A stretch of 64,000 bases of DNA from the IMG/VR virus record IMGVR_UViG_3300031963_000066, positions 1 through 64,000 of that record. The stretch is one strand, 5' to 3'. The stretch comes from a virus. Position 1 is the first letter of the stretch. Every line of letters starts with the position of its first letter. A model generated the notes under the pieces. It had not been told where the DNA came from, did no database searches, and was given only the letters and a program-made list of their open reading frames with translations. A program made the position numbers and the translations under genes. Shown here in pieces: positions 1 to 64,000 of the stretch.

Positions 1-38
1 ATGCGTCCATACACGATACCTTGATAACACTAAACAAA

Positions 39-113
39 TGGTACACCTAAGGAGAATCGAACTCCTCTTTCCGCCTTGAAAGGGCAGCGTCCTAACCGAT
101 AGACGATAGGTGC
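39..113 (-). tRNA. tRNA-Glu (UUC)
   Basis: Minus-strand cloverleaf with acceptor GCACCTA/TAGGTGT, anticodon stem CTGCC/GGCGG, loop CTTTCAA giving anticodon TTC, T-arm AGGAG-TTCGATT-CTCCT, discriminator A and an encoded CCA (39-41). It lies just downstream of its own promoter (167-194) and boxA-like leader (125-141), so it may head a further tRNA unit beyond the window edge. Confidence 0.95.
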
Positions 114-124
114 ATTAACTACAA

Positions 125-141
125 CAAATTTTTAAAGAACA
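125..141 (-). promoter_or_regulatory. boxA-like antitermination element in tRNA leader
   Basis: The minus strand reads TGTTCTTTAAAAATTTG between promoter and tRNA-Glu. It differs at three positions from the E. coli rrn leader boxA (TGCTCTTTAACAATTTA), the NusB/S10 loading site. The same 17 bases recur exactly at 1625-1641 before tRNA-Gln. Function is inferred from motif and position. Confidence 0.6.
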
Positions 142-166
142 TGTTGATTTCTCAACTCATGCATGT

Positions 167-194
167 AGTATAACACAACCAGAGGTTTTGTCAA
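167..194 (-). promoter_or_regulatory. sigma70-type promoter for tRNA-Glu
   Basis: The minus strand has TTGACA (189-194), a 16-base spacer and TATACT (167-172). Transcription should start near 160 and run through the boxA-like element into tRNA-Glu. Confidence 0.8.
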
Positions 195-232
195 CATCTA
201 TTTGCAAGTTGTTGTAAACATACAACACTGTC

Positions 233-300
233 ATAAAGGTCGTAAAAACAACCTTTATAAACAAAAACCAGTCATAAAGGTCTTAAAAACAACCTTTATG
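233..300. repeat. Two tandem copies of a small stem-loop
   Basis: ATAAAGGT-N10-ACCTTTAT at 233-258 is followed by CATAAAGGT-N10-ACCTTTATG at 273-300. The two loops share TAAAAACA. They sit between tRNA-Cys and the next tRNA promoter. They could be RNA-processing sites or weak terminators, but neither has a long U-run. Nothing else is seen in 195-305. Confidence 0.6.
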
Positions 301-305
301 GAAAA

Positions 306-381
306 TGGAGTAGGTGACAGGAATCGAACCTGCATAAAACAGATTTGCAATCTGCTCCCTAGCCTTTCGGGTCACACCTAC
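306..381 (-). tRNA. tRNA-Cys (GCA)
   Basis: Acceptor GTAGGTG pairs perfectly with CACCTAC. The discriminator is T and CCA is encoded (306-308). The anticodon arm is GCAGA-TTGCAAA-TCTGT, giving GCA. The T-loop is TTCGATT. It is the last tRNA before the 195-305 spacer in the transcript coming from tRNA-Gln. Confidence 0.95.
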
Positions 382-387
382 AAAATT

Positions 388-479
388 TGGTACCAGCGTA
401 GGGAATCGAACCCTATCAAGAACGCTAATCTGGCGCTAAAAGGTGTATAAGACCTCTCTGACTACCAAGTCTCGCTGGC
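388..479 (-). tRNA. Type II tRNA of uncertain isotype (apparent anticodon UAU)
   Basis: The acceptor GCCAGCG/CGCTGGT, discriminator A, encoded CCA and T-arm TAGGG-TTCGATT-CCCTA are sound. The anticodon arm GAGGT-CTTATAC-ACCTT has T33 and A37 and reads TAT. It is followed by a very long variable region containing the hairpin AGCGC/GCGTT. The D region is short. A long variable arm is normal for Leu, Ser or bacterial Tyr, not for the Ile that TAT would imply, so the isotype is left open. It may be a degenerating tRNA-Leu. Confidence 0.65.
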
Positions 480-480
480 A

Positions 481-569
481 TGGAGGTGAGCATCGGTCTC
501 GATCCGAATCCGCTTAACGCAAACGAACTGCTTAGCAGGCAGTCTTAGGTCCCACCTAATTTACTCACC
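481..569 (-). tRNA. tRNA-Ser (GCU)
   Basis: Acceptor GGTGAGT pairs with GCTCACC over 7 bp including one G-T. The D-arm is TTA-GGTGGGACC-TAA and the anticodon arm ACTGC-CTGCTAA-GCAGT gives GCT. It has a long variable arm, discriminator T and encoded CCA (481-483). The 5' 25 bases are also the last codons and stop of the GIY-YIG gene at 545-1225, so mature tRNA and endonuclease mRNA compete for the same RNA. Confidence 0.9.
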
Positions 570-1225
570 ATAACTCTACCTTTGCGCCAACCTTTTGGTA
601 TCGCATCGGTTTTTTTAATTTTTACATTTTCAATTTCATTTGTTATCCACATAGAACCGTATTGAGAATTTTTTTCGCCGTCATGTTTTCCTAAAGCTGA
701 TAATCTCATTTGTTCTTTAGTTTTTTGACTATGTTTTCTACCGGGCCATATTTTGGATAATCTATTCACTACATTTTTTTTATATTCTTCATCAGTCTTA
801 AATTTATTTTTAACACCTTCACTCATTTTGGTTCTAATTTTTTTATCATAATTCTCATCTTCTAACATTTTTTTATTTCTAGTTATAACCATCATAGACA
901 TGTGTGTTTTTGAGTGTGATGGATTATCTTTCCAATTGTTTAAATAATCAAATCCACCAAGTCCACCAATTTTAAGATTATAAGTATTTTCTGTTGTTAA
1001 AAAATCTTCATTAACTAATTCAGCTTCTTTTGCATACATTGGTTCAGGACTATCATATACAAACAATATATCTTTGGCAAAATTTTCAATACCATATTTC
1101 TCTTGTGCTCGCATTAAATATTTTCCTGAACCCATGTAATTGTCGTTCAAATTTTTGGTCTTATGTGTTCCAATATAAATTTTGCCATCAATTTGATTTG
1201 TTATCTTATAAACAGTAAAAAACAT
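545..1225 (-). CDS. GIY-YIG homing endonuclease
   Basis: A 226-residue free-standing endonuclease of the SegA/I-TevI type. The GIY-YIG core is at the N-terminus (VYKITN at about 5-10 and KIYIGTH at about 15-21), followed by a Lys-rich DNA-binding region. These enzymes nick or cut at a target and copy their own gene into it. An AAAGGAG ribosome site precedes the ATG, and a 6-bp hairpin lies at 1260-1276 further upstream. It sits inside the tRNA operon between Ser(UGA) and Ser(GCU). Its last codons and TAA stop lie within tRNA-Ser(GCU), so insertion probably used the tRNA end as a landing site. Coding is very AT-rich compared with the neighbours, consistent with horizontal entry. Confidence 0.9.
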   Translation of the reverse strand: MFFTVYKITNQIDGKIYIGTHKTKNLNDNYMGSGKYLMRAQEKYGIENFAKDILFVYDSPEPMYAKEAELVNEDFLTTENTYNLKIGGLGGFDYLNNWKDNPSHSKTHMSMMVITRNKKMLEDENYDKKIRTKMSEGVKNKFKTDEEYKKNVVNRLSKIWPGRKHSQKTKEQMRLSALGKHDGEKNSQYGSMWITNEIENVKIKKTDAIPKGWRKGRVMVSKLGGT

Positions 1226-1281
1226 TTTTAATCTCCTTTTACTTTATATATAAGAGTTCGAGTTTCGACAAAACTCAAGGG

Positions 1282-1368
1282 TGGAAGCGGTGAGATTCGA
1301 ACTCACGGACCATTTCTGATCGGCAGTTTTCAAGACTGCTGCAATAAACCGGACTCTGCCACACTTCC
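1282..1368 (-). tRNA. tRNA-Ser (UGA)
   Basis: Acceptor GGAAGTG/CGCTTCC, anticodon arm GCAGT-CTTGAAA-ACTGC giving TGA, and a serine-type variable arm closed by a GAAA loop. The discriminator is A. No CCA is encoded (CCC follows), unlike most tRNAs in this cluster, so host CCA addition is needed. Confidence 0.95.
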
Positions 1369-1539
1369 ATTAATTGTTGATACATTATCCTTCACTCACT
1401 CACGGTGTCACCGTAACCAGCGGAAGTTAATAACCTGCTCATGCGTTACTAATAATGTACCATATTGAAACACACTTCGGATACTGTACTAAACAGAAAC
1501 TAACCGCCACGGCCTATGCCGCTGAAATGCATTTCAATA
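1369..1539. other. Spacer inside tRNA operon, no gene recognised
   Basis: This 171-base stretch separates tRNA-Gln from tRNA-Ser(UGA). It has no T-arm signature on either strand and only very short open frames. It contains short inverted segments (GGTGTCACC near 1405; ATATTGAAA near 1460 against TTTCAATAT at 1532-1540) and may hold a decayed tRNA. Confidence 0.4.
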
Positions 1540-1613
1540 TGGCACCCGAAATAAGAATCGAACTTATACTAACAGAGTCAAAGTCTGCTGTGCTGCCACT
1601 ACACCATTCGGGA
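1540..1613 (-). tRNA. tRNA-Gln (UUG)
   Basis: Acceptor TCCCGAA/TTCGGGT, discriminator G, encoded CCA (1540-1542). The anticodon arm GCAGA-CTTTGAC-TCTGT gives TTG. The T-arm is ATAAG-TTCGATT-CTTAT. It is first in the transcript from the 1649-1676 promoter and follows the boxA-like element. Confidence 0.95.
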
Positions 1614-1624
1614 ATAAACTACAA

Positions 1625-1641
1625 CAAATTTTTAAAGAACA
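1625..1641 (-). promoter_or_regulatory. boxA-like element, second copy
   Basis: Exact copy of the 17 bases at 125-141, again between a promoter and the first tRNA. The conserved block extends several bases on the tRNA side (a GTAGTT tract). Confidence 0.6.
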
Positions 1642-1648
1642 AGTGTGT

Positions 1649-1676
1649 ATTGTAACAGAACCAAAGGTCCTGGCAA
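1649..1676 (-). promoter_or_regulatory. sigma70-type promoter for the tRNA operon
   Basis: The minus strand has TTGCCA (1671-1676), a 16-base spacer and TACAAT (1649-1654). Geometry is the same as the promoter at 167-194. The start site would be near 1642, immediately before boxA. Confidence 0.75.
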
Positions 1677-1703
1677 CTACACTGTTGTATTGAAACAACA
1701 AAC

Positions 1704-1733
1704 AAAAAACCCTAGATTTTTTAGGTCTAGGGT
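1704..1733 (-). terminator. Rho-independent terminator
   Basis: Minus-strand stem ACCCTAGA/TCTAGGGT (1726-1733 and 1709-1716) with a 9-base loop, then TTTTTTG. It ends the transcript coming from the 1912-1940 promoter and/or the SprT gene, and insulates the tRNA operon. Confidence 0.9.
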
Positions 1734-1766
1734 CTTGTGTTTGGAGTCTTTTTTAGAACTTCTGTT

Positions 1767-1880
1767 TTAACTCTCCATCTTCACACAAAACCCGGTTGTA
1801 ATTGCCCATGAGCTATCGGCGCAATTAACTGTGCGATACTCTGGTTGCAACATAAAGGGCTTATGGGATATGAGAGACAC
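1767..1880 (-). CDS. Possible 37-residue peptide or small-RNA region
   Basis: A GTG-started frame of 38 codons runs from 1880 to a TAA at 1767, with an internal ATG at 1853 that would give 28 residues. Key residues include two Cys and two Trp-rich aromatic patches but no known family. No clear Shine-Dalgarno sequence precedes either start. It is the only open frame between a strong promoter (1912-1940) and a strong terminator (1704-1733), so the unit makes either this micro-protein or a non-coding RNA of about 200 nt. Apart from this unit, nothing else is recognised in 1734-1961. Confidence 0.35.
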   Translation of the reverse strand: MSLISHKPFMLQPEYRTVNCADSSWAITTGFCVKMES

Positions 1881-1911
1881 TTTTTTCTTTCTAAAAATTA
1901 AATATGTTTGT

Positions 1912-1940
1912 ATTATATAGTAAACTTTAAGCCGTGGCAA
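1912..1940 (-). promoter_or_regulatory. sigma70-type promoter
   Basis: The minus strand has TTGCCA (1935-1940), a 17-base spacer and TATAAT (1912-1917). It lies just after the SprT-like gene stop. The start site is near 1905 and the transcript would end at 1704. Confidence 0.75.
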
Positions 1941-1961
1941 GCGGTTTTTTAAAAATATTTT

Positions 1962-2471
1962 TTATATTTTTTTCCATGCTATGGGTGTATGTTTTATTGG
2001 GTCTGTTGGATTTTTGAAATCGTTAAAGATTTCCCATAAATTTTCAGATATGGCAAACTTTGTTAGTAGTCCAGTCTCACGGCCATAGGCATCTATTTCC
2101 CATGGTTGAACCCAATAGTCCACTTTGTCTGAGTTGATTTTTTTACCACGCCACTTGGACAATTGGTCATTCGTTTCATCCTGAATATATTGTTTGACAT
2201 GAACCATTTCATGGGCCAATGTTTCCAGTATTCTTCTGGAACCAATATGCGGATGAATTTCTATTAGAAATTTTCTTGGTTGTTTTCTTGTGTTGTATTC
2301 CTCAACACTTGCAAAACCATATTCTTTTATGTTTTCGTCAAATTTAATTTCCACGGAACAGTTGTTCCGTATTCTGGAGTTTGGTACGAGCTCTTTGGAA
2401 TAGAATAATGCGGCTCTTTCCACGAAAGGCTTAAAGTCTTTGTCTGGACAATTGACTACCTTAACAAGCAT
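1962..2471 (-). CDS. SprT-like zinc metallopeptidase domain protein
   Basis: A 169-residue protein with a metallopeptidase motif HEMVH (His87, Glu88, His91) inside an amphipathic helix, as in SprT-like/minimal gluzincins. The third zinc ligand is not certain; Trp- and His-rich segments follow. A protease or DNA-protein crosslink role is possible but not shown. The ATG at 2471 is chosen because AAAGGAG precedes it by five bases. The start codon is buried in a 10-bp inverted repeat (2466-2504), suggesting translational control. The gene follows dCMP deaminase. Confidence 0.75.
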   Translation of the reverse strand: MLVKVVNCPDKDFKPFVERAALFYSKELVPNSRIRNNCSVEIKFDENIKEYGFASVEEYNTRKQPRKFLIEIHPHIGSRRILETLAHEMVHVKQYIQDETNDQLSKWRGKKINSDKVDYWVQPWEIDAYGRETGLLTKFAISENLWEIFNDFKNPTDPIKHTPIAWKKI

Positions 2472-2511
2472 GGGAACTCCTTTGGACGATAATGTCCCAT
2501 GCTTATTTAGA
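2466..2511 (-). promoter_or_regulatory. Start-codon hairpin with overlapping late box (SprT switch)
   Basis: Arms AAGCATGGGA (2495-2504) and TCCCATGCTT (2466-2475) are a perfect 10-bp inverted repeat. The right arm holds the ATG and the 19-base loop holds the AAAGGAG ribosome site. TCTAAATA (2504-2511) matches the T4-type late box at 7 of 8 positions. Its start would be near 2498, inside the left arm. Late RNA would thus lack most of the left arm. Confidence 0.65.
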
Positions 2512-2514
2512 GTT

Positions 2515-3042
2515 TCACATCTTTTCCACTTTTTCCACTTTCACTCCTGCTTTTTCCAAGAATTGTAAGCCATCTTGGATACGATAACTATTGCGATAAT
2601 AAACACTACTGATACCAGATTGGTAAACAAGCTTGGCACAGTCCAAACAAGGTGCATGAGTAACAAAGAGGTGAGCACCAAGGCCAGATTCATTTGATCT
2701 TGCCAGCTTAGCGATTGCATTAGTTTCCGCATGTAATACCTCTGGTTTGGTTGTTAGTTTATAACGAAGCCATGGAAGGTCTTCAGTTTTTGGTAACTGT
2801 TGTTCACTCCATGGCCACTGTTCTTCAATTTCTTGAGGGGACAACCAACCACCCGCCGTTTGGTCCATATATTCTTTATCTTCACAGTTGTTATCCCAAC
2901 CTGATGGCATACCATTGTAACCAATAGATATAATTCTATCATCTTTGACTACAATGGCACCAACATGAAGTCTACGAGCCGTTGACAATCCTGCGAATGT
3001 CTCAGCCACTTTCATATACGCATCAATAAATTTTTGTTTCAT
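2515..3042 (-). CDS. cd: dCMP deaminase
   Basis: A 175-residue deoxycytidylate deaminase that converts dCMP to dUMP for dTTP supply. The zinc motif is complete: HAE at 104-106 and PCLDC at 131-135 (Cys132, Cys135). The insert between strand 2 and HAE (residues about 50-100) is typical of the T4/ComEB dCMP deaminases. The ATG at 3042 lies 15 bases after the tRNA at 3057-3131, so mRNA and tRNA are probably co-transcribed and separated by tRNA 5'/3' processing. It belongs to the nucleotide metabolism set with the dNMP kinase at 7205-7858. Confidence 0.95.
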   Translation of the reverse strand: MKQKFIDAYMKVAETFAGLSTARRLHVGAIVVKDDRIISIGYNGMPSGWDNNCEDKEYMDQTAGGWLSPQEIEEQWPWSEQQLPKTEDLPWLRYKLTTKPEVLHAETNAIAKLARSNESGLGAHLFVTHAPCLDCAKLVYQSGISSVYYRNSYRIQDGLQFLEKAGVKVEKVEKM

Positions 3043-3056
3043 ACATCACTTTCAAT

Positions 3057-3131
3057 TGGTGCCCGCAGATGGGATCGAACCACCACTCAAGGGATTATGA
3101 GTCCCCTGCTTTACCATTAAGCTATACGGGC
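3057..3131 (-). tRNA. tRNA with CAU anticodon (elongator Met or Ile2)
   Basis: Acceptor GCCCGTA/TGCGGGC, discriminator A, encoded CCA (3057-3059), anticodon arm GGGGA-CTCATAA-TCCCT giving CAT, T-loop TTCGATC. The first acceptor pair is normal, so it is not an initiator. Sequence alone does not decide between Met and lysidine-modified Ile2. It is isolated from the main cluster and sits between a 64-residue gene and cd. Confidence 0.92.
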
Positions 3132-3132
3132 G

Positions 3133-3327
3133 TTATTTGACATATTCCAAAGAATCTTTACGCATCCACTTTAACATGCGGCCTCTAGGAATTGGTATCT
3201 GTTCCGCCACAGGCAGAAACAATACACCATCAATCTCTTTGGGATCCCAATCAGATTGAGTAAAATAGATTTCACTTGGGTTCAAGCGATTGCGTAATTT
3301 GCGAATGGAAGTTTTAACAGTTTTCAT
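3133..3327 (-). CDS. Small basic protein of unknown function
   Basis: A 64-residue protein starting MKTVKTSIRKLRNRLNPSE, with a basic N-terminal helix and a C-terminal segment rich in Arg, Lys and Trp. An upstream in-frame TTG is less likely than the ATG at 3327. The promoter at 3337-3365 would start RNA near 3330, making the mRNA nearly leaderless at this ATG. Its stop adjoins the tRNA at 3057-3131. No family is recognised; nucleic-acid binding is a guess from charge. Confidence 0.6.
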   Translation of the reverse strand: MKTVKTSIRKLRNRLNPSEIYFTQSDWDPKEIDGVLFLPVAEQIPIPRGRMLKWMRKDSLEYVK

Positions 3328-3336
3328 AATGACACC

Positions 3337-3365
3337 ATTATACAACAAAAAAAGGGGTCAGTCAA
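3337..3365 (-). promoter_or_regulatory. Consensus promoter overlapping a terminator
   Basis: TTGACT (3360-3365), a 17-base spacer and TATAAT (3337-3342) on the minus strand. The -35 hexamer is exactly the six-base loop of the terminator at 3347-3373, and its U-tract lies in the spacer. One 37-base segment therefore ends the hsp20 transcript and starts the next. Confidence 0.8.
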
Positions 3366-3373
3366 GACCCCTT
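3347..3373 (-). terminator. Rho-independent terminator after the hsp20 unit
   Basis: Minus-strand stem AAGGGGTC/GACCCCTT with loop TTGACT, followed by TTTTTTT. It ends the hsp20 plus small-ORF transcript. Confidence 0.9.
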
Positions 3374-3377
3374 ACGG

Positions 3378-3467
3378 TTATCTACCTTTTAAGGTACGGT
3401 CCGTTCTGTGTTTTTTGATAGCCTCTATGGCTTCTAAGATGCTTGAAAGAAGTCTTTTAAACATCAT
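3378..3467 (-). CDS. 29-residue basic peptide coupled to hsp20
   Basis: A small frame beginning MMFKRLLSSILEAIEAIKK and ending in an Arg/Lys-rich tail before TAA at 3378. Its tandem ATGATG overlaps the hsp20 TGA stop, the usual arrangement for translational coupling, and it ends five bases before the terminator stem. The N-terminal half is an amphipathic helix. No family recognised. Real expression is supported by the tight packing between stop and terminator. Confidence 0.55.
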   Translation of the reverse strand: MMFKRLLSSILEAIEAIKKHRTDRTLKGR

Positions 3468-3904
3468 TCATCCTTAGATTGAATAGAGATTTTTTTGATG
3501 GCATCTTGTGCCTTGACCATATTCTCCAACCACACTTTAAGCATACCATTAACCAATTCAGCATTCTTAATTTCGATGGTATCTTTTAGTGTGAAGGTGC
3601 GTTCAAATGCACGATTGGCAATACCTTTGTAGATATAGTCTTGGCTTTCGTCCTCTTTAGAGGAACCTTTGATGGCCAACTTATTGCCGTCCATAGTAAT
3701 TTCAATATCAGACTTTGCAAATCCAGCAACAGCCATTTCAATGACATACTTGTTGTCTTTGACTTGTTTGATATTGTATGGGGGATAAGATGGTACAGAT
3801 TTCGCAATATCTTTGGTTGCGGCTTGCAACATATCGGTAATCTGGTCTAGACCAATCATGTTTGGGTACAGTTGGTCAAATTTTGGAAACAGTAATCCTG
3901 TCAT
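3464..3904 (-). CDS. hsp20: Small heat-shock protein, IbpA/Hsp20 family
   Basis: A 146-residue ATP-independent holdase chaperone of the alpha-crystallin fold. The core runs from YPPYNI (about 41-46) to the C-terminus, with the IbpA-type signature GIANRAFERTFTL in the second half of the domain. The start MTGLLFPKF at 3904 is chosen because AAGGAG precedes it; an upstream TTG is ignored. Hsp20 genes are common in exo-T-even phages and are thought to aid virion protein folding. It has a dual promoter (sigma70 plus late box, 3964-3992) and a hairpin in its leader, and shares a transcript with the peptide at 3378-3467. Confidence 0.93.
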   Translation of the reverse strand: MTGLLFPKFDQLYPNMIGLDQITDMLQAATKDIAKSVPSYPPYNIKQVKDNKYVIEMAVAGFAKSDIEITMDGNKLAIKGSSKEDESQDYIYKGIANRAFERTFTLKDTIEIKNAELVNGMLKVWLENMVKAQDAIKKISIQSKDE

Positions 3905-3929
3905 AGTTTTCTCCTTAAAAAGCAAGATT

Positions 3930-3958
3930 AAAAAATTGCCGCCTCAAAGAGCACGGCA
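3930..3958 (-). terminator. Terminator-like hairpin in the hsp20 leader
   Basis: The minus strand has TGCCG/CGGCA with an inner CTC-TTT-GAG helix, then AA and TTTTTT. It follows regA, so it can end that operon. It also lies downstream of the hsp20 promoter, so it could attenuate hsp20. The sigma70 start site (near 3957) falls on the first stem bases. Confidence 0.6.
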
Positions 3959-3963
3959 CCATT

Positions 3964-3992
3964 ATTATACTATTATTTATACTGTTTGTCAA
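3964..3992 (-). promoter_or_regulatory. Composite sigma70 / late promoter of hsp20
   Basis: TTGACA (3987-3992), a 17-base spacer and TATAAT (3964-3969), with a perfect late box TATAAATA (3974-3981) inside the spacer. The regA stop TGA is part of TTGACA. This suggests expression both early by host sigma and late by the phage gp55 sigma. Confidence 0.8.
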
Positions 3993-4396
3993 GCAGGTTG
4001 TGGTTTTTTACCAATATTGTATTTCGGTGTTAACTGCCACTCATTCTTCTCTTTGTGAGACAGAATCTTTACCTGTGAAAGAAAAATAGGTGCGGGCACC
4101 TCAGTTTGCTTTTTGTTGACAATCTTTACTAGACCCCAATCTTCCAATAGGTTTACGATTGCATTCCTACGGGACAGGTCATTTTCGGTAATGTCGGTTG
4201 GTTTACCGTCAAGGGCAAACAATTCTTTGAAATGTACCACATAGTACTGACCACGTTTGTGGAGTATGTGGCAAGATTGATATAGTGTCTTGTCCTTCTT
4301 AGACGCAACACCAATCCGTGTCAATGTTTCACGAACTTTTAAAAAATCATCTTTTTCATCCAAGGTCACTTCAACTAGGTCTTTAATGTCTATCAT
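3989..4396 (-). CDS. regA: RegA translational repressor
   Basis: A 135-residue homologue of T4 RegA (122 residues), which binds start regions of early mRNAs and blocks ribosomes. Highly similar blocks include DFLKVRETLTRIG (about 17-29), LYQSCHIL (about 38-45), YYVVHFKELF and a C-terminal EWQLTPKYNIG. It begins 14 bases inside the end of gene 62, with a GGAG in that gene as ribosome site. The order regA-62-44-45 is that of T4. The C-terminus is slightly longer than in T4. Confidence 0.95.
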   Translation of the reverse strand: MIDIKDLVEVTLDEKDDFLKVRETLTRIGVASKKDKTLYQSCHILHKRGQYYVVHFKELFALDGKPTDITENDLSRRNAIVNLLEDWGLVKIVNKKQTEVPAPIFLSQVKILSHKEKNEWQLTPKYNIGKKPQPA

Positions 4397-4772
4397 TATT
4401 CTTCACTCCGCCTGTATCTATTTTTGTTTTTATATCAGCGATTTGTTCATCAGTAAGGATACGGAGGGCTTCTTTAGCCTTGGCGTTTGAATATCCAAAA
4501 TAGATTTTCACACACTCAATATCCTTATCAGAATCGGCTTTTTGCCACGGAACAAACTTCCGTTTCATGGGCCTGATGCTATTTAGAAGATACTGGTATT
4601 GCATGTCTTTGTCAATACCTGACCACATGTTGATTTCGTTAACAAATAACACGCAATCCAGGTGATTAGACAAAGACCTGTTGATTAGAAAGGGTGCATA
4701 ATCCTTGAAATCTAGGTCACCTTCCGGTGTCTTCTTTCTTAGGATGAAATCGGCATAGTCGAACGGACTCAT
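4383..4772 (-). CDS. 62: Clamp loader small subunit gp62
   Basis: A 129-residue protein matching the exo-T-even form of gp62, recognisable by YAPFLINRSLSNHLDCVLFVNEIN (shown in part as PFLINRSLS) and the segment LLNSIRPMKRKFVPW. It is shorter than T4 gp62 (187 residues), as in cyanophages. One gp62 with four gp44 subunits loads the gp45 clamp on primer ends. The ATG overlaps the gene 44 stop as ATGA, which fits translational coupling of the two subunits. Confidence 0.9.
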   Translation of the reverse strand: MSPFDYADFILRKKTPEGDLDFKDYAPFLINRSLSNHLDCVLFVNEINMWSGIDKDMQYQYLLNSIRPMKRKFVPWQKADSDKDIECVKIYFGYSNAKAKEALRILTDEQIADIKTKIDTGGVKNNDRH

Positions 4773-5704
4773 TTGAATTCACATTCAACCATAAGTTCGG
4801 TCAGGCAAGCAATCAAATTGATTTCATGGTCTGCAACAAAGGCTGATTGATATTGATACTTGGCCAAAATCAGAACCATCTGTGGTACAGAGTTTGGTTT
4901 CAACTTGTCATACAACGAATCATAGATGTTTCTAAAGATTCTGGTAATGTCATTGTCAAGGTTGTTTGTTGTCCATTTTCGACAAGAAGCAAAGTCCTTG
5001 TTCTTAATAGAAGATACCAACTCATTCATTTGCACATCAGAAACCGATGCAAGTATGCCCTTGTCAATCGTACCACTAACCGAATAACGCTGCAATTCAT
5101 TTAGAACACGGCGATTATCTGGAAAGTGTTTGGTGATAACGGCAGCAACCACAGATTTGTCGTAGGTTATCCCTTCTTGTTCCAGAATCCACTCAGCACG
5201 CTTGAAGAATGCTGCAGCCATCTTTTGTTTACTGCCATTGATTTTGAAGTCAACAACGGTACAACGAGAATGAATTGGGTCAATGATCCTGTTCTTGAAG
5301 TTACAAGTAAAGATGAAAGAACAGTTGGATGCAAACTCCTCAATCGCACCACGCATGGCAGGTTGAGTTGAATTTGGATTTAGATAGTCCGCTTCGTCAA
5401 TGATGACAACCTTGCGGCCGCCTGATAGGGACATAGATGATGCATAGTTTTTGATTTTGTTCCGTAGAACATCAATACCCGATTCGTCTGAACCGTTAAT
5501 CATAATATAATCGCAACCGACTTCTTCACAGAGAGCCTTTGCAATTGTGGTTTTACCGACACCAGCAGAACCCGCCAACAAGAGATTGGGAATCTCTTTG
5601 CGGTTTACATACTCCTGAAATGTTGCCTTGATACCATCAGGAAGAATACAATCTTCAATGGTTTTAGGACGATACTTCTCCACCCACAAAATGTGTTGTG
5701 ACAT
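4769..5704 (-). CDS. 44: Clamp loader ATPase gp44
   Basis: A 311-residue AAA+ ATPase of the RFC small-subunit type. Walker A is GSAGVGKTT (45-53), Walker B VVIIDEAD (99-106), and sensor 1 and the SRC arginine-finger motif (PIHSRC) follow around 135-148. The C-terminal collar domain is helical. It hydrolyses ATP to open and place gp45 for the replicase and late transcription. GGAG precedes the ATG at 5704, and the stop overlaps gene 62. Confidence 0.97.
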   Translation of the reverse strand: MSQHILWVEKYRPKTIEDCILPDGIKATFQEYVNRKEIPNLLLAGSAGVGKTTIAKALCEEVGCDYIMINGSDESGIDVLRNKIKNYASSMSLSGGRKVVIIDEADYLNPNSTQPAMRGAIEEFASNCSFIFTCNFKNRIIDPIHSRCTVVDFKINGSKQKMAAAFFKRAEWILEQEGITYDKSVVAAVITKHFPDNRRVLNELQRYSVSGTIDKGILASVSDVQMNELVSSIKNKDFASCRKWTTNNLDNDITRIFRNIYDSLYDKLKPNSVPQMVLILAKYQYQSAFVADHEINLIACLTELMVECEFK

Positions 5705-5724
5705 TCAAATTCTCCATAATATAA

Positions 5725-6072
5725 TTAAATTTCGTCATGCCATTTAAATCCAAGCAAAAGCTTGGCAAAAAATCTTACGACTGCATTTGGTTTTGTGGGT
5801 CTATACACAAACATAGAGTCTGTGATTTCCCACTTACCAACCTGTTTTTTCGCATCAGGTCTTAAAACAAAAGAATTCATTACTGGTGATGATGTGATTC
5901 CACCAATTCCGACACCACCATTAGAAATAAGAAGTGGCGTCCAGCCAACAGTACTATTAGCCGATTGATTCTTTCGCCACTCAGCAATCCATTGTTTGCA
6001 TGGAGTAAAATCCAAATCCAATGTCGTTTGTTCCGTCAATGGATAAAAAAATTGAATCTCCAACTGTTGCAT
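5725..6072 (-). CDS. Conserved-looking protein of unknown function
   Basis: A 115-residue soluble protein with a central Gly/Ser-rich stretch (about residues 50-65) and a C-terminal basic and aromatic tail (FFAKLLLGFKWHDEI). No catalytic motif is seen. Its ATG overlaps the stop of the dsbA-like gene (TAATG), and gene 44 follows after 20 bases, so it belongs to the replication operon. A replication accessory role is inference only. Confidence 0.7.
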   Translation of the reverse strand: MQQLEIQFFYPLTEQTTLDLDFTPCKQWIAEWRKNQSANSTVGWTPLLISNGGVGIGGITSSPVMNSFVLRPDAKKQVGKWEITDSMFVYRPTKPNAVVRFFAKLLLGFKWHDEI

Positions 6073-6347
6073 TACTTAACCTCAACCATACTTTCGTACA
6101 GTGCTTCAAACTCTTTAGATTCTGCAACCTCAGTTTGAAATGAATTCTTGTGTTGTGTTTTTGCCATGCGTTTAAGAATCTTTTTAGGAATCTTCAACTC
6201 ATCATGTGCAAGGTCAATAATGTCTTTGATTGCAGCATTGTTGGAATCATTCTTGTGCATATGGTGAACGGCTTCATCCACATAACCTTTGAGTTTCTTC
6301 AAAGCTTCATCATCAAAAGAACCGAATAATGTATTTACTTTAGTCAT
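6072..6347 (-). CDS. dsbA: DsbA-like late-transcription DNA-binding protein
   Basis: A 91-residue helical, charged protein. The segment IKDIIDLAHDELKIPKKILKR and the C-terminal pattern with HK..F..EV.E...LYE resemble T4 DsbA, the small double-strand DNA-binding protein acting near late promoters. It is not related to the disulphide-bond enzyme of the same name. It overlaps the FlbD-like gene upstream and the unknown gene downstream. Assignment rests on recalled similarity over about 60 residues, so it is moderate. Confidence 0.6.
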   Translation of the reverse strand: MTKVNTLFGSFDDEALKKLKGYVDEAVHHMHKNDSNNAAIKDIIDLAHDELKIPKKILKRMAKTQHKNSFQTEVAESKEFEALYESMVEVK

Positions 6348-6526
6348 TTTGCAACCATCATTCCAACAACATCATAATCAGATTCATTAACAACAACATT
6401 ACCATTTGTCAAGTTGATTGCTGTTTTACCTTGTTGTTCACCATCAGTAATAGTGAAAACAGCCACAATGTATGTGGGGTTAATGGCAATCTTGTTGCCG
6501 CTTGCTGATTCTGTAATCCAAATCAT
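6344..6526 (-). CDS. FlbD-like small beta protein
   Basis: A 60-residue protein starting MIWITESASGNKIAINP. The pattern of a strand pair, 'I.P..I..V', an acidic turn, then ITLTNG-like INLTNGN and a valine-rich end fits the FlbD family of small beta proteins. FlbD in bacteria is linked to flagella; its phage role is unknown. The ATG at 6526 follows the gene 45 stop by one base, with GGAG in the last codons of 45. An in-frame TTG further upstream is unlikely. Confidence 0.55.
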   Translation of the reverse strand: MIWITESASGNKIAINPTYIVAVFTITDGEQQGKTAINLTNGNVVVNESDYDVVGMMVAK

Positions 6527-6527
6527 A

Positions 6528-7205
6528 TTATTCTCCAAATGTTAGGTCTGATTCTTTAGCTTCGATAGCAATCCAATATTGCATATCTTCTTTTGTATTT
6601 CTAAAATAGGATAGTCCTTTTGAAGAAATTTGTACCTCATAGGTACCGGCAATCATCTTAAAGTTTTCAGTTAAGAATAATGCCTTAAACTTTTTGCCAT
6701 TACCATCTGCAATTTCTGTAGAGTCTGTATGTGCGGAGTTATCTTTTGAATCACAAGTTGTGATGTAAATCTTTGCACCATCAGATGTGATGGCAATATT
6801 TGGTGATTGTAGAATGCTTGCTGTTTTAAGTACAGAAGCCAATTCATCTTCTTTCAGTGTGAAAGATACATCCACAGTAGGAAGATTTAACTCTTTATCT
6901 GGTGGTGTTACAATCATACTCTTTGCAGTCTTGCGATAGTTGAGCTTCTTACGGCCAACTTTAAAGATAACATGTTCGTTATCAAAATCAATTTCACCGT
7001 CTTTGTACAAGGATTGAACCGACAAAAATTGGTTCAAATCATAGATACAAAAATCTTGTGGAAAGTCATCTTTAATTCCAGCTTTTGCCAAGACAGTCTT
7101 GGTTGCAGAAATGGTTGTCAGTTTCTTACCAGTCTTAAATTCAATGCCAGGATTAATGTTGGCAAAGTTTTTAAGAACCGTCAAGGTCTCATTGGATAAT
7201 TTCAT
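6528..7205 (-). CDS. 45: Sliding clamp gp45
   Basis: A 225-residue processivity clamp, the usual length for T4-like gp45. It starts MKLSNETLTVLKNFANINPG and shows the clamp pattern including the DFCIYDLNQFLS segment (about 52-63) and the domain-2 strand SPNIAITSDGAKIYITT. It forms a trimeric ring for the DNA polymerase and activates gp55-dependent late transcription. AAGGAG precedes the ATG, whose A is shared with the TAA stop of the dNMP kinase gene. Confidence 0.95.
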   Translation of the reverse strand: MKLSNETLTVLKNFANINPGIEFKTGKKLTTISATKTVLAKAGIKDDFPQDFCIYDLNQFLSVQSLYKDGEIDFDNEHVIFKVGRKKLNYRKTAKSMIVTPPDKELNLPTVDVSFTLKEDELASVLKTASILQSPNIAITSDGAKIYITTCDSKDNSAHTDSTEIADGNGKKFKALFLTENFKMIAGTYEVQISSKGLSYFRNTKEDMQYWIAIEAKESDLTFGE

Positions 7206-7858
7206 TACGATACTCCTTCAGTCAATTCACTTATTGTATTCGATCCGTAAGAACGAGTCAAGCACTTCATTAAAATATTTTTCAAGTCTTCCACAGTACC
7301 ATCATTTTCAATGGTGTGGTCAATATGCCCACCTATCCATCTCCATTCAGATTCATGTGGACCATTTTCATACATAAAACTTTCGGCTTTATGTGAACCT
7401 CTATTTGCCTGTGCGGCAATGTCATACCAGTGTGGTGTAATACCACGCTTTACTTCAATCATAACACCACCGTTCTTATGCACAAAATCAATTTCATTTT
7501 GAAATCGTACATCGGTGATGACATAATTTTTCTCTTTGTCAATAAGTCTTTCCAACCTATCAACCCAAAAATTCTCATGGAAAATACCACGACCAACCTC
7601 AGTACCAAGTAACTGTAGGGCTAATCGTGGTGTAAAATCCTTACCAAATTTTTTAGACCAGAATTTATCTGGTTGTTCACGCCAATCTCTGGATGTGGGT
7701 GTGTCACCTTCTAGGTAATCTCTTGGCCAATCAAACATAACTGCCGCAATGTCTTTGACACCACCAGCAAAACTAATTTGTTGAAAACCAAAATCTTTTA
7801 AAATATCACCAGCGGTACCTTTACCGCAACCAATGAAACCTACAAGGCCGACAATCAT
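7205..7858 (-). CDS. 1: Deoxynucleoside monophosphate kinase (T4 gp1-like)
   Basis: A 217-residue P-loop kinase phosphorylating dNMPs. The P-loop GFIGCGKGT is at 7-15. The lid/substrate segment contains WPRDYLEGDTPTSRDWRE, and ITDVRFQNEID is the Walker B-like region, all as in T4 gp1. The start MIVGLVGF at 7858 is chosen because it overlaps the upstream stop (TGATG); a longer frame starting at 7951 has an N-terminus of low quality. It works with dCMP deaminase in dNTP supply. Confidence 0.92.
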   Translation of the reverse strand: MIVGLVGFIGCGKGTAGDILKDFGFQQISFAGGVKDIAAVMFDWPRDYLEGDTPTSRDWREQPDKFWSKKFGKDFTPRLALQLLGTEVGRGIFHENFWVDRLERLIDKEKNYVITDVRFQNEIDFVHKNGGVMIEVKRGITPHWYDIAAQANRGSHKAESFMYENGPHESEWRWIGGHIDHTIENDGTVEDLKNILMKCLTRSYGSNTISELTEGVS

Positions 7859-8676
7859 CACATTTCTCCAACAAAGTTTGCTACAGCAGGCATGTCTCCT
7901 TTGAAATGGTAGGTGCCGATATGGTCTAAACGCATCCAAGGACACAACCAAATAGAACCACCCATCTTACGCCACAACTGACAGAACATATAATCTTCTG
8001 ATAGATAACGGTCTGAACCACCACCTGTTGCAGAATCTTTAGTGTCAATGATTGTGTCAAAGAAAGCATGAATGTATCGTGAACCATCAAAGTGTGCTTG
8101 GCCAACATGGTCAGGTTTGTAACGCAATTGTGGAAATGCTTCCGAAAATTTAGGAAATACTTCACGCTTGACCATCATAAAACCAGTTCCAATTTCCAAA
8201 ACCTCAAGTGGTTCAGAAACAGAAAACTTATCAGTGCCACGTACAGGATTAAATACATAGTCACCTGTAACTTTCTCTAATGATCCAGCATCCATATCTG
8301 GATTTTTAGTCATAGCTTTCTTAACAGAAGACCATTTGATGGCTTTCTTAGGATAAGGTCCACCAATAACATCTTTATCTAAAGCCAAAAGTGCAATCAC
8401 ATCTTTAGGATCGAAATGAATGTCTGCGTCAATAAACAACATATGTGTGCAATCTGAACGATTCAAAAATTCATCAACAAGATAGTTTCTTGCTCTAGTG
8501 ATTAAGGATTCATTGAAAAGAAATGAGAATTTCACTTGAACACCGTACTGCATACAGATGGCTTGCAAATCAAGACAGGCTTTCGCATACAATCCGTGAT
8601 TCATACCACCATACATTGGTGTGGCTACAAAAATACTTTTCTTTTGAAGTTCCTCTTTTTTAATTGAAATTTCCAT
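7858..8676 (-). CDS. GT-A type glycosyltransferase
   Basis: A 272-residue protein with a Rossmann-like N-terminal half and the DxD motif DAD (83-85) in HMLFIDADIHFDP. A second acidic/His motif (SEDYMFCQLW, then RLDHIGTYHF) near residues 225-260 matches the acceptor and metal-binding end of this family. Its substrate is unknown: phage DNA bases, virion proteins or the cell surface are all possible. GGAG precedes the ATG. It lies downstream of a strong terminator and immediately before the dNMP kinase gene. Confidence 0.8.
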   Translation of the reverse strand: MEISIKKEELQKKSIFVATPMYGGMNHGLYAKACLDLQAICMQYGVQVKFSFLFNESLITRARNYLVDEFLNRSDCTHMLFIDADIHFDPKDVIALLALDKDVIGGPYPKKAIKWSSVKKAMTKNPDMDAGSLEKVTGDYVFNPVRGTDKFSVSEPLEVLEIGTGFMMVKREVFPKFSEAFPQLRYKPDHVGQAHFDGSRYIHAFFDTIIDTKDSATGGGSDRYLSEDYMFCQLWRKMGGSIWLCPWMRLDHIGTYHFKGDMPAVANFVGEM

Positions 8677-8691
8677 TTACTCTCCAAAAAT

Positions 8692-8727
8692 AAAAAAAAG
8701 GGGAGTACCACTAGAAGTGGTCTCCCC
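8692..8727 (-). terminator. Strong rho-independent terminator
   Basis: Minus-strand stem GGGGAG-A-CCACT/AGTGG-T-A-CTCCCC (8700-8727) followed by eight T. It closes the one-gene HTH unit. The glycosyltransferase to gene 44 operon starts right after it, with no clear promoter in between, so read-through or an internal promoter must feed that operon. Confidence 0.93.
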
Positions 8728-8740
8728 ACAATTCACCTAA

Positions 8741-9010
8741 TTAGGCGCTGAAGCTGTAACCAGCTTTGATAGCAGCACGAACCATAGACTTGGTTGGTGT
8801 GCCCATACGATACACGGCAACTTTGCTACCATCACCACGGGTCTTGGTGTTGGTGTAGATTACATGACCTTCTTGGCGAAGTTCATCAATACGAGCGGCA
8901 ACATTTTGGATGCCGAAACGAGCACGAGCCTGTGCGGTTGAAAGTGTGTTGTATCCCTCTTTCTTGCTCAAGAAATTAAGGATGCGGGTTTTGGCGGATA
9001 GTTTAGTCAT
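8741..9010 (-). CDS. Winged-helix DNA-binding protein (HTH_39-like)
   Basis: An 89-residue protein starting MTKLSAKTRILNFLSKK at 9010, with a helix-turn-helix in residues about 5-55 ending in AARIDELRQEGHVIYTN, the arrangement of the HTH_39 family. A basic Gly/Lys wing and a short C-terminal helix follow. It is a monocistronic unit with a perfect promoter, a 5-bp leader hairpin (9044-9059), GGAG ribosome site and strong terminator. This looks like a highly expressed early regulator. Targets are unknown. Confidence 0.8.
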   Translation of the reverse strand: MTKLSAKTRILNFLSKKEGYNTLSTAQARARFGIQNVAARIDELRQEGHVIYTNTKTRGDGSKVAVYRMGTPTKSMVRAAIKAGYSFSA

Positions 9011-9066
9011 AATAAATCTCCTAATGACAAAGTTAAACAAAGTTCTTGCGTTCTGCAAGTATTCAC

Positions 9067-9095
9067 ATTATACTATTACTTAGTGTGTGTGTCAA
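9067..9095 (-). promoter_or_regulatory. Consensus sigma70 promoter of the HTH gene
   Basis: TTGACA (9090-9095), 17-base spacer, TATAAT (9067-9072). The stop codon of the upstream GIY-YIG gene (TGA, 9092-9094) lies inside TTGACA. The leader carries CTTGC-AGAAC-GCAAG at 9044-9059. Confidence 0.9.
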
Positions 9096-9784
9096 GTATA
9101 TTTGCGGTATACTTTTTTATCTGCCATTTTTTTGCTGGCAAATCCTTTCAATGAGTTTTGTCTTTTCCTTAAGGATTCTTCAGGAATAAAGTCCAACTCC
9201 TCATCAATAATTTTATTCAATAATTTCCATCCAATATCCAATTCTTTTTTGGCCTGGGTTTTACTTTCGTATTCTATACCAAAAATTATTACCGATTTTG
9301 ATTGACCATTATATTTACCAGAACGAACATATTGTGGAAATATAATTTTACCATCTATCATTTTATATAGAGTTCTCCAACAAACATTTAATTTTTCTCT
9401 TGCTTCACTTCTAGAAGCATAGGTAATACCATCAATAGTAACAGGTTTTCTTTTTTTAAGGTAAAAATTTTCAGTATGTTTATATCCAAACAATCCTTCT
9501 CCACCTAAAGTGTTATTATATCCTTTTTTTAGACTATTATATTCTTTTATAAAAAAAGGTTCCATCGTGTGTAAACAATGTTCTCTATCTAAAGATTGAT
9601 ATATTACATTCCATTCAAAACCATCAAGTCCATATTTTCTTAAAGCATTATAGAATTTATATTTTTTATTGAAATTTGACGGAGATTTGTGTTCCCACAT
9701 TCTTTGTGGCCAATTTGAATCAAATCCAATATATACTTTTCCGTTTATTTTATTTGTGGCTTTGTAGATAGAATAAATATTCAT
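9092..9784 (-). CDS. GIY-YIG homing endonuclease, second copy
   Basis: A 230-residue free-standing endonuclease. The GIY-YIG core is at the N-terminus (SIYKATNKINGKVYIGFDS, with Arg at about 27 and catalytic-type residues following). Two repeated DNA-binding segments with ITYASRSEAREKLN and IEYESKTQAKKELD (NUMOD-like helix-turn-helix units) lie around residues 115-195. It differs from the copy at 545-1225 beyond the nuclease core. It is inserted between the DruA-like gene and the HTH promoter. A late box at 9843-9850 suggests late expression, as for T4 homing genes. Confidence 0.9.
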   Translation of the reverse strand: MNIYSIYKATNKINGKVYIGFDSNWPQRMWEHKSPSNFNKKYKFYNALRKYGLDGFEWNVIYQSLDREHCLHTMEPFFIKEYNSLKKGYNNTLGGEGLFGYKHTENFYLKKRKPVTIDGITYASRSEAREKLNVCWRTLYKMIDGKIIFPQYVRSGKYNGQSKSVIIFGIEYESKTQAKKELDIGWKLLNKIIDEELDFIPEESLRKRQNSLKGFASKKMADKKVYRKYT

Positions 9785-9809
9785 GCTGGCATTCCTTTAC
9801 AATGTTAGA

Positions 9810-9850
9810 GTAGGTAAGGACGGCAATCCTGTGACCTACACCTATTTATA
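9810..9850 (-). promoter_or_regulatory. Late promoter and leader stem-loop of GIY-YIG gene
   Basis: A perfect TATAAATA box lies at 9843-9850. Downstream, GTAGGT (9834-9839) pairs with ACCTAC (9810-9815) around an inner AGGA/TCCT helix. The ribosome site AAAGGA lies outside the stem, so unlike other loci this hairpin does not hide it. Confidence 0.65.
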
Positions 9851-9853
9851 CTT

Positions 9854-11119
9854 TTATCTACCTACCTGTCCTAAATATTTTTCTTTAGTCTGGTTCCAAT
9901 CCATGAATATCAAGTCATCATAGAACAATGATTCATAAGACACATTGTTCTTTTTCTTTAACATTGATATACGACCTTTGGCATATTTGGTTTTCCAAAT
10001 ATTTGCCAAGGTTTCAGGACTGGTATCAAATGATTTGACCAGTTCTTTATCACCAATCTCTTTTCTGAGATATTCACTGGTGTTATTGTAGAGAGGTGAA
10101 AAATAGATACCCCTCTGATGTTCAGTGCGAATCAATTCTTTTGGTATACTTAACTTGGAGTATGCAAAATTCAATGACCGGTTTTTGTGGTCACGCTTGA
10201 GTGGTAAACCATTTTGATTCTTGGCTTCCCACCATTCAAAATATTTACGAGTATGGTTTTCTTTGATCCAGTCAAAGACCATTTTCATAGTTTTCCTAGT
10301 GGGTTCGAAAGCAACTGACCCACTAGAAAATCCCATTTTGTTCCAATGTTCCAGGCCATCATATTGAGATAGACCATTAGACTTGGTATTACCATATAAA
10401 GAGGTTGTAGTGACGCCAACCAGTGTATCTCCATAACGAACCTTCCAATCATTTTGTACTGTATCAGACAGACACAACAATGCCAACAATTTGCCACCCA
10501 TATAATTAAATCCTAAAGGTTGCAGTGGTACAATCGTTGAACCGATTGCTGTGTGGTTAATCATTCCTTGTTGTGTCTTAACATCTCTTGCCCAACCGAT
10601 TGCAGAATCTCTTGGAGTTAAATCCAAGAAGTCGGACGATATGCAAATAACACCAAGGTATTTTCCAGATCGACCATCAACTACTGTGTAATACAAATTG
10701 CGGCCAATGTTACTATTGTTTTTCATTGTGGATGAAAATGTACGGATAGTATTCCAAGTTTCTGCACCGTCACCATTGGATAGTTGCAAAATAGGTTCTA
10801 GTTTTTCATAATCATCCGGACCTTCTGGCATCCAGAAATTCTTTTTAACCTTTTCGACTAATTTTTCTTGTGTCAAATCAATTAATTGTTTATCATCACC
10901 ATACAATGTGCTAATTGTGCGTGTCGGATATTTCTCCTGTACCTCACACCATTTCTGGTATAAAGTATACTCACGCACATCCATTTTAGATGCATAGGTT
11001 AAATTCTGAATGAGAGTTTCTTTTAATAACTCTGTGTCAATATGTTCAAATCGGGATGCATCGTTGGTTCTCGACCACACATCCCATTGAGCATCAACAT
11101 AATCTATAGGTGTTGCCAT
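9854..11119 (-). CDS. DruA/DUF4338-like protein
   Basis: A 421-residue protein whose central part (about 138-268) matches the DUF4338 family, which includes DruA of the Druantia anti-phage system. Key blocks are LYYTVVDGRSGKYLGVICIS (142-161), DLTPRDSAIGWARD (166-179), INHTAIGSTIVPLQPLG (187-203) and WKVRYGDTLVGVTTTSLYG (225-243). The biochemical activity of DruA is not established to my knowledge. The N-terminal 130 residues are helical and the C-terminus is basic. It sits in an operon with peptide deformylase, sharing TAATG with its stop. Role here may be DNA processing or inter-phage competition (inference). Confidence 0.7.
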   Translation of the reverse strand: MATPIDYVDAQWDVWSRTNDASRFEHIDTELLKETLIQNLTYASKMDVREYTLYQKWCEVQEKYPTRTISTLYGDDKQLIDLTQEKLVEKVKKNFWMPEGPDDYEKLEPILQLSNGDGAETWNTIRTFSSTMKNNSNIGRNLYYTVVDGRSGKYLGVICISSDFLDLTPRDSAIGWARDVKTQQGMINHTAIGSTIVPLQPLGFNYMGGKLLALLCLSDTVQNDWKVRYGDTLVGVTTTSLYGNTKSNGLSQYDGLEHWNKMGFSSGSVAFEPTRKTMKMVFDWIKENHTRKYFEWWEAKNQNGLPLKRDHKNRSLNFAYSKLSIPKELIRTEHQRGIYFSPLYNNTSEYLRKEIGDKELVKSFDTSPETLANIWKTKYAKGRISMLKKKNNVSYESLFYDDLIFMDWNQTKEKYLGQVGR

Positions 11120-11718
11120 TAAGTTCTTGCTTGCAGTTGATTCATGTTTTTAGGATTAAAATACTTGCGTCTAATTTTATCCAATTTCTTCAGACCAAAT
11201 TGTAACGCCAGTGGTTTCGCACGACTAGTATACACCATTCCGTTCATGTGGTCAAGCTCATGGAGGAAACAACGAGCAGTTATACCAGTAAATGTTTTGG
11301 TACGATTGACACCATTAAAGTCCTGGTATTCTACTTCGATTTCGGCAGGTCTTGTGATTCTCAGATTTAGGAAAGGGAAAGAAAGGCAACCTTCTTCCAT
11401 GTGTACTTCACCTTTAGAAGAAATAATTTTTGGATTGAAGTATGCCACATATTCTTCACCTGAACCCATAACAAATACACGGTGTTCGAATCCACATTGG
11501 TTTGCGGATAGTCCAATACCATTATACTTCTTACAGGTTTCTACCAGTGTGGATGCAAACTCATTGGCATTAATTGGTGCGGTTTCAAAATTAAATTCAG
11601 GCAACACCTTGTATAGTGCAGGATGATCCGGTGCAACCAAGTCGAAAGTTTCGACTGGTGTAGATTTAATCTCGGCTTGTTCAGCGGTGTTATATAAAAC
11701 AATATCTTCTGTACTCAT
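11119..11718 (-). CDS. def: Peptide deformylase
   Basis: A 199-residue peptide deformylase, which removes the N-formyl group from nascent proteins. All three motifs are intact: GIGLSANQ (67-74), EGCLS (109-113, metal ligand Cys111) and HELDH (153-157, His153, Glu154, His157). The N-terminal 45 residues are an extension compared with minimal phage enzymes. Such genes are common in marine T4-like phages. It likely supports high virion protein synthesis. AGGAT precedes the ATG. Confidence 0.95.
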   Translation of the reverse strand: MSTEDIVLYNTAEQAEIKSTPVETFDLVAPDHPALYKVLPEFNFETAPINANEFASTLVETCKKYNGIGLSANQCGFEHRVFVMGSGEEYVAYFNPKIISSKGEVHMEEGCLSFPFLNLRITRPAEIEVEYQDFNGVNRTKTFTGITARCFLHELDHMNGMVYTSRAKPLALQFGLKKLDKIRRKYFNPKNMNQLQART

Positions 11719-11721
11719 AAT

Positions 11722-12489
11722 TTATCCTATGGTTGGTTTATCAAACAACTTTTTGTATAGTTCATCCACATCAACTACTTTAGACCTAGAATCACACAAC
11801 AAAACATTTTCATCATACACTGGTCTAATAGCTAAACCACTGAACGACATTGTGGGCATTGCCTTCTTTATAAACAATAACATTTTTTCTTGGTATTGTT
11901 GATGAAATTTCCTTTGGCATAAGAAGGCTTTATTATTACCTATGGTAAATATTCTCCAATTTTTATAATTGTATTTCGACATTATAAACTCACATACTGC
12001 ACTGTTCACACCAGGATACTCCCAGTCATTGAAATCATCTACAGCAATAACACCATACTCTTTCATCTTGTCTGCAAATAAAATCAAATCATTCAGTACC
12101 ACAGGATGTTCATGGCAACCATCAATATGTAAAAACTTTAACTGATCTTTGAAAATCAAATCATCTGGAAACAATGACATTGTATCGGTTAATTTCCAAA
12201 TCAGGTTTTCACCTTTACTAAACTTTTTAATATTTTTGTCTGCAATAACTCTTTGTTCTTCGGAAAAAATATCATACAGATAAAAATTATCTTTGGTGTT
12301 TTTAAAATTGCAAATGTTAATTGCACTTCGGCCATTTGCAACACCAATCTCACAGATATCACCATCCAAATTAAATTGTATTTCTTGTAGTACACCATAC
12401 ATAAGAACAATGTCGATTGGATAAAACCAACCTGGGACTTCTTTGTCTACTACATTTCTTTGGTGTGATAGATATTCATTGAAATTCAT
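11722..12489 (-). CDS. Class I SAM-dependent methyltransferase
   Basis: A 255-residue protein with motif I EIGVANG (47-53), an acidic end of strand 2 (LYDIFS) and FLHIDGCHEHPVVLND near 128-143, then VDDF. This is the layout of the Methyltransf_24 / cephalosporin-hydroxylase-like group. The target is not evident; sugar or small-molecule modification is usual in that group. The ATG overlaps the gene 46 stop (ATGA), so it is part of the 55-47-46 transcript. Confidence 0.8.
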   Translation of the reverse strand: MNFNEYLSHQRNVVDKEVPGWFYPIDIVLMYGVLQEIQFNLDGDICEIGVANGRSAINICNFKNTKDNFYLYDIFSEEQRVIADKNIKKFSKGENLIWKLTDTMSLFPDDLIFKDQLKFLHIDGCHEHPVVLNDLILFADKMKEYGVIAVDDFNDWEYPGVNSAVCEFIMSKYNYKNWRIFTIGNNKAFLCQRKFHQQYQEKMLLFIKKAMPTMSFSGLAIRPVYDENVLLCDSRSKVVDVDELYKKLFDKPTIG

Positions 12490-14204
12490 TTTGCAATCCT
12501 TGAAAAGTTTCCTTTTTTCTCAAACTTAATGACCGAACGAAACTTATCAAATAACTGGTCACCTTTGTGTGAAATAACAAACACATTAGTATCTGTACCC
12601 ATTTCATGTATCAACTTTAGGAATTCTTCTGTGCCTACTGTGTCAAGGCTAGAATCAAACACTTCATCCAGTATCAACAAATTTGTATTGGTACTATTCT
12701 TTAGTTTGGCAATCTGACGCCAAGTAAACAATAATGCCAAGTCAATACGCATCTTTTCACCTTCGGAGAAATTGGCATAAGAGAATTCATCACGGTGCCT
12801 ACTCTTAATTGTTTCTTCAAAGTTTTCATTGATGTTGAAGTTAACAAAGAAGTCCATTGCAGACAGGTACTTGTTAATCAACTTATTCATAATAGGTAGA
12901 TATTGTTTGATAATTTTGGTCTTAATGCCGTTATCTTTCAACAAATTACCTGCAAATTCATAGTAATGTTTTTCGTTCAAAAGTGTTTCATAGTTGTTTT
13001 TATATTCATCCAACTCAGTAATTAATTCAGTTAACTTTTGGTCGCCACCGGCATTATCGGTTTGTTTCTTGGACAATTCATCAATCTCAGTATTCAACTT
13101 AGAAATATAATTGCTTACGGCCGACATGGTGGAAGTATGTCTAATAATTTCACCATTGTGTGCATTGATGTGAGAAATGATACCAGTGATTGATTCTATT
13201 TCAGAAGTTACTTTACTTAACTCTTGTTCAATCTCAAGCAAGCCAGTTTTTTGTGTGTTTATTTTATTTGACTTTTCTTCTACCTGAGAATCTTTCCACT
13301 CAGGCGTGATCGGTTGTTTACAAGTTGGACAATCATGGTTACTTTCATAGAAGTCAATCTCTTTTTGGTTTCTGTCAATATTAGTTTGGACTTTACCTTT
13401 GATTTGAAATAGACCTTTGGACTTCTTGTCTAACTTTTCTTTTTTATCACCAACTTTAGTTTGTAACACTGCAATATGTTTGTTAATCAACTCAATATCA
13501 TTTATCAATTTATTGTGTTGTTCTTTTGATTTTTCAATTTCTTCCCGTTTACGCTGAATCTCCGCATCGTTATTCTTCTTATGTTCTTCGATGTTTTGTT
13601 TTTGTAAATTGATTTTTTCTTCGGTTAAAGAAATGGCATACTTAGATTTGGTTGTCTCATCTTTAATGGATGACATTTTTTCTTTGACAACCGAATTCAT
13701 GGACGAGAAGATTTGAATGTCTAGTAAGTCCTCAATAATTGTTCTGCGGTCAGCGGCAGACAATTGCATGAAAGGAACAAAGGATGCTGAACCAAGGATG
13801 ACAACCTGCGTAAAGGACTTATAATTTAGTTTGAGAATTTGTTTCTCTAGTACTTCTTGGTAGTCTTTCGCAGCTGCATCCTGGTTCAGCAGAATATCAT
13901 TGGCGTAAATCTCAAATGTATTGGGTTTGATACCACGAATAATTTTATATCGTTTCTGGCCAATGTTGAATTCAATCTCAACCACACATTCTTTGGTGTT
14001 GATAGAATTTGGTAACTGTGGTTTGTTTATTTTACGAAATGGTTTGCCAAATAGGCCAAAGCAAAGTGCATCCAGAATCGTGGACTTACCTGCACCATTT
14101 TGCCCAATAATTAAAGTATTGGTAGACTTGGTAAAATTAATCTCGGTGAATGCTGCACCGGTGGAAAGAAAGTTTTTCCAACGAACCTTTTGAAATAAAA
14201 TCAT
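12486..14204 (-). CDS. 46: Recombination nuclease ATPase subunit gp46
   Basis: A 572-residue SMC/Rad50-like ATPase. Walker A is GQNGAGKST (34-42). Two coiled-coil arms flank a zinc hook CPTC at about residue 290. The ABC signature is NFSEGEKMRID and Walker B is NLLILDEVFDS near the C-terminus. With gp47 it resects DNA ends for recombination-dependent replication and degrades host DNA. Length equals that of T4 gp46 (560). The ATG overlaps the gene 47 stop. Confidence 0.97.
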   Translation of the reverse strand: MILFQKVRWKNFLSTGAAFTEINFTKSTNTLIIGQNGAGKSTILDALCFGLFGKPFRKINKPQLPNSINTKECVVEIEFNIGQKRYKIIRGIKPNTFEIYANDILLNQDAAAKDYQEVLEKQILKLNYKSFTQVVILGSASFVPFMQLSAADRRTIIEDLLDIQIFSSMNSVVKEKMSSIKDETTKSKYAISLTEEKINLQKQNIEEHKKNNDAEIQRKREEIEKSKEQHNKLINDIELINKHIAVLQTKVGDKKEKLDKKSKGLFQIKGKVQTNIDRNQKEIDFYESNHDCPTCKQPITPEWKDSQVEEKSNKINTQKTGLLEIEQELSKVTSEIESITGIISHINAHNGEIIRHTSTMSAVSNYISKLNTEIDELSKKQTDNAGGDQKLTELITELDEYKNNYETLLNEKHYYEFAGNLLKDNGIKTKIIKQYLPIMNKLINKYLSAMDFFVNFNINENFEETIKSRHRDEFSYANFSEGEKMRIDLALLFTWRQIAKLKNSTNTNLLILDEVFDSSLDTVGTEEFLKLIHEMGTDTNVFVISHKGDQLFDKFRSVIKFEKKGNFSRIAK

Positions 14205-15283
14205 GCTTGTTCAGTATTCAATGCCTCTACATAGAGTTCTTTTAATAATGTTTTCAACTTAGTATTATCTATGTTATCTTCTTTGATGTTATCGACATAC
14301 TTGTTTAGAATTGTCAGAGTATCTTCGGCCTGGTTGACCATATTGTCATCAACACCTTCGGTCAAATCTGTAAAATCTTCAGCAATTGTAATGTCTGCTG
14401 GGTTCACATTATACAGGTTATTCATGAACTTGTCAAACAAATACGGATTGGTTTTGTTTATTACAACCACTTTGACATAGGTGTTTGCATATGGTTTGAA
14501 ATCCATACCATCAAGTTCTTTAATGGTATTCACTTTGTCATCGTACATAATACGATGAAACATTTTGTTTGGATTCTCTACGAATTCAAGTTGATGAGAA
14601 TCCAAATCAAACAAATGAAAACCCCTAGCGTCATTGTAATCTTGCCAAGTAAGTTCGTATGGGTTCCCCAAATAGTAGATATCATTAGCAGAAGATTTGT
14701 GATGGTAATGACCACTAAAAGTGTGACTAAACTTCCTAAAAATTCCACGATCCAGTCCTCCTTCGGATGGCATACCACGATACATCGCAAAGCCGGCAAT
14801 CTCAAAATGACCCATACAAAGGGTTGCTGAGGTATTATTCAACTCTTGCATAGAGTTCTCGTAGTTCTCAGCGCATATCCATGGCATCATACAAACATCA
14901 GCGGTTGTGTTTGCATAGTCCAAATGAATTGTTTGTGGTGAATCAATAACATTAATGTTGTCATATTCTTTTAACAACAAATCTACCGAGTTCACATCAT
15001 TGGTGTTCTTAAAGTATGTGTCGTGATTACCTGCCAACATATGAACTTCAACACCCAATGCATACAACGGGTCAAAGAACATTTCTTTGGTGCGTTTCAG
15101 TGAGTAGAAGTTAATGTACTTTCTACGGTCAAAGGTATCACCGAGAATAAGAACAGTCTTAATCTTTTCTTTAACCAACGTTGGAAAGAATGTTTCTTTA
15201 TAAAACTTCTCATAGAAATCTAAGAAAAGTGTGGAATCATTTCTCGCACCAAAATGTTGGTCAGTTATTATTGCTACTTTCAT
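14201..15283 (-). CDS. 47: Recombination nuclease subunit gp47
   Basis: A 360-residue Mre11/SbcD-like calcineurin-fold nuclease, near T4 length (339). Metal-binding motifs appear in order: DQHFG (8-12), GDTFDRR (about 48-54), GNHDTY (about 95-100), GHFEIAG and SGHYHHK (about 190-197). It pairs with gp46. The ATG overlaps the stop of the nucleotidyltransferase gene (ATGA), and its own stop overlaps gene 46. Confidence 0.97.
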   Translation of the reverse strand: MKVAIITDQHFGARNDSTLFLDFYEKFYKETFFPTLVKEKIKTVLILGDTFDRRKYINFYSLKRTKEMFFDPLYALGVEVHMLAGNHDTYFKNTNDVNSVDLLLKEYDNINVIDSPQTIHLDYANTTADVCMMPWICAENYENSMQELNNTSATLCMGHFEIAGFAMYRGMPSEGGLDRGIFRKFSHTFSGHYHHKSSANDIYYLGNPYELTWQDYNDARGFHLFDLDSHQLEFVENPNKMFHRIMYDDKVNTIKELDGMDFKPYANTYVKVVVINKTNPYLFDKFMNNLYNVNPADITIAEDFTDLTEGVDDNMVNQAEDTLTILNKYVDNIKEDNIDNTKLKTLLKELYVEALNTEQA

Positions 15284-15690
15284 TTACTCTTTTCAATTTC
15301 CAATACTCTTTGCCGTAACTCAGTGGTTGAAAAACTGTGTTGGCGACTGTTAAAATAGACTGACATAGGTAACTGATAACCAGTAAACTGTTTATCCCTA
15401 TATTCTTCACCTATGATTCTAACATCTATTGGATAAGAAGTCAATATGTCCATCAATTCTTTTTCAGTGGCATATGGTATAATTTCATCAACAAATTTAC
15501 AAGCCTGTACCTGTATGAATCTTTCCAGTACCGTTTGTATTGGTTTGTTTTTAGTGGTAGGTCTATCAATCGTAGGATCCATTTGTAAACCTACCATCAA
15601 ATAATCACACTGAGTCTTTGCCTCTTTCAACATCATCACATGGCCAGCATGGAACAAATCAAAAGTTGAACATGTAAATCCTATTCTCAT
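15280..15690 (-). CDS. TagD-like nucleotidyltransferase
   Basis: A 136-residue cytidylyltransferase-fold protein with HAGH (14-17) in the first turn and STTELRQR near residue 125, corresponding to the ISTT..R end motif of glycerol-3-phosphate cytidylyltransferases. It would link CMP to a phosphorylated alcohol. Why T4-like phages carry it next to 55 and 47 is unknown. The ATG at 15690 is chosen over the in-frame GTG because GAGGAG precedes it by five bases; that GAGGAG is the end of gene 55. Confidence 0.88.
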   Translation of the reverse strand: MRIGFTCSTFDLFHAGHVMMLKEAKTQCDYLMVGLQMDPTIDRPTTKNKPIQTVLERFIQVQACKFVDEIIPYATEKELMDILTSYPIDVRIIGEEYRDKQFTGYQLPMSVYFNSRQHSFSTTELRQRVLEIEKSK

Positions 15691-15692
15691 AA

Positions 15693-16238
15693 TCACTCCT
15701 CAATAAATTTTTCAAGCCCTTTTGGTTTCTTTGCCGCATCTTTTTCGGCTTTCTTTGTTTTTCTGGCTACTTCATATGTCTCAATGAATTCGGCAATGTT
15801 ATCATAGAGTTCAAATTGTTTACTTGAACCATCTTCACTCTCTAACATCTCAAATTCATCCAGTATACCATACATCTCTGTGGCCTTGTACTTCACATAC
15901 AGTTGTTTCTTTTCTTTCTGTATTCGTCTTAGGAATGCAAAGTAGATTACTTGTGTGAAGTATGCAAATGGATTCTTAGACTTGTCTGGATCAAAGTTCT
16001 CAAAGTACATCAAACAGTTTTCAATACCATCGGAAATCATTTCATCACGGTAAGTGTAATTGATAAAGTTTGGTTTGTGTGATAGACCTTCGGCAATCTT
16101 CATAAAGCATTCACCAATGTAATTTGGAATGTTTGGTTTAGGTTTGCCAGCCTTTTCGGCTTCTACGCATCGTGTTTTGTAATCAACCAATGCCGTTAGG
16201 AAATCTTGATTGTTTATATAATGTTTCTGTTTACTCAT
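15693..16238 (-). CDS. 55: Late-transcription sigma factor gp55
   Basis: A 181-residue homologue of T4 gp55 (185 residues), the minimal sigma that recognises the TATAAATA late box on host RNA polymerase with gp45. Recognisable blocks are PNYIGECFMKIAEGLSHKPNF, RDEMISDGIENCLMYFENFDP and KNPFAYFTQVIYFAFLRRIQKEKKQ (shown in part as FAYFTQVIYFAFLRRI), the sigma region-2 like core. Its presence fits the many late boxes in this window. No strong ribosome site is visible before the ATG. It heads the 55-47-46 operon. Confidence 0.95.
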   Translation of the reverse strand: MSKQKHYINNQDFLTALVDYKTRCVEAEKAGKPKPNIPNYIGECFMKIAEGLSHKPNFINYTYRDEMISDGIENCLMYFENFDPDKSKNPFAYFTQVIYFAFLRRIQKEKKQLYVKYKATEMYGILDEFEMLESEDGSSKQFELYDNIAEFIETYEVARKTKKAEKDAAKKPKGLEKFIEE

Positions 16239-16345
16239 TCAAATGTACCATAAAAAGTTGTTGACAAAGGGCTTGACATGTGTTAAAGTCCACGGTGTAG
16301 CCCGGATGATGATATTAATATATTAATTTATTAGGTATTAGGTTA
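16239..16345. promoter_or_regulatory. Gene 55 leader region with AT-rich repeats
   Basis: It contains tandem TATTAAT/TATTAGG units (about 16312-16361). On the minus strand GGGCT/AGCCC can pair across about 24 bases in the gene 55 leader. The plus strand shows TTGACA (16261-16266), 17 bases and TAAAGT (16284-16289), a promoter-like pattern pointing away from gene 55 and antisense to uvsW. No minus-strand promoter is clear. Confidence 0.4.
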
Positions 16346-16699
16346 TTAATGTATTAAGGAATTCTTCCTTGATTCCTTTTCTTCAAAAGCGGAAAGTACC
16401 TCATCAGTAAGAGCTACCTCCTTTTCTTTCTTAGTCGCTTCGGTAAATTTAATTACCGTATTCAGATAATATTCTTCAAAGTCCTCAGTAGGATCCATTG
16501 CACATAGGATATTATCCGCATCTATTTCTACCGTATTTTCTTTAATGACAGACATAGGTAACCAACATTGCAACATCAAATTGGTGCCACGAATTTCAAA
16601 TAACATAGGATCGGTAATCTCTATTGTGTCATTTACCGTGTATTCGCAATTACAAATTACATCTAGACCGTCTTTAAATCTTACTATTTTAATGGCCAT
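16346..16699 (-). CDS. Conserved-context protein of unknown function
   Basis: A 117-residue protein. The first 80 residues look like a small beta barrel (MAIKIVRFKDGLDVICNCEY, then strands to about 75), and the rest is an acidic and basic helical tail. A gene of this size lies between uvsW and 55 in related phages as far as I recall. An Sm-like fold is possible but unproven. It begins 11 bases inside the end of uvsW. Confidence 0.7.
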   Translation of the reverse strand: MAIKIVRFKDGLDVICNCEYTVNDTIEITDPMLFEIRGTNLMLQCWLPMSVIKENTVEIDADNILCAMDPTEDFEEYYLNTVIKFTEATKKEKEVALTDEVLSAFEEKESRKNSLIH

Positions 16700-18176
16700 T
16701 TTTAAGTCCTATATTGTAAATTTTAAAAGTAAACTTCTCCTCATTATATATCTTTACTCTTTCGATGAAGTGTTGTAATGTGAAGTTTGTGTGTTTTTTG
16801 ATTCTTAAATCATCTGATATATCATAGAGTGTGGCCATTTCTTTACCTTCATTCTGTCGTAAACCTCTACCAATTGATTGTAAATTTCTAACCCTTGATT
16901 TACTTGGGCTCGCAAATATGATGTTGTGTAGATTTCTAATGTTTGTACCAGTAGAGAATGTTCCAAAACTGGCCACGGTGATTGCATCGTTTTCTATTTC
17001 CATAATTTTCCTAACTTGTTCTCTCACCTCAGTGTCCACATCACCGTCAATAAAATAAACACTGCGACCATTTGCCTTCTCTTTAATCATTTCGTATAAT
17101 GCACGACCATGTTTTTTCATTTGAAACAAAACCAATGTGTTTTTCTCCAAACTGATTGCCAAATTACGAATGAAACGATTTCTGTTTTCAGACTCAATCA
17201 AATATTTCAACTCATCTGGATATGATGCATCTTTCATTTCCTTACATATCTCATCGGAATGTTTCAGTATCAAACACTTTATGTTGAATGCTGATAATTG
17301 TTTCTTGTCAATCAATTCTTTGGTTGATATAACTTTTTTGGTTGGACCAAACAAACCTTCTAGTACCAGTTTGTGTGTTTTGGTGCCGTCTAGTGTACCA
17401 GTCAAACCAATTCTATACTTTGCATTGACACAAGATGTTAGTATTGATGTTAAAGATTGTGCCTTGAACAGGTGTGCCTCATCACCAATCACATATTGAA
17501 ATTGATGAAAATAATCTGGCGGTAACTTATACAGTGATTGCCATGTGGAGATTGTTAGATTCTTGTCCGTCATCTTATCTTTACCTTGATAGATTCGATG
17601 TACATTTTCTTCCACATTAAAACCATTCTCTGTCGAATAGTCTGCAAAATCGGAATATAACTGTTCAACCAAAGTTGTTGTTGGAACAATGATTAAACCT
17701 TTTAACTGTTGATACTGCAACAATTGTCTGAATAACAAATATATGATAAGAGATTTACCTGATGCGGTTGGAGATAATAACAAGGCTCTCCGTTTTTGCA
17801 TGGCCTCAATAAATGCATTTTGTTGGTGTTCTCTGACACCAATTTGTTTTCTTTGTGAATGTAGATTCAGTGTGTCAAAGAATTTCTGTGCATGATAGAC
17901 AGAATATTCATCTTCAATAATGTCATTTGAGTATGTATATTCCCGTTCATCACAAAACTCTTTAAGATATGGAATCAATCCAAGATATAGTTGAGAGGTC
18001 TGTAGATTGAATAGTCGAATCTTACCGTCCCATATGCGATTCCGATAGGCTGGAACGAACTGATAACCAGGTACAAAGAATGTGAAGTACTCAGATAACT
18101 CCTTTGCAACATGCTTCTCACAGGTCACTTTGGCGTATACTTCATCTTTCTTTGTGATTGTTAAATGTTCAACCAT
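16689..18176 (-). CDS. uvsW: DNA/RNA helicase UvsW
   Basis: A 495-residue superfamily 2 helicase, near T4 UvsW length (503). Walker A is PTASGKS (136-142), the DEAH box is at 232-235, motif III-like GLTGTLDG follows at about 260, and motif VI is QSIGRGLRQ near 435. The N-terminal 110 residues match the small double-stranded DNA-binding domain. It unwinds R-loops and branched DNA and helps switch from origin to recombination-dependent replication. Its start overlaps the tiny membrane-protein gene. Confidence 0.95.
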   Translation of the reverse strand: MVEHLTITKKDEVYAKVTCEKHVAKELSEYFTFFVPGYQFVPAYRNRIWDGKIRLFNLQTSQLYLGLIPYLKEFCDEREYTYSNDIIEDEYSVYHAQKFFDTLNLHSQRKQIGVREHQQNAFIEAMQKRRALLLSPTASGKSLIIYLLFRQLLQYQQLKGLIIVPTTTLVEQLYSDFADYSTENGFNVEENVHRIYQGKDKMTDKNLTISTWQSLYKLPPDYFHQFQYVIGDEAHLFKAQSLTSILTSCVNAKYRIGLTGTLDGTKTHKLVLEGLFGPTKKVISTKELIDKKQLSAFNIKCLILKHSDEICKEMKDASYPDELKYLIESENRNRFIRNLAISLEKNTLVLFQMKKHGRALYEMIKEKANGRSVYFIDGDVDTEVREQVRKIMEIENDAITVASFGTFSTGTNIRNLHNIIFASPSKSRVRNLQSIGRGLRQNEGKEMATLYDISDDLRIKKHTNFTLQHFIERVKIYNEEKFTFKIYNIGLKNGH

Positions 18177-18339
18177 AATTATATCTTAAGGCATAGTATA
18201 AAGCCATACACGCAAAATAAAAGACCACAAAATACAAAGCCTTTGTTCTCCACATGGTTGCGGCAAAAAACATACCTATCATAAAAGAAAATAGGTTTAA
18301 TGTATCTATTGATATTGATAATAGATTACTGTCCGCCAA
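18169..18339 (-). CDS. 56-residue two-helix membrane protein, overlapping frame
   Basis: The frame starts at TTG (18337-18339), six bases after a GGGAGA in the uvsY end, and stops at TGA (18169-18171) inside the first codons of uvsW. It therefore overlaps both neighbours by 8-14 bases and fills the entire gap. Residues about 16-29 (FSFMIGMFFAAT) and 34-51 (ALYFVVFYFACMALYYAL) are strongly hydrophobic, separated by MWRTK. No family recognised. A shorter product from internal ATG at codon 20 is possible. Too short for many gene finders. Confidence 0.6.
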   Translation of the reverse strand: MADSNLLSISIDTLNLFSFMIGMFFAATMWRTKALYFVVFYFACMALYYALRYNYG

Positions 18340-18760
18340 CGAATTTCTCCCATGATATAAAGTCTCGCAGTTGCCATGTTCTTTGTTTCAATTCGGCCAT
18401 AATAGATTCAATAACTGAAACGACTTCCTCATGGTAGACCTTTTTCTCCAATAATTTAATAAGGTCTTTGTCTGCTTCCAAATAGGTGTTAATATCAGAC
18501 TTCAATGCAAACTGGAATGGTTCCCAACCATATTCATTCAATTCATCTTGTGACATTTTACCTGTAAAGTATTCCCATTTTACCTTACGCATACGCAGGT
18601 AATCAAAGTGGGCTTTCTTTGATGCGATTTTGTGTTTGGTGAGGATACCAAGATACTTACTGTGATATACAGGTATCTTTAATAATTCTCTGCTGGGTTC
18701 GGTCTGGTCTATAACTGCATCCGATTCCCACATTTTTAGTATTTGCTCAAGTGTTTCCAT
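18326..18760 (-). CDS. uvsY: Recombination mediator UvsY
   Basis: A 144-residue helical protein of UvsY size (T4: 137). It shows the ordered pattern VYHSKYLGILTKHKI, KKAHFDYLRMRKVKWEYFTGKMS and a C-terminal AELKQRTWQLRDFISWEKF (shown in part), which aligns with T4 UvsY. It loads UvsX on single-stranded DNA covered by gp32. It has its own consensus promoter (18789-18817). Confidence 0.9.
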   Translation of the reverse strand: METLEQILKMWESDAVIDQTEPSRELLKIPVYHSKYLGILTKHKIASKKAHFDYLRMRKVKWEYFTGKMSQDELNEYGWEPFQFALKSDINTYLEADKDLIKLLEKKVYHEEVVSVIESIMAELKQRTWQLRDFISWEKFVGGQ

Positions 18761-18788
18761 AGTTATTCATAATTGCCATAATCAAAAC

Positions 18789-18817
18789 ATTATATCACAA
18801 AAGTATTAAACTGTCAA
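18789..18817 (-). promoter_or_regulatory. Consensus sigma70 promoter of uvsY-uvsW
   Basis: TTGACA (18812-18817), 17-base spacer, TATAAT (18789-18794). It overlaps the last codons of the tube-like gene. The start would lie near 18782, about 22 bases before the uvsY ATG. Confidence 0.9.
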
Positions 18818-19318
18818 GTATTTGTATGATTGATATCTAAATGTTGCCGATGCGGTTATTATTGTATCTGCTGATTGTGTAGTATCAAATCTAAGTGCGC
18901 TAATAGTTAAAGGAAACACATTTGTGAATTGTATTCTTAAAATAGGATTGTTTAATCCACTCAGTATACTTAATGTTGCATCGGAAAAATTTTTATTGTC
19001 TTGTAGTTCTTTACTACCATCACGCTTTTCAAAACCATCAGGATCAGCAATGGAAGTGAACCAATCGTATATGTTTTTCCATGACTGTAGTTCTTCATCT
19101 ATTATAAATTCTATGTCCAATGGTTCATAGGTCAGTTTGGTGCCTGGTGAAAACATGTCCAAAAACGGAGTAGGTTTCATAACTTCACCCAAAGAAACAC
19201 CTGGTAGATTAACCTGTTGGCAAAAATATTGTGTGGCCCTAATTCTATCGAATGTCAATAAGAATTTGGTGGGTTGAAGTAAATCGGTATTTTCTGGTGT
19301 TCTGGTTATTGCAGACAT
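18806..19318 (-). CDS. Tail-tube-fold virion protein (possible gp3/gp54 role)
   Basis: A 170-residue protein with the tube-like pattern of the gp19 family: QPTKFLLTFDRI (15-26), QQVNLPGVSLG (about 34-44), YEPLDIEFIIDEELQSWKNIYDWF (about 65-88, given in part), and a C-terminal strand set. In related phages the slot between 23 and uvsY is often called gp3, the tail completion protein. A baseplate tube initiator is another option. Ribosome site AGAGGAG lies in a hairpin beside a late box (19324-19346). Confidence 0.65.
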   Translation of the reverse strand: MSAITRTPENTDLLQPTKFLLTFDRIRATQYFCQQVNLPGVSLGEVMKPTPFLDMFSPGTKLTYEPLDIEFIIDEELQSWKNIYDWFTSIADPDGFEKRDGSKELQDNKNFSDATLSILSGLNNPILRIQFTNVFPLTISALRFDTTQSADTIITASATFRYQSYKYLTV

Positions 19319-19323
19319 ATTAT

Positions 19324-19346
19324 CTCCTCTATGTACTATTTAGGAG
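19324..19346 (-). promoter_or_regulatory. Late box plus Shine-Dalgarno hairpin (tube-like gene)
   Basis: CTCCT (19342-19346) can pair with AGGAG (19324-19328), which is the ribosome site of the gene starting at 19318. The late box CCTAAATA (19337-19344) overlaps the left arm, so transcripts starting near 19331 would lack it and have a free ribosome site. Confidence 0.55.
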
Positions 19347-19348
19347 TC

Positions 19349-19376
19349 AAAAAAAAGGGACCCGAAGGTCCCTTTT
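19349..19376 (-). terminator. Terminator after major capsid gene
   Basis: Minus strand AAAAGGGACC-TTCG-GGTCCC then eight T: a stable UUCG tetraloop hairpin. A second small hairpin GTCACCGTTAAGAGTGAC precedes it (19381-19398). Confidence 0.95.
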
Positions 19377-19415
19377 AAATGTCACTCTTAACGGTGACTC
19401 TTCCCATCCCTGGGA

Positions 19416-20765
19416 TTACATCAAGTTGCGAACTTGGAAAATACGGTAGTACACGTTTGAACGAGCGTTCAATGCACCGTTGCCAGTGGTCAAACCAGTT
19501 GCGAATGGGTTTGCAACCATGCCGTAACGAGTCTTGAAACCAATCTTTGGTTGGAATGTGTACTGGTCAACTGCACGAACCATTTGTAGAGGAACGTATG
19601 GGCAGTAGAATAGACCAGCGTCATAAGGAGAAGTACCCTTATAACCGATTGTTACCAATTCTTGGTTAGATGTGTAACCACCGAAGTATGGGTCGATGTA
19701 GACCTTGATACGACCGTGCAACATACCAGCAAATGTGTTACCAGTGTCATCAACTTGTAGGTCAGCAGACAAAGCAGGTGTGTATTGCAACACGCCAGCC
19801 ATTGCCATAGCAGAAGCAACGTCAGATGATACGATCATCACGTTACCTTTACCACGACGAGTTTGCTTAGCAATTACGTTTGCATCACGTTCGATTTGGA
19901 AAATCAAACCTTTGAAACGTTCAACAGACCAACGACCGTTAGAGTCAGTGTCCAAGTCGAAAGAACCAGCAGTTGTAGTACCATACTGAGCACCTGCAAC
20001 AGCGCATGTATAGATTGTACGGATAACTTCACGGTTGATTTCAGCAAGAATCTCAGTAGAAAGAATGTTTGACAATTCTGTTTCAGCATCCAAACCATGG
20101 ATTGCCTTCAAGTCTTGTGCAAGTTCTAGTGAGTATTCAGCTTTCAACGCACGGCTTTGAGCAGTAACAGTAACTTTCTCAATTGAGAATGCCATTTGTT
20201 GGAATGTGCTGTCTGTGTCAGCACCCAATGCTTCTGCTGTAGCAGTAGACATACCAATACCACTTGTAACAGCGTTAGCAGTTGCAAAGTTTGTGAATGG
20301 ATTTGCATCGGTATCTTTAGAGGTATTACCACGGAAACCGTATAGGTTGTTTTCAGAACCAACACCAGAGAACTTGGTGTTTGCTTCGCCATAGAATGCT
20401 TCGTTAGCGTTAGCAGTTGCACCAGATTGTGCATTGTAACGAGCACGCATTGCAAAGATCAAGCCTGTTGGGCCTGTCATTGGCTGAACGCCTGCAATGT
20501 CATAAGCAATCATGTTAGGCAATGCACGGCGAACCAAACTAATCAAGATTGGATCGTAGTTAGAAATGCCAGAACCTGTAACGTTTGTTGGAGCAGCAGA
20601 AACTGCTGTTTCGTTCAACTGCTGGCTAGCAGTCATCATTTCACGTTGTTGGTTTTCCAAAACAAGTGCTGTAACAGCTTTCTTGTATGGGTCTTTGATG
20701 GACTCTAGGCCTTCGTGCTCAAGCACTGGTGCCCATTTTTTTTGTAGTTCTTCTGTTAGATACAT
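19416..20765 (-). CDS. 23: Major capsid protein gp23
   Basis: A 449-residue major head protein, in the range of exo-T-even gp23 (T4: 521 before cleavage). Typical blocks are KKWAPVLEHEGLESIKDPYK (9-28), PNMIAYDIAGVQPMTGPTGLIFAMRARY (about 84-110, shown in part as YDIAGVQPMTGPTG) and a C-terminal KIGFKTRYGMVANPFA. The N-terminal propeptide would be removed by gp21. Codon use is less AT-rich than in fibre genes, as expected for high expression. AAGGAG precedes the ATG, and a late promoter lies at 20805. Confidence 0.98.
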   Translation of the reverse strand: MYLTEELQKKWAPVLEHEGLESIKDPYKKAVTALVLENQQREMMTASQQLNETAVSAAPTNVTGSGISNYDPILISLVRRALPNMIAYDIAGVQPMTGPTGLIFAMRARYNAQSGATANANEAFYGEANTKFSGVGSENNLYGFRGNTSKDTDANPFTNFATANAVTSGIGMSTATAEALGADTDSTFQQMAFSIEKVTVTAQSRALKAEYSLELAQDLKAIHGLDAETELSNILSTEILAEINREVIRTIYTCAVAGAQYGTTTAGSFDLDTDSNGRWSVERFKGLIFQIERDANVIAKQTRRGKGNVMIVSSDVASAMAMAGVLQYTPALSADLQVDDTGNTFAGMLHGRIKVYIDPYFGGYTSNQELVTIGYKGTSPYDAGLFYCPYVPLQMVRAVDQYTFQPKIGFKTRYGMVANPFATGLTTGNGALNARSNVYYRIFQVRNLM

Positions 20766-20795
20766 TTAGTATTCTCCTTGTAAGTATCTTTTAAT

Positions 20796-20817
20796 GGTAA
20801 AGTTTATTTATTTTACC
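20796..20817 (-). promoter_or_regulatory. Late promoter of gene 23
   Basis: AATAAATA (20805-20812) lies about 40 bases before the gene 23 ATG. It sits in the loop of an inverted repeat GGTAAA (20812-20817) / TTTACC (20796-20801). Confidence 0.75.
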
Positions 20818-22067
20818 AACGATTTTGAGATTGTTTGTGCGTACTGTGCAATAGCAGGATCAACAGATGCTGTTGGCTTCTTGTCTTCCTCGATTTCTAC
20901 TGCTTCGTGTAATGCAGAACTTTCAATCGCTTTTACTGGAGTTTGGAAGTATGAATCTACCAATGTTTCCAATTTACGACCAAATTCTTCTTCTGTGGTA
21001 AAGTCAACACTCTCTGCGAGTGATTTCAATTTTTCCACTTGGGTCTGCGTTAGGCCTTCACATACTGCATGTATAGCCTCTGTTTTTTTGTATTCGTTAA
21101 TTTGTTTCTTCATTTCAACGGCAGTTCTAATTTGCTCGTTTAGTGAGTCTTCCAATTCTTCAACTTTGTCGGTCAATTCTTCGACAACATTTACTTTTTC
21201 TTCTGGAATATCAATGTAGTGATCTTCGAACAAGGTCTTCATACCACGGATGAAATCTTCAACGATTTCTGCACGAAGGCCTTTTTCGATTGCCAATTGA
21301 TTTTCTTTGAACCATTCTTCAGCCATGTAGTTGATGTAGTCATCTAATTTCTTAGACAAATCTTCTTTGATTTCTTCAACTGAAGCTTCGAATTCTTCGT
21401 ACATTGCTTCTTCAACATCTTCCATAATGGCTTGTGAACGAGCAATAACGGCTGCTTCGAAAATTGTGGTTGCTTTTGTTTTGAATTCTTCGGTCAATTC
21501 TTCACCTGAAAGCAATGCACCAACATCTTGGTCCATTTGTTCTTTCATTTTTTGTTTCTTCATCATAGACTTAATCATTGCTTTGTCTTCGGCTGCATCT
21601 TCATGGCCTTCTTTTTCTTCAGCAACTACTTCTTCTTCTGTTTCCACTTCTTCTGGAACATAAGGTGCGGTTGCGCCAGGATTGGAATGCATTGTTTGTG
21701 TTGCCAACTTAGCCTTGATTCTGTCACGAATGGCAGAATAGTCTGTTGCAGCTGCTTGAACAGCTTTGTGTTCAGAACCTTGTGAGTCAGCTGGACCTGT
21801 CAACTTGCCGCCTGGTTGTGAACCAATTGGTGGTGTTGCGCCAGGAGGTGTTGCTGTTGGAACACCTTTGGTGTAATCACCAGTTTCGTCATCTTGTTTC
21901 TTGATTTCACCAGCAACTTCACCAGCATCTTTCATGCCATAGGCAACAGATGTAGGTAGTTTAGATGGACCGTCTTTGTGACCACTACGCACAGAGGCTT
22001 CAAGATTTTCTTTTGCACCTTCTGTTAGAATAGCTTTAGCGGCGTCTGTCAGATTAAATTTTCCCAT
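20808..22067 (-). CDS. 22: Prohead scaffold protein gp22
   Basis: A 419-residue, highly charged, Glu-rich helical protein. A proline/glycine-rich disordered stretch (about residues 60-100, with TPPGATPPIGSQPGG) is followed by long coiled coils (about 140-370) and a conserved C-terminus ending YAQTISKSLVK. It forms the scaffold core and is digested by gp21. The position 23-22-21 confirms it. Longer than T4 gp22 (269), as in cyanophages. Confidence 0.93.
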   Translation of the reverse strand: MGKFNLTDAAKAILTEGAKENLEASVRSGHKDGPSKLPTSVAYGMKDAGEVAGEIKKQDDETGDYTKGVPTATPPGATPPIGSQPGGKLTGPADSQGSEHKAVQAAATDYSAIRDRIKAKLATQTMHSNPGATAPYVPEEVETEEEVVAEEKEGHEDAAEDKAMIKSMMKKQKMKEQMDQDVGALLSGEELTEEFKTKATTIFEAAVIARSQAIMEDVEEAMYEEFEASVEEIKEDLSKKLDDYINYMAEEWFKENQLAIEKGLRAEIVEDFIRGMKTLFEDHYIDIPEEKVNVVEELTDKVEELEDSLNEQIRTAVEMKKQINEYKKTEAIHAVCEGLTQTQVEKLKSLAESVDFTTEEEFGRKLETLVDSYFQTPVKAIESSALHEAVEIEEDKKPTASVDPAIAQYAQTISKSLVK

Positions 22068-22096
22068 TTTGAGAATCTCCTTGATTTTATATTGGA

Positions 22097-22104
22097 TATT
22101 TATA
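22097..22104 (-). promoter_or_regulatory. Late promoter of gene 22
   Basis: A perfect TATAAATA box in the gap after gene 21, 30 bases before the gene 22 ATG, followed by AAGGAG. Confidence 0.8.
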
Positions 22105-22105
22105 A

Positions 22106-22750
22106 TTAAAGTTTTTTGATGAAGTTTTCGAATATTTTTAAACTTACTTGTTCAATTTCTTTACGAGAAGCTTGTTTGATTTCTCTCTTAGCTTGTTCGT
22201 ATTGAACTTCAGTCCATATTCCACCCACCATCATCCACTCTTTACCTTCCATAATACCTTGCACAAAAGCACCAGGCGCAGAAGGGTCTGCTACAATATC
22301 TGCCGCTGTGGCCAGATGAAAGTCATCTTGAACTATGTTAACACCATTGACAGCTTTAAGAGAACCCATACCACGGGAAGAAACACCTAGTTGTCCTCCA
22401 CCCTCGATAAGATTTCTCGCAATGTTGCCCATTGGCGTTTCAAGAATTTTAGCTTTGCCTATCCAATCAGTTCCTTCTTGGCGCAGACCCACAATAATGT
22501 GAGACACACGGTCAAGATTGATAGATGGGGTGTCTGGATGACCCAGTTCACCAAAGGCACGATTTTTTTCTACAGATTCGGTCACATAACGGCCAACTTC
22601 TTTACGCATGGTTTCTTCTTTATACATGCGACCGTTTTTGTTAACTCTTTCAGAAACTAGAAATGGACCTTCAATGAAAAGAGTTCTCTTTCCATCTTTT
22701 TCTTCCACCAAATAGTTTACTGATTCGGTAATTTCTTTAATAAGTTTCAT
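22106..22750 (-). CDS. 21: Prohead core protease gp21
   Basis: A 214-residue serine protease of the herpesvirus-assemblin-like fold (S77). Catalytic-type residues are His71 in GELGHP and Ser124/Ser125 in GVSSRG. The family blocks VSERVNKNGRMY and LETPMGNIARNLIEGGGQ are present. It cleaves gp22, gp23 and other head proteins after Glu-type sites during maturation. AAGGA lies before the ATG. Confidence 0.97.
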   Translation of the reverse strand: MKLIKEITESVNYLVEEKDGKRTLFIEGPFLVSERVNKNGRMYKEETMRKEVGRYVTESVEKNRAFGELGHPDTPSINLDRVSHIIVGLRQEGTDWIGKAKILETPMGNIARNLIEGGGQLGVSSRGMGSLKAVNGVNIVQDDFHLATAADIVADPSAPGAFVQGIMEGKEWMMVGGIWTEVQYEQAKREIKQASRKEIEQVSLKIFENFIKKL

Positions 22751-22758
22751 TTTGGTCC

Positions 22759-23310
22759 TTATGGTTTCATGCCGTAACTACCATAATTAAAGGCAGCAGG
22801 ATCGGTAAACTGTCCACGCTCATAGTGTGCGTTGTCTTTACGCAATTCCATAATGATTGTATAACCTGAGTTTGCTACTTGACCTCTTGTGCAAATTGCA
22901 ATATCTCCGTTGTTCCATGTTGTGGCTGTATTAGATACAGTTGGATTTTTAATAGTAATCCAGTTACCGGCACCATCATATTCACCACTACCTTGCATGA
23001 ATATAATTGGTACACCAGAATTAGCTAAATCACTTCTACTGTTTGCCCAATATAATTGTACATCACTGCTGCCACTATCTGAATCATACCATATACGGTG
23101 TATTGTCAAACCATAATAGTACAATGGTCCTGTGTTTGCAGTTGATGACAATAGATTTGCTCTTGAGTAATCTAAAGCACCATATAAAGTGTTTGCTTGG
23201 ATTCTGGCCACATTGTTTTCTTGACCTGTACCATCAAATTCACCAGTAAGTTTGATGACTGCATGTTGCGTATCATCTTTTAATACTTGATATGAAAATT
23301 TGTTTGCCAT
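22759..23310 (-). CDS. Virion-associated protein of unknown function
   Basis: A 183-residue beta-rich protein starting MANKFSYQVLKDDTQHAVIKLTGEFDGTG. It has strands, no catalytic motif, and many aromatic and Asp/Gly turns. A gene of this type lies between 21 and 20 in related marine phages, where it is usually listed as structural. Its own perfect late box (23338-23345) supports a virion role, perhaps capsid decoration. Confidence 0.75.
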   Translation of the reverse strand: MANKFSYQVLKDDTQHAVIKLTGEFDGTGQENNVARIQANTLYGALDYSRANLLSSTANTGPLYYYGLTIHRIWYDSDSGSSDVQLYWANSRSDLANSGVPIIFMQGSGEYDGAGNWITIKNPTVSNTATTWNNGDIAICTRGQVANSGYTIIMELRKDNAHYERGQFTDPAAFNYGSYGMKP

Positions 23311-23337
23311 TTGTAATCCCTGTTATTGTTTGAATAA

Positions 23338-23345
23338 TATTTATA
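23338..23345 (-). promoter_or_regulatory. Late promoter
   Basis: Perfect TATAAATA box, 28 bases before the ATG of the virion gene starting at 23310. Confidence 0.8.
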
Positions 23346-23359
23346 CCAATATGACAAAA

Positions 23360-23551
23360 TTAAGCTGATGCTTGAATCGCTTCATCTTCAACAGCTGCTT
23401 CTGGTGGATTCATTATGTTTTGTGCAACCACTTGTTTGTGTGCTTCGATATGTGCCATCACTCTGTCTTGTAATGCAGAATACAAAGCATCACGCATTTC
23501 TTTTGCGCTGTCGTTTTCTGCATAGTCTAATATTTCTCTTGCTGTTGCCAT
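23360..23551 (-). CDS. Prohead core protein (gp67-like)
   Basis: A 63-residue helical, acidic protein starting MATAREILDYAEND. The helix ALYSALQDRVMAHIEAHKQVVAQNI resembles the T4 gp67 segment before its acidic tail. In T4, gene 67 lies between 20 and 21, as here. The long poly-acid tail of T4 gp67 is missing. Likely an internal core peptide digested by gp21. AGGAGA precedes the ATG. Confidence 0.65.
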   Translation of the reverse strand: MATAREILDYAENDSAKEMRDALYSALQDRVMAHIEAHKQVVAQNIMNPPEAAVEDEAIQASA

Positions 23552-23564
23552 GTTTATCTCCTAA

Positions 23565-25295
23565 TTATAATATACGCTTTAATCTAGTGAAGGTGGTATC
23601 TTCTAAACTCAAATCACCTTTAACTGGCTTTGAACCACTAGAACTCTTTGCTTTTGAATCTCCTGATGATGAACCACCAGAACTTCCACCAGCTTGACCT
23701 TGGTCAGGCATTAATTGTGCCTGTTGTACCATCTGGTCAGTTTGAACTTGGCCAAGCATTTGTTGTTGTGCAACATCATTAGTTACTGCAACAGGTAAAC
23801 CAAGACCCATATCTTTTTCTTTGTCAATTTGTTTTTGCATTCCATCAATCTCATCATCTGTTAGGCGCAATACATTTTGTTGAATCCACTTCTGAGAGAA
23901 ATAACGGCCTGTGTATGGATCAACCGCAGCCAACAAAGACAATCTTTGATTAATTAATTCTGCTTCTTTTAATTCGGCAAAATTATTATCTCTAATAAAA
24001 TTATAGTGAATGTTTTCTTTGAACAAGTTCCATTCTTCATTGGTACAAATACCTTTTAGTACACACTGTACACGAAGAGCTTGGTCAAAAACATCCGAAA
24101 ATTTGTTGCGTAGCCTATCAACAAACTTAGAAAACTTTAATTCATCTCTGGTAATCTCTGATGTACGACCAAGAGAGAAACTTTGATTCGGTTCCAATCT
24201 AGAAACTGGCACACACAATGCACCATACAATTTCTTTTGGAAGTACTTAACATCTTCCAACTCACCTAGGTTTTGACCACCAGGTAATGTGGTGATCTCT
24301 GTACCTTTACCACCTTCACGGCGAGGTAACCAGAAATCTTCCATCATTGACATAAACTTACGGTCATCACGGACTTCACCTGTGTTTGCATCATAGACAA
24401 GTTTGTTTTTATACTTGACCATAATGTCACGGAGGTATTGTTCTGCCTTTAACTTAGGAAGATTGCCAACGTCAATATAAAAGATACGGCGCTCAGGAGC
24501 CCGTGAAATACGATAGATAACAGTTGCATCTTCAATCATCCTTAGTTGATTCAAAGGTTTAATTGCCTTGTGTAGGTAGGACAATACAACTGCTCTGCGT
24601 GAATCCATAAGGCCAGAAACCACCGAGATGATTGAATCTGTTGTGATGCGTGTACCGACTGGTCCAAAGTTTGAGGCTGATCCTGAGACTACCTTGTCGT
24701 TGTAGATGTAGTACTCATTCACAGGTTTCATAATCTCCACACCTGTGCGTTCATCCTTTTGTTTCTTGATCTCACGGACTTTACGCAATCTACGTGGATC
24801 AATATATCTTAACTCTTTGATACCTTCTTGTGGATTCTCACGGTCAATAATTACGTGATAATACATTCTACCGTCAACATAGTAACGGCGGAAAATATCT
24901 TGAGCCATGTTTTGGTAATTGAACAAACGAAGAATGGTATTGAATTCTTCTCTGATGGCTTTTTTGATTTTATCTGGTTGTTTTAAATCGTCCAGAATAA
25001 TTTCAGTAATTTTACCATCATCATCTTGTACAATAGCTTCATTAACTATATCATCTATCGCAGATTCAATTTCTGGTTGCATTGCCATTTCACGGTAACG
25101 AGAAATAAGTTCTACCTCATTCTTTGCAGTACCGTCTAGGTCAACATATGTGCCGTAATAAGCGGCAGATGTAATAGTTAATGCGCCATCATCCGTAGCC
25201 GGAGGCGCAAAAGATTGTTGAACGACTTTTTCTTCCTCATCTTGTTGACGAGAAATTGTAAAACCGAACAGTGAAAATTTATTTGTATTTGCCAT
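23565..25295 (-). CDS. 20: Portal protein gp20
   Basis: A 576-residue portal vertex protein, near T4 length (524) with a long C-terminal Gly/Ser/Gln-rich tail (about 515-576). Conserved blocks include ELISRYREMAMQPEIESAID (52-71), DPRRLRKVREIKK and EDFWLPRREGGKGTEI plus LPGGQNLGELEDVKYFQ. It forms the dodecameric DNA gate. The gene starts 24 bases after the gene 19 terminator and has no good ribosome site, which is unusual for an essential structural gene. Confidence 0.97.
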   Translation of the reverse strand: MANTNKFSLFGFTISRQQDEEEKVVQQSFAPPATDDGALTITSAAYYGTYVDLDGTAKNEVELISRYREMAMQPEIESAIDDIVNEAIVQDDDGKITEIILDDLKQPDKIKKAIREEFNTILRLFNYQNMAQDIFRRYYVDGRMYYHVIIDRENPQEGIKELRYIDPRRLRKVREIKKQKDERTGVEIMKPVNEYYIYNDKVVSGSASNFGPVGTRITTDSIISVVSGLMDSRRAVVLSYLHKAIKPLNQLRMIEDATVIYRISRAPERRIFYIDVGNLPKLKAEQYLRDIMVKYKNKLVYDANTGEVRDDRKFMSMMEDFWLPRREGGKGTEITTLPGGQNLGELEDVKYFQKKLYGALCVPVSRLEPNQSFSLGRTSEITRDELKFSKFVDRLRNKFSDVFDQALRVQCVLKGICTNEEWNLFKENIHYNFIRDNNFAELKEAELINQRLSLLAAVDPYTGRYFSQKWIQQNVLRLTDDEIDGMQKQIDKEKDMGLGLPVAVTNDVAQQQMLGQVQTDQMVQQAQLMPDQGQAGGSSGGSSSGDSKAKSSSGSKPVKGDLSLEDTTFTRLKRIL

Positions 25296-25318
25296 ATTTT
25301 GTGTGTAATTATAAAATC

Positions 25319-25347
25319 AAAAAAACATGGAGGGCACAAGGCCCTCC
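25319..25347 (-). terminator. Terminator after tail tube gene
   Basis: Minus strand GGAGGGC-CTTGT-GCCCTCC, ATG, then seven T. It separates gene 19 from gene 20. Confidence 0.93.
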
Positions 25348-25354
25348 TCATATA

Positions 25355-25897
25355 TCAAGATGTTGTATTTGTTTCCCAGAATTGGTAAGCAAATGTACAA
25401 GTATATTCCTCAATTGCATCATTTGAACCCCAATCTAAATCAATTGGTGCCAAGTCGAGTGGGAACATACCAACAAAGTTGTATTTCTTTAGTTCGTTTC
25501 CAGTTTTGCCGTATTGTGTAACACTTGCATCTACAGAGTAACCTGTAGAAGATGCTGCAGCACCAGAACGAACATTGGTTGCGTGGCTGTTTATTGCGTT
25601 CATCCATGATTCTAAAGAATTTCGTATTGCGAAATCTTCATCGTTGATGATTGTCAATGTCCAGTCGGCGAAAGTTCTGTTTCCAGGAAACTTCATTTCA
25701 CGACCAAAGTAATAAACAGGTACTGTACCAATTGTTGAACCTGGTAACTGTGCAGCTTTGGCCATGAAATTAACTTTCTGACCTGCTAATGCACCGTTTT
25801 CGGCTAGTGTTGGAAAAACTAAAGAGACTGAGAACAGATTAGGACGGGCACCGTCACCAATCATGTTCGCTCTAAATTCTGCTACGTTGAATGCCAT
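25355..25897 (-). CDS. 19: Tail tube protein gp19
   Basis: A 180-residue tube protein (T4: 163). Typical blocks are RPNLFSVSLVFP (19-30), AKAAQLPGSTIGTVPVYYFGREMKFPG (about 47-73, shown in part) and RNSLESWMNAINSH (about 92-105). It polymerises inside the gp18 sheath. AGGAGA precedes the ATG; a late box overlaps the end of gene 18; a strong terminator follows. Confidence 0.95.
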   Translation of the reverse strand: MAFNVAEFRANMIGDGARPNLFSVSLVFPTLAENGALAGQKVNFMAKAAQLPGSTIGTVPVYYFGREMKFPGNRTFADWTLTIINDEDFAIRNSLESWMNAINSHATNVRSGAAASSTGYSVDASVTQYGKTGNELKKYNFVGMFPLDLAPIDLDWGSNDAIEEYTCTFAYQFWETNTTS

Positions 25898-25918
25898 TGT
25901 ATTCTCCTATTGTCGTTT

Positions 25919-25926
25919 TATTTATT
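25919..25926 (-). promoter_or_regulatory. Late promoter of gene 19
   Basis: AATAAATA overlapping the gene 18 stop. CCTA and TAGG flank it, so weak pairing with the AGGAG ribosome site is possible. Confidence 0.7.
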
Positions 25927-27610
25927 AGGCTGCGCCAACAACTGTAGTGAAGTCAACACCAGTTCCAACAGCAACAAAATTCAACTGAATGTAGTTAATT
26001 GAACGAGCAGGTTTGATGTAGATATCACCAACAAATTGGTTGCTGTCAATTATTTGTGCTGTGTTGTTTGTTGAATCACAAACAACTTTGAAATCTGTGA
26101 TACCACGGCGACCTTGAATGTCACGCAAGAATGGAACTACTAAAGCAGTAAACTGAGCACGGGTGAATTCATCGTTCAATTCAAACAATGAATATTTTGC
26201 TGCTTGTGCAATTGCTTTTTCCAGAACAATGAACAGTCTACGAACATTGATTCTATCAAATGCAGATGGTCTTGACAACAATGTTTTGTCACCAAACAAC
26301 AATGTACCTTGGCCAGGTAAAGACACAACAGGGTTTACACCTTGTTTGTACAATGCATCACGGAATGTTTTAGTTGGGTTCCATGCCAATTTAACGCAGT
26401 TCTTAATAGCACCACGGTTTAGACCAGCAGGTGAGAACCATGGATCTCTTACTGTATCGGTATTAACACACAAACCAGCAATGTCAGCATTCAATGGCAT
26501 CCAACGATATGTATTGTTGTATTTGTCTAGTTGATATTTCCAACCAGAATCTGCAACAACATATGAAGATGATCTTGACAATGCAGATAACCAGTTTGTA
26601 ATATTTGTGGATTCACTTCCACCTTGGTTAACAACATCAACATATCTTGGAGAAACAAATGCAACACAATCTGCTCTAGAGATTGCAACATTGTCAATTA
26701 CATATTGTTGAACTGTAACGCTATGGTCACCAGTCAATACTAATGAAATGTCAACAGCTTCTTTGTTAACAAATAAGTCATATGCGGTTTGTAAATTTCC
26801 ATCTGTTGGTGGAGTAGTAACGCCATTTGATAGTGTTACTACTGCTATTGCTGCAGGATCAGCAAAAGTTTTACCAAGCGCTGTTGTGCCCCATGTTGCA
26901 CTTGTTGTTGAATAATCAACTGGATCCATTACATAAACATATTTTGAGTTATTGAAAATAACTTGTTTATAGTAATTAGATGTACCATTTATTACGGCAT
27001 CTGATGCAGCAGAAACAAAACCATATGTTTCTAAAACCGTTCCTGCAACACCAGTAATATTACCTAATTTGTCAATAACAACAATGTGCATTTCATCTGC
27101 CACGCCATTCACAGATGTTGCATATTCTGATGTGCCTGGTGCAGAAGTAAAATATGAATTATATGCCCAAGATGAAAACAGACCACTAGTAGCACAAACT
27201 TGAACTTCTAATGAATTTCCTAGTGTGCCTGGATATCTTGCAACAAAAGAACCATATGTGTTTGAATTGCCTGCCAACAAATATGTAGCTTCATATACAT
27301 CTTCATTTTTAATTTGTACAGCCTGACCGGCTCCAGCATTTCTTGCTGCAGTACCAACAGCTCTGACAACACTTAAACTGTTACCGTAAGCCAAGAAATT
27401 GGAACAAGTAAAAAAAGATGTTGCTGTAGATGTGTCTGGTTTACCGAATGTGCTCGCAAGTGTTATTTCATCACCAATCAATTTTATTTTATCTGCTGGA
27501 CCCCATTGAAATGTTCCAGCAAATGCACCGGCCGTAGTTTGTACTGATGGAACGACTGTAGTTAGGTCGATCTCCGATACATTTACGCCTGGAGAGATTT
27601 GAAATGCCAT
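25925..27610 (-). CDS. 18: Tail sheath protein gp18
   Basis: A 561-residue contractile sheath protein. The N-terminus MAFQISPGVNVSEIDLTTVVPSV is the family hallmark, and the C-terminal core includes FSPAGLNRG, PGQGTLLFGDKTL, INVRRLFIVLEKAI and a final SINYIQLNF-type strand that links neighbouring subunits. It is shorter than T4 gp18 (659), with smaller surface domains in the middle. AAGGAG precedes the ATG. Confidence 0.97.
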   Translation of the reverse strand: MAFQISPGVNVSEIDLTTVVPSVQTTAGAFAGTFQWGPADKIKLIGDEITLASTFGKPDTSTATSFFTCSNFLAYGNSLSVVRAVGTAARNAGAGQAVQIKNEDVYEATYLLAGNSNTYGSFVARYPGTLGNSLEVQVCATSGLFSSWAYNSYFTSAPGTSEYATSVNGVADEMHIVVIDKLGNITGVAGTVLETYGFVSAASDAVINGTSNYYKQVIFNNSKYVYVMDPVDYSTTSATWGTTALGKTFADPAAIAVVTLSNGVTTPPTDGNLQTAYDLFVNKEAVDISLVLTGDHSVTVQQYVIDNVAISRADCVAFVSPRYVDVVNQGGSESTNITNWLSALSRSSSYVVADSGWKYQLDKYNNTYRWMPLNADIAGLCVNTDTVRDPWFSPAGLNRGAIKNCVKLAWNPTKTFRDALYKQGVNPVVSLPGQGTLLFGDKTLLSRPSAFDRINVRRLFIVLEKAIAQAAKYSLFELNDEFTRAQFTALVVPFLRDIQGRRGITDFKVVCDSTNNTAQIIDSNQFVGDIYIKPARSINYIQLNFVAVGTGVDFTTVVGAA

Positions 27611-27658
27611 TTTATTCTCCTTGAATTATTATGTTCTTTTGGCAAAATACCATAAGTA

Positions 27659-27666
27659 TATTTATG
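27659..27666 (-). promoter_or_regulatory. Late promoter of gene 18
   Basis: CATAAATA between genes 17 and 18, about 50 bases before the ATG. CATAA and a following TTATG form a small inverted repeat around it. Confidence 0.7.
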
Positions 27667-27677
27667 AAAGGCTGGAT

Positions 27678-29369
27678 TTACAACCTCTCCATCATCTTTC
27701 TTGTGAAACTTGCATAGACTTCTCCACCATCTGCAACTTCCCATACATCACCACCCATAATCTCAAAATCATGTTCTAGGCCATCCTCAATGATCGGTGC
27801 AGGTAGAACATCATCGTCCATCTGGTTCATACTTTCCAGTTGGATTTGTTTACGGATATCGTGGTTTACAATTTCTTTAAAATATTGTTGAGTTGTTACC
27901 CATGAGAAAATGACCAGTGACATTACCATGTCATCATTTGCACCTTCTTCCGCAGAGAAAGAATTCTTTTGTTGAACAAAAGTTGTTAGTTCGGAATAGG
28001 TATCAAAGTCATTTATCAATAGTTTGTCACCCTCAATCAAAGTTTTTAGGTTGGAACACCCAATTGCCTTGACTTGTGGTGACATTTTCAGACCCATTTG
28101 AATACCACGGGCAAATCCGGCAGACAATTGTTGAGGCTTTTTGTTGCCTGTAAATATTTTCCATAGGTTCTCATACTCAAAGTCTGAGTGTAGTGAGTCT
28201 GCAACCTGTGGATTATTGTTAATCTCTACCAGAATATATGCGTCATTGTAATATCTGGCTGTATTGTATATGACTGTAGGAAATAATATTGGTGTAATTG
28301 ACGAACTCTTATATGTGGCCACCTGTTTATACGGTGTCTGTGAGATATCAATGACAGAAAATGCCGAACTGTCTAGGTTTTTACCTTCAGATACATCGAC
28401 CGTTATACAATATAGGTGGTCAGATTTAGATTCGTTGACACCTTCTTTGACTGGATGTTCATAGATTTTCAACAAATCGTGGTTCGCAACAGGGTCCACA
28501 TAGACCAGTTGTTGTAATTTGTATCCGGAAACCAAAGTATTTGAAGAACCCAAGAACTCTGTTTCAAACTCCTGTTTGAATTGTCTTTCGGAGGTGTTTC
28601 GGATTGTTTCTTCTTTCCATTTTTCATCACGACCTGGTACCATAGACCAGTGAATTTCAAATGGCTTGTAGTCATTCTTCTTGTTGATTGAGTCCATCCA
28701 TAGTTTGTAGAATAGATTCATACCATTAGGTGTAGACACAATAATAATCTTTGTCTTTTTACCTGATGAAATTACAGGGTAAACGGAGTTGAAGAATTCT
28801 TCCGCAATATTGGTTGGAACGAAAGCAAATTCGTCCAAGAATACGATGTTAAATGCACCACCACGAATGGCGGAACTTGATGTGGACGCAGCGATAATCT
28901 TAGAACCATTCTCTAGTTCTACATTACCTTTGTTCCAGGTAACAACACCTTGTTGCAACCACATAGGTAAGTTTTCGTATGCCAGTTGGTACTTGGCTAA
29001 AATATCTCTTGCCAAAGAACCTTTGTTGGCCAAGACTGCACAGTTTTGTGTGTCTTTGAAGATTGTTTCCCATAACATATATGCAACTGTTGTGGTAGTC
29101 TTACCAACCTGACGGGGACACTTGGTGATAACGAAACGATTGTTTGCAAAAAGTGTAATCATTTCCTCTTGGAAAGGCCACATCTTAAAGTTAATCAAAC
29201 CCTCATCAACGTTAACAATCTTTACATAATTTTTTGCAAAATAGATAGGGTCTTTTGAACACTTAATGTATTCATCAACCTGCTCTTGGGTATATTCTAC
29301 CTTAACACCAGCTTTTTTAAGTAAAGGGTTATCCCGATATGCTTCACCAAATCTTAAATCACCACTCAT
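27678..29369 (-). CDS. 17: Terminase large subunit gp17
   Basis: A 563-residue packaging motor (T4: 610). The ATPase has Walker A CPRQVGKTT (84-92) and Walker B IVFLDEFAF (about 173-181). The nuclease domain begins with the metal motif VDVSEGKNLDSSAFSVI near 325 and includes LVEINNNPQV and NDDMVMSL blocks. It cuts concatemers and pumps DNA through gp20. Its ATG overlaps the gene 16 stop (ATGA). Confidence 0.98.
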   Translation of the reverse strand: MSGDLRFGEAYRDNPLLKKAGVKVEYTQEQVDEYIKCSKDPIYFAKNYVKIVNVDEGLINFKMWPFQEEMITLFANNRFVITKCPRQVGKTTTTVAYMLWETIFKDTQNCAVLANKGSLARDILAKYQLAYENLPMWLQQGVVTWNKGNVELENGSKIIAASTSSSAIRGGAFNIVFLDEFAFVPTNIAEEFFNSVYPVISSGKKTKIIIVSTPNGMNLFYKLWMDSINKKNDYKPFEIHWSMVPGRDEKWKEETIRNTSERQFKQEFETEFLGSSNTLVSGYKLQQLVYVDPVANHDLLKIYEHPVKEGVNESKSDHLYCITVDVSEGKNLDSSAFSVIDISQTPYKQVATYKSSSITPILFPTVIYNTARYYNDAYILVEINNNPQVADSLHSDFEYENLWKIFTGNKKPQQLSAGFARGIQMGLKMSPQVKAIGCSNLKTLIEGDKLLINDFDTYSELTTFVQQKNSFSAEEGANDDMVMSLVIFSWVTTQQYFKEIVNHDIRKQIQLESMNQMDDDVLPAPIIEDGLEHDFEIMGGDVWEVADGGEVYASFTRKMMERL

Positions 29370-29779
29370 TCTTTACCTTTAAGTAACTTATTCAGTTCTG
29401 CGGTTGAACCAACAAAGATAGCTTTATCAATCTTAGTGTCACCTTCTTTTGGTTTGCCATCCATTGTACGCATTTGTTTTTGTACCGCAAGTAGTTCTTT
29501 ATTTGCATCCACCACATTCTTCAACAGTGTACCATACACCTCAAAGGCTCTAGGATGTTGGCCTGCTTTTGCAATGTTGAGTATTTCTTCCATGGCTTCT
29601 TTGCCCTGGTCGATAAGGTCTTGTAGATTATCTTTTGTTTGTTGATATGCATCTTCCAAATCATTCTTTAAATCTGGACCATCCTGAGATTTTGTAACCA
29701 CCGGCAACAAAGGTTTTTCTTTTTGTTCTACCGGTGTTACATCAAATAATTTTTCCATGTTCTTGTCAAATGTATTCAT
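29366..29779 (-). CDS. 16: Terminase small subunit gp16
   Basis: A 137-residue helical protein with central helices (about 38-110: LEDAYQQTKDNLQDLIDQGKEAMEEILNIAK in part, then HPRAFEVYGTLLKNVVDANKELL), typical of T4-like gp16 ring subunits. The C-terminus ends FVGSTAELNKLLKGK. It regulates gp17 and DNA recognition. Coupled to gene 17 by a 4-base overlap. Confidence 0.93.
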   Translation of the reverse strand: MNTFDKNMEKLFDVTPVEQKEKPLLPVVTKSQDGPDLKNDLEDAYQQTKDNLQDLIDQGKEAMEEILNIAKAGQHPRAFEVYGTLLKNVVDANKELLAVQKQMRTMDGKPKEGDTKIDKAIFVGSTAELNKLLKGKE

Positions 29780-29793
29780 AGTTTTTATATTAA

Positions 29794-31521
29794 TTATAAC
29801 GCTGCAATTCTACTCTGAAAATCGGCAAAACTGGATGATGCAGCAACAATTACTTTCAAGTTTGCAAGAGGCAGTGCTGCAGCTCTTTGTGTTGTACCAT
29901 TATTAAATATGACATTTCCAGTATTCACAATGTTTTTGCCACTCAAATCCAATGCTGTTGGGTCACCAGAAGATGGTACTATGATTTTACCATTAGAATC
30001 GAATTGCCATTTTTGTTTAAATGGTGTTACAGATTTCTCATACAAACCACCAGGAGTTGAATAAACAATTACATTTGTTGTATATGTGTAATCTGTATTC
30101 TCAGCAATCGTTACAGTTGTATTGCCGGTACCAACGGTTGTACTTGTTGCAGTGTTTGCTTCTGGTATACCAACATAAGTGAAATCACCCCAAGAACTAC
30201 CATTTGCACCAAGATATGTTCCAGATAGAGAACCATCTACAGGCAATTGATAAACTGTTGCAAATGTGTTTGATTTACCTGATGGCTTAGAATAACCAAT
30301 ACCAACAAGATAGTCACCTGAAACATCTAGTTGTCTATGGCCAAGTCTGATTGTTTGGTTTGCACTTGCAATTTCTAAAGACCTTGCCCAAACTAATTCA
30401 CCATTTGCATCAATTTTATATGTGATAAATGCTGTCTGGTTGTTTGCATCTGTTGTTGCACCATTTACATACAAATAATCATTCTTGTGTTTAATCCAAT
30501 TGATTTTTGGTGTTGTAATACCAGTTATTGTTTTTTCCCAAATCAATTGATTATTGGATCTAAATTTATAAATGTTAGTATTTGATGCTGCATACCAATT
30601 ATTTGATGTATCAGAAGTCAAACTTATAATTGTGTTTCCGTTTGTATCAACATTGTTTGTCCAAAGATAAACACCCTCTGTATCAAACTTGTGAACTTTT
30701 CCGTTTGCAGAACCAACTAAAACACCATACTCATTTGGTAACGCTAAACAGCAAAATGCATTTGTGGATTCTGTTTGTGAAGTGAAATATGTGAAGTACA
30801 ATTCACCTGTGTTGTCAAGACCTGTTAGTAGGTTGTGTTCACCAACAAAGTATGGGAATCCTTGGTCATCAACAGTAATGTCTACAGAACCTACTGCATC
30901 TTCTACCATCGAACTCCAAACATTTTGGCCAACAGAATTAAATTTGGTAACTAGAGTTGAAAAAGTATTTGGAAGATTTGTCAACAAATACACATTGTTG
31001 TTTGCATCAATATCTAAAGATTCAGAATAACTACCATATGAGGTGTTTGCTGGCACAGAACGAGTCCAGAATATTTCACCTGTTGTATCAAATTTTACAA
31101 TTGTAGATTGTGGATAACCTGTGGTTTCATTTTGTGTTGTCAGTGCAACATAAATGTTATTGGCAGAATCGTATGCAACACTGTGACCATATGTATTGGC
31201 TAACTGAGTTGTTAGTTGACCATATAATAGACCCCAAACTTTTTTGTTGTGATGGTCATTACCAAGTTCCACTCTTGTATTACTATACATTATGGTATCG
31301 GTAAAACTGATATCACCCAAGAAAACAGAATTTGCTTTATTGAAAGCACCTTGTGCTAGTGCAGCATTGTTTGCTGATTGTGAATTTGCAGTATTAGAAT
31401 TATTGGAAACATTGGTATACAGCTCGGTAAAGTTGTCATTTGATTTGACAAATGCGGCTCTTAGTGTATCACCTTTACCATCATTTGCTCTAATACCAAT
31501 ATTGATTGTTTGTTTAGCCAT
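29794..31521 (-). CDS. Virion protein with beta-propeller-like repeats
   Basis: A 575-residue protein. The N-terminal MAKQTINIGIRANDGKGDTL...FTELY module (1-36) occurs in many phage fibre-type proteins. Residues about 90-430 contain repeated strands such as STIVKFDTTGEIFWTRSV, SLDIDANNNVYLLTN, VHKFDTEGVYLWTNNV and TYKIDANGELVWARSL, the pattern of PQQ/NHL-type propellers. A fibre-like C-terminus follows (GKNIVNTGNVIFNNGTTQRAA). A surface-binding virion protein is likely. It sits between terminase and neck genes, an unusual place for a fibre. Confidence 0.7.
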   Translation of the reverse strand: MAKQTINIGIRANDGKGDTLRAAFVKSNDNFTELYTNVSNNSNTANSQSANNAALAQGAFNKANSVFLGDISFTDTIMYSNTRVELGNDHHNKKVWGLLYGQLTTQLANTYGHSVAYDSANNIYVALTTQNETTGYPQSTIVKFDTTGEIFWTRSVPANTSYGSYSESLDIDANNNVYLLTNLPNTFSTLVTKFNSVGQNVWSSMVEDAVGSVDITVDDQGFPYFVGEHNLLTGLDNTGELYFTYFTSQTESTNAFCCLALPNEYGVLVGSANGKVHKFDTEGVYLWTNNVDTNGNTIISLTSDTSNNWYAASNTNIYKFRSNNQLIWEKTITGITTPKINWIKHKNDYLYVNGATTDANNQTAFITYKIDANGELVWARSLEIASANQTIRLGHRQLDVSGDYLVGIGYSKPSGKSNTFATVYQLPVDGSLSGTYLGANGSSWGDFTYVGIPEANTATSTTVGTGNTTVTIAENTDYTYTTNVIVYSTPGGLYEKSVTPFKQKWQFDSNGKIIVPSSGDPTALDLSGKNIVNTGNVIFNNGTTQRAAALPLANLKVIVAASSSFADFQSRIAAL

Positions 31522-31541
31522 TTGTTTCTCTCATTTGATGT

Positions 31542-32561
31542 TTATTGGTTTGCGGCCTTGTTAATTGTCAAGACTTCATTTAGTGTGTTATCGGTCTTAG
31601 CGTCAACTTTATCAACAGTCATAAAGTCGATATCTGTAGAAACTCTACCAACAGCATCAACTTCAACAAATTTCAATGGGTTCAAATTATATGTGGTGAA
31701 GTTATAGTTTGCCAAAGTATTAACTCCATATATAGGTTTATCGGACACAAAGTTTCCTGTTAGTGATTTTAATCTAAGTAGGTTGTCTGTAAATTGAACA
31801 ACAATTCCTGTTGCTGTTGTATCATCTGATGTATATCCTTGATATACTTTTTCACCAACTTTATATGTACCAAAACCAGAATTTAAATTCAATGTAAATT
31901 CAACAACATCTTCTTCGGTAATTAAGTTGAACACTGAAACAAATGCACGATTGATGACACCAGTTTCTGTGGTTTTACCAAATACAAATCCTTTGACAGT
32001 GAAGTTTAATGTCCAGACTATCATTCTGGTTTCGTTCTCTCTACCACCTTCGTAAATAATTTCATGTGATGTTGAGTTTAAAATCACAGGTACTTCTTTA
32101 ATAATCCCCATTTCAGGAATCAAATTCAATTTGATGGTGTAATCTGGTGTAAAGAATGGTAGTATGTGTTCAATGATTTGTGTACCATCTTCAATGTTTC
32201 GAACATATATGTACAGATTAAAATCAAAATTGTATGGTACTGGATTGTATTGTGCAATAACACCGGTCGCTGTATTTGTGCCTGCAAAATTTTTAATGTT
32301 GGTATTTTGTTTTCTACTTGAATCATAACTAAGACCGGCCATCTCAAACGACATTTTAGGTAAAGTTACTTGAACTTTTTTATCTAATTGAGGATCACTC
32401 TCAAGGCGCATAACATATCGTTCTTTTGATGCATAAACAATAGGCACAATAAATCTCTCAGATTCGGTTTCGTCTGATTTGAATCTGTATAGTGTTATGT
32501 TGTCAAAAAGATTACCAAATCCAACAACTAATTTTCTGATGACACGGTTGTATGTTGACAT
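31542..32561 (-). CDS. 15: Tail sheath stabiliser gp15
   Basis: A 339-residue homologue of T4 gp15 (272), the ring that closes the tail end and joins it to the neck. Shared features are the start with FGNLFDNITLYR, RFIVPIVYASKERYVMRL (about 37-54), VIAQYNPVPYNFDFNLYIYVRN (about 103-124, shown in part) and ILPFFTPDY. The C-terminal 110 residues, with GEKVYQGYTSDDTTATG, are an extra domain not present in T4. Its ATG overlaps the gene 14 stop (TAATG). Confidence 0.95.
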   Translation of the reverse strand: MSTYNRVIRKLVVGFGNLFDNITLYRFKSDETESERFIVPIVYASKERYVMRLESDPQLDKKVQVTLPKMSFEMAGLSYDSSRKQNTNIKNFAGTNTATGVIAQYNPVPYNFDFNLYIYVRNIEDGTQIIEHILPFFTPDYTIKLNLIPEMGIIKEVPVILNSTSHEIIYEGGRENETRMIVWTLNFTVKGFVFGKTTETGVINRAFVSVFNLITEEDVVEFTLNLNSGFGTYKVGEKVYQGYTSDDTTATGIVVQFTDNLLRLKSLTGNFVSDKPIYGVNTLANYNFTTYNLNPLKFVEVDAVGRVSTDIDFMTVDKVDAKTDNTLNEVLTINKAANQ

Positions 32562-33442
32562 TATATTTTTCCAAACGGATTAGTTTCGGTGAAATCTATA
32601 ATGTTATCGGCTTCATTGTCCAAATAATCATTGTCATAGGCTTCATTTCTTGTACTGTCTTTTAATGGATTATATGATGACAAATAGTATTGTGCATTGC
32701 TTGTTGCACCAATGATTGCAACATTGTTTGCAAACTCACCGGCAACATTTGTTACTTTTAATATATCATTGACAGTGTTCCATTCTTGTACCATTGCAAC
32801 CACTGATGCGTTTGCTTGTGTACCATCCCTAGATTGAAATACAATTTCTCTAGGTTCATATGTTCCAGTTCCAACACCAGTGTTCAAATCTATTGTATAA
32901 CTTGATTGAATCATTATATCATCAATATCTTCCACACCAGTGTCGATAACTTCTTGTGAGTACTTGAATTTCTCTAGTTCTAATTCGTAGAAATAAGGAA
33001 TCTTGCGGCCTAACATGAAGAAGTCTTTGGTTTGATTGGTGAATTTAATTTCAAACAATTCACCGGTACCATTTAAGAAAGGCACATAAATCAAATCACC
33101 TTCACGGGGTCTGGTGAATAGGTCTTGTGGTACTCTTTGAGAGAAAGAACGCTTTGATAGTATGATATTGATATTGTTTTTAATCTCAAGACCAAATTTA
33201 GAAAAGAATTCTTTCTCGCCACCGTACTCCATTGAACTAGATAGATAGAACTCAATTGGAAAGGCCGAACCAAATCTTTTAATTGGATCTTCACCATATA
33301 GAATGTCTCTATCTTCTTCATTCTCAATAGGCAGGTAGTAGGCGTCATAACCTTGAATTTTAATACTTTCTACAATCAAATCTTCTATTACTCTCTGTTC
33401 AGCAAGAGAGTTGTAGTTGTTGAAATACACCGAGGTCGCCAT
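32561..33442 (-). CDS. 14: Neck protein gp14
   Basis: A 293-residue homologue of T4 gp14 (256). Diagnostic blocks are EDLIVESIKIQGYDAYYLP (about 20-38), DILYGEDPIKRFGSAFPIEFYLSS and FFSKFGLEIKNNI, then RPREGDLIYVPF. It forms the collar gate with gp13. The C-terminal half (about 190-290) carries a beta domain with RDGTQANASV similar in type to that in gp15. A GGATAA ribosome site lies in the end of the HNH gene. Confidence 0.95.
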   Translation of the reverse strand: MATSVYFNNYNSLAEQRVIEDLIVESIKIQGYDAYYLPIENEEDRDILYGEDPIKRFGSAFPIEFYLSSSMEYGGEKEFFSKFGLEIKNNINIILSKRSFSQRVPQDLFTRPREGDLIYVPFLNGTGELFEIKFTNQTKDFFMLGRKIPYFYELELEKFKYSQEVIDTGVEDIDDIMIQSSYTIDLNTGVGTGTYEPREIVFQSRDGTQANASVVAMVQEWNTVNDILKVTNVAGEFANNVAIIGATSNAQYYLSSYNPLKDSTRNEAYDNDYLDNEADNIIDFTETNPFGKI

Positions 33443-33446
33443 GATA

Positions 33447-33950
33447 TTATCCTAACTTTTCACAAAAATAATTTTTGTGGTGTTTTCTTAAACCACTAGC
33501 CACAATTGACATTTTTGAACTATCCAAGTTATTTTCCTTACAATATTGTTGTAAATTTTTTATTTTTATTTTTGTTCCGTCTGGTTTGGTTATTAACCAA
33601 TTTCTACTATTACTCTCGGATATTTTATTTTTCCATTCACAAGGACGGCCTTTTAATGTCTCACTCATTTTTAATTTATATTCATCAGACCATTTACGAC
33701 CTAAATTTGCTTTGTGACCTACTGGTGGTCTAGATTTTTTACCAGACATTACAAATAGTTCGTGTAACAATTCTTCTTTACCAATAATGCCAGCTAAACC
33801 TTTCCAAGCTAATTCATCTTGTTTATGTCCATATTTTTCCCACAAAACACGATGAGCTTCCGCATGTTCTTCTACGGTAAGTTCAATTAAATTGGACGGA
33901 TCATTTGTTCCACCCATATGTTTTGGAATAATATGGTGTTGGTGTTTCAT
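33447..33950 (-). CDS. HNH homing endonuclease
   Basis: A 167-residue free-standing HNH enzyme. The motif reads HHIIPKHMGGTNDPSNLIELTVEEHAEAH in the first 35 residues (given in part: HHIIPKHMGG, N-L-I-L-T, EEHAEAH). A NUMOD-like segment (WSDEYKLKMSETLKGRP) and a C-terminal helix-turn-helix-like region follow. It fits exactly between neck genes 13 and 14: its ATG is one base after the gene 13 stop, and its end supplies the gene 14 ribosome site. Very AT-rich, consistent with transfer. Confidence 0.9.
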   Translation of the reverse strand: MKHQHHIIPKHMGGTNDPSNLIELTVEEHAEAHRVLWEKYGHKQDELAWKGLAGIIGKEELLHELFVMSGKKSRPPVGHKANLGRKWSDEYKLKMSETLKGRPCEWKNKISESNSRNWLITKPDGTKIKIKNLQQYCKENNLDSSKMSIVASGLRKHHKNYFCEKLG

Positions 33951-33951
33951 A

Positions 33952-34728
33952 TTAGTTCATAAACATTTCTAGTGGTGCACCGTACTTGTCACCAATTTCT
34001 GCATGAAGGGCATCAATTTCTGTTTTTGCTTCCTCATAAATCTTATCACCATTCAACATGACACCACCTGGTAATTGTATACCACTAAACTTTTTAAGGT
34101 TGTTGCCCCATGAACGCTTGATAAGTGCTGTTGCATACTCTTTTAACCAACGGTCGTTCCAGACATAATTGTAATATTCTGGATTGATTGTTGCATAAGA
34201 TTCCATGACAACAACAGTACCGACTGGTGCTTGTGAAGAACCCCAAGCCCAATCAATGAAAAGTTTTTTCATGTGTCTTTGATAACGGATTGGTATTTCA
34301 CCAGTAAACATTAACTCCAATGAACGCAAATGTTGTTGTGTTAATGTATAGTTGATGTAAGATGCGGAAGTGAAATCGTACAATTCATTCAAACGCAATT
34401 GATATCTCAAGTCAAACATGTTGATTGATGCTGACGAATCTTGAATAGGGAAAATTCTAGTTATACCAACTATGTCAACAGAATTATTTGAATCGTCTGT
34501 AACATTAGTTAGATTTATATATTTGTTTTGAATGTCTGTCGCATCAAGTTTTTTGATGTAATATATTTTTTGTAGGCCATCAAAGTGGTAGTCTTGCCAA
34601 TATTGAAGTGCATCATCAATACGGTCTTCTACCTGATCGTCATCAACGTTGATTTCGATTACTGGAAACCCTAGTCTACGCAGGCAATAATCTTTGAATG
34701 CCGTTCTTGTTGTTATTGGTTGTGCCAT
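33952..34728 (-). CDS. 13: Neck protein gp13
   Basis: A 258-residue neck protein (T4: 309). Typical blocks are AFKDYCLRRLGFPVIEINVDDDQVEDRIDDALQYW (about 10-44, shown in part as DYCLRRLGFPVIEINV) and YYNYVWNDRWLKEYATALIKRSWG (in part). It binds the portal and gp14 after packaging. The ribosome site GGGGG is held in a small hairpin beside a late box (34734-34755). Confidence 0.95.
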   Translation of the reverse strand: MAQPITTRTAFKDYCLRRLGFPVIEINVDDDQVEDRIDDALQYWQDYHFDGLQKIYYIKKLDATDIQNKYINLTNVTDDSNNSVDIVGITRIFPIQDSSASINMFDLRYQLRLNELYDFTSASYINYTLTQQHLRSLELMFTGEIPIRYQRHMKKLFIDWAWGSSQAPVGTVVVMESYATINPEYYNYVWNDRWLKEYATALIKRSWGNNLKKFSGIQLPGGVMLNGDKIYEEAKTEIDALHAEIGDKYGAPLEMFMN

Positions 34729-34733
34729 TATAT

Positions 34734-34755
34734 CCCCCTATAAGGGGTATTTATG
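34734..34755 (-). promoter_or_regulatory. Late box plus Shine-Dalgarno hairpin (gene 13)
   Basis: CCCC (34744-34747), loop TTATA, GGGG (34735-34738). The right arm plus one G is the gene 13 ribosome site, five bases from the ATG. The late box CATAAATA (34748-34755) directly abuts the left arm, so late RNA would start near 34742, in the loop. Confidence 0.65.
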
Positions 34756-34784
34756 CATCATTGGTTGTTTCGTCAACTGATACA

Positions 34785-35714
34785 TTAATTGAATTTGATA
34801 GATCCTGAACCCGTAAATTTATATATTCTATACCCGGATAATATTGTATATGTAACTGTGCCTGTAGTTGTAGCTGCTGCGTAACCGGTTGGGTACTTGA
34901 TAACTGCAATACCTGAACCACCGTTACCTGCATTAGTGCCGGCGCCGTTTTTCATACCACCACCGCCGCCGCCGGAATTTGTTCCGCCATTCCCACCAAC
35001 AGTATTTGTTCCATTCTGGCCGCCGTTTGCACCTCCTGTGCCTCCAGCTGTTGAACTTCCTCCACCACCACCACCTGCACCACCGTTGCCCGCTGTGCCG
35101 GTATTGACGCTGCCGCCACCGCCACCGCCGCAATAATATGTTGCAGTGCCTGTTATGGAATTTTGTAATCCAATACCACCTGAACCTGCCACTGTGCCGC
35201 TTACACTATTTCCACCAACAGCACCTGCGCCGCCACCGCCGGCACCTGCCAAAGCAGTGCCTGATACAAATGCATCACCTCCAGCATTTCCTTGACCTGT
35301 GATTGGTTCTCCACCCAAGTGGTCTGTTACGGAGCTACTAACTCCACCGCCACCTGAGGCGCCACTTCCTGGCCTTCTTGGATCCGTGTAGCCTCCAATG
35401 CCCCATCCACCGCCGTATGCATACAAAGAAAAACCAGTTGATGTGATTGAAGTGTCACCGCCTCGTTCTCCATTTGAAGAACTCGCACTGAAGACTCCTA
35501 CCGCACCGGCGCCGCCGCCAGCAACGGTTACTGTATAGGTTACATTTTTTTTAAAAGTAAATTCACTCTGATAATTATAACCACCAGCACCAGCTCCTGC
35601 TGATCCACCTCCTCCACCTCCTCCAACCAGTAACATCTCAACTGTTATCAAATCACTACTTAAAGTAGTGTTTTTAGTGGATATTTTACTCTTAGATAAA
35701 GTTTTGATTGCCAT
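34785..35714 (-). CDS. Glycine-rich virion adhesin-like protein
   Basis: A 309-residue protein of which about 60-265 is extremely Gly-rich, with Gly runs up to seven residues and Ser/Ala/Asn between. The N-terminus (VEMLLVGGGGGGGSAG) and the C-terminus (YRIYKFTGSGSIKFN) are beta strands. This matches the glycine-rich domain of phage fibre and tip proteins; polyglycine-II sandwiches are known in S16-type adhesins. GC-rich GGN codons stand out against the AT-rich genome. Receptor binding is inference. Confidence 0.7.
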   Translation of the reverse strand: MAIKTLSKSKISTKNTTLSSDLITVEMLLVGGGGGGGSAGAGAGGYNYQSEFTFKKNVTYTVTVAGGGAGAVGVFSASSSNGERGGDTSITSTGFSLYAYGGGWGIGGYTDPRRPGSGASGGGGVSSSVTDHLGGEPITGQGNAGGDAFVSGTALAGAGGGGAGAVGGNSVSGTVAGSGGIGLQNSITGTATYYCGGGGGGSVNTGTAGNGGAGGGGGGSSTAGGTGGANGGQNGTNTVGGNGGTNSGGGGGGMKNGAGTNAGNGGSGIAVIKYPTGYAAATTTGTVTYTILSGYRIYKFTGSGSIKFN

Positions 35715-35715
35715 G

Positions 35716-36045
35716 TTAGGTTATCTCACTACCGTAAGCGTGGAAACTTATTAATGCACTACTTGCATTTACTGTGACAACATCAGTTGTTGCTAAAGTT
35801 AAACCAAGTGTTAATGATAACATATCATTTGCTGGTACAGGTGTGTCAAATGCCAAATAGTGTTGTGTAGCCAATGTTGCTCCTGCTGGACGAACAGCTA
35901 CTTTAACTGTGCCGCCAGTGGCAGCCTGGTTACAAATAGAAAGTGTGGAAACAATTGTACTTGTTGCCGCAGGAACAGTGTAAAGAGTTGTTGCTGTGTT
36001 TGCTGCTGGATTTGATTGACCTAAAACTTTGTATGTTATTGCCAT
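35716..36045 (-). CDS. Small beta virion protein, paralogue group
   Basis: A 109-residue all-beta protein starting MAITYKVLGQSNPAANTATTLYTVPAAT. Similar in size and pattern (N-terminal 'T..T.LYT', a 'STLSICNQ' strand, a mid 'P..PAND', C-terminal Ser/Ala strands) to proteins at 45549-45908 and 48454-48780. Each lies immediately before a repeat or fibre gene. They may be fibre caps or connectors. No motif of enzymes. Confidence 0.65.
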   Translation of the reverse strand: MAITYKVLGQSNPAANTATTLYTVPAATSTIVSTLSICNQAATGGTVKVAVRPAGATLATQHYLAFDTPVPANDMLSLTLGLTLATTDVVTVNASSALISFHAYGSEIT

Positions 36046-36054
36046 GATTTTTCC

Positions 36055-36486
36055 TTATGCTCCCATTAACAAGAATGGATTGATTGTGTTTGTAGATCCA
36101 CCACTACTTGCTGTGTTAGCAGCTGCAAAGGCCGCATTGGCCTGGTTAAATGCAAACGTGGCACTTGAACCAGAATTTGCTGCAGCGAAAGCCGCATTAG
36201 CTTGTAAGAACCCAGAATTGGCATATAAACTGGCTGAATTGGCTGCACCAAAAGCTGAATTGGATGTTAAAAATGCTCCATTGGCATATAAACTGGCTGA
36301 ATTGGCTGCACCAAAAGCTGAATTGGATGTTAAAAATGCTCCATTGGCATATAAACCTGCACTAGTTGCACCACCGGCCGCATTGGCTGCTTCAAAAGCT
36401 CCATTGGCTTGAGCATATGCCGAACCAACCAACGATGAATAATCATACGATGTGTCTATATTCGGTAATTTTATTTTTGTTGTCAT
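36055..36486 (-). CDS. Ala/Asn heptad-repeat virion protein
   Basis: A 143-residue protein. After MTTKIKLPNIDTSYDYSSLVGSAY it consists of seven-residue units of the form F/S-x-x-A-N-x-A (FGAANSA, SLYANGA, FLTSNSA and so on) up to a short Gly/Ser tail. The period and Ala spacing suggest a narrow alpha-helical coiled coil, probably a fibre shaft. DNA contains an exact 63-bp tandem duplication. Same repeat type as the proteins at 37955, 45918, 48810 and part of 54977. Confidence 0.7.
   Translation of the reverse strand: MTTKIKLPNIDTSYDYSSLVGSAYAQANGAFEAANAAGGATSAGLYANGAFLTSNSAFGAANSASLYANGAFLTSNSAFGAANSASLYANSGFLQANAAFAAANSGSSATFAFNQANAAFAAANTASSGGSTNTINPFLLMGA
36218..36356. repeat. 63-bp tandem direct repeat
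   Basis: Copy 1 at 36218-36280 and copy 2 at 36281-36343 appear identical, with a 13-base partial third copy. The unit is 21 codons, i.e. three heptads of the encoded protein, and implies recent in-frame duplication. Confidence 0.9.
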
Positions 36487-36492
36487 TTTTTA

Positions 36493-36846
36493 TTAAGGTG
36501 TATATTCAACCCAAGCCAAGGTTGCTTCATCCCATCCATATGATTTTTCATCTTCGGGCCTCGCAACAGGTGCATCCCAATGGCAAGATGTTTCATTTAA
36601 TATCCAACTTGGAAATGGTTTAGGTGGTATGAAAGCGTCACGTTCTTTATCGTAGGTGTATCCAATACCCGCATAATTTTTACGCAAAGGTGTACCACCC
36701 AATCTATGCTCACCCATAATGGTGTTATAACTTGTTTGTATCCAAGATTCTTTTGGACCAAACATACCAGAATCAATTACATCCTGTTCAATAACAAGAA
36801 CTCTTGTTACAATATTGTTTTCATCTATCTGTGCAAAGTGTGCCAT
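36493..36846 (-). CDS. Conserved phage virion-region protein
   Basis: A 117-residue protein starting MAHFAQIDENNIVTRVLVIEQ. The pattern MAHFA.ID..N.V..V.VI, then GTPLRKNYAGIGYTYD (about 50-65), DAFIPPKPFPSWILNE and a C-terminal WDEATLAWVE is common in marine phage tail regions. Function is unknown, but fibre chaperone or virion component are candidates. It has its own late box (36876-36883). Confidence 0.75.
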   Translation of the reverse strand: MAHFAQIDENNIVTRVLVIEQDVIDSGMFGPKESWIQTSYNTIMGEHRLGGTPLRKNYAGIGYTYDKERDAFIPPKPFPSWILNETSCHWDAPVARPEDEKSYGWDEATLAWVEYTP

Positions 36847-36875
36847 TTTTATCCCATTAAAAATTATTCATGCTC

Positions 36876-36883
36876 TATTTATT
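36876..36883 (-). promoter_or_regulatory. Late promoter
   Basis: AATAAATA overlapping the stop of the 36882-37958 gene, 30 bases before the ATG at 36846. Confidence 0.7.
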
Positions 36884-37958
36884 ATAAATCTGCTGTATAT
36901 GTGGCTGGATAAGCTCTGGTCACATCACCTGGTCTAGTGCCTGACCATATAATTCTAACACCACCTGTATTTCCTGATCCACTATAAACCACACCACCAC
37001 CAATTATACCCGTTCCTTTTTTAACTGCACCACCGCCGCCACCATAAGTACCACCAAAATTTCTATCGGATGTTGTAACGCTACCAAGGCCTGCTGTTCC
37101 ATCTTTTGAATCTGTTGCCGACGAACCAGCACGGATGCCGCCGCCGGCATCTGTTGTACCTGAAGATTGGAATACGCCAAGTCCACCGCCGCCAGAACCC
37201 ACTTTGTTAGTTGCGGAATGCGGTGGTTTAAGTGAATTTCCTCCTCCACCACCAGAACGATAAGATGGACCATTGGTTGTGTATGCACAACCTCCACCGC
37301 CAGGTGCACCGCCACCATATGTGTCACCAGAAATAGACATATCTCCTGATCCATCGGAACCACCGTATCCACCTTGGCCAGCTACTGTTAATGTTCCGTT
37401 TCCAATAACTAAACCAAATCTACCTCCAGCACCGCCATTACCATAGTAACCACCTGCGCCACATCCACCCCATGCACCCGCTTGTGTTCCGTTTGCGCTG
37501 CCACCTCGGCCACCACCATCACCAACAAAATTTCCACCAACCACGTTTGCGGATGCACCTGATGAACCACTTGGTCCAGTACCACCAAATCCTGCTACCG
37601 TTGATGTGTTAATAAAATAACTATTGCCTGTTGTGTGTACTCCTGGATATGCATCAGGTGCAACGTTTGCTGTTACTCTTGATTGTCCAGCACCAACAAC
37701 TACTGTATATGATGCACCTGGTGTAACAGAAATATTATTTTTCCATCCTAATCCACCACCACTACCACCAGCCATTCTTGTTGCTGCACCACTTTGACCC
37801 ATAGCACCACCTGCGCCACCGCCACCAATGCAAACAACACAAACACTTGTTACACCATCAGGTGCAACCCAAGTGTAAGTTCCTGCCGCAGTGTATTCTG
37901 CTTGTCCTGGAGCAATACCGGTTGGTCCAACAATATAAGAATTTACAAGGAAACTCAT
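36882..37958 (-). CDS. Second glycine-rich virion adhesin-like protein
   Basis: A 358-residue protein. The N-terminal AEYTAAGTYTWVAPDGVTSVCVVCIGGGGAGG module (about 20-52, shown in part as GTYTWVAPDGVTSV) is the usual entry to phage glycine-rich domains. Residues 45-330 are Gly/Ala/Ser/Asn-rich, with GGGG motifs. The C-terminus GNTGGVRIIWSGTRPG closes the sheet. It overlaps the preceding heptad-repeat gene by ATGA. Likely a fibre tip or surface adhesin, parallel to 34785-35714. Confidence 0.7.
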   Translation of the reverse strand: MSFLVNSYIVGPTGIAPGQAEYTAAGTYTWVAPDGVTSVCVVCIGGGGAGGAMGQSGAATRMAGGSGGGLGWKNNISVTPGASYTVVVGAGQSRVTANVAPDAYPGVHTTGNSYFINTSTVAGFGGTGPSGSSGASANVVGGNFVGDGGGRGGSANGTQAGAWGGCGAGGYYGNGGAGGRFGLVIGNGTLTVAGQGGYGGSDGSGDMSISGDTYGGGAPGGGGCAYTTNGPSYRSGGGGGNSLKPPHSATNKVGSGGGGLGVFQSSGTTDAGGGIRAGSSATDSKDGTAGLGSVTTSDRNFGGTYGGGGGAVKKGTGIIGGGVVYSGSGNTGGVRIIWSGTRPGDVTRAYPATYTADL

Positions 37959-38677
37959 GTTCGTCTATAATATAATGTTACTTTTAATCCTTTTGCACCA
38001 GTACCAGCAACATCAATATCCATAGTTATTTCATCATCATCTGAAAAAGTAGTTGTAGATAACACCGCCGGTGTAGCGGCAGTAACACTTGTTTTTTCAT
38101 TTGCATCTATTGTTAATCTTGTGCCAAAAATAGTAGTACCGTTTTTATTAATATCAATTTCAGGAATTCCAGATGTACTTGCAGTGGCCAATGATGCTCT
38201 AGGTATCTGATACAGTGTCATTGCATGTGGTGCTCTAAATGTTACTTTAGCTGTACCTGTAGTTATTGATGTTGTTTCATCACTAAGAGCCACAGTCAAG
38301 TAAACGTTTGCAGAAGTATTGGCTGCAGCAAAAGCACCATTGGCATACAAACTCGCAGAGTTTGCAGTATCATAAGCATTGTTTGCTTTTGTTCTTACCC
38401 ACGCATCTGATGCATTGTTGGCTGCATTATATGCTGCATTGGCTTGAATGAATGATCCATTTGCAAATATTGATGCCGAGTTTGCAGTAATAAATCCTGC
38501 ATTGGCCGTACCTCTAGCCCACGAATCTGCACCCGAACCACCGTCATTAGTATTTGCTTGTGCAAAAGCAGCATTAGCCTGTGCAAACGCAAGATTTGCT
38601 CGGTCAAATGCAGAGGGCACCAAAGAAGAAAAATCTTTAGTTGAATCTAATCTTGATGGAGGTACTTGTGTTGACAT
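37955..38677 (-). CDS. Heptad-repeat plus beta-domain virion protein
   Basis: A 240-residue protein. Residues about 20-125 are Ala/Asn heptads (FAQANAA, SIFANGS, SLYANGA), interrupted by a DAWVRTKAN unit. Residues 128-240 form a beta domain (VYLTVALSDETTSITTGTAKVTFRAPHAMTLYQIPRA in part), ending DIDVAGTGAKGLKVTLYYRR. This C-terminal domain type is frequent in phage tail proteins. A fibre or connector role is likely. Confidence 0.7.
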   Translation of the reverse strand: MSTQVPPSRLDSTKDFSSLVPSAFDRANLAFAQANAAFAQANTNDGGSGADSWARGTANAGFITANSASIFANGSFIQANAAYNAANNASDAWVRTKANNAYDTANSASLYANGAFAAANTSANVYLTVALSDETTSITTGTAKVTFRAPHAMTLYQIPRASLATASTSGIPEIDINKNGTTIFGTRLTIDANEKTSVTAATPAVLSTTTFSDDDEITMDIDVAGTGAKGLKVTLYYRRT

Positions 38678-38697
38678 TAATTATAACCTTTTTACAT

Positions 38698-38705
38698 TAT
38701 TTATT
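38698..38705 (-). promoter_or_regulatory. Late promoter
   Basis: AATAAATA overlapping the stop of the giant LamG gene, about 20 bases before the ATG at 38677. Confidence 0.7.
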
Positions 38706-41700
38706 TAATATCATATGGAGCTGTTGGTACTGTTATAGTTCTTGCATAACCGTTTGTAATTCTCAAATCTGCAATGTAGCCAAGGGTACCGTAACCTGAC
38801 AAGCTACCGTCTTTTGAACCAATGTATATTGGAGCAGTTGTTGCAGTGCCAGTTTGTGTTCCGGAAATTGTTGCTGTTCCACCTGCAACACCATTTACAT
38901 AGAAGGTCATTGTTGTGCCACTACGAACATATGCTAAATGTGTCCATTGATTGGTGTAAACTGTTATTGTTCCAAAATAAGCTGTTGCATTATAATATTC
39001 CATTCTATAAGAACCAGATACTGCTGATGCCAATGGAGACAAACCAAGGTTCATTGCTGCACCTGTTGCACCAGCTTGTCTTGAATCCCAAAATCTCCAT
39101 CTTGTTATTGTGGCATCCGTTGGATATACCCAGCATTCAAATGTAAAGTCACCTGGGAATACTATAAGACTTGGTTGCGGTCTTACAGCAAGATAATCTG
39201 TTTTGGTTGCAAAGTACACAGATGAGAATCTTGAGTTATTGCTGCCTACAAAAGGTTCTAATGTGGTTATTTTTGCATCACCAGCTTTAGTAATAGTAAA
39301 TGCATTGGTTGAGTTGTCAATGAATCTATTGGATTGGCAGGTTAACAAGCTGGTGTTTGCTATTGCTGTTAATGGTGCAGTGGGTGGAGTAAATGCAGAG
39401 GTGTAGAGTCCAGTGCCTTTTACTATTCTAAAATTACTACAATGGCCAAAAGCATTGTTTGTACCACTAGCATTTTGTGTACCAAAATACAAGAATGTTA
39501 ATGTAAATGTGTAATTCCCCGAATCAGAATAATTTGTATTTACCTGCACTCCATTTGAAAATATTCTAGTTATTCCCGAATTTCTACAAATTGCTATATG
39601 GTTCCAAGTATCTTTAATTAACGCATTTGCTGTTGAAACTGTTCTTGTTGCAGCGGAAGCGCCATAAAATCCAATACTCATATTAGTGTTTTGCTGTACT
39701 AAAAATCTCCCCGAACTATTATTGTCATATATGTCAAGAAGGTATCGGGTAGTTCCTGAATCTAGTGGATAATACCACCATTCAACAGTAAAATCTCCTG
39801 TACCTAGTGCAAGATTTGAGTTTGGAGGGATAGTTAGGTAATCCCCAGTACCATCAAAGTATGCACTGTATGTATCATAGTATGGCGAATTGTTGGCCAC
39901 ATATCTTGAGGTACCAAAAGTTTCTATATTACTAATTCTCAATGCATCTGTTACTGATGGACCCACTGTACTTGCTAACAATAATGTAGTGTTTGATGTT
40001 ACTGGTGCTGGCCGGTTAGAAGGTACAAATGGTCCGGTGTATAGTGCTTGACCATTAGTCATTCTGAGGTTTGAAATATACCCTTGGAATGGACCGCTTA
40101 TAGCACCGGGCAAAGCGGCAGTTCCAATTCCGTGAATGGTTGATGTGTTGTATAACGTTCCCGTCTGTGTTGCGGTACCGATCACCACACCATTCACAAA
40201 AAATCTAACTAAATTTGAACTATCACGGGTAACAGCTACATGGTTCCAAACACCCTTTACATAAGCATTATTCACTCCTATGTTTGTGTTCCATGCAGAA
40301 CCGGTCGTACTTAAAACAGCTTGCATTTGATTTGAAGCGTTACCTCCATCACAGTCAACTCTAACTGATGCATATGCACCAGAAGTAGAATTAAATGCAA
40401 AAAGTGTTTGCTGTACGCCGGAAGTACTTGTATTGTAGAACCAACACTCCGCAGTAAATGTACCTGCAATTAATAATGATGCGGTGTAACTTGCATAATC
40501 TCCAGTGCCATCAAAATAAACACTGTTACCAAAAGTGTTTGCAGAATAATTTGTTGCATCACTAACAGTATCAGTAAATGGATTTTGTATGACAGGCTTT
40601 GCATTACCGTTGACTGTGATTGCAAATGCATTATTACTGTTGTCAATGAATGTGGTAGACTGACAGGTCAACAAACTAGTATTGGCAATTGCGGTTAGTG
40701 GTGTGGTAGATGGAGTAAAGTTTGAGGTGTAGACTGCGGTGCCGTTAACTACCCTAAAATTACTTAAATATCCGGTGAGTCCAAATGTTGATTGTCCGCC
40801 TATTTCTAAAGATTTATTTTCACTGACAATAGCAGAACTTGTTCCTGTACCAACAGAAGTTCCATTTACATAAAGTGTAAAGTTGGTTGAAGATTTTACT
40901 ACTGCAATATGATACCATATGTTTAAACCAAAGTTATGAGTTACGCTAACCACAGTTCCACTAGTTTGTGCAGTTCTCAAAGTTATGGTACCGTCACCCC
41001 ATAGATACAAATAGGGATTATAAGTAGTAACTCCACTAAACGTCCACAAATTATCGTTAGTTCCTGCACCAGGAAAAGCAGTAAAATAATACCATCCTTC
41101 TACGGTGAAGTTACCAGAAATATTAAAAGCCGACGATGATGCAACAGTCAAATAATCTCCAGTGCCATCAAAGTAACCACTATAACTTGCAGGTGTTACT
41201 GTTACTGAACTGAATGGGCTGAATTTTGAAACTGTTGATGCGCCATCACCGCCTTTTGTAATCACATTGTTGGCCGCAGAATAATCAACAAATCTATTTG
41301 AGTTACAAGTTAATAATATGGTGTTTGCGACTGGTAACAATGGATTAGTACTTGGTGTAAATGCTGCGGTGTATAGTGCGGTACCTTTTAGAATACGGAC
41401 ATTTGAAATGTAACCGTTAACTGGCCATAATGTATTGCTTAGTTGGCCAATATATAAAGTACTGCTAGTGTCTTGGTTTCCAGAATAAGTAGTACTTGCT
41501 GATTGAGTACCATTTATAAAGATTCGTAGAGTTGTTCCTGATCTACAAACAGCATAATGGTACCATGTTCCAGCAATAGGTGTGTGACTAGCAATTAAGA
41601 TTGATGTGTCACCGTTAATCCAATTTAATGTTGGACCGCTAGTGTTATCATACCTTAAAGCCCAACCACTCGATGCGCCAGCATATCGACTAATTATTCC

Positions 41701-44700
41701 TCTATCGGTCGTAGTAGAGGACCAATTTACCCAACATTCGACAGTAAAATCTCCGGTACCAAAATTAAATGAAGAACTGGTTGGTATACTCAAAAAATCA
41801 TTTGCACCATCAAAGTATGCACTCCATGAACTACCAAATGGGCTGAATGAACCTAAATTTGTATTTCCAAATCCTGTAACCACACTATTAATATTACTTT
41901 CATCAACTATTACTTTTGTATTTGAAGATAGGTTTGTCTGAGCTGTTAGTAACACTGTGTTGGCCACAGGTGTCAATGGTGCCCAAGAAGGAACAAATGC
42001 GCTGGTGTATAATCCAGTACCATTAACAACTCTTACATTGGACAAATATCCAGTCATAGATGAATCTCGAGCCGCCGATGCACCTACACTAATTCTAGTA
42101 CCATTACCTCTAGAACCAGATAGTGTTCTTACTGCGCCTGCTGAAGCACCATTTATAAATGCATACATGTTGGTGCCAGTTCTCGAAAAGGCCACATGTG
42201 TCCAAGTATTGAGTACCATGGCAATTGTTGTATATATATATTCTGTTGCATCTCCGAAAATACCATATTTTAACTGCCCTGATGCATTTGTCAATAAAGC
42301 AAATCTACCGGACACTTCAGTACCAAACGCAACAAGTGGTTGATTTGCTATAGATGATGTTAAGTACACCCACATTTCTACAGTAAAATCCGCAGGCAAA
42401 ATACCATTTGATGATTCCGCTCCCAAACAATCCCCAGTGCCATCAAAGTATACTGAACCTTCATTGCCAACTAAAGTAACTGTTGTTGTGTTTGCAAAAG
42501 GTCCGTTTCTTGCTGGACCTGCATTACCATTTGTAGTTATTGTAAGTGCATTACTAGAATTGTCAATTACTGTGTTTGCTTGAGCTGTTAAAAATGAAGC
42601 TGTAGTTCCAAATGGACTAAATGTGTTGGCAACTGCTGCATCACCAACTTTTGTAATTGTAAATGCATTGGTAGAATTATCAATTACTGTACTTGTTTTT
42701 GATTGACAGGTCAATAGACTGGTATTGGTAACTGCTGTTAGTGGTGTTGTGGATGGTGTGAATGTTGTGGTGTATACCGCAGTACCCCTTATCACTCTAA
42801 GATTGGAAATGTATCCCTGAACATAGTCGGCTGAACCGCCATTGCCTATCCAGACTGCGTCAGTTACTGTTCCTATATTGCCAGACAACGTTGATGTGCC
42901 AACACTTGTTCCGTTAAACCACAAAGTGATACCTGTTCCAGATCTAGTCAATGCCACATGGTACCATTGGTTTGCTGCTAGTGTAGCTGATGCAGAAATT
43001 GCTCCTGTTGATACGCTATTATTGAATATGGCCCTCATTGTTGAACCATTGTTCATTTGAAGCATCCAGCCCCACACATTGAAGCCCGGATATTGTCCTA
43101 CTATTACCTGATATCCTGTTACCTTTTCTAGATATACCCAACATTCTACAGTAAAATCAGCTGTGAATTGGAATGCCGCATTTCCCGGAACACTCAAATA
43201 ATCTCCAGTACCATCAAAGTACATGCTGGACCCATTTGTCGGCACCGCTATTAATGCTGCTGTATTTGCAGATGATGATTGTGTGATTGCTAACGGACTG
43301 GTAGGAACAGTAAAGTTGCCGGTGTATACTGCGGTGCCTTTAACTATTCTATAATTTGAAATGTATCCTATCCATAGATATGAAGTACTATAATAGCCAC
43401 CCAACACAACATGTGTGCCAGTATAATTAGTTGTATCTGTAATTGATCCACTAGAGCCAATGCTAGTCTCTAACACGCCATTGATATAAAGTTTAGTAAC
43501 TCCGGACGCACGAACTAAAGCAAGATGCGTCCAAGTGTTAAATATCAGTTTGTTTGTGCTTGTTGTGTGTGTAGTATTTACTGCGTACACAGTTATTGCG
43601 TTACTGGTAAAAATATTTAAAGCTAAACTATTTGCGGCACTTGCTTTAAATCCACCAGCAGTATCTGACTGTTGAAAAATGCCTTGGTTTGCACCAGAGT
43701 TAGGATAAACCCAAAACTCAATAGTGAAATCACCTGTACCAAATGCAAATGCAGAATTCGATGGTATTGTTAAATAATCCCCAGTGCCATCAAAATACAT
43801 ACTGTAATTATTTGCAGCAGGCACAGTGACTGTTGTTGGTGTACCATTGAATGGGCTAAATGGATTAACTTTTGTGTCACCACCCTTTAAGATTGTAAAG
43901 TTATTATTTGAATTGTCAATTAGTTTGTTGGATTGGCAAGTTAATAAACTGGTGTTGGCCACATATGTTAGTGGTGAAGTTGATAGAGTTGTATTTGCGG
44001 TATATAATGCGGTGCCATTTATAAATCTAAGATTAGAAATATAACCGTTAAATCCAAATGCTGTGCCGCTATTATAACCTATGTATGTTGTGCCGCCTGT
44101 TGTTAAAGAAGTTGCATAAGTTTGTGTTGTACCTACTTGTAATCCGTTGATAAAGAAATAAACAGACGAACCGTTTCGAGTAATAGCAATATGATTCCAT
44201 GTTCCTAAAGTAATTGATCCTGCGGTTACTGCCACACCCCAAGAACCACCCGGACCCATCAACCATTGTACAGTTTGATCGGATAACACTTGTACACGAA
44301 CTGCTCCATATCCCGAACTAGCCGTGTCAGAAATATTAAAAATTGATTGTTGTGTTGCTGAACTGGTATTGATCCATGCTTCTACTGTAAAACTATTGGT
44401 ACCAATATTAAAAGCGGCATTGGTCAATATGGCTAAATAATCACCAGTACCATCAAAGTAGTTACTGTAATAACCTTCTTTAAAAGGATGAAATTCATTT
44501 GGCTTTGTGTCTGCAACAACCACAACTTCATTATTAAATGTACTTAAATCTGTATTGAATGTGTTTCCATTTGGTACCGGATTTGCACTCATTAACAATG
44601 ATGCATATTTCCAAAACAAGTCACCAGGAAGATTGATTGTCCAGTTCAAATATCTTGTTGCAGTTCTACTTGTTGTATTTGCTGTTGCAGTTATGATTGA

Positions 44701-45549
44701 TGTATTACTTGCAACAACTGTTGGTGTACCAGAAATTATACCAGTAGAGGTATTCATTGACAATCCAGTTGGCAATCCACTGGAAGTATACAGTACACCA
44801 TATCCGGCCGCAGAAGTTGCAACTACTGTCACATTTGATATTGGTAAATTTTGTGTTGCACTAGTTGTTGTGTTGTTTGCTGGTGATGAGAATGAAACAA
44901 CATCAGTATTAATCGTCAAACTAAAAGAACGAACAGAATCTTGATTTTGTGCATCAGTTGCTTGTACAGTAAACGAATATGTTGTACTTGAACCATCCAC
45001 AGGTGCAGTACCAGAAATTGTGCCACCAGAACTTAGTGTCGAACCTGAAGGTAAAGAACCAGAAGATAATGCATATGTAATTGGTGCATCACCTGTTGCA
45101 ACAACTGTTGTGCTGATTGCGGTTGTTTCGTATACAGTACCTAATGAACCAGCTGCTGTGGTAAATGTTGGTACACCAGAATATACCAAACCTGGTACAA
45201 GGATACCAGTACCACCATTTGCATTGGTAACAAAAACGGTATAACTACCAGAACCTAATGCGGGAGAACTAAATGTAAGGCGTCCAGAATCCAGGAATGT
45301 TACTGCACCTATCGTAGTAGACCCAACCAAAACGGTTGCACCTGGTGCGAAACCTGACCCATACAAAACGATAACTTGATTGCCTGCTGGGTCTGCTGCG
45401 GTATCATTTGTGTCAACATAAGATCCATCAGTTACCGCAAAACGGGTAACAGTAGGTACCAGGAAAGTTTGTTGGTTAAAATGTTCACCAACTGTAATAA
45501 ATCCTGTTGAATCTTTTGCTCTCTTGCCTCTGACACCGGCATTAAACAT
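38701..45549 (-). CDS. Giant LamG-repeat virion adhesin
   Basis: A 2282-residue protein. Residues about 30-125 are an IPT/TIG-like domain (VIVLYGSGFAPGATVLVG). About 130-320 are Ig-like domains of the He_PIG kind (ALSSGSLPSGSTLSSGGTISG). Then nine concanavalin/LamG-like domains of roughly 210 residues follow. Each opens with YFDGTGDYL or a variant, has a WNHIA or WYHVA segment, FINGxxVGT, GYISNLRxxNGTALYT and SLLTCQSxxxIDNSxNxFTI. Such domains bind glycans, so host-surface binding is likely. The ATG at 45549 overlaps the previous stop (TGATG), with GAGGAG upstream; an adjacent TTG is ignored. The ninth domain has a degenerate opening (YFATKTDYL). Confidence 0.85.
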   Translation of the reverse strand: MFNAGVRGKRAKDSTGFITVGEHFNQQTFLVPTVTRFAVTDGSYVDTNDTAADPAGNQVIVLYGSGFAPGATVLVGSTTIGAVTFLDSGRLTFSSPALGSGSYTVFVTNANGGTGILVPGLVYSGVPTFTTAAGSLGTVYETTAISTTVVATGDAPITYALSSGSLPSGSTLSSGGTISGTAPVDGSSTTYSFTVQATDAQNQDSVRSFSLTINTDVVSFSSPANNTTTSATQNLPISNVTVVATSAAGYGVLYTSSGLPTGLSMNTSTGIISGTPTVVASNTSIITATANTTSRTATRYLNWTINLPGDLFWKYASLLMSANPVPNGNTFNTDLSTFNNEVVVVADTKPNEFHPFKEGYYSNYFDGTGDYLAILTNAAFNIGTNSFTVEAWINTSSATQQSIFNISDTASSGYGAVRVQVLSDQTVQWLMGPGGSWGVAVTAGSITLGTWNHIAITRNGSSVYFFINGLQVGTTQTYATSLTTGGTTYIGYNSGTAFGFNGYISNLRFINGTALYTANTTLSTSPLTYVANTSLLTCQSNKLIDNSNNNFTILKGGDTKVNPFSPFNGTPTTVTVPAANNYSMYFDGTGDYLTIPSNSAFAFGTGDFTIEFWVYPNSGANQGIFQQSDTAGGFKASAANSLALNIFTSNAITVYAVNTTHTTSTNKLIFNTWTHLALVRASGVTKLYINGVLETSIGSSGSITDTTNYTGTHVVLGGYYSTSYLWIGYISNYRIVKGTAVYTGNFTVPTSPLAITQSSSANTAALIAVPTNGSSMYFDGTGDYLSVPGNAAFQFTADFTVECWVYLEKVTGYQVIVGQYPGFNVWGWMLQMNNGSTMRAIFNNSVSTGAISASATLAANQWYHVALTRSGTGITLWFNGTSVGTSTLSGNIGTVTDAVWIGNGGSADYVQGYISNLRVIRGTAVYTTTFTPSTTPLTAVTNTSLLTCQSKTSTVIDNSTNAFTITKVGDAAVANTFSPFGTTASFLTAQANTVIDNSSNALTITTNGNAGPARNGPFANTTTVTLVGNEGSVYFDGTGDCLGAESSNGILPADFTVEMWVYLTSSIANQPLVAFGTEVSGRFALLTNASGQLKYGIFGDATEYIYTTIAMVLNTWTHVAFSRTGTNMYAFINGASAGAVRTLSGSRGNGTRISVGASAARDSSMTGYLSNVRVVNGTGLYTSAFVPSWAPLTPVANTVLLTAQTNLSSNTKVIVDESNINSVVTGFGNTNLGSFSPFGSSWSAYFDGANDFLSIPTSSSFNFGTGDFTVECWVNWSSTTTDRGIISRYAGASSGWALRYDNTSGPTLNWINGDTSILIASHTPIAGTWYHYAVCRSGTTLRIFINGTQSASTTYSGNQDTSSTLYIGQLSNTLWPVNGYISNVRILKGTALYTAAFTPSTNPLLPVANTILLTCNSNRFVDYSAANNVITKGGDGASTVSKFSPFSSVTVTPASYSGYFDGTGDYLTVASSSAFNISGNFTVEGWYYFTAFPGAGTNDNLWTFSGVTTYNPYLYLWGDGTITLRTAQTSGTVVSVTHNFGLNIWYHIAVVKSSTNFTLYVNGTSVGTGTSSAIVSENKSLEIGGQSTFGLTGYLSNFRVVNGTAVYTSNFTPSTTPLTAIANTSLLTCQSTTFIDNSNNAFAITVNGNAKPVIQNPFTDTVSDATNYSANTFGNSVYFDGTGDYASYTASLLIAGTFTAECWFYNTSTSGVQQTLFAFNSTSGAYASVRVDCDGGNASNQMQAVLSTTGSAWNTNIGVNNAYVKGVWNHVAVTRDSSNLVRFFVNGVVIGTATQTGTLYNTSTIHGIGTAALPGAISGPFQGYISNLRMTNGQALYTGPFVPSNRPAPVTSNTTLLLASTVGPSVTDALRISNIETFGTSRYVANNSPYYDTYSAYFDGTGDYLTIPPNSNLALGTGDFTVEWWYYPLDSGTTRYLLDIYDNNSSGRFLVQQNTNMSIGFYGASAATRTVSTANALIKDTWNHIAICRNSGITRIFSNGVQVNTNYSDSGNYTFTLTFLYFGTQNASGTNNAFGHCSNFRIVKGTGLYTSAFTPPTAPLTAIANTSLLTCQSNRFIDNSTNAFTITKAGDAKITTLEPFVGSNNSRFSSVYFATKTDYLAVRPQPSLIVFPGDFTFECWVYPTDATITRWRFWDSRQAGATGAAMNLGLSPLASAVSGSYRMEYYNATAYFGTITVYTNQWTHLAYVRSGTTMTFYVNGVAGGTATISGTQTGTATTAPIYIGSKDGSLSGYGTLGYIADLRITNGYARTITVPTAPYDIK

Positions 45550-45908
45550 CAACTGATCTCCTCAAACGAACACACTGCTTGTAATATACTATTGGTACTG
45601 GCCGTTAATCTCAATTCATCACCTTCTAACAGATAAATGGAAAGTGTTTTGTCAATGGCTGTGAAAGATGTATCTGCTGCAACCGAAATGGTACTGACCA
45701 ATTTATATGCAGTCGCACTTCTATACAAATCAACTGTTATGTCCGCTGCACTGGTTCCATGAATATTGGAAATAATCAAAGAATTAATTTTTAATATTTT
45801 ACCACTGGATGAAGGATTGTTTGCAATAGAAGTCGCCGATGTTGTCACCGATTGTACTTGTGTGTTTCCATTAATTGTTGTTAGTGCTGCTATGTTTGGG
45901 TTTGCCAT
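45549..45908 (-). CDS. Small beta virion protein, paralogue group
   Basis: A 119-residue beta protein starting MANPNIAALTTINGNTQVQSVTTSATSI. The middle ILKINSLIISNIHGTSAADITVDLYR and a C-terminal strand ending VCSFEEIS resemble those at 48454-48780 (TVIGMTIANILNTTITANVIL). It ends directly on the start of the LamG gene, so the two are probably made and assembled together. Confidence 0.65.
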   Translation of the reverse strand: MANPNIAALTTINGNTQVQSVTTSATSIANNPSSSGKILKINSLIISNIHGTSAADITVDLYRSATAYKLVSTISVAADTSFTAIDKTLSIYLLEGDELRLTASTNSILQAVCSFEEIS

Positions 45909-45917
45909 TTTAAATCC

Positions 45918-48452
45918 TTAGAATCCGAAAACAATCGACATTGCAATTGCCTTTGATAATGATGTGCCACCTGTATTTGCTTGTGAGAATGCTGCATTGG
46001 CTTGAATGAATGCAGCATTTGCGGTGCTTCTAGCATATGTATCCGCACCGCCACCAGTATTTGCTTGTGCAAAGGCCGCATTAGCTTGTGAGTATGCTGC
46101 ATTCGCCTGGTTAAATGCAGAACTGGAACTAGAACCAGAATTTGCAGTAGCGAATGCAGCATTAGCTTGTGCGTATGCTAAGTTTGCAGTATTTGCTGCA
46201 TAAGGGTCTAGAGCACCACCGCCTGTTATCGTGGTCACTTCTACATTTGCACCATTTTCAAATGTACTATCGAATGTTACTACATTACCAGAAACAGTAT
46301 ATGTGTCTCTAAGCTGTGTGATACCATCTACAACAGCAATTATATAATTTTCACTTGTTGGTGATGTACTTAAAGTGAATGTTGTTGTTCCACCATTTGC
46401 AGTAAATCTATCAGAATAAATTGATACTGGTGTTCCTGATCCGCCACCAGTATTAGCTGCCGCAAAAGCTGCATTTGCCTGAGCAAAGGCTGCATTAGCA
46501 TAAAGACTTACGGAGTTAGCAGTACCAAATGCTCCGTTAGCATATGTTCCTGCACTGGTTGCCTTAGCATCAACTGTATTAGCATATCCTATTGCATCGT
46601 TGGCATAACCAGATGCAGAATTAGCCGCACCAAATGCTCCGTTTGCATATAAACTTGCCGAGTTTGCGGCATCAAAGGCCGAGTTTGCCTGATTAAATGC
46701 AAAGCTGGCACTAGAACCAGAATTCGCAGCAGCAAAGGCCGCATTGGCATATAGGCTGGCTGAATTGGCTGCACCAAAAGCAGAATTTGACTGCAAGAAG
46801 GCACTGTTAGCATAATTAGATGCCGAGTTAGAAGAACCGAATGCACCGTTAGCAAATGTTCCAGCAGAGTTGGCCGAATCAAATACACTATTCACATAAG
46901 GCAATACATCAATGCCTTTGATTGTAATCGTTGTTGATTTTAGGTTTGCTTTTAATGTTGCAATCTTAAATGATGCATCATTAATATTGATGTTGTTATC
47001 ACCACCAATTTCTGGTGTATATTCTTCAAAGAGCTGCCATTCTTTTGTGCCAGAATCTCTTATTAGTCCGGTGTGTGCATTGACACCATTGTTATAGTGG
47101 GATGCAAAACCAATATCTAAAATATCACCGGTGTAATTTCCGGTACCCATGATAAACAAAGTATCGTTTGCAACAATCTGTGTTGAACTGGTACTAAATG
47201 TATTGCCTAATATACTCAAGTTACCAGTAATAGAAACATCACCAGAAATGGTACCACCAGATGTATTAAATTTTAGGTTGGCTGTTGTAAAAGCACCATT
47301 GGCATAATTAGAAGCAGAGTTGGCTGCCGCAAAAGCACTATTGGCATAATTAGATGCTGAATTAGAAGCATCAAATGCTGCGTTTGCCTGGTTAAATGCA
47401 AAACCAGAACTTGAACCGGAGTTGGCTGCAGCAAATGCTGCATTAGCATATAGACCTGCACTTGTGGCTTTTCCATCTGCTGTATTAGCTGTTGTGAAGG
47501 CACCGTTGGCGTATAAACTGGCTGAATTGGATGAACCAAAAGATGCATTGGCCTGTGCAAAGGCACCATTTGCATACAAACTTGCTGAGTTGGCCACCGC
47601 ATATGCAGATATAGCAACATTACTTCCAACATTTGCGGTGTATTGAACAGTTCCGTCAGCAAATGTGATGCCGTTTGCACTTGTTCCATTTATAGTTAAT
47701 GCACCACCTATGGTTACATTTCCACCTATACCCGCACTACCAGTAACAACTATTGCACCACTGGTTGTCGTTGAAGAATTTGTTGTGTTTGTAAAGTAGG
47801 TTGTTTCTGTGAATGTTACAACACCAGTTACATTACCTCCAGTTTTAGGTAATGCATTATTGGCTGTTATGAAAGCACTATTAGCATACGATGAAGCCGA
47901 ATTGGCTGCATCAAATGCGGCATTGGCTTGATTAAAAGCAAAGCTGGCACTAGAACCAGAATTCGCTGCAGCGAATGCCGCATTGGCTCTATCGAATGCT
48001 GAGTTTGAATTATCTGTAACTACTGGTACATTACTTAACAATTCACGAACTTGTATCACCGATCCGGTACTTGGTGCAGTTGTGAAAGTTAATGTTGTAC
48101 CACTTACACTATAATCAACTATTGGATTTTGTGTAATACCATTATCAAAAACAAGAATACTATTTGATGTAGTATTAGCTGTTACTGTAAATGCGGTTGT
48201 ACTACCATCACCAGTAAATGTTCTTGTCAAATAATACAATGAAGCAGTATTACTACTTGTGATAATTGCATCATAAGCCAAGTTGGCTTGACTGAAAGCA
48301 CCATTGGCATATATACTTGCTGAGTTTGCTGCACCAAAAGCCCCATTGGCAAATGAAGATGCTGAGTTAGCAGTTACAAATGCACCATTGGCAATTGAAC
48401 TGGCTACCCTTACATCCTTCTTACTTTGGCTGCCAATGTAGGTGAATTGCAT
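45918..48452 (-). CDS. Long heptad-repeat tail fibre
   Basis: An 844-residue protein. It alternates Ala/Asn heptad tracts (about 20-60, 155-200, 285-390, 520-640, 715-840) with beta modules. One module is YLTRTFTGDGSTTAFTVT...VDYSVSGTTLTF (about 70-145), of a type common in phage fibres; a second copy, FTANGGTTTFTL...DTYTVSGNVVTFD, lies near 650-700. A third is GSAGIGGNVTIGGALTINGTSANGITFADGT. DIGFASHYNNGVNAHTGLIRD near 450 is a module shared with the 50170-52092 fibre. A trimeric shaft with several knobs is likely. Confidence 0.8.
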   Translation of the reverse strand: MQFTYIGSQSKKDVRVASSIANGAFVTANSASSFANGAFGAANSASIYANGAFSQANLAYDAIITSSNTASLYYLTRTFTGDGSTTAFTVTANTTSNSILVFDNGITQNPIVDYSVSGTTLTFTTAPSTGSVIQVRELLSNVPVVTDNSNSAFDRANAAFAAANSGSSASFAFNQANAAFDAANSASSYANSAFITANNALPKTGGNVTGVVTFTETTYFTNTTNSSTTTSGAIVVTGSAGIGGNVTIGGALTINGTSANGITFADGTVQYTANVGSNVAISAYAVANSASLYANGAFAQANASFGSSNSASLYANGAFTTANTADGKATSAGLYANAAFAAANSGSSSGFAFNQANAAFDASNSASNYANSAFAAANSASNYANGAFTTANLKFNTSGGTISGDVSITGNLSILGNTFSTSSTQIVANDTLFIMGTGNYTGDILDIGFASHYNNGVNAHTGLIRDSGTKEWQLFEEYTPEIGGDNNININDASFKIATLKANLKSTTITIKGIDVLPYVNSVFDSANSAGTFANGAFGSSNSASNYANSAFLQSNSAFGAANSASLYANAAFAAANSGSSASFAFNQANSAFDAANSASLYANGAFGAANSASGYANDAIGYANTVDAKATSAGTYANGAFGTANSVSLYANAAFAQANAAFAAANTGGGSGTPVSIYSDRFTANGGTTTFTLSTSPTSENYIIAVVDGITQLRDTYTVSGNVVTFDSTFENGANVEVTTITGGGALDPYAANTANLAYAQANAAFATANSGSSSSSAFNQANAAYSQANAAFAQANTGGGADTYARSTANAAFIQANAAFSQANTGGTSLSKAIAMSIVFGF

Positions 48453-48453
48453 G

Positions 48454-48780
48454 TTATGTTATTTCCAATAAACTTACAATAACATCGGCTGCCGAAGCAT
48501 TACTTGTCGAAACTTTAAGTACATCTGCGGCTTCCATAACCAATTTTTGTTCACCACCAATTGTAATCAGTGAATTGCCTGGTTCAATCTCAGCCATCTT
48601 AACCATATAGTAATCTGATCCACCAGAAGTCAATATCACATTGGCTGTTATGGTTGTGTTTAGTATGTTTGCGATTGTCATACCAATAACTGTAGTAGAT
48701 ACACCAGAATTAGCAGTATAGATGGTTTCTGCCGATGTTCCGACTGCTGCTCGTAGTTGATTTTTAAAAGTATTTGCCAT
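48454..48780 (-). CDS. Small beta virion protein, paralogue group
   Basis: A 108-residue protein starting MANTFKNQLRAAVGTSAETIYTANSGVSTTVIGMTIANI. Strands and 'PGNSLI..GGEQKLVMEAADVLKV' resemble small phage tail proteins of the kind found before fibre genes. It has a late box and AAGGA ribosome site, and is followed one base later by the long heptad fibre. Confidence 0.65.
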   Translation of the reverse strand: MANTFKNQLRAAVGTSAETIYTANSGVSTTVIGMTIANILNTTITANVILTSGGSDYYMVKMAEIEPGNSLITIGGEQKLVMEAADVLKVSTSNASAADVIVSLLEIT

Positions 48781-48798
48781 TTAAATTTCCTTATCCTT

Positions 48799-48806
48799 TA
48801 TTTATT
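48799..48806 (-). promoter_or_regulatory. Late promoter
   Basis: AATAAATA, about 20 bases before the ATG at 48780; AAGGAAA follows as ribosome site. Confidence 0.7.
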
Positions 48807-48809
48807 TCA

Positions 48810-49430
48810 TCAACTAAAGGCGATTGTAAATGCAACAATGTCGGCGTTTACATCTAGTGCGGTCGTTCCTGTATTTGCCTTGGCATAGGCAGCATTCGCA
48901 TGAGCAAAGGCCGCATTAGCAGATGCAGATGTAATGTTTTGTGATGCATATGCCGAATTGGCCGTTAGGAAAGCACTATTAGCAAAAGAACCGGAAGAAT
49001 TGGCTGCATCATATGCGTTGTTGGCCTGTGTTCTGACCCAAGCATCACCACCAGTATTTGCTGTATTATATGCCGCATTGGCATGACTAAATGCCGCATT
49101 GGCTCTATCAAACGCAGGACCAGGATCACTTCCACCAGACACTGATGCATTAATTGTGATTGTTTTTGTGGTTGTATTGGTACCGATGGTGATATTATCA
49201 CCAGCAACAAAAGAGAGTGTGTCGGAACCACTAGTGGCCAATATTAAAGAACTATTGGCATTAATTGTGTCGAAAGAGAATTGGTTGGTGATATAGGATG
49301 TACCACCAAGACTGTTTTTGTAATACAGTTTACCATCGGCATAGTTAAGCGCCAACTCACCATTAGCTAGGCCTGTTGGTGTGTTTCCTGTGACGCCTGA
49401 TTTTTTTAACCGTATTGCTGTATTTGACAT
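48810..49430 (-). CDS. Short tail fibre-type protein with heptads
   Basis: A 206-residue protein. The N-terminal attachment module IRLKKSGVTGNTPTGLANGELALNYADGKLYYKN (6-39, given in part: LANGELALNYADGKLYYKN) is shared with the fibres starting at 52092 and 52378. A beta segment with DNITIGTNTTTKTITI follows. Residues 105-190 are Ala/Asn heptads. The C-terminus VNADIVAFTIAFS is like that of the 45918 protein (LSKAIAMSIVFGF). Confidence 0.75.
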   Translation of the reverse strand: MSNTAIRLKKSGVTGNTPTGLANGELALNYADGKLYYKNSLGGTSYITNQFSFDTINANSSLILATSGSDTLSFVAGDNITIGTNTTTKTITINASVSGGSDPGPAFDRANAAFSHANAAYNTANTGGDAWVRTQANNAYDAANSSGSFANSAFLTANSAYASQNITSASANAAFAHANAAYAKANTGTTALDVNADIVAFTIAFS

Positions 49431-49434
49431 TTAC

Positions 49435-50124
49435 TTAGAACGTTCCGCCATCCTTGATTGGGCCATCAGTACCAATTAAACCTGTTAGGGTTGTTGGTAC
49501 CACTTCTTTATTTAGCTCATCAATTTTTTTTCTTTTGGAAGGAGGTAGTTGTAAGTAATCAATTTTAGCAAGTAATTCGTCTATCTTGTTGTTGTATTCA
49601 CTTTTTTCAGTTTCATGTTTCTGAATCAAACTATTAACATTATTTTCATATTGTACATTTAAAGCATTCATTTTAACTTCAAATTCTGAACGAACCTGAT
49701 TAGTTTCTTCTCTTGCTCTAACTAATTCACCTTTAAATGTTTCCACATGAGTGGCTTGATTCTTAACACTATCATAGTCACGAAATTTAGTAATCAATTC
49801 ATCAATTTCGGTTCGATGTTTACTGTTTAAGTTGTTAACATCTGCACTTAATTTTGTTACAAGTTTTTCACTTTCAGATAATTTATTTTCCAATTCTTGA
49901 ACAGCCTTACTTTGATTTGATTCACTGTTTTCTTTCAAATCTTGAATTGTTTTTTGCAACTCAAGATTTGATTTTACTAACGCATCAATCTTTTCAGACT
50001 GTTCTTTCACAACTTCATCAGTTATTTTCGCATTCGCTTGCATTGAGATATTTCGAATAACACAATCTGTCATTGTGCTTGTCAAAGTCTCAACATAATA
50101 ATTTAAATACTTCTCATTTGCCAT
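49435..50124 (-). CDS. Coiled-coil virion-region protein with GGTF tail
   Basis: A 229-residue, mostly alpha-helical protein. A long coiled coil with Glu/Lys-rich heptads spans about 35-195, then comes SKRKKIDEL. The C-terminus reads PIKDGGTF. The same tail type ends the two next upstream fibre genes (DGGQF, DGGTF), which suggests a common docking peptide. No enzyme motif. It may be a fibre connector or assembly factor. Confidence 0.7.
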   Translation of the reverse strand: MANEKYLNYYVETLTSTMTDCVIRNISMQANAKITDEVVKEQSEKIDALVKSNLELQKTIQDLKENSESNQSKAVQELENKLSESEKLVTKLSADVNNLNSKHRTEIDELITKFRDYDSVKNQATHVETFKGELVRAREETNQVRSEFEVKMNALNVQYENNVNSLIQKHETEKSEYNNKIDELLAKIDYLQLPPSKRKKIDELNKEVVPTTLTGLIGTDGPIKDGGTF

Positions 50125-50169
50125 TTCAAACTCCTATCATAAAAAAATCTATTACATTATATAGTCAGC

Positions 50170-52092
50170 TTAGAATTGTCCTCCGTCTATTGCTGATGAC
50201 CACACTGGTACACCTGCATCTGTGACTGTAAGAATTTGATTAGACCATGTTTGGTCTGCTGAACCGGATGCAGCTGTAACAGCCAACGCATTTGTTCCAT
50301 CACCGTATACGATACCTTTTGCGGTGAATGTTGCGGCACCTGTACCACCTTGAGCAACAGTCAAACCAGAAATGTCTGCCGCAGTTGCTGCTGTTACACG
50401 ACCGTAAGCATCAACAGTCAATGAGGTGATTGTTTTTGCAGCACCCAATGTGCCTGTCAATGAATAACCAGCATTAGCGATTGATTGAATTGCACCAGAA
50501 CCATTACCAATCAACATTAGGCCACTAGTGAATGTTGATACACCAGTACCACCTTGTGTAACTGTTAGACCAGAAATATCTGCGGCTGTTGCAGCTGATA
50601 CACGACCATATTCATCTACAGTCAACGATGTGATTGTTTTAGATGCACTTAATGAACCAGTTAATGTGTAAGTAACATTTGCAAGTTCTGACAAAGCGCC
50701 TGTACCATTACCAATAACAACTTTACCTGAAGTAAAAGTAGATTTACCTGTACCACCTTGGTCAACATTTAGACCAGCAATTGCTTGGAATGTTGCAGCA
50801 GTTGTTCTGCCATATGAGTCAACAGTTACAGAAGTAATGGTGTTATTTTGTGCACCAGCACCTGTTGCAGTGAATGTACTGTTAGCAAGTACTTTTAGTG
50901 AATCGGTACCATCACCAATAACAATACCACCAGCAGTGAATGAACTTGCACCAGTACCACCGTTAGGTACTGTTAAGTCATCAGTTAGTGTTAATGATTT
51001 AAGTGTTGTTGCACCAGCAACATTCAAGGTACCAACTTGTAATACTGCTGCATTTGCCCATTGTGAAATCAAATTAGATTTCAAGTTTGCTTGGCGGAAG
51101 CTTCCATCTGCAACGTTGATAACGTTACCTGTTGGTTCTATGTTGTAGTTGTCAAACAAATAGAAGAAACCATCACCTGCGTGGCGGAACAAACCGGCAT
51201 GTCGGTCTGCACCATCATTGTAATGGCCGTAGAAACCAATATCGACTGCATCTGATGCATTGTTTTTACCAAGTGCAATCAAGGAGTCTTCGACAGTAAG
51301 TGTTTCAACGTTGTATGTTGTTGATGTACCTAAGATGGACAAGTTACCACTGATGATAATGTTACCATCAATTGTTTGTGTTAAACTAGCAGTATTTGCA
51401 CGAACGACCGTGTTATCAACGTCAATAGTAACTGTATTATCTGTTACAGTTGATGTAAGGCCTGCACCGCCAGAAATTGTAAATGTGTCGGTTGCTAGAT
51501 TAACAACATCAGCTGTACCAGAATCAGCTGCAACAGTCAATGCAGTTGAGATTGTTGACGAATTTGCAATCGTCATAACACGGCCGTTTGCAGCTACCTG
51601 GATGATAGGTATAACTGTTGAACCACCGTAGAAACCAGGAGTAAGACCAGAAATTGAATTTAGTGCAGCACTTAATGTTGCGTTTGCAGTACCATTAAAC
51701 AACTGTGCAGATGCGGTAATGTCACCACCAGTAACATCAATATATCTGTCTGTTTGGAATTGAGTTGCAGAGTTTGCGTTACCTGAGAAAAAGGTAGTAC
51801 TTAATGTACCGCCATCAGAGAAACTAAGACTTCTAACGTTTGCATGACCAACAGCAATATTACCTGTTACACTTCGTTGAACAAGTGTGCCTCCAGTATT
51901 TGAACTGGTTGCAGCATCAATTGTTGATGTGTAGTATTGTCCACCAATATTAACAACACCTGTACCAGCAGGTGAGCCAATAAACATGGTATTGGATTGA
52001 TATGAATAAGCTAATTCACCCGCTTGTAGACTGGCTGGTACGCCTGTGGTAAGGGAACGTCTAATTCTTAGTGTTGTATTTGCGCCTGCCAT
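50170..52092 (-). CDS. Tail fibre protein with GGTG repeats
   Basis: A 640-residue fibre. The N-terminal module LRIRRSLTTGVPASLQAGELAYSYQSNTMFIGSPAG (7-42, in part: LQAGELAYSYQSNTMFIG) anchors it. The middle has DIGFYGHYNDGADRHAGLFRHAGDGFFYLFDNYN (in part). From about 375, four or more units of some 60 residues repeat 'GGTGxSTFTSGxVxIGNGTGAL', 'TYTLTGSL', 'KTITSLTVDxYGRVTAAT'. The tail is SSAIDGGQF. A trimeric beta shaft is expected. It has its own late box. Confidence 0.82.
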   Translation of the reverse strand: MAGANTTLRIRRSLTTGVPASLQAGELAYSYQSNTMFIGSPAGTGVVNIGGQYYTSTIDAATSSNTGGTLVQRSVTGNIAVGHANVRSLSFSDGGTLSTTFFSGNANSATQFQTDRYIDVTGGDITASAQLFNGTANATLSAALNSISGLTPGFYGGSTVIPIIQVAANGRVMTIANSSTISTALTVAADSGTADVVNLATDTFTISGGAGLTSTVTDNTVTIDVDNTVVRANTASLTQTIDGNIIISGNLSILGTSTTYNVETLTVEDSLIALGKNNASDAVDIGFYGHYNDGADRHAGLFRHAGDGFFYLFDNYNIEPTGNVINVADGSFRQANLKSNLISQWANAAVLQVGTLNVAGATTLKSLTLTDDLTVPNGGTGASSFTAGGIVIGDGTDSLKVLANSTFTATGAGAQNNTITSVTVDSYGRTTAATFQAIAGLNVDQGGTGKSTFTSGKVVIGNGTGALSELANVTYTLTGSLSASKTITSLTVDEYGRVSAATAADISGLTVTQGGTGVSTFTSGLMLIGNGSGAIQSIANAGYSLTGTLGAAKTITSLTVDAYGRVTAATAADISGLTVAQGGTGAATFTAKGIVYGDGTNALAVTAASGSADQTWSNQILTVTDAGVPVWSSAIDGGQF

Positions 52093-52135
52093 GTTGTTAT
52101 CCTTTTTATGTTAAATGGATTTAAATCCTATGATC

Positions 52136-52143
52136 TATTTATT
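52136..52143 (-). promoter_or_regulatory. Late promoter
   Basis: AATAAATA at the stop of the 52142-52378 gene, 44 bases before the fibre ATG at 52092. A GGATTTAAATCC palindrome lies in the leader. Confidence 0.7.
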
Positions 52144-52378
52144 AAAATGTGCCACCGTCAAAGTCGCTAACCGTATTTAAAATAGTATTACTAATATATT
52201 CTGATCCACCAATGCTAATGATATTGTTGGTCCACAATTGACTTTCCACATTTAATGTGGAACTACCAATAAAAAGTGTATTGGAAAGAAAAGAGTAAGC
52301 TAATTCTCCGTCTGCTAGATTGCCAGGTGCCGTGTTCGCATATGAACGGAGAATCTGTATTGTTGTATTAGATGCCAT
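52142..52378 (-). CDS. Short fibre-anchor protein
   Basis: A 78-residue protein consisting only of the fibre N-terminal module (IQILRSYANTAPGNLADGELAYSFLSNTLFIGSS in part: LADGELAYSFLSNTLFIG), a short linker and the tail SDFDGGTF. It looks like a mini-version of the 640-residue fibre downstream, with its shaft removed. It could be a stand-alone connector or the remnant of an ancestral fibre duplication. Confidence 0.7.
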   Translation of the reverse strand: MASNTTIQILRSYANTAPGNLADGELAYSFLSNTLFIGSSTLNVESQLWTNNIISIGGSEYISNTILNTVSDFDGGTF

Positions 52379-52912
52379 TTAGAAGAACCCTGAATCAGCA
52401 CCTTGGAAAGCCAAATAAGTTACTGAATTTGCTACTGCGGCCTGAATTGCTGCATCTGAAATTACACCACCAACTGTTTGAACAGGCGCAAAACCACCAA
52501 CCGGTGATACCACAATCGCAATCGGATTAGGATTAATGTCTGTTGGCGCAGCTGCAAATGAAATTGCACCAGTTGTCGATTCAGCTTTGATCTGTGTTCC
52601 GTCCAAGTCAATTGTATTACCACTTAGATATAGACTTCGGAATTTATTTGTTCTACTGCCAAGGTCAAACGCTCTGGAAGATGTTGGTAATAGATTTCCG
52701 TGTACAGGAGTGTCGGTACCAAGGCCTCTGGCAGAAAATGTTTTGGTTTGTGAGTTATAGACAATTACATCACCAGTGTTTGCGCCTTCCAAAGAAAGGT
52801 CAGTCAAACTCCTAAGTGTCTTTGTACCATAGGAAAGTGTTTGTACCTTAGTTTTTTGGCCTTCAACTCTAACTTTTACGGTTGCAGGTTGTCTGACGGT
52901 TACCGTTGGCAT
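52379..52912 (-). CDS. Virion structural protein, fibre-like
   Basis: A 177-residue protein starting MPTVTVRQPATVKVRVEG. DVIVYNSQTKTFSAR (about 48-62) and AFDLGSRTNKFRSLYLSGNTIDLDGTQI (about 81-108, in part) are the 'LGS....FRDLYLSG' elements of phage fibre and baseplate proteins. It ends GADSGFF. A baseplate-proximal fibre or wedge component is likely. Its stop abuts the mini-fibre gene. Confidence 0.7.
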   Translation of the reverse strand: MPTVTVRQPATVKVRVEGQKTKVQTLSYGTKTLRSLTDLSLEGANTGDVIVYNSQTKTFSARGLGTDTPVHGNLLPTSSRAFDLGSRTNKFRSLYLSGNTIDLDGTQIKAESTTGAISFAAAPTDINPNPIAIVVSPVGGFAPVQTVGGVISDAAIQAAVANSVTYLAFQGADSGFF

Positions 52913-52921
52913 ATTATTCCT

Positions 52922-53263
52922 TTAAAATACTGTAACTTGGGGTAAGACGTTCACAACTCCCTCTAAAACCCGTATGACTGTGTTTGAAGAATCTTTGATA
53001 ATCACATCATACACATAACGGCCAGCAGAAATATTTGCCGTGTTTGCATAAGGTAAAGACAATATTATAATGCCTTCTGTTGGATCATTAACTGTTATTA
53101 CAAAATTAGCGGTTGTGCTACTAGAATAATATGATTTTTTCATGGCAGCTTTTACTTGGCTACCAGTTAGAGTAAAAGGTGAACCATCAGCTTGATCCAA
53201 TGTGATGGATGTACTAAAGTTTGAACCTTGTTCTAGAAATAATTCTTGGTAACCAGCTGGCAT
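52922..53263 (-). CDS. Small virion protein with Ig-like fold
   Basis: A 113-residue beta protein starting MPAGYQELFLEQGSNFSTSITLDQADGSPF. The order 'L.QG..F...I.L....G.P..LTG..V.A.M', then LSLPYANTANISAGRYVYDVII, is familiar from phage baseplate-region beta proteins. The ribosome site is GGGG, held in a small hairpin beside a perfect late box (53271-53291). Confidence 0.7.
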   Translation of the reverse strand: MPAGYQELFLEQGSNFSTSITLDQADGSPFTLTGSQVKAAMKKSYYSSSTTANFVITVNDPTEGIIILSLPYANTANISAGRYVYDVIIKDSSNTVIRVLEGVVNVLPQVTVF

Positions 53264-53270
53264 TGTTTAA

Positions 53271-53291
53271 CCCCTTTTGGAGGTATTTATA
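53271..53291 (-). promoter_or_regulatory. Late box plus Shine-Dalgarno hairpin
   Basis: A perfect TATAAATA (53284-53291) is followed by CCTC (53280-53283), which can pair with GGGG (53271-53274), the ribosome site of the gene starting at 53263. The late start (near 53278) is in the loop, so late RNA would lack the left arm. Apart from this, 53292-53387 holds only AT-rich sequence with an imperfect AAATTCGAATTT-type palindrome. Confidence 0.55.
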
Positions 53292-53387
53292 CTCAAAGGA
53301 AATGGTAAAAAGTAAATTCGCTTTTTGGACTTTTGAATCTGTCGGAGAAAATTCTCGGGCCGGAACGCAAAAATTCGAAATTTGTTG

Positions 53388-54620
53388 TTAAATATTATTT
53401 TTCAATTCTTTTACTTCTGCACGTAGTTCTTTAATACCCTCAATCAATAATGGAATTAACTTTTCATAGCGTACTGTTAAGTATTTCTCATCAATAGGTG
53501 CGGGTACAACAACTCCGCAATCAGGTAATTGATTTTGAACCTGTTGCGCTGATACACCAATTTGACGCTGTTTTTTATATCCAAGTGATACTGCTAATTC
53601 ATTTTCTTCGTAATAGAAACCGCTTAGTTCATCAATCTTGTCTAGTGCATTTTCAATTGCACCAAGTTTAGTTTTTAATCTGTCATCAGAATAATATGCA
53701 GTGATGTTATTGGTTGCACGAATTTCACCGTCAGTACCAGATGCCGGGGTGCCTATACCTAATCGTTTAAACTGTGGTGTATCACCTGTACCAATACCTT
53801 GGGGTGGTGAGTAGATAGCGGGGATGACGGGCCTTCCACTCAAATCTCCGTATGCTCCAGATGTTGCAACAGTTGCTAAACCAGAAACTGAACCGGCAGC
53901 AATTGCAATATTTGTTGCAGTTACAGATGTAACCCTACCTTTTGCATCGACATTGATTCTTGGAACCACTGAAGCTGTACCGAATAATCCGGTGTTAGTG
54001 CCAGCATTACTTAATCTAGCATCTGGTAATGTGCCTGAATCGATATTACTAGCATTTGTTGTATCTTTGGTTGCCGAGGCTGCAAATGTTGGATAACCAG
54101 TGATTTGAGAAGTTGCAATTTGTATTGCAACATTTGATGCTCCGGTGATTCTTCCTTTTGCATCTACTGTAACTTGACTGACGCTTGAAGCCGTACCATA
54201 TGTTGTTGCGCTTACACCAGAATCGGCCAATCTTGCTGCAGCCAATGTACCAGAACCAATATTACCAGCATTTGTTGTATCTGTGGTTGCCGATGTGGCT
54301 AATCCTGAAACTGCACTAGAAGCAATTGCAATTGTAATGTTGGCCACTCCAGTTGCTCTACCTTTTGCATCCACTATAATTCTTGGTACAATACTTGCAC
54401 TTCCATATGAACCTGATGTAGCACCAGTATCAGGCAACCTTGCATCAGCCAGTGTGCCACTAGTAATTTGAGATGTAGATATATCAATAGTAGTATTGGT
54501 GACACCAGTAATTCTACCTTGTGGATCAACAACTATAACTGGTATTGCGGCACCAGTACCATGTGTAGCCGCTACAACAGCCGTATTTTCTAGAACTGAT
54601 GGCGTAATCTTTGTTGTCAT
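53388..54620 (-). CDS. Tail fibre with C-terminal S74 chaperone
   Basis: A 410-residue protein. Residues 1-290 hold four repeats of about 60 residues built around 'DxxGRxTGVTN.TI.IA.S.ITSGTLADARLPD' and 'YGSASxVPRIxVDAKGR'. From about 300 comes a Peptidase_S74 intramolecular chaperone: YYSDDRLKTK, YYEENELA, KQRQIGVSAQQVQNQLP and a C-terminal helix ending KELRAEVKELKNN. In this family the Ser of the SDxRLK motif cuts the chaperone off after trimer folding. This is the clearest mature receptor-binding fibre in the window. Confidence 0.88.
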   Translation of the reverse strand: MTTKITPSVLENTAVVAATHGTGAAIPVIVVDPQGRITGVTNTTIDISTSQITSGTLADARLPDTGATSGSYGSASIVPRIIVDAKGRATGVANITIAIASSAVSGLATSATTDTTNAGNIGSGTLAAARLADSGVSATTYGTASSVSQVTVDAKGRITGASNVAIQIATSQITGYPTFAASATKDTTNASNIDSGTLPDARLSNAGTNTGLFGTASVVPRINVDAKGRVTSVTATNIAIAAGSVSGLATVATSGAYGDLSGRPVIPAIYSPPQGIGTGDTPQFKRLGIGTPASGTDGEIRATNNITAYYSDDRLKTKLGAIENALDKIDELSGFYYEENELAVSLGYKKQRQIGVSAQQVQNQLPDCGVVVPAPIDEKYLTVRYEKLIPLLIEGIKELRAEVKELKNNI

Positions 54621-54638
54621 TTATTTTGCCTTTTTATT

Positions 54639-54944
54639 TCATGCATTTTTGTTTTCATCCAACACATTTTCATAAAAATGTACATTTTCATTGGATTCAA
54701 AATTTATTTTTTGAGGATTAAATTTGTCAATTATTTGTTGATATAAAGGATGACTTGGTTCGACATTAATGATTTGAATAACGTCATTCGGTGTTATATT
54801 TTTTCCTTTTTCCAATTCATCCGCAACAATACGATCTTCAGGCAAAGCGTTTGCTTTAACATAGGCTCGTATAGTGTTATGTGGAAATTTCGAACTATGT
54901 TGAATATAATCTACTTGTAAAATTTTATTGATTGAAAGTGTCAT
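54639..54944 (-). CDS. Protein of unknown function between fibre genes
   Basis: A 101-residue soluble protein starting MTLSINKILQVDYIQHSSKFPHN. It has a mixed helix/strand profile, VADELEKGKNITPNDVIQIINVEP in the middle, and an Asn/Glu-rich tail. No family recognised. It is strongly AT-rich and lies between two fibre genes. A fibre assembly helper or a morphon insertion are both possible. Confidence 0.65.
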   Translation of the reverse strand: MTLSINKILQVDYIQHSSKFPHNTIRAYVKANALPEDRIVADELEKGKNITPNDVIQIINVEPSHPLYQQIIDKFNPQKINFESNENVHFYENVLDENKNA

Positions 54945-54976
54945 TTATTTTGCTCCATTAAAAATTAAGTTTCAAC

Positions 54977-57900
54977 TTATGTACCAACTTTATATGCCAT
55001 AAATCTCACACTACCTCCAGCATACCAATATCCTGCGGGCCCGCCGTTAGCATATGCTCTCCACTCATTATTAACGTCAGGTCCTATTTTATAAACATGT
55101 TTGTTTGTGGCACTTGGATTAGTTCCATCATTTCTCCAGCCAAGAACACTGTCCATATAATATCCTCTACCGGAAGCCGCATTGGCCTCCGTCATAAAAT
55201 GAGTACCTGCCCTAAAATAATCATTAGCAAATTTCATTGTAACTCTGACGTTATTACCTGCAGCTAGATAATATGGTGTTTTTTGGCTACCTAACGCCGC
55301 CCAAGTGGTGTCCTCGTTAGACCAATGCCAATAACCATAAGGTCCGTATGTTTGAAATGGTCTTGCTGCATAATAGACACTACCGTCAGCTGGCATATAA
55401 TTAACTGTATCATAATTTTGTGTTGTTAATTTAATTAATCTCCAAACATTATCAACAAGAACTTCAACGACCAACCATAGATAAGTGGTACCGCTTGCCC
55501 ACATACTGGAATTTAATCTTTGTCCTCGATAGAACATATCTGGTTCGGTTATGTTCCACCAACCTGCGCTAGGAATATTTAAATATTGAACCGTATTCCA
55601 ACCACCGCCGCCTGCGCCTGTACTAGTATAAGTAACACCACCAACTGATCCCATTCCAAACGATTCTGCATAAGTAAAGTATGCTGTGCCTTGAGTAACA
55701 TTTGATGCTGAACCAGCAGTTGTGGCGTATCCAGCATTTCCAGCACTTGATGCATATCCAGCATTTCCAGCATATCCAGCACTTCCAGCATAAGTGGCAT
55801 TTCCAGCACTTCCAGCATAACCAACACTCAACGATCCTGTTTGATATGAACGCAAGTAACTATCACTACCGTTTGTACCCCAAACTCTTGGTGGGTTGCT
55901 AGCATTATTTTCGTCACCATTACTTGAATTAATGTAACCTGTTTGTAAATAACCGCTTGCATCAGTTCTTACAATTTTGTTTGCTTCATTGTTTCTATTT
56001 GCATGTACATTTAATCCAGCAACAGTTGTTGAATTTCCAGCACTTGTAGCATAACCTGCACTTGTAGCAGAACCAGCACTTGTAGCATAAGAAACAGACT
56101 GTGAACCAATGTTGGTGCTGTTGATATATGTTACCCAGCCACCATAATTACCATTTTGTATATTTCTGGTTCTAAGTAAATTAGCATTGTCTTCCCAACC
56201 CCATGCAACCTGAACACCCCATAAATTAGATGCATTTGTGTGGCGCATGTTCTGTTGGAACCACCAACTTCCACCTGGACCACCAGTTGAGCTTCCTGAT
56301 GAAGTATCACCACGAAGAACTGTACTTCCGGCCGGAGCGTGTGAGAAATCTGTATTCCAATTGGAATTGAAACCCATTGTTATGTTATTTGCATAAGTAG
56401 AATTCGTAGCAAATGCAGAAGTGATATTCCAATTTCCAGAAGCACCAGTGCCTGTTAATGTTGGTGCATACGAATTATAGTTACCAGAATCTAGTATAAC
56501 ATAAGAAGCGCCGCCTCGACTCCATCCGCCAGTTCTTAATTGGTTATCGGTACCAAGTCCAAAATTAATTGCATATAATCCAGGTCTGTGAAAAGACATG
56601 GCCGCAGCACCAGCGCCTTGTGATTGAACTTGTGGTCCTAAATGGCCAACATAAGAAACATCTTGGCCAGACACAGTATAACCTAAATCTCCAGCAGTAC
56701 TAATAAGATTATTAGCACTATCAGCAATTCCGTTAATATTCACACCTGTCAGTCTTTGGAATCCAGTTGCACGATTCAATGCAATAGAAGTTGTACCAAT
56801 AAAGTGTGATGAATTGCCTAGTATAGTACTTGAAATTGTACCACCAGATAATTTATCTGCATTTAATGATGTTAACCAAGCAGGATTTGCATAACTTCCT
56901 GTTGAATACAATCCATTTGTTACTGTACCTGCATTACCGGTTATACTGTGTGAGAATGTCCAATTAGAGTTTGCTAGATTGTGTACATATGATCCAGTTG
57001 CTAGTGAAGTATTTGCAGTAGCTTTGTCTATTGTTTGACCAATAACTTGACCAGTAAATGTGCCGCCAGTTTTTGGCATCTTACCAGATTCCAAACCATC
57101 AATTGCAGACTGAATGGTGCCTGTTGTAAGAGCACCTGTTGCTGGACCATATACAATGTTATTTGCAAAATATTCATATACTGCATAACCATCTACTTCG
57201 ATCAATATTTTATCATTATTAACTGGTGCAACAGTCATTGTTACTTTAGAAGTACCGGAATTTAAAGTGTACTCAGATTCCAATTGGCGAACACCATTAA
57301 TATATACTCTGACCTGGTTGGCTTGACTGAATGTTGGTGTCGTATATTGTGTTGTTGAACCATCTCCAGTATATGACAATCTATTTGATGTGATTCTGGT
57401 ACCAGGCTGTGTACCTGCACCACCTGCACCCGCAGCAGTCCAATAAAAGTTACCTGTACCACCAGTTGCAAGAACATAACCTGAAGTTCCACTTGCTGTA
57501 CCGGTAGCAGCTGCAACCAATGTATTGAAGGCTGATGCTGCCGATGTTGAACCAGTACCACCAGATGATGTTGACAAAGGAGTTCCTGTTACTGTCAATC
57601 CAGTAAATGATGGACTTGCGGTTGTTTGCAAATCTTGTGATGTACTAATTGCCAATGTGTTTGCAGTAACTGAATGTATTGCAATGCCGTTATTAGATGT
57701 TAAGGTTAATGATGCACTTGTTGGTGATATTGAACCTCTTGTTCCTTTAATCTCAGCAGTTGCAGCATTAGCTTTACCGAAAGCCGCATTAGCCTGTGCA
57801 AACGCAGGCGCAATTTGTGGAGCAACGTTGTTGGCCGAAGCAAAAGCAGAATTGGCATAAGATGATGCTGAGTTGGCAGCACCAAATGCACCGTTAGCAT

Positions 57901-59857
57901 AGAGACTTGCAGAGTTAGCTGTACGAAATGCACCGTTAGCATACAATGATGCGGAATCTGAACGACTTCTTAACCAAGTATTTGCTTGTGTTGTATTGTC
58001 ATTCAGTGTTTTTGCAGCAGTCAGTGATGCAGCTTTTGTGCCATCAGTAGTTGATATTGAATCACTAAGTTGTTGTTCGGTAATAATTCTGTAGTATGAA
58101 GCCGATTGAAAACTATCCACATCATTAATATCAAAATAATTTCCTGCTTCATTCCAACGAATTGCTGCATTTGCGGCCGCAGTTCCGGATGTTCCATCGA
58201 CTGTTCTATAAACATTGAAAGATGATGTTTGATTTCTTGATGCTTGACTTAATGTGAATTCGTTTGAATTGAATACTGTTCGTCCATTGATAACAAAATT
58301 GCCAGCAACACTGAAATCTTCATTTACCTGTAAGCTCTTAACTGTTGCTTCAGCATTTTCGGCATCAATTAAATTCGAAATGCGTACATTTGGTGTCCAA
58401 ACATCAGTGTTTGCTCTTATTGTGTTTGCTCTTACTGTGTCGGTTGCCCAAACATTTGCTGTATTGACACGGGAATTTGCTTGCAACCTATCGGTAAATG
58501 TGATACCATACACAGACAATGTGCCAGTATTGGCTGATGTGTTAGCTTCAAGTCTATCTGTAAATGTGGTATTATAAACCGACAATGTATCGGTGTTTGC
58601 CGATGTATTGGCTTGAAGTCTGTTGGTGAAGGTTGTACCAGTAACAGAAGCTGTTGTTGTGTTAGTTGATACGTTAGCTTGCACAACATTGGCATACATT
58701 GTCCAAACTACGGATGCATTAGATGTATTGGATGATGTATTAGCTTGTAACACATTAGTAAAAGAAGTTCCTGTTACTGATAATGTTGTAGTATTTGCTG
58801 ATGTATTTGCTTGCAATTCATTCGTGTGTGTGGTGCCAGATACAAAAGCTGTTGCAGTTGTTGTAAATGTATTTGCTTGCAATACATCTGTAAATGTAGT
58901 ACCAGTGACAGAAGCTGTTGTTGTATTGGTTGACACATTAGCTTGCACTACATTAGCATATAGTGTATGCATAACCGATGCATTAGATGTATTGGTTGAT
59001 GAGTTGGCTTGCACTACATTTGCATACAGTGTGTGCATAACCGATGCATTGGAAGTATTAGATGATGTATTTGCTTGCAATACATCTGTAAATGTGGTAC
59101 CAGTAACAGAAGCTGTCGTTGTGTTTGTAGATATGTTTGCTTGTACTACATTTGCCCACAAGGTGTGTATAACGGATGCATTGGCTGTATTGGTAGATGT
59201 GTTAGCTTGTAATACATTTACCCAAGCTGTGCCACTTACACCAACAGATGTTGTGGTAACATGTGTATTGGCCTGAATAGTTGCAGTAAGAATACTTGTG
59301 TTTGCTTGCACATCATTAGTAAACACTTTGTTGTTTGCAGAAAGTGTACCTGTCAATACACTGGTATTTGATTGTATTCTGTTTGTATAAAGTGAATTAT
59401 ATATTGAAGCATTAGAAGTGTTAACAGAATTGTTTGATTGCAATGTTTCTGTAAATGTTCCACCTACTACAGAAATGCTTCCACCAAACAATGAGTTATT
59501 TGCAACTCTTAGTGCTGTGTCTGATCCTAAAACGTTTAATACATTACCAACATTGGCTGTTCCTGTTGTTGCAAGACTTAGATTTCCATTTGAAAAGTAA
59601 CCTTGCCCTTCCACATTCAAATTGTTTTGAATGATTGCAGAAGAACCAATACCTTGCACTGAAAATGTCTTTTGAACAATAACATTTCCGTTTGATTGTA
59701 ATGCTGTCTGTGAATTTTCTGAAAGGAATAATGTTCCAGAATCTTTGACATAATTTTCTTTGGCAAGAATGTTGTTTTCGGTAACCAGATTGTTGGTTGC
59801 AACCATCCAATCACCAAATGTATTGGCATAACTTAATGAGGATACTGTATTAGCCAT
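54977..59857 (-). CDS. Giant tail fibre with 22-residue repeats
   Basis: A 1626-residue fibre. The N-terminal module starts MANTVSSLSYANTFGDWMVATNNLVTENN. Residues about 210-480 carry 12 or more 22-residue repeats of the form VxQANxSTNTxxASVxxTxxxN. A FVINGRTVFNSNEFTLSQA domain follows, then a few Ala/Asn heptads (ASLYANGAF, 640-700). A YTGDGSTTQYTTPTFSQANQVRVYING module is near 835. A region near 1180-1280 looks like a pyocin-knob domain (GGSWWFQQNMRHTNASNLWG). Residues 1330-1400 are YAGSAGNA-type repeats. The final 220 residues are a Trp/Tyr-rich beta tip (WHWSNEDTTWAALGSQK). A receptor-binding long fibre is likely. Confidence 0.83.
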   Translation of the reverse strand: MANTVSSLSYANTFGDWMVATNNLVTENNILAKENYVKDSGTLFLSENSQTALQSNGNVIVQKTFSVQGIGSSAIIQNNLNVEGQGYFSNGNLSLATTGTANVGNVLNVLGSDTALRVANNSLFGGSISVVGGTFTETLQSNNSVNTSNASIYNSLYTNRIQSNTSVLTGTLSANNKVFTNDVQANTSILTATIQANTHVTTTSVGVSGTAWVNVLQANTSTNTANASVIHTLWANVVQANISTNTTTASVTGTTFTDVLQANTSSNTSNASVMHTLYANVVQANSSTNTSNASVMHTLYANVVQANVSTNTTTASVTGTTFTDVLQANTFTTTATAFVSGTTHTNELQANTSANTTTLSVTGTSFTNVLQANTSSNTSNASVVWTMYANVVQANVSTNTTTASVTGTTFTNRLQANTSANTDTLSVYNTTFTDRLEANTSANTGTLSVYGITFTDRLQANSRVNTANVWATDTVRANTIRANTDVWTPNVRISNLIDAENAEATVKSLQVNEDFSVAGNFVINGRTVFNSNEFTLSQASRNQTSSFNVYRTVDGTSGTAAANAAIRWNEAGNYFDINDVDSFQSASYYRIITEQQLSDSISTTDGTKAASLTAAKTLNDNTTQANTWLRSRSDSASLYANGAFRTANSASLYANGAFGAANSASSYANSAFASANNVAPQIAPAFAQANAAFGKANAATAEIKGTRGSISPTSASLTLTSNNGIAIHSVTANTLAISTSQDLQTTASPSFTGLTVTGTPLSTSSGGTGSTSAASAFNTLVAAATGTASGTSGYVLATGGTGNFYWTAAGAGGAGTQPGTRITSNRLSYTGDGSTTQYTTPTFSQANQVRVYINGVRQLESEYTLNSGTSKVTMTVAPVNNDKILIEVDGYAVYEYFANNIVYGPATGALTTGTIQSAIDGLESGKMPKTGGTFTGQVIGQTIDKATANTSLATGSYVHNLANSNWTFSHSITGNAGTVTNGLYSTGSYANPAWLTSLNADKLSGGTISSTILGNSSHFIGTTSIALNRATGFQRLTGVNINGIADSANNLISTAGDLGYTVSGQDVSYVGHLGPQVQSQGAGAAAMSFHRPGLYAINFGLGTDNQLRTGGWSRGGASYVILDSGNYNSYAPTLTGTGASGNWNITSAFATNSTYANNITMGFNSNWNTDFSHAPAGSTVLRGDTSSGSSTGGPGGSWWFQQNMRHTNASNLWGVQVAWGWEDNANLLRTRNIQNGNYGGWVTYINSTNIGSQSVSYATSAGSATSAGYATSAGNSTTVAGLNVHANRNNEANKIVRTDASGYLQTGYINSSNGDENNASNPPRVWGTNGSDSYLRSYQTGSLSVGYAGSAGNATYAGSAGYAGNAGYASSAGNAGYATTAGSASNVTQGTAYFTYAESFGMGSVGGVTYTSTGAGGGGWNTVQYLNIPSAGWWNITEPDMFYRGQRLNSSMWASGTTYLWLVVEVLVDNVWRLIKLTTQNYDTVNYMPADGSVYYAARPFQTYGPYGYWHWSNEDTTWAALGSQKTPYYLAAGNNVRVTMKFANDYFRAGTHFMTEANAASGRGYYMDSVLGWRNDGTNPSATNKHVYKIGPDVNNEWRAYANGGPAGYWYAGGSVRFMAYKVGT
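58420..59221. repeat. 66-bp coding repeats in giant fibre
   Basis: About 12 diverged copies of a 66-bp unit encode the 22-residue repeats. Two sub-types alternate: one ends ASVTGTTFTD, the other ASVMHTLYAN. Some pairs (for example the two ASVMHTLYAN units) are nearly identical, implying recent duplication or conversion. Confidence 0.85.
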
Positions 59858-59858
59858 T

Positions 59859-60077
59859 TTAACCTTTTTCTAATAGTTTTAATAACAAACTTTTTATTTC
59901 CGTTATATCTTCCCTGAGCACTTTGACCTCAGACTTAACATTATTTATTTCTTCTTTTTGAGACTCCAGGGCCCGGCGTTTATTCAAATATTCATCTAAA
60001 CCATTTTTATCTTGGTTTATAATTGCACCGGTTCTGGTGTCCCTAACAAGTTTTGTACCTTCAACTCTCAAATACAT
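59859..60077 (-). CDS. Small coiled-coil virion-region protein
   Basis: A 72-residue protein starting MYLRVEGTKLVRDTRTGAIIN. A short beta hairpin at the N-terminus is followed by a coiled coil (about 30-70, with Glu/Lys-rich heptads). The ATG at 60077 is two bases after the stop of the giant upstream gene; an in-frame TTG is less likely. Proteins of this shape occur beside baseplate genes in related marine phages and may bridge baseplate and fibre. Confidence 0.65.
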   Translation of the reverse strand: MYLRVEGTKLVRDTRTGAIINQDKNGLDEYLNKRRALESQKEEINNVKSEVKVLREDITEIKSLLLKLLEKG

Positions 60078-60079
60078 AA

Positions 60080-63000
60080 TCAACCAATCGAACTATTGAT
60101 ATTTGAAGGCAGTGCAATACATCTCATGTCTGTCAAATGAGGTACAATAGTTGTATCTGTAGTCAACAAAACAATTTTGATTGCAAACTGATTGAATGAG
60201 TTATATGTTTGGCCATTTGTTGATGTATAAGAAACATAACCTTGTTCTGTACCTAAACTTCCTGGTGCAAAAGTATATTCATGCAAATCACCTCTAAATT
60301 TAGAATACAATGTGTTAGAATTCTTTGTTTTGGTCATTAGGATCCAAGAACCATCAGCAAAAGATTGTGTATCATTTCTATTCAAAATCTTGTAGTACAC
60401 TTGTATATCTGTTTTTGCAGGACGATATGCAGACAAATAGACATTCAAATCTCCAGAATCAAAACCTGCTTCCAACACAACCTTCTTGGTTACATATCTT
60501 GTTGTTGCAGGACCACCATTCTTAGAAGTTTCACCTGTAATGATTGCAGATGCACCTGCCGCAGAACCACCAGAAACATCAATCGAAACAGTTGGTGTTT
60601 CTATGTATCCAGAACCTGGTGTTGTTAGATAGATTGAAGTAATTTTACCAGCTTCAATCACAGGTGATGCATAAGCTTGTACAGCATTTGCACCTGTTGG
60701 TGCAGAAATAGAAACTGTTGTATTGCCTGTTGCATAACTATTTCCTTGCGACACAATAGATATCAAACTATTTGACAATTCACAATTGTTTATGTTGTAT
60801 TGAACTGTAAATACAGTAGTACCAGCATCAGAAATGACTGGAGAAACTGCATTATCTTGTGATGATAACTGGCCGTACAATGAGAAAGATGTTTCCGAAT
60901 TGGCAACCAAAACTCTTTGACGTTGATTATCATCCAAATAAATGTGTTCATACATTGTTGTACCAAATTTACCTGGATTTATTGCAACTTGGCCAGCAGA
61001 TGTACCACCTTGCAGTGTTGCATCATAGGTATAGTTGATTGAGGTTGATGATGGAACAAAATCGGTTGTTGATATATTAAAAGCATCCACTAATATATTA
61101 GAATTTGATGTTGTTGATATCAAATCTGTCATTGTGTTTGCATTTTTGTAGAAATCAATTTCAGAATCAACCAAAGTTCTTTGTGGCAACTTCTTAGGTA
61201 CAACCATTCTAATTGATGGTGTGACTGATGTGTTGAACACACAACGATCAATTGTAAACATCACAGATTGATTTTGGTCAGCTTCCCATGTTTGTGAATT
61301 CTGAGAAAGGAATAAACCACCAACATAGTGTGCAGCTGATATTTTTGTAATTGAACTTGGATATGGATCAGTTGATAGATTTTTTACTGTTGATGGTAAT
61401 GCTTCTTCATTGTTTGATGCGGTCCACAATGTGTACTCATTAGACAAAGATTTAACAATAAATGCATATAATACACCAGATTGAATATACACTGGAGAAG
61501 TAAAGGTAAATTCAGTGTATGTAGTTGAATCTAAATGCTGCGGAGTTGAAGAAACTTTAACTTTAGTTGGATCCAAAGTAACCACTGAATGGTCCAATGT
61601 TACTCCATTTGGATAACCATTTAATGTACCAACAATTGATAATGTTATTGGTGAACCATCATTTGTTGATGTTGGTTTTGAAGCAAAGAACACTCTGATT
61701 GAAGAAAGAAAAGCACCATTTGGAAAGTTTGTCGGATCAATCTGGAAAGTTTGAGCAACAGGATCACCAGTCCATGGTGGTGGCGGTTGCAAATCTGTAA
61801 TTATTCTTCTTGTTTGAACTTCTGATGTGTTGGTTGTATAAGAAGAATCTTTATACAATGTTTGTTTGAAAGTATCTTTTGCCCCAGATGGTGATGCACC
61901 AAAATCAATAGTTTGTCTATTGATTTGCAAACCTTCCGCATAGAAAGTACCTTCAGCATATGTTGTTACTGTGCCAACATTGTTATTGATACGGTTGTCT
62001 AAACGAAAGACTTTTTGGCCGGTGTGAAAAGTATTTGCTGGTACAGTGAACACACCAAAGAAATCACCACGTTCATTGGATTCAATCGAACCTGTAGTTG
62101 AACCAATAGAATATGTTTCTTTATCTGGTAATCCAACAACTGAAGATACTACTATAGGTGTTGCAAGTGTTGCAACTTTTGTTGATCCATCATAATCTGA
62201 AATCACAGCTGATTGGCCAGGATTTGCACCAGAAGTTATGTAAATCGTTAAACCATTATAGAAATCATTTACACTTGATGCTAATGGTGATAATTGTATT
62301 GATGTAAGAGATGTTGAATCTTTTAATGTACCACTGTAGTGTTCACTAGAGTTACTAAATTGTGTTGCAACAACACTACCCGAAGCAGTAGATGACTGAT
62401 AAACACCTGATGCATTGAAGAATCCGTTTTGTAAAGCTAAACCATTATTGTATGTGGTTGTCTTAAAGTCATTTGAAACATATAAACGAATCTTGGTTGT
62501 ATCTGTGTAGTTGTACACACCTTCAACTTTACCTGTAGGTGTGAATGTACCAGCTGAATAGTAACCGATAATGTCGCCAGCTTTAAATGTACCAGTCACG
62601 GATGCAACTTCAATTGTATTCAATCTGCGAACATAAGAATCAACACTTACATTATCAAAGAAAGCATATAACTTGGTTTTAATTAACAGGTTAGAAGCTT
62701 TAATCATAATCTGCTGTGGTTTGATCCACGGCAAAATACTAATATCATTTATGTAACCATTATTCAATGAATAGGTGTTATCTATTTTGTTGTATGGTCC
62801 AAGTATATTAGTTTGTTGTTCTTTAAACTTTGTCAGGTAAGTTGAAGAAAGTGTGGAATTCTGTATGGTTGTTTGTTGCAATCCAGTTGATCCACCCGTC
62901 CAACCAACACTATTAGATACTGTTGCCCAGGGGCTAGATGTTTGTGACTGTAAACTTGTTGCTGATGTTCCAGGAACTGTTTGCCAATCACCAAAAGATA

Positions 63001-64000
63001 ATGTGTTGTTTACATTACCTCTTTGGTATATTTGCAAACTAGGATCAACAACCAACAAAGCAGGTGAATATGTTGTATCAACCCAATTGTCCATGTTTGG
63101 AGACAACGACAAGCTACCTTTTGAAAAAGGTGTATTGAATGGGTTCACATTGGTTGTTCTGCTTGCCAATTTTTGTGATACTATAATGCTTGTGGTATAT
63201 GGCAATGTGAAATAATTCACTGAACCATCTCGACTAACATTAAAATTCAACGCAGAAATTGATGATGATGTTGGTGAATTCATGTTATACACCATGGCCA
63301 AATTCTTCAATGGGAAATTTTTAACATTTTGGCCAGCCGTTAACTGTCTGGTTCTTCTATTAATGTTTGCATTGAAATCAGTAACACCAGAGTCTGAAGC
63401 AGAAAAACTTGAGAAATCATCTACCATAATACCATTTTTGAATCTATTTAATCCGTATGCATCAGAGATTTGCAATGAGTTTGCATTTTGTTCCAATGAA
63501 TTCAAAGAAGTATAGTATTCAACACGGTTAATTCTTGTGTCAAGACCAGCAATGTCAGCCATTGTGTAACGGCGGTGTTGCACTTTTTCTATAGACAAAT
63601 CTGGTAATTTACCAACAGGTGACTCAGTTGTCACATATCCGGTGTATGGATTATGTGTGATGTTGGCTATTGTTAGAGAAGAATCTGGTTCATTAGGTAG
63701 AATAGGGTTGATTGAAGGAGAACCCTCAACTATTTGTAGACTTCTATCTTTGGTTAAAACTAATTTATCTTTACGACCAAGATAATGTTCATAGTCACAA
63801 ATAAAACTTGTTGAATCTACAGGCAATAAAATTCCAACTCTTGTGTCTGATGGATTAGAGTAACGGAAAACAAAATCTGTTTGAGCATTTTGACGGGATG
63901 GTCTAAAATCCAAACAATCTCTCAACGAATATGTTGTTCCATTTTTACTTGTGTAATCTGGAATTTCTCTATAATTTTCTGGTGAATCTGAATTGGTGTA
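60080..64000 (-). CDS. DUF4815-like giant virion protein (5' end outside window)
   Basis: An open frame that runs off the window edge; 1306 residues are visible and the true start is beyond 64000. The visible N-terminal part has YEHYLGRKDKLVLTKDRSLQIVEG, RRYTMADIAGLDTRINRVEYYTSLNSLEQ and LNRFKNGIMVDDF (shown in part), the DUF4815 pattern of marine T4-like phages. A helical segment and many beta domains follow. Near 1080-1180 lies ITSIYLTTPGSGYIETPTVSID. The C-terminal 100 residues (VVLEAGFDSGDLNVYLSAYRPAKTDIQVYYKI in part) resemble tail-associated domains. Probably a baseplate or adhesion component. Confidence 0.85.
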   Translation of the reverse strand, partial: YTNSDSPENYREIPDYTSKNGTTYSLRDCLDFRPSRQNAQTDFVFRYSNPSDTRVGILLPVDSTSFICDYEHYLGRKDKLVLTKDRSLQIVEGSPSINPILPNEPDSSLTIANITHNPYTGYVTTESPVGKLPDLSIEKVQHRRYTMADIAGLDTRINRVEYYTSLNSLEQNANSLQISDAYGLNRFKNGIMVDDFSSFSASDSGVTDFNANINRRTRQLTAGQNVKNFPLKNLAMVYNMNSPTSSSISALNFNVSRDGSVNYFTLPYTTSIIVSQKLASRTTNVNPFNTPFSKGSLSLSPNMDNWVDTTYSPALLVVDPSLQIYQRGNVNNTLSFGDWQTVPGTSATSLQSQTSSPWATVSNSVGWTGGSTGLQQTTIQNSTLSSTYLTKFKEQQTNILGPYNKIDNTYSLNNGYINDISILPWIKPQQIMIKASNLLIKTKLYAFFDNVSVDSYVRRLNTIEVASVTGTFKAGDIIGYYSAGTFTPTGKVEGVYNYTDTTKIRLYVSNDFKTTTYNNGLALQNGFFNASGVYQSSTASGSVVATQFSNSSEHYSGTLKDSTSLTSIQLSPLASSVNDFYNGLTIYITSGANPGQSAVISDYDGSTKVATLATPIVVSSVVGLPDKETYSIGSTTGSIESNERGDFFGVFTVPANTFHTGQKVFRLDNRINNNVGTVTTYAEGTFYAEGLQINRQTIDFGASPSGAKDTFKQTLYKDSSYTTNTSEVQTRRIITDLQPPPPWTGDPVAQTFQIDPTNFPNGAFLSSIRVFFASKPTSTNDGSPITLSIVGTLNGYPNGVTLDHSVVTLDPTKVKVSSTPQHLDSTTYTEFTFTSPVYIQSGVLYAFIVKSLSNEYTLWTASNNEEALPSTVKNLSTDPYPSSITKISAAHYVGGLFLSQNSQTWEADQNQSVMFTIDRCVFNTSVTPSIRMVVPKKLPQRTLVDSEIDFYKNANTMTDLISTTSNSNILVDAFNISTTDFVPSSTSINYTYDATLQGGTSAGQVAINPGKFGTTMYEHIYLDDNQRQRVLVANSETSFSLYGQLSSQDNAVSPVISDAGTTVFTVQYNINNCELSNSLISIVSQGNSYATGNTTVSISAPTGANAVQAYASPVIEAGKITSIYLTTPGSGYIETPTVSIDVSGGSAAGASAIITGETSKNGGPATTRYVTKKVVLEAGFDSGDLNVYLSAYRPAKTDIQVYYKILNRNDTQSFADGSWILMTKTKNSNTLYSKFRGDLHEYTFAPGSLGTEQGYVSYTSTNGQTYNSFNQFAIKIVLLTTDTTIVPHLTDMRCIALPSNINSSIG

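What the first reader, a model, noticed from the sequence alone, without database searches (positions are those of the whole stretch)
2466..2511. SprT-like gene start codon locked in a 10-bp hairpin with a late box at its base
The ATG lies in the right arm of a perfect 10-bp inverted repeat and the ribosome site is in the loop. A late-type box (TCTAAATA) ends on the first base of the left arm. RNA started there would lack most of that arm, while read-through RNA from cd would fold shut. This is the T4 e/soc type early-silent, late-active logic, here on a putative metallopeptidase.
Basis: partly seen in the sequence, partly recalled or inferred. Interest (0 to 1): 0.7.

Follow-up and report, generated by a model that had tools for sequence, protein, structure and literature searches.

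The report
Late-only translation switch on phage metallopeptidase
In an uncultivated T4-like phage, a late promoter sits on the edge of an RNA hairpin that hides the start codon of a putative metallopeptidase gene, so early read-through RNA should be silent and late RNA translatable; this is the known T4 lysozyme-type trick on a new gene, and close relatives carry a version without the hairpin.

Summary
On the minus strand, late box TCTAAATA (2511-2504) ends on the first base of a perfect 10-bp inverted repeat (2504-2495 / 2475-2466). The right arm holds the ATG (2471-2469) and the loop holds the SD (2483-2477). The phage is T4-like and encodes gp45 and gp55; the box type marks its late genes. 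A sigma70-type promoter upstream of the adjacent dCMP deaminase gene (cd) can supply early read-through RNA, with no convincing terminator between.

Predicted opening cost of the start region is 17.9 kcal/mol in read-through RNA and 6.4 in late RNA. The same index run on 27 T4 late-box genes ranks I-TevI, 49, I-TevII and e first (10.8-13.6), although it misses soc (0.6); this gene scores 11.5.

However, the 10-bp pairing is not conserved. Relatives 97% identical in protein carry two mismatches and no predicted switch; the window's allele looks derived. The late box is conserved. Across 41 other leaders native read-through segments close their own start region more than swapped ones (0 of 10,000 permutations), with differing pairing registers. 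A second, better-conserved case is the head-tail adaptor gene (34748-34728).

Verdict: new member of a known kind. No transcript data.

The parts
2504..2511 (-). T4-type late promoter box TCTAAATA (-13 to -6)
   Evidence: sequence; N[AC]TAAATA marks late genes of this phage; a late box lies upstream of the gene in nearly all homologues examined; gp55 homologue encoded
2498..2498 (-). predicted late transcription start (+1, G)
   Evidence: inference from the T4 spacing -13 to -6 (PMC1524935); not mapped
2495..2504 (-). left arm of the 10-bp hairpin; 2504-2499 present only in read-through RNA
2476..2494 (-). hairpin loop containing the ribosome site
2477..2483 (-). Shine-Dalgarno AAAGGAG
   Evidence: sequence
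2466..2475 (-). right arm of the hairpin, containing the ATG (2471-2469) and codon 2
2484..2497 (-). small competing stem-loop GGAC-AUUAUC-GUCC at the 5' end of the predicted late RNA; similar stems with different bases in relatives (GGGU/GCCC, GGAA/UUCC)
   Evidence: fold of late RNA; leaders
1962..2471 (-). regulated gene: 169-aa zincin-like metallopeptidase with invariant HEMVH (H87, E88, H91)
   Evidence: 47-member alignment; AlphaFold pLDDT 90; Foldseek top hits are mostly metallopeptidases, none significant; Pfam M91 and SprT-like below cut-off
2515..3042 (-). dCMP deaminase gene (cd); presumed read-through into the metallopeptidase gene
   Evidence: PF00383 E 1.1e-19; directly upstream in 67 of 87 distinct homologue leaders
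3337..3365 (-). putative early sigma70-type promoter TTGACT-17-TATAAT upstream of a small ORF, tRNA-Met and cd
   Evidence: 11 of 12 match; most relatives have a strong match upstream of cd; not mapped
15693..16103 (-). gp55-type late sigma factor
   Evidence: phrog_234 E 5.4e-44
6528..7205 (-). gp45-type sliding clamp
   Evidence: PF09116 E 2.2e-10

Best explanation
A T4 e-type expression switch on a putative metallopeptidase gene. Early RNA read through from cd contains the whole left arm and folds so that the AUG is base-paired and the SD is confined to the loop, so translation is low. Late in infection the gp55/gp45 polymerase starts at the box, about G2498, inside the left arm; the late RNA lacks six of ten left-arm bases, cannot form the hairpin, and is translated. 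Shown in the sequence: box, hairpin, gene order, sigma and clamp genes. Computed: the energy difference. Inferred: late start site, early read-through, repression and its relief. The allele is recent: the sister allele has two mismatches in the arms and no predicted switch.
For: Late machinery and motif: gp45, gp55, N[AC]TAAATA upstream of capsid, sheath, scaffold and other late genes; CTAAATA is a published variant (Aeh1). A late box lies upstream of the gene in 84 of 87 distinct homologue leaders under the filter used. Energy: opening 17.9 read-through against 6.4 late, difference 11.5, and 12.0 and 11.7 in longer contexts. Calibration: the same index on 27 T4 late-box genes puts I-TevI, 49, I-TevII and e first with 13.6, 13.1, 13.0 and 10.8, next gene 6.9. 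Family: native read-through segments close their own start region more than segments swapped from other leaders (window allele removed: 1.58 against 0.47 +/- 0.24, 0 of 10,000) or shuffled own flanks (0 of 20,000). Context: strong early-type promoter upstream of cd and no convincing terminator between cd and the ATG.
Against: No transcript or protein data. The 10-bp pairing is broken twice in the closest relatives (97% aa), whose index is about 0. Many homologues show no switch. The index misses T4 soc (0.6), so it is not complete. The predicted late RNA is still moderately structured (6.4 against 1.6-4.1 for T4 e, 49 and I-TevI). Permutation tests treat related leaders as independent. The cd stop codon is about 10 nt before the left arm, so terminating ribosomes could disturb the hairpin.
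Confidence: 0.66

Rival explanations
1. The late promoter is real but the hairpin is incidental: a chance fold of one allele, with no effect on translation timing.
For: Pairing absent in the closest relatives, index about 0; 8 of 1000 leader shuffles fold as tightly and about 80 genes were open to choice.
Against: Index equals the T4 genes known to be so regulated; family-wide excess without the window allele; of the three changes that separate the alleles within hairpin and loop, two create arm pairs and the third weakens the competing small stem.
Confidence: 0.22
2. The hairpin serves the upstream gene: a transcription terminator or 3'-end stabiliser for cd mRNA.
For: It lies just after the cd stop codon.
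Against: No T run follows the right arm and the scan lists no minus-strand terminator there; the right arm contains the ATG; the predicted late start lies within the left arm.
Confidence: 0.05
3. Translational coupling: ribosomes finishing cd open the hairpin, so the gene follows cd translation rather than infection time.
For: cd stop is about 10 nt before the left arm and 43 nt before the ATG; cd is directly upstream in 67 of 87 distinct leaders.
Against: A late promoter between the genes is conserved; a terminating ribosome would reach only the start of the left arm (inference); T4 e has a similar layout after nudE (37 nt).
Confidence: 0.06

Closest known systems
T4 gene e (lysozyme) late-promoter/hairpin control
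   Same: Upstream gene about 40 nt away, late promoter at the left arm, read-through RNA closed and late RNA open; energy index 10.8 against 11.5 here.
   Different: Gene is a putative metallopeptidase; start codon paired with SD in the loop; box is TCTAAATA; untested in vivo; not conserved in the nearest relatives.
T4 gene 49 and intron-encoded I-TevI / I-TevII
   Same: Late box next to an RNA structure that hides the translation start only in longer transcripts.
   Different: Those are nuclease genes, two of them inside introns; here a freestanding gene after cd.
Aeh1 mobE RNA hairpin and Aeh1 CTAAATA late promoters
   Same: Hairpin sequesters a ribosome site; the C at -12 of the box is the Aeh1 type.
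   Different: mobE is a homing endonuclease gene; no sequence relation tested.

Membership tests
T4 e-type late-promoter/hairpin switch | gp55-type late promoter placed so that transcription starts inside or beyond the left arm | tested here: met
   Box ends on the first arm base; predicted +1 G2498 removes 6 of 10 arm bases; start site itself not mapped
T4 e-type late-promoter/hairpin switch | longer transcripts sequester SD and/or AUG in a helix | tested here: met
   In silico: AUG paired, opening 17.9 kcal/mol, z -4.4
T4 e-type late-promoter/hairpin switch | late transcripts lose the inhibitory structure | tested here: met
   In silico: 6.4 kcal/mol, 10-bp helix absent; a weaker small stem remains
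T4 e-type late-promoter/hairpin switch | gene lies on early read-through transcripts | tested here: inconclusive
   Promoter-like TTGACT-17-TATAAT at 3365-3337 and no convincing terminator before the ATG; no RNA data
T4 e-type late-promoter/hairpin switch | pairing maintained in close relatives (supporting, not strictly defining) | tested here: not met
   Two mismatches in the sister allele, L001/L091 group
T4 e-type late-promoter/hairpin switch | reduced early translation in vivo | not testable with these tools
   needs reporter or proteome data
SprT-like (PF10263) metallopeptidase | score above the family cut-off | tested here: not met
   14.6 bits against 25.6; 37 of 47 homologues hit weakly
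zincin metallopeptidase (broad fold class) | HExxH motif in a helix and metallopeptidase-like fold | tested here: inconclusive
   H87, E88, H91 invariant in 47; most top Foldseek hits are metallopeptidases but none with E <= 0.001

The most novel reading that the evidence does not exclude
In this group of T4-like phages, the few bases between the late box and +1 widely act as a read-through silencer: they are absent from the gene's own late RNA but pair with the SD or AUG in read-through RNA. The logic persists while the base pairs change register, and alleles with and without the silencer coexist.
Probability: 0.35. Interest if true: 0.62.

Novelty: new member of a known kind. Interest (0 to 1): 0.46.

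Why it matters
It places the T4 lysozyme-type switch on a gene class not named among the T4 examples in the reviews read here, in an uncultivated phage group. It also gives a natural allele pair (about 97% identical genes, leader with and without pairing) that could test how such switches arise. The read-through/late energy index, which recovered four known T4 cases from 27 late-box genes, offers a simple way to find more; the head-tail adaptor gene is the next candidate.

Tried and rejected
Counting TMTAAATA in the window: not above chance, so position and homologues were used instead. Nucleotide search of cultured phages: only a tRNA match. Homologues in cultured phages (Cr30, phiM12, P-SSM2, S-BM3, Melnitz, DLP6, S-SM2) are not annotated next to cd, so they do not test the leader. 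Rfam: only tRNAs reach the gathering score. Solved-structure sequence search: none. MAFFT alignment of adaptor leaders mixes pairing registers and was not used for pair counts. Same permutation test on Melnitz, Mosig and S-SKS1: no genome-wide excess, so the effect is not general to T4-like phages. Other late genes of this record as a set: 586 of 10,000, not significant. Contrast between leaders with and without their own early promoter: index difference p = 0.13, only suggestive. A count of cd differences was spoiled by indels and ignored.

Full report
What is there. The window is 64,000 bases of an 84,667-base virus record of a T4-like phage: gp45, gp44, gp62, RegA, Hsp20 and dCMP deaminase, major head protein, portal, protease and sheath, gp46/gp47-like SbcCD, UvsY, tail tube and a gp55-type late sigma factor. 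Nearly all called genes lie on the minus strand. Closest cultured capsid proteins are those of Methylophilales phage Melnitz and Pelagibacter phage Mosig, about 65%.

Is the box a late promoter? Very likely. N[AC]TAAATA occurs 25 times on the gene-bearing strand and 5 times on the other; 18 of the 25 lie 5-85 nt upstream of a gene start, among them those of the major head protein, sheath and scaffold (my count). C at -12 is documented for Aeh1 (PMC1524935). Upstream of this gene a late box is present in 84 of 87 distinct homologue leaders under the filter (51 after dereplication).

Does read-through RNA exist? A sigma70-type match of 11/12 lies at 3365-3337, followed by a small ORF, tRNA-Met, cd and this gene, and the scan shows no convincing minus-strand terminator between cd and the ATG. 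Strong promoter matches upstream recur in relatives (50 of 67 leaders with some match). None is mapped.

Does the structure switch? I compared the free energy needed to open the start region (-15 to +3) in RNA beginning 12 nt before the box and in RNA beginning at the predicted late start. Window: 17.9 and 6.4 kcal/mol; difference 11.5, and 12.0 and 11.7 with longer contexts. The same script on T4, choosing late boxes and starts automatically, gave 27 genes, of which the four highest are I-TevI, 49, I-TevII and e. The review literature lists e, soc, 49 and I-TevI as having such structures (PMC3014915) and describes similar arrangements for I-TevII (PMC2988022). soc scores 0.6 and is missed. 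The next T4 gene scores 6.9. In T4 as a whole native exceeds swapped segments (49 of 10,000 permutations reach it), which those four genes probably drive.

Is the pairing conserved? No. A pattern search of viral contigs found 14 loci with this leader: three share the window's allele (L085, L089, L096) and eleven carry C instead of A at 2500, T instead of C at 2488 and G instead of T at 2467. That gives mismatches at 2500/2470 and 2503/2467. The alternative allele has an index near 0. It is found in genes differing from the window's by 9 to 95 of 507 bases, while the window allele is confined to its closest kin; the protein tree places L001 next to the window with L090 outside, although the outer fork is weakly supported. 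So the window allele is probably derived. Two of the three changes make arm pairs, and the third weakens the small competing stem. This is suggestive of selection for the hairpin, but the hairpin was chosen because it is perfect, so no probability is attached. The leader pattern search fixes most leader bases, so identity of leaders among those 14 loci is biased; L001-L003, found by protein search, have the same leader while their genes differ from the window's by up to 95 of 507 bases.

Is the logic conserved? Partly. Among 41 dereplicated leaders with the box 14-45 nt upstream, window allele removed, the read-through-only segment closes its own start region by 1.58 kcal/mol on average against 0.47 +/- 0.24 for segments exchanged between leaders (0 of 10,000), and 8 of 10,000 when the L004/L006/L011 clade is removed too. 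Shuffling own flanks gives the same answer (0 of 20,000). L004, L006 and L011 form CUAAGGG/CCCUUAG-type stems that reach into the SD, with the left strand partly before the predicted +1; L005 has the stem but no predicted relief. Many leaders show nothing. Relatedness among leaders was reduced by dereplication but not modelled.

A second case. The head-tail adaptor gene (33952-34728, phrog_211) has CATAAATA directly followed by CCCCTTATAGGGGG and then the ATG. In relatives the left arm changes along with the SD (CCTC/GAGG, CCTT/AAGG, CCCCC/GGGGG). Over 46 dereplicated leaders native is 4.13 and permuted 2.19 +/- 0.23 (0 of 20,000). This is stronger comparative support for the mechanism in this phage group than the finding itself.

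Limits on generality. Melnitz, Mosig and S-SKS1 show no genome-wide excess, and the other late genes of this record as a set are not significant (586 of 10,000). The switch is therefore a feature of particular genes.

The gene product. 169 aa, invariant HEMVH in 47 homologues, AlphaFold pLDDT 90; Foldseek returns mainly zinc metallopeptidases, none with E <= 0.001. Pfam M91 and SprT-like hits are below cut-off. 'Putative metallopeptidase' is justified; 'SprT' is not shown. Its role, and why it should be kept off early, are unknown.

Judgement. Late promoter about 0.9; hairpin forming in read-through RNA about 0.85; biological early-silent, late-active switch about 0.66. It is a new member of a known kind, with the unusual point that neighbouring alleles differ in having it.

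Noticed in passing
window 34728-34748 (-); relatives L241-L320: Head-tail adaptor gene: bases directly after the late box pair with the SD; pairing kept with changed bases in many relatives; index 9.2.
   Followed up: partly
window 53263-53284, 38677-38698, 23310-23338, 19318-19337 (-): Other late genes with a read-through/late opening difference of 4-5 kcal/mol; as a set not significant.
   Followed up: partly
L040, L043, L050, L058 and others, just upstream of the homologous gene: Distant relatives share a leader element TTGGGTCAAYTTAYTAAGGAG; it occurs once in each of 51 fetched loci and some have a complementary stretch before the ATG. Function unknown.
   Followed up: no
L024, L036, L051, L054, L058, about 105-126 nt upstream of the gene: Perfect TTGACA-17-TATAAT directly upstream of the homologous gene; such leaders that were tested show no late-relieved hairpin.
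   Followed up: partly
window 3964-3992 (-): Perfect sigma70-type promoter with a TATAAATA late box inside it, upstream of the Hsp20 gene.
   Followed up: no
window 545-1225, 9092-9784, 33447-33845 (-): Three homing-endonuclease-like genes; that at 9092-9784 has a late box 59 nt upstream.
   Followed up: no
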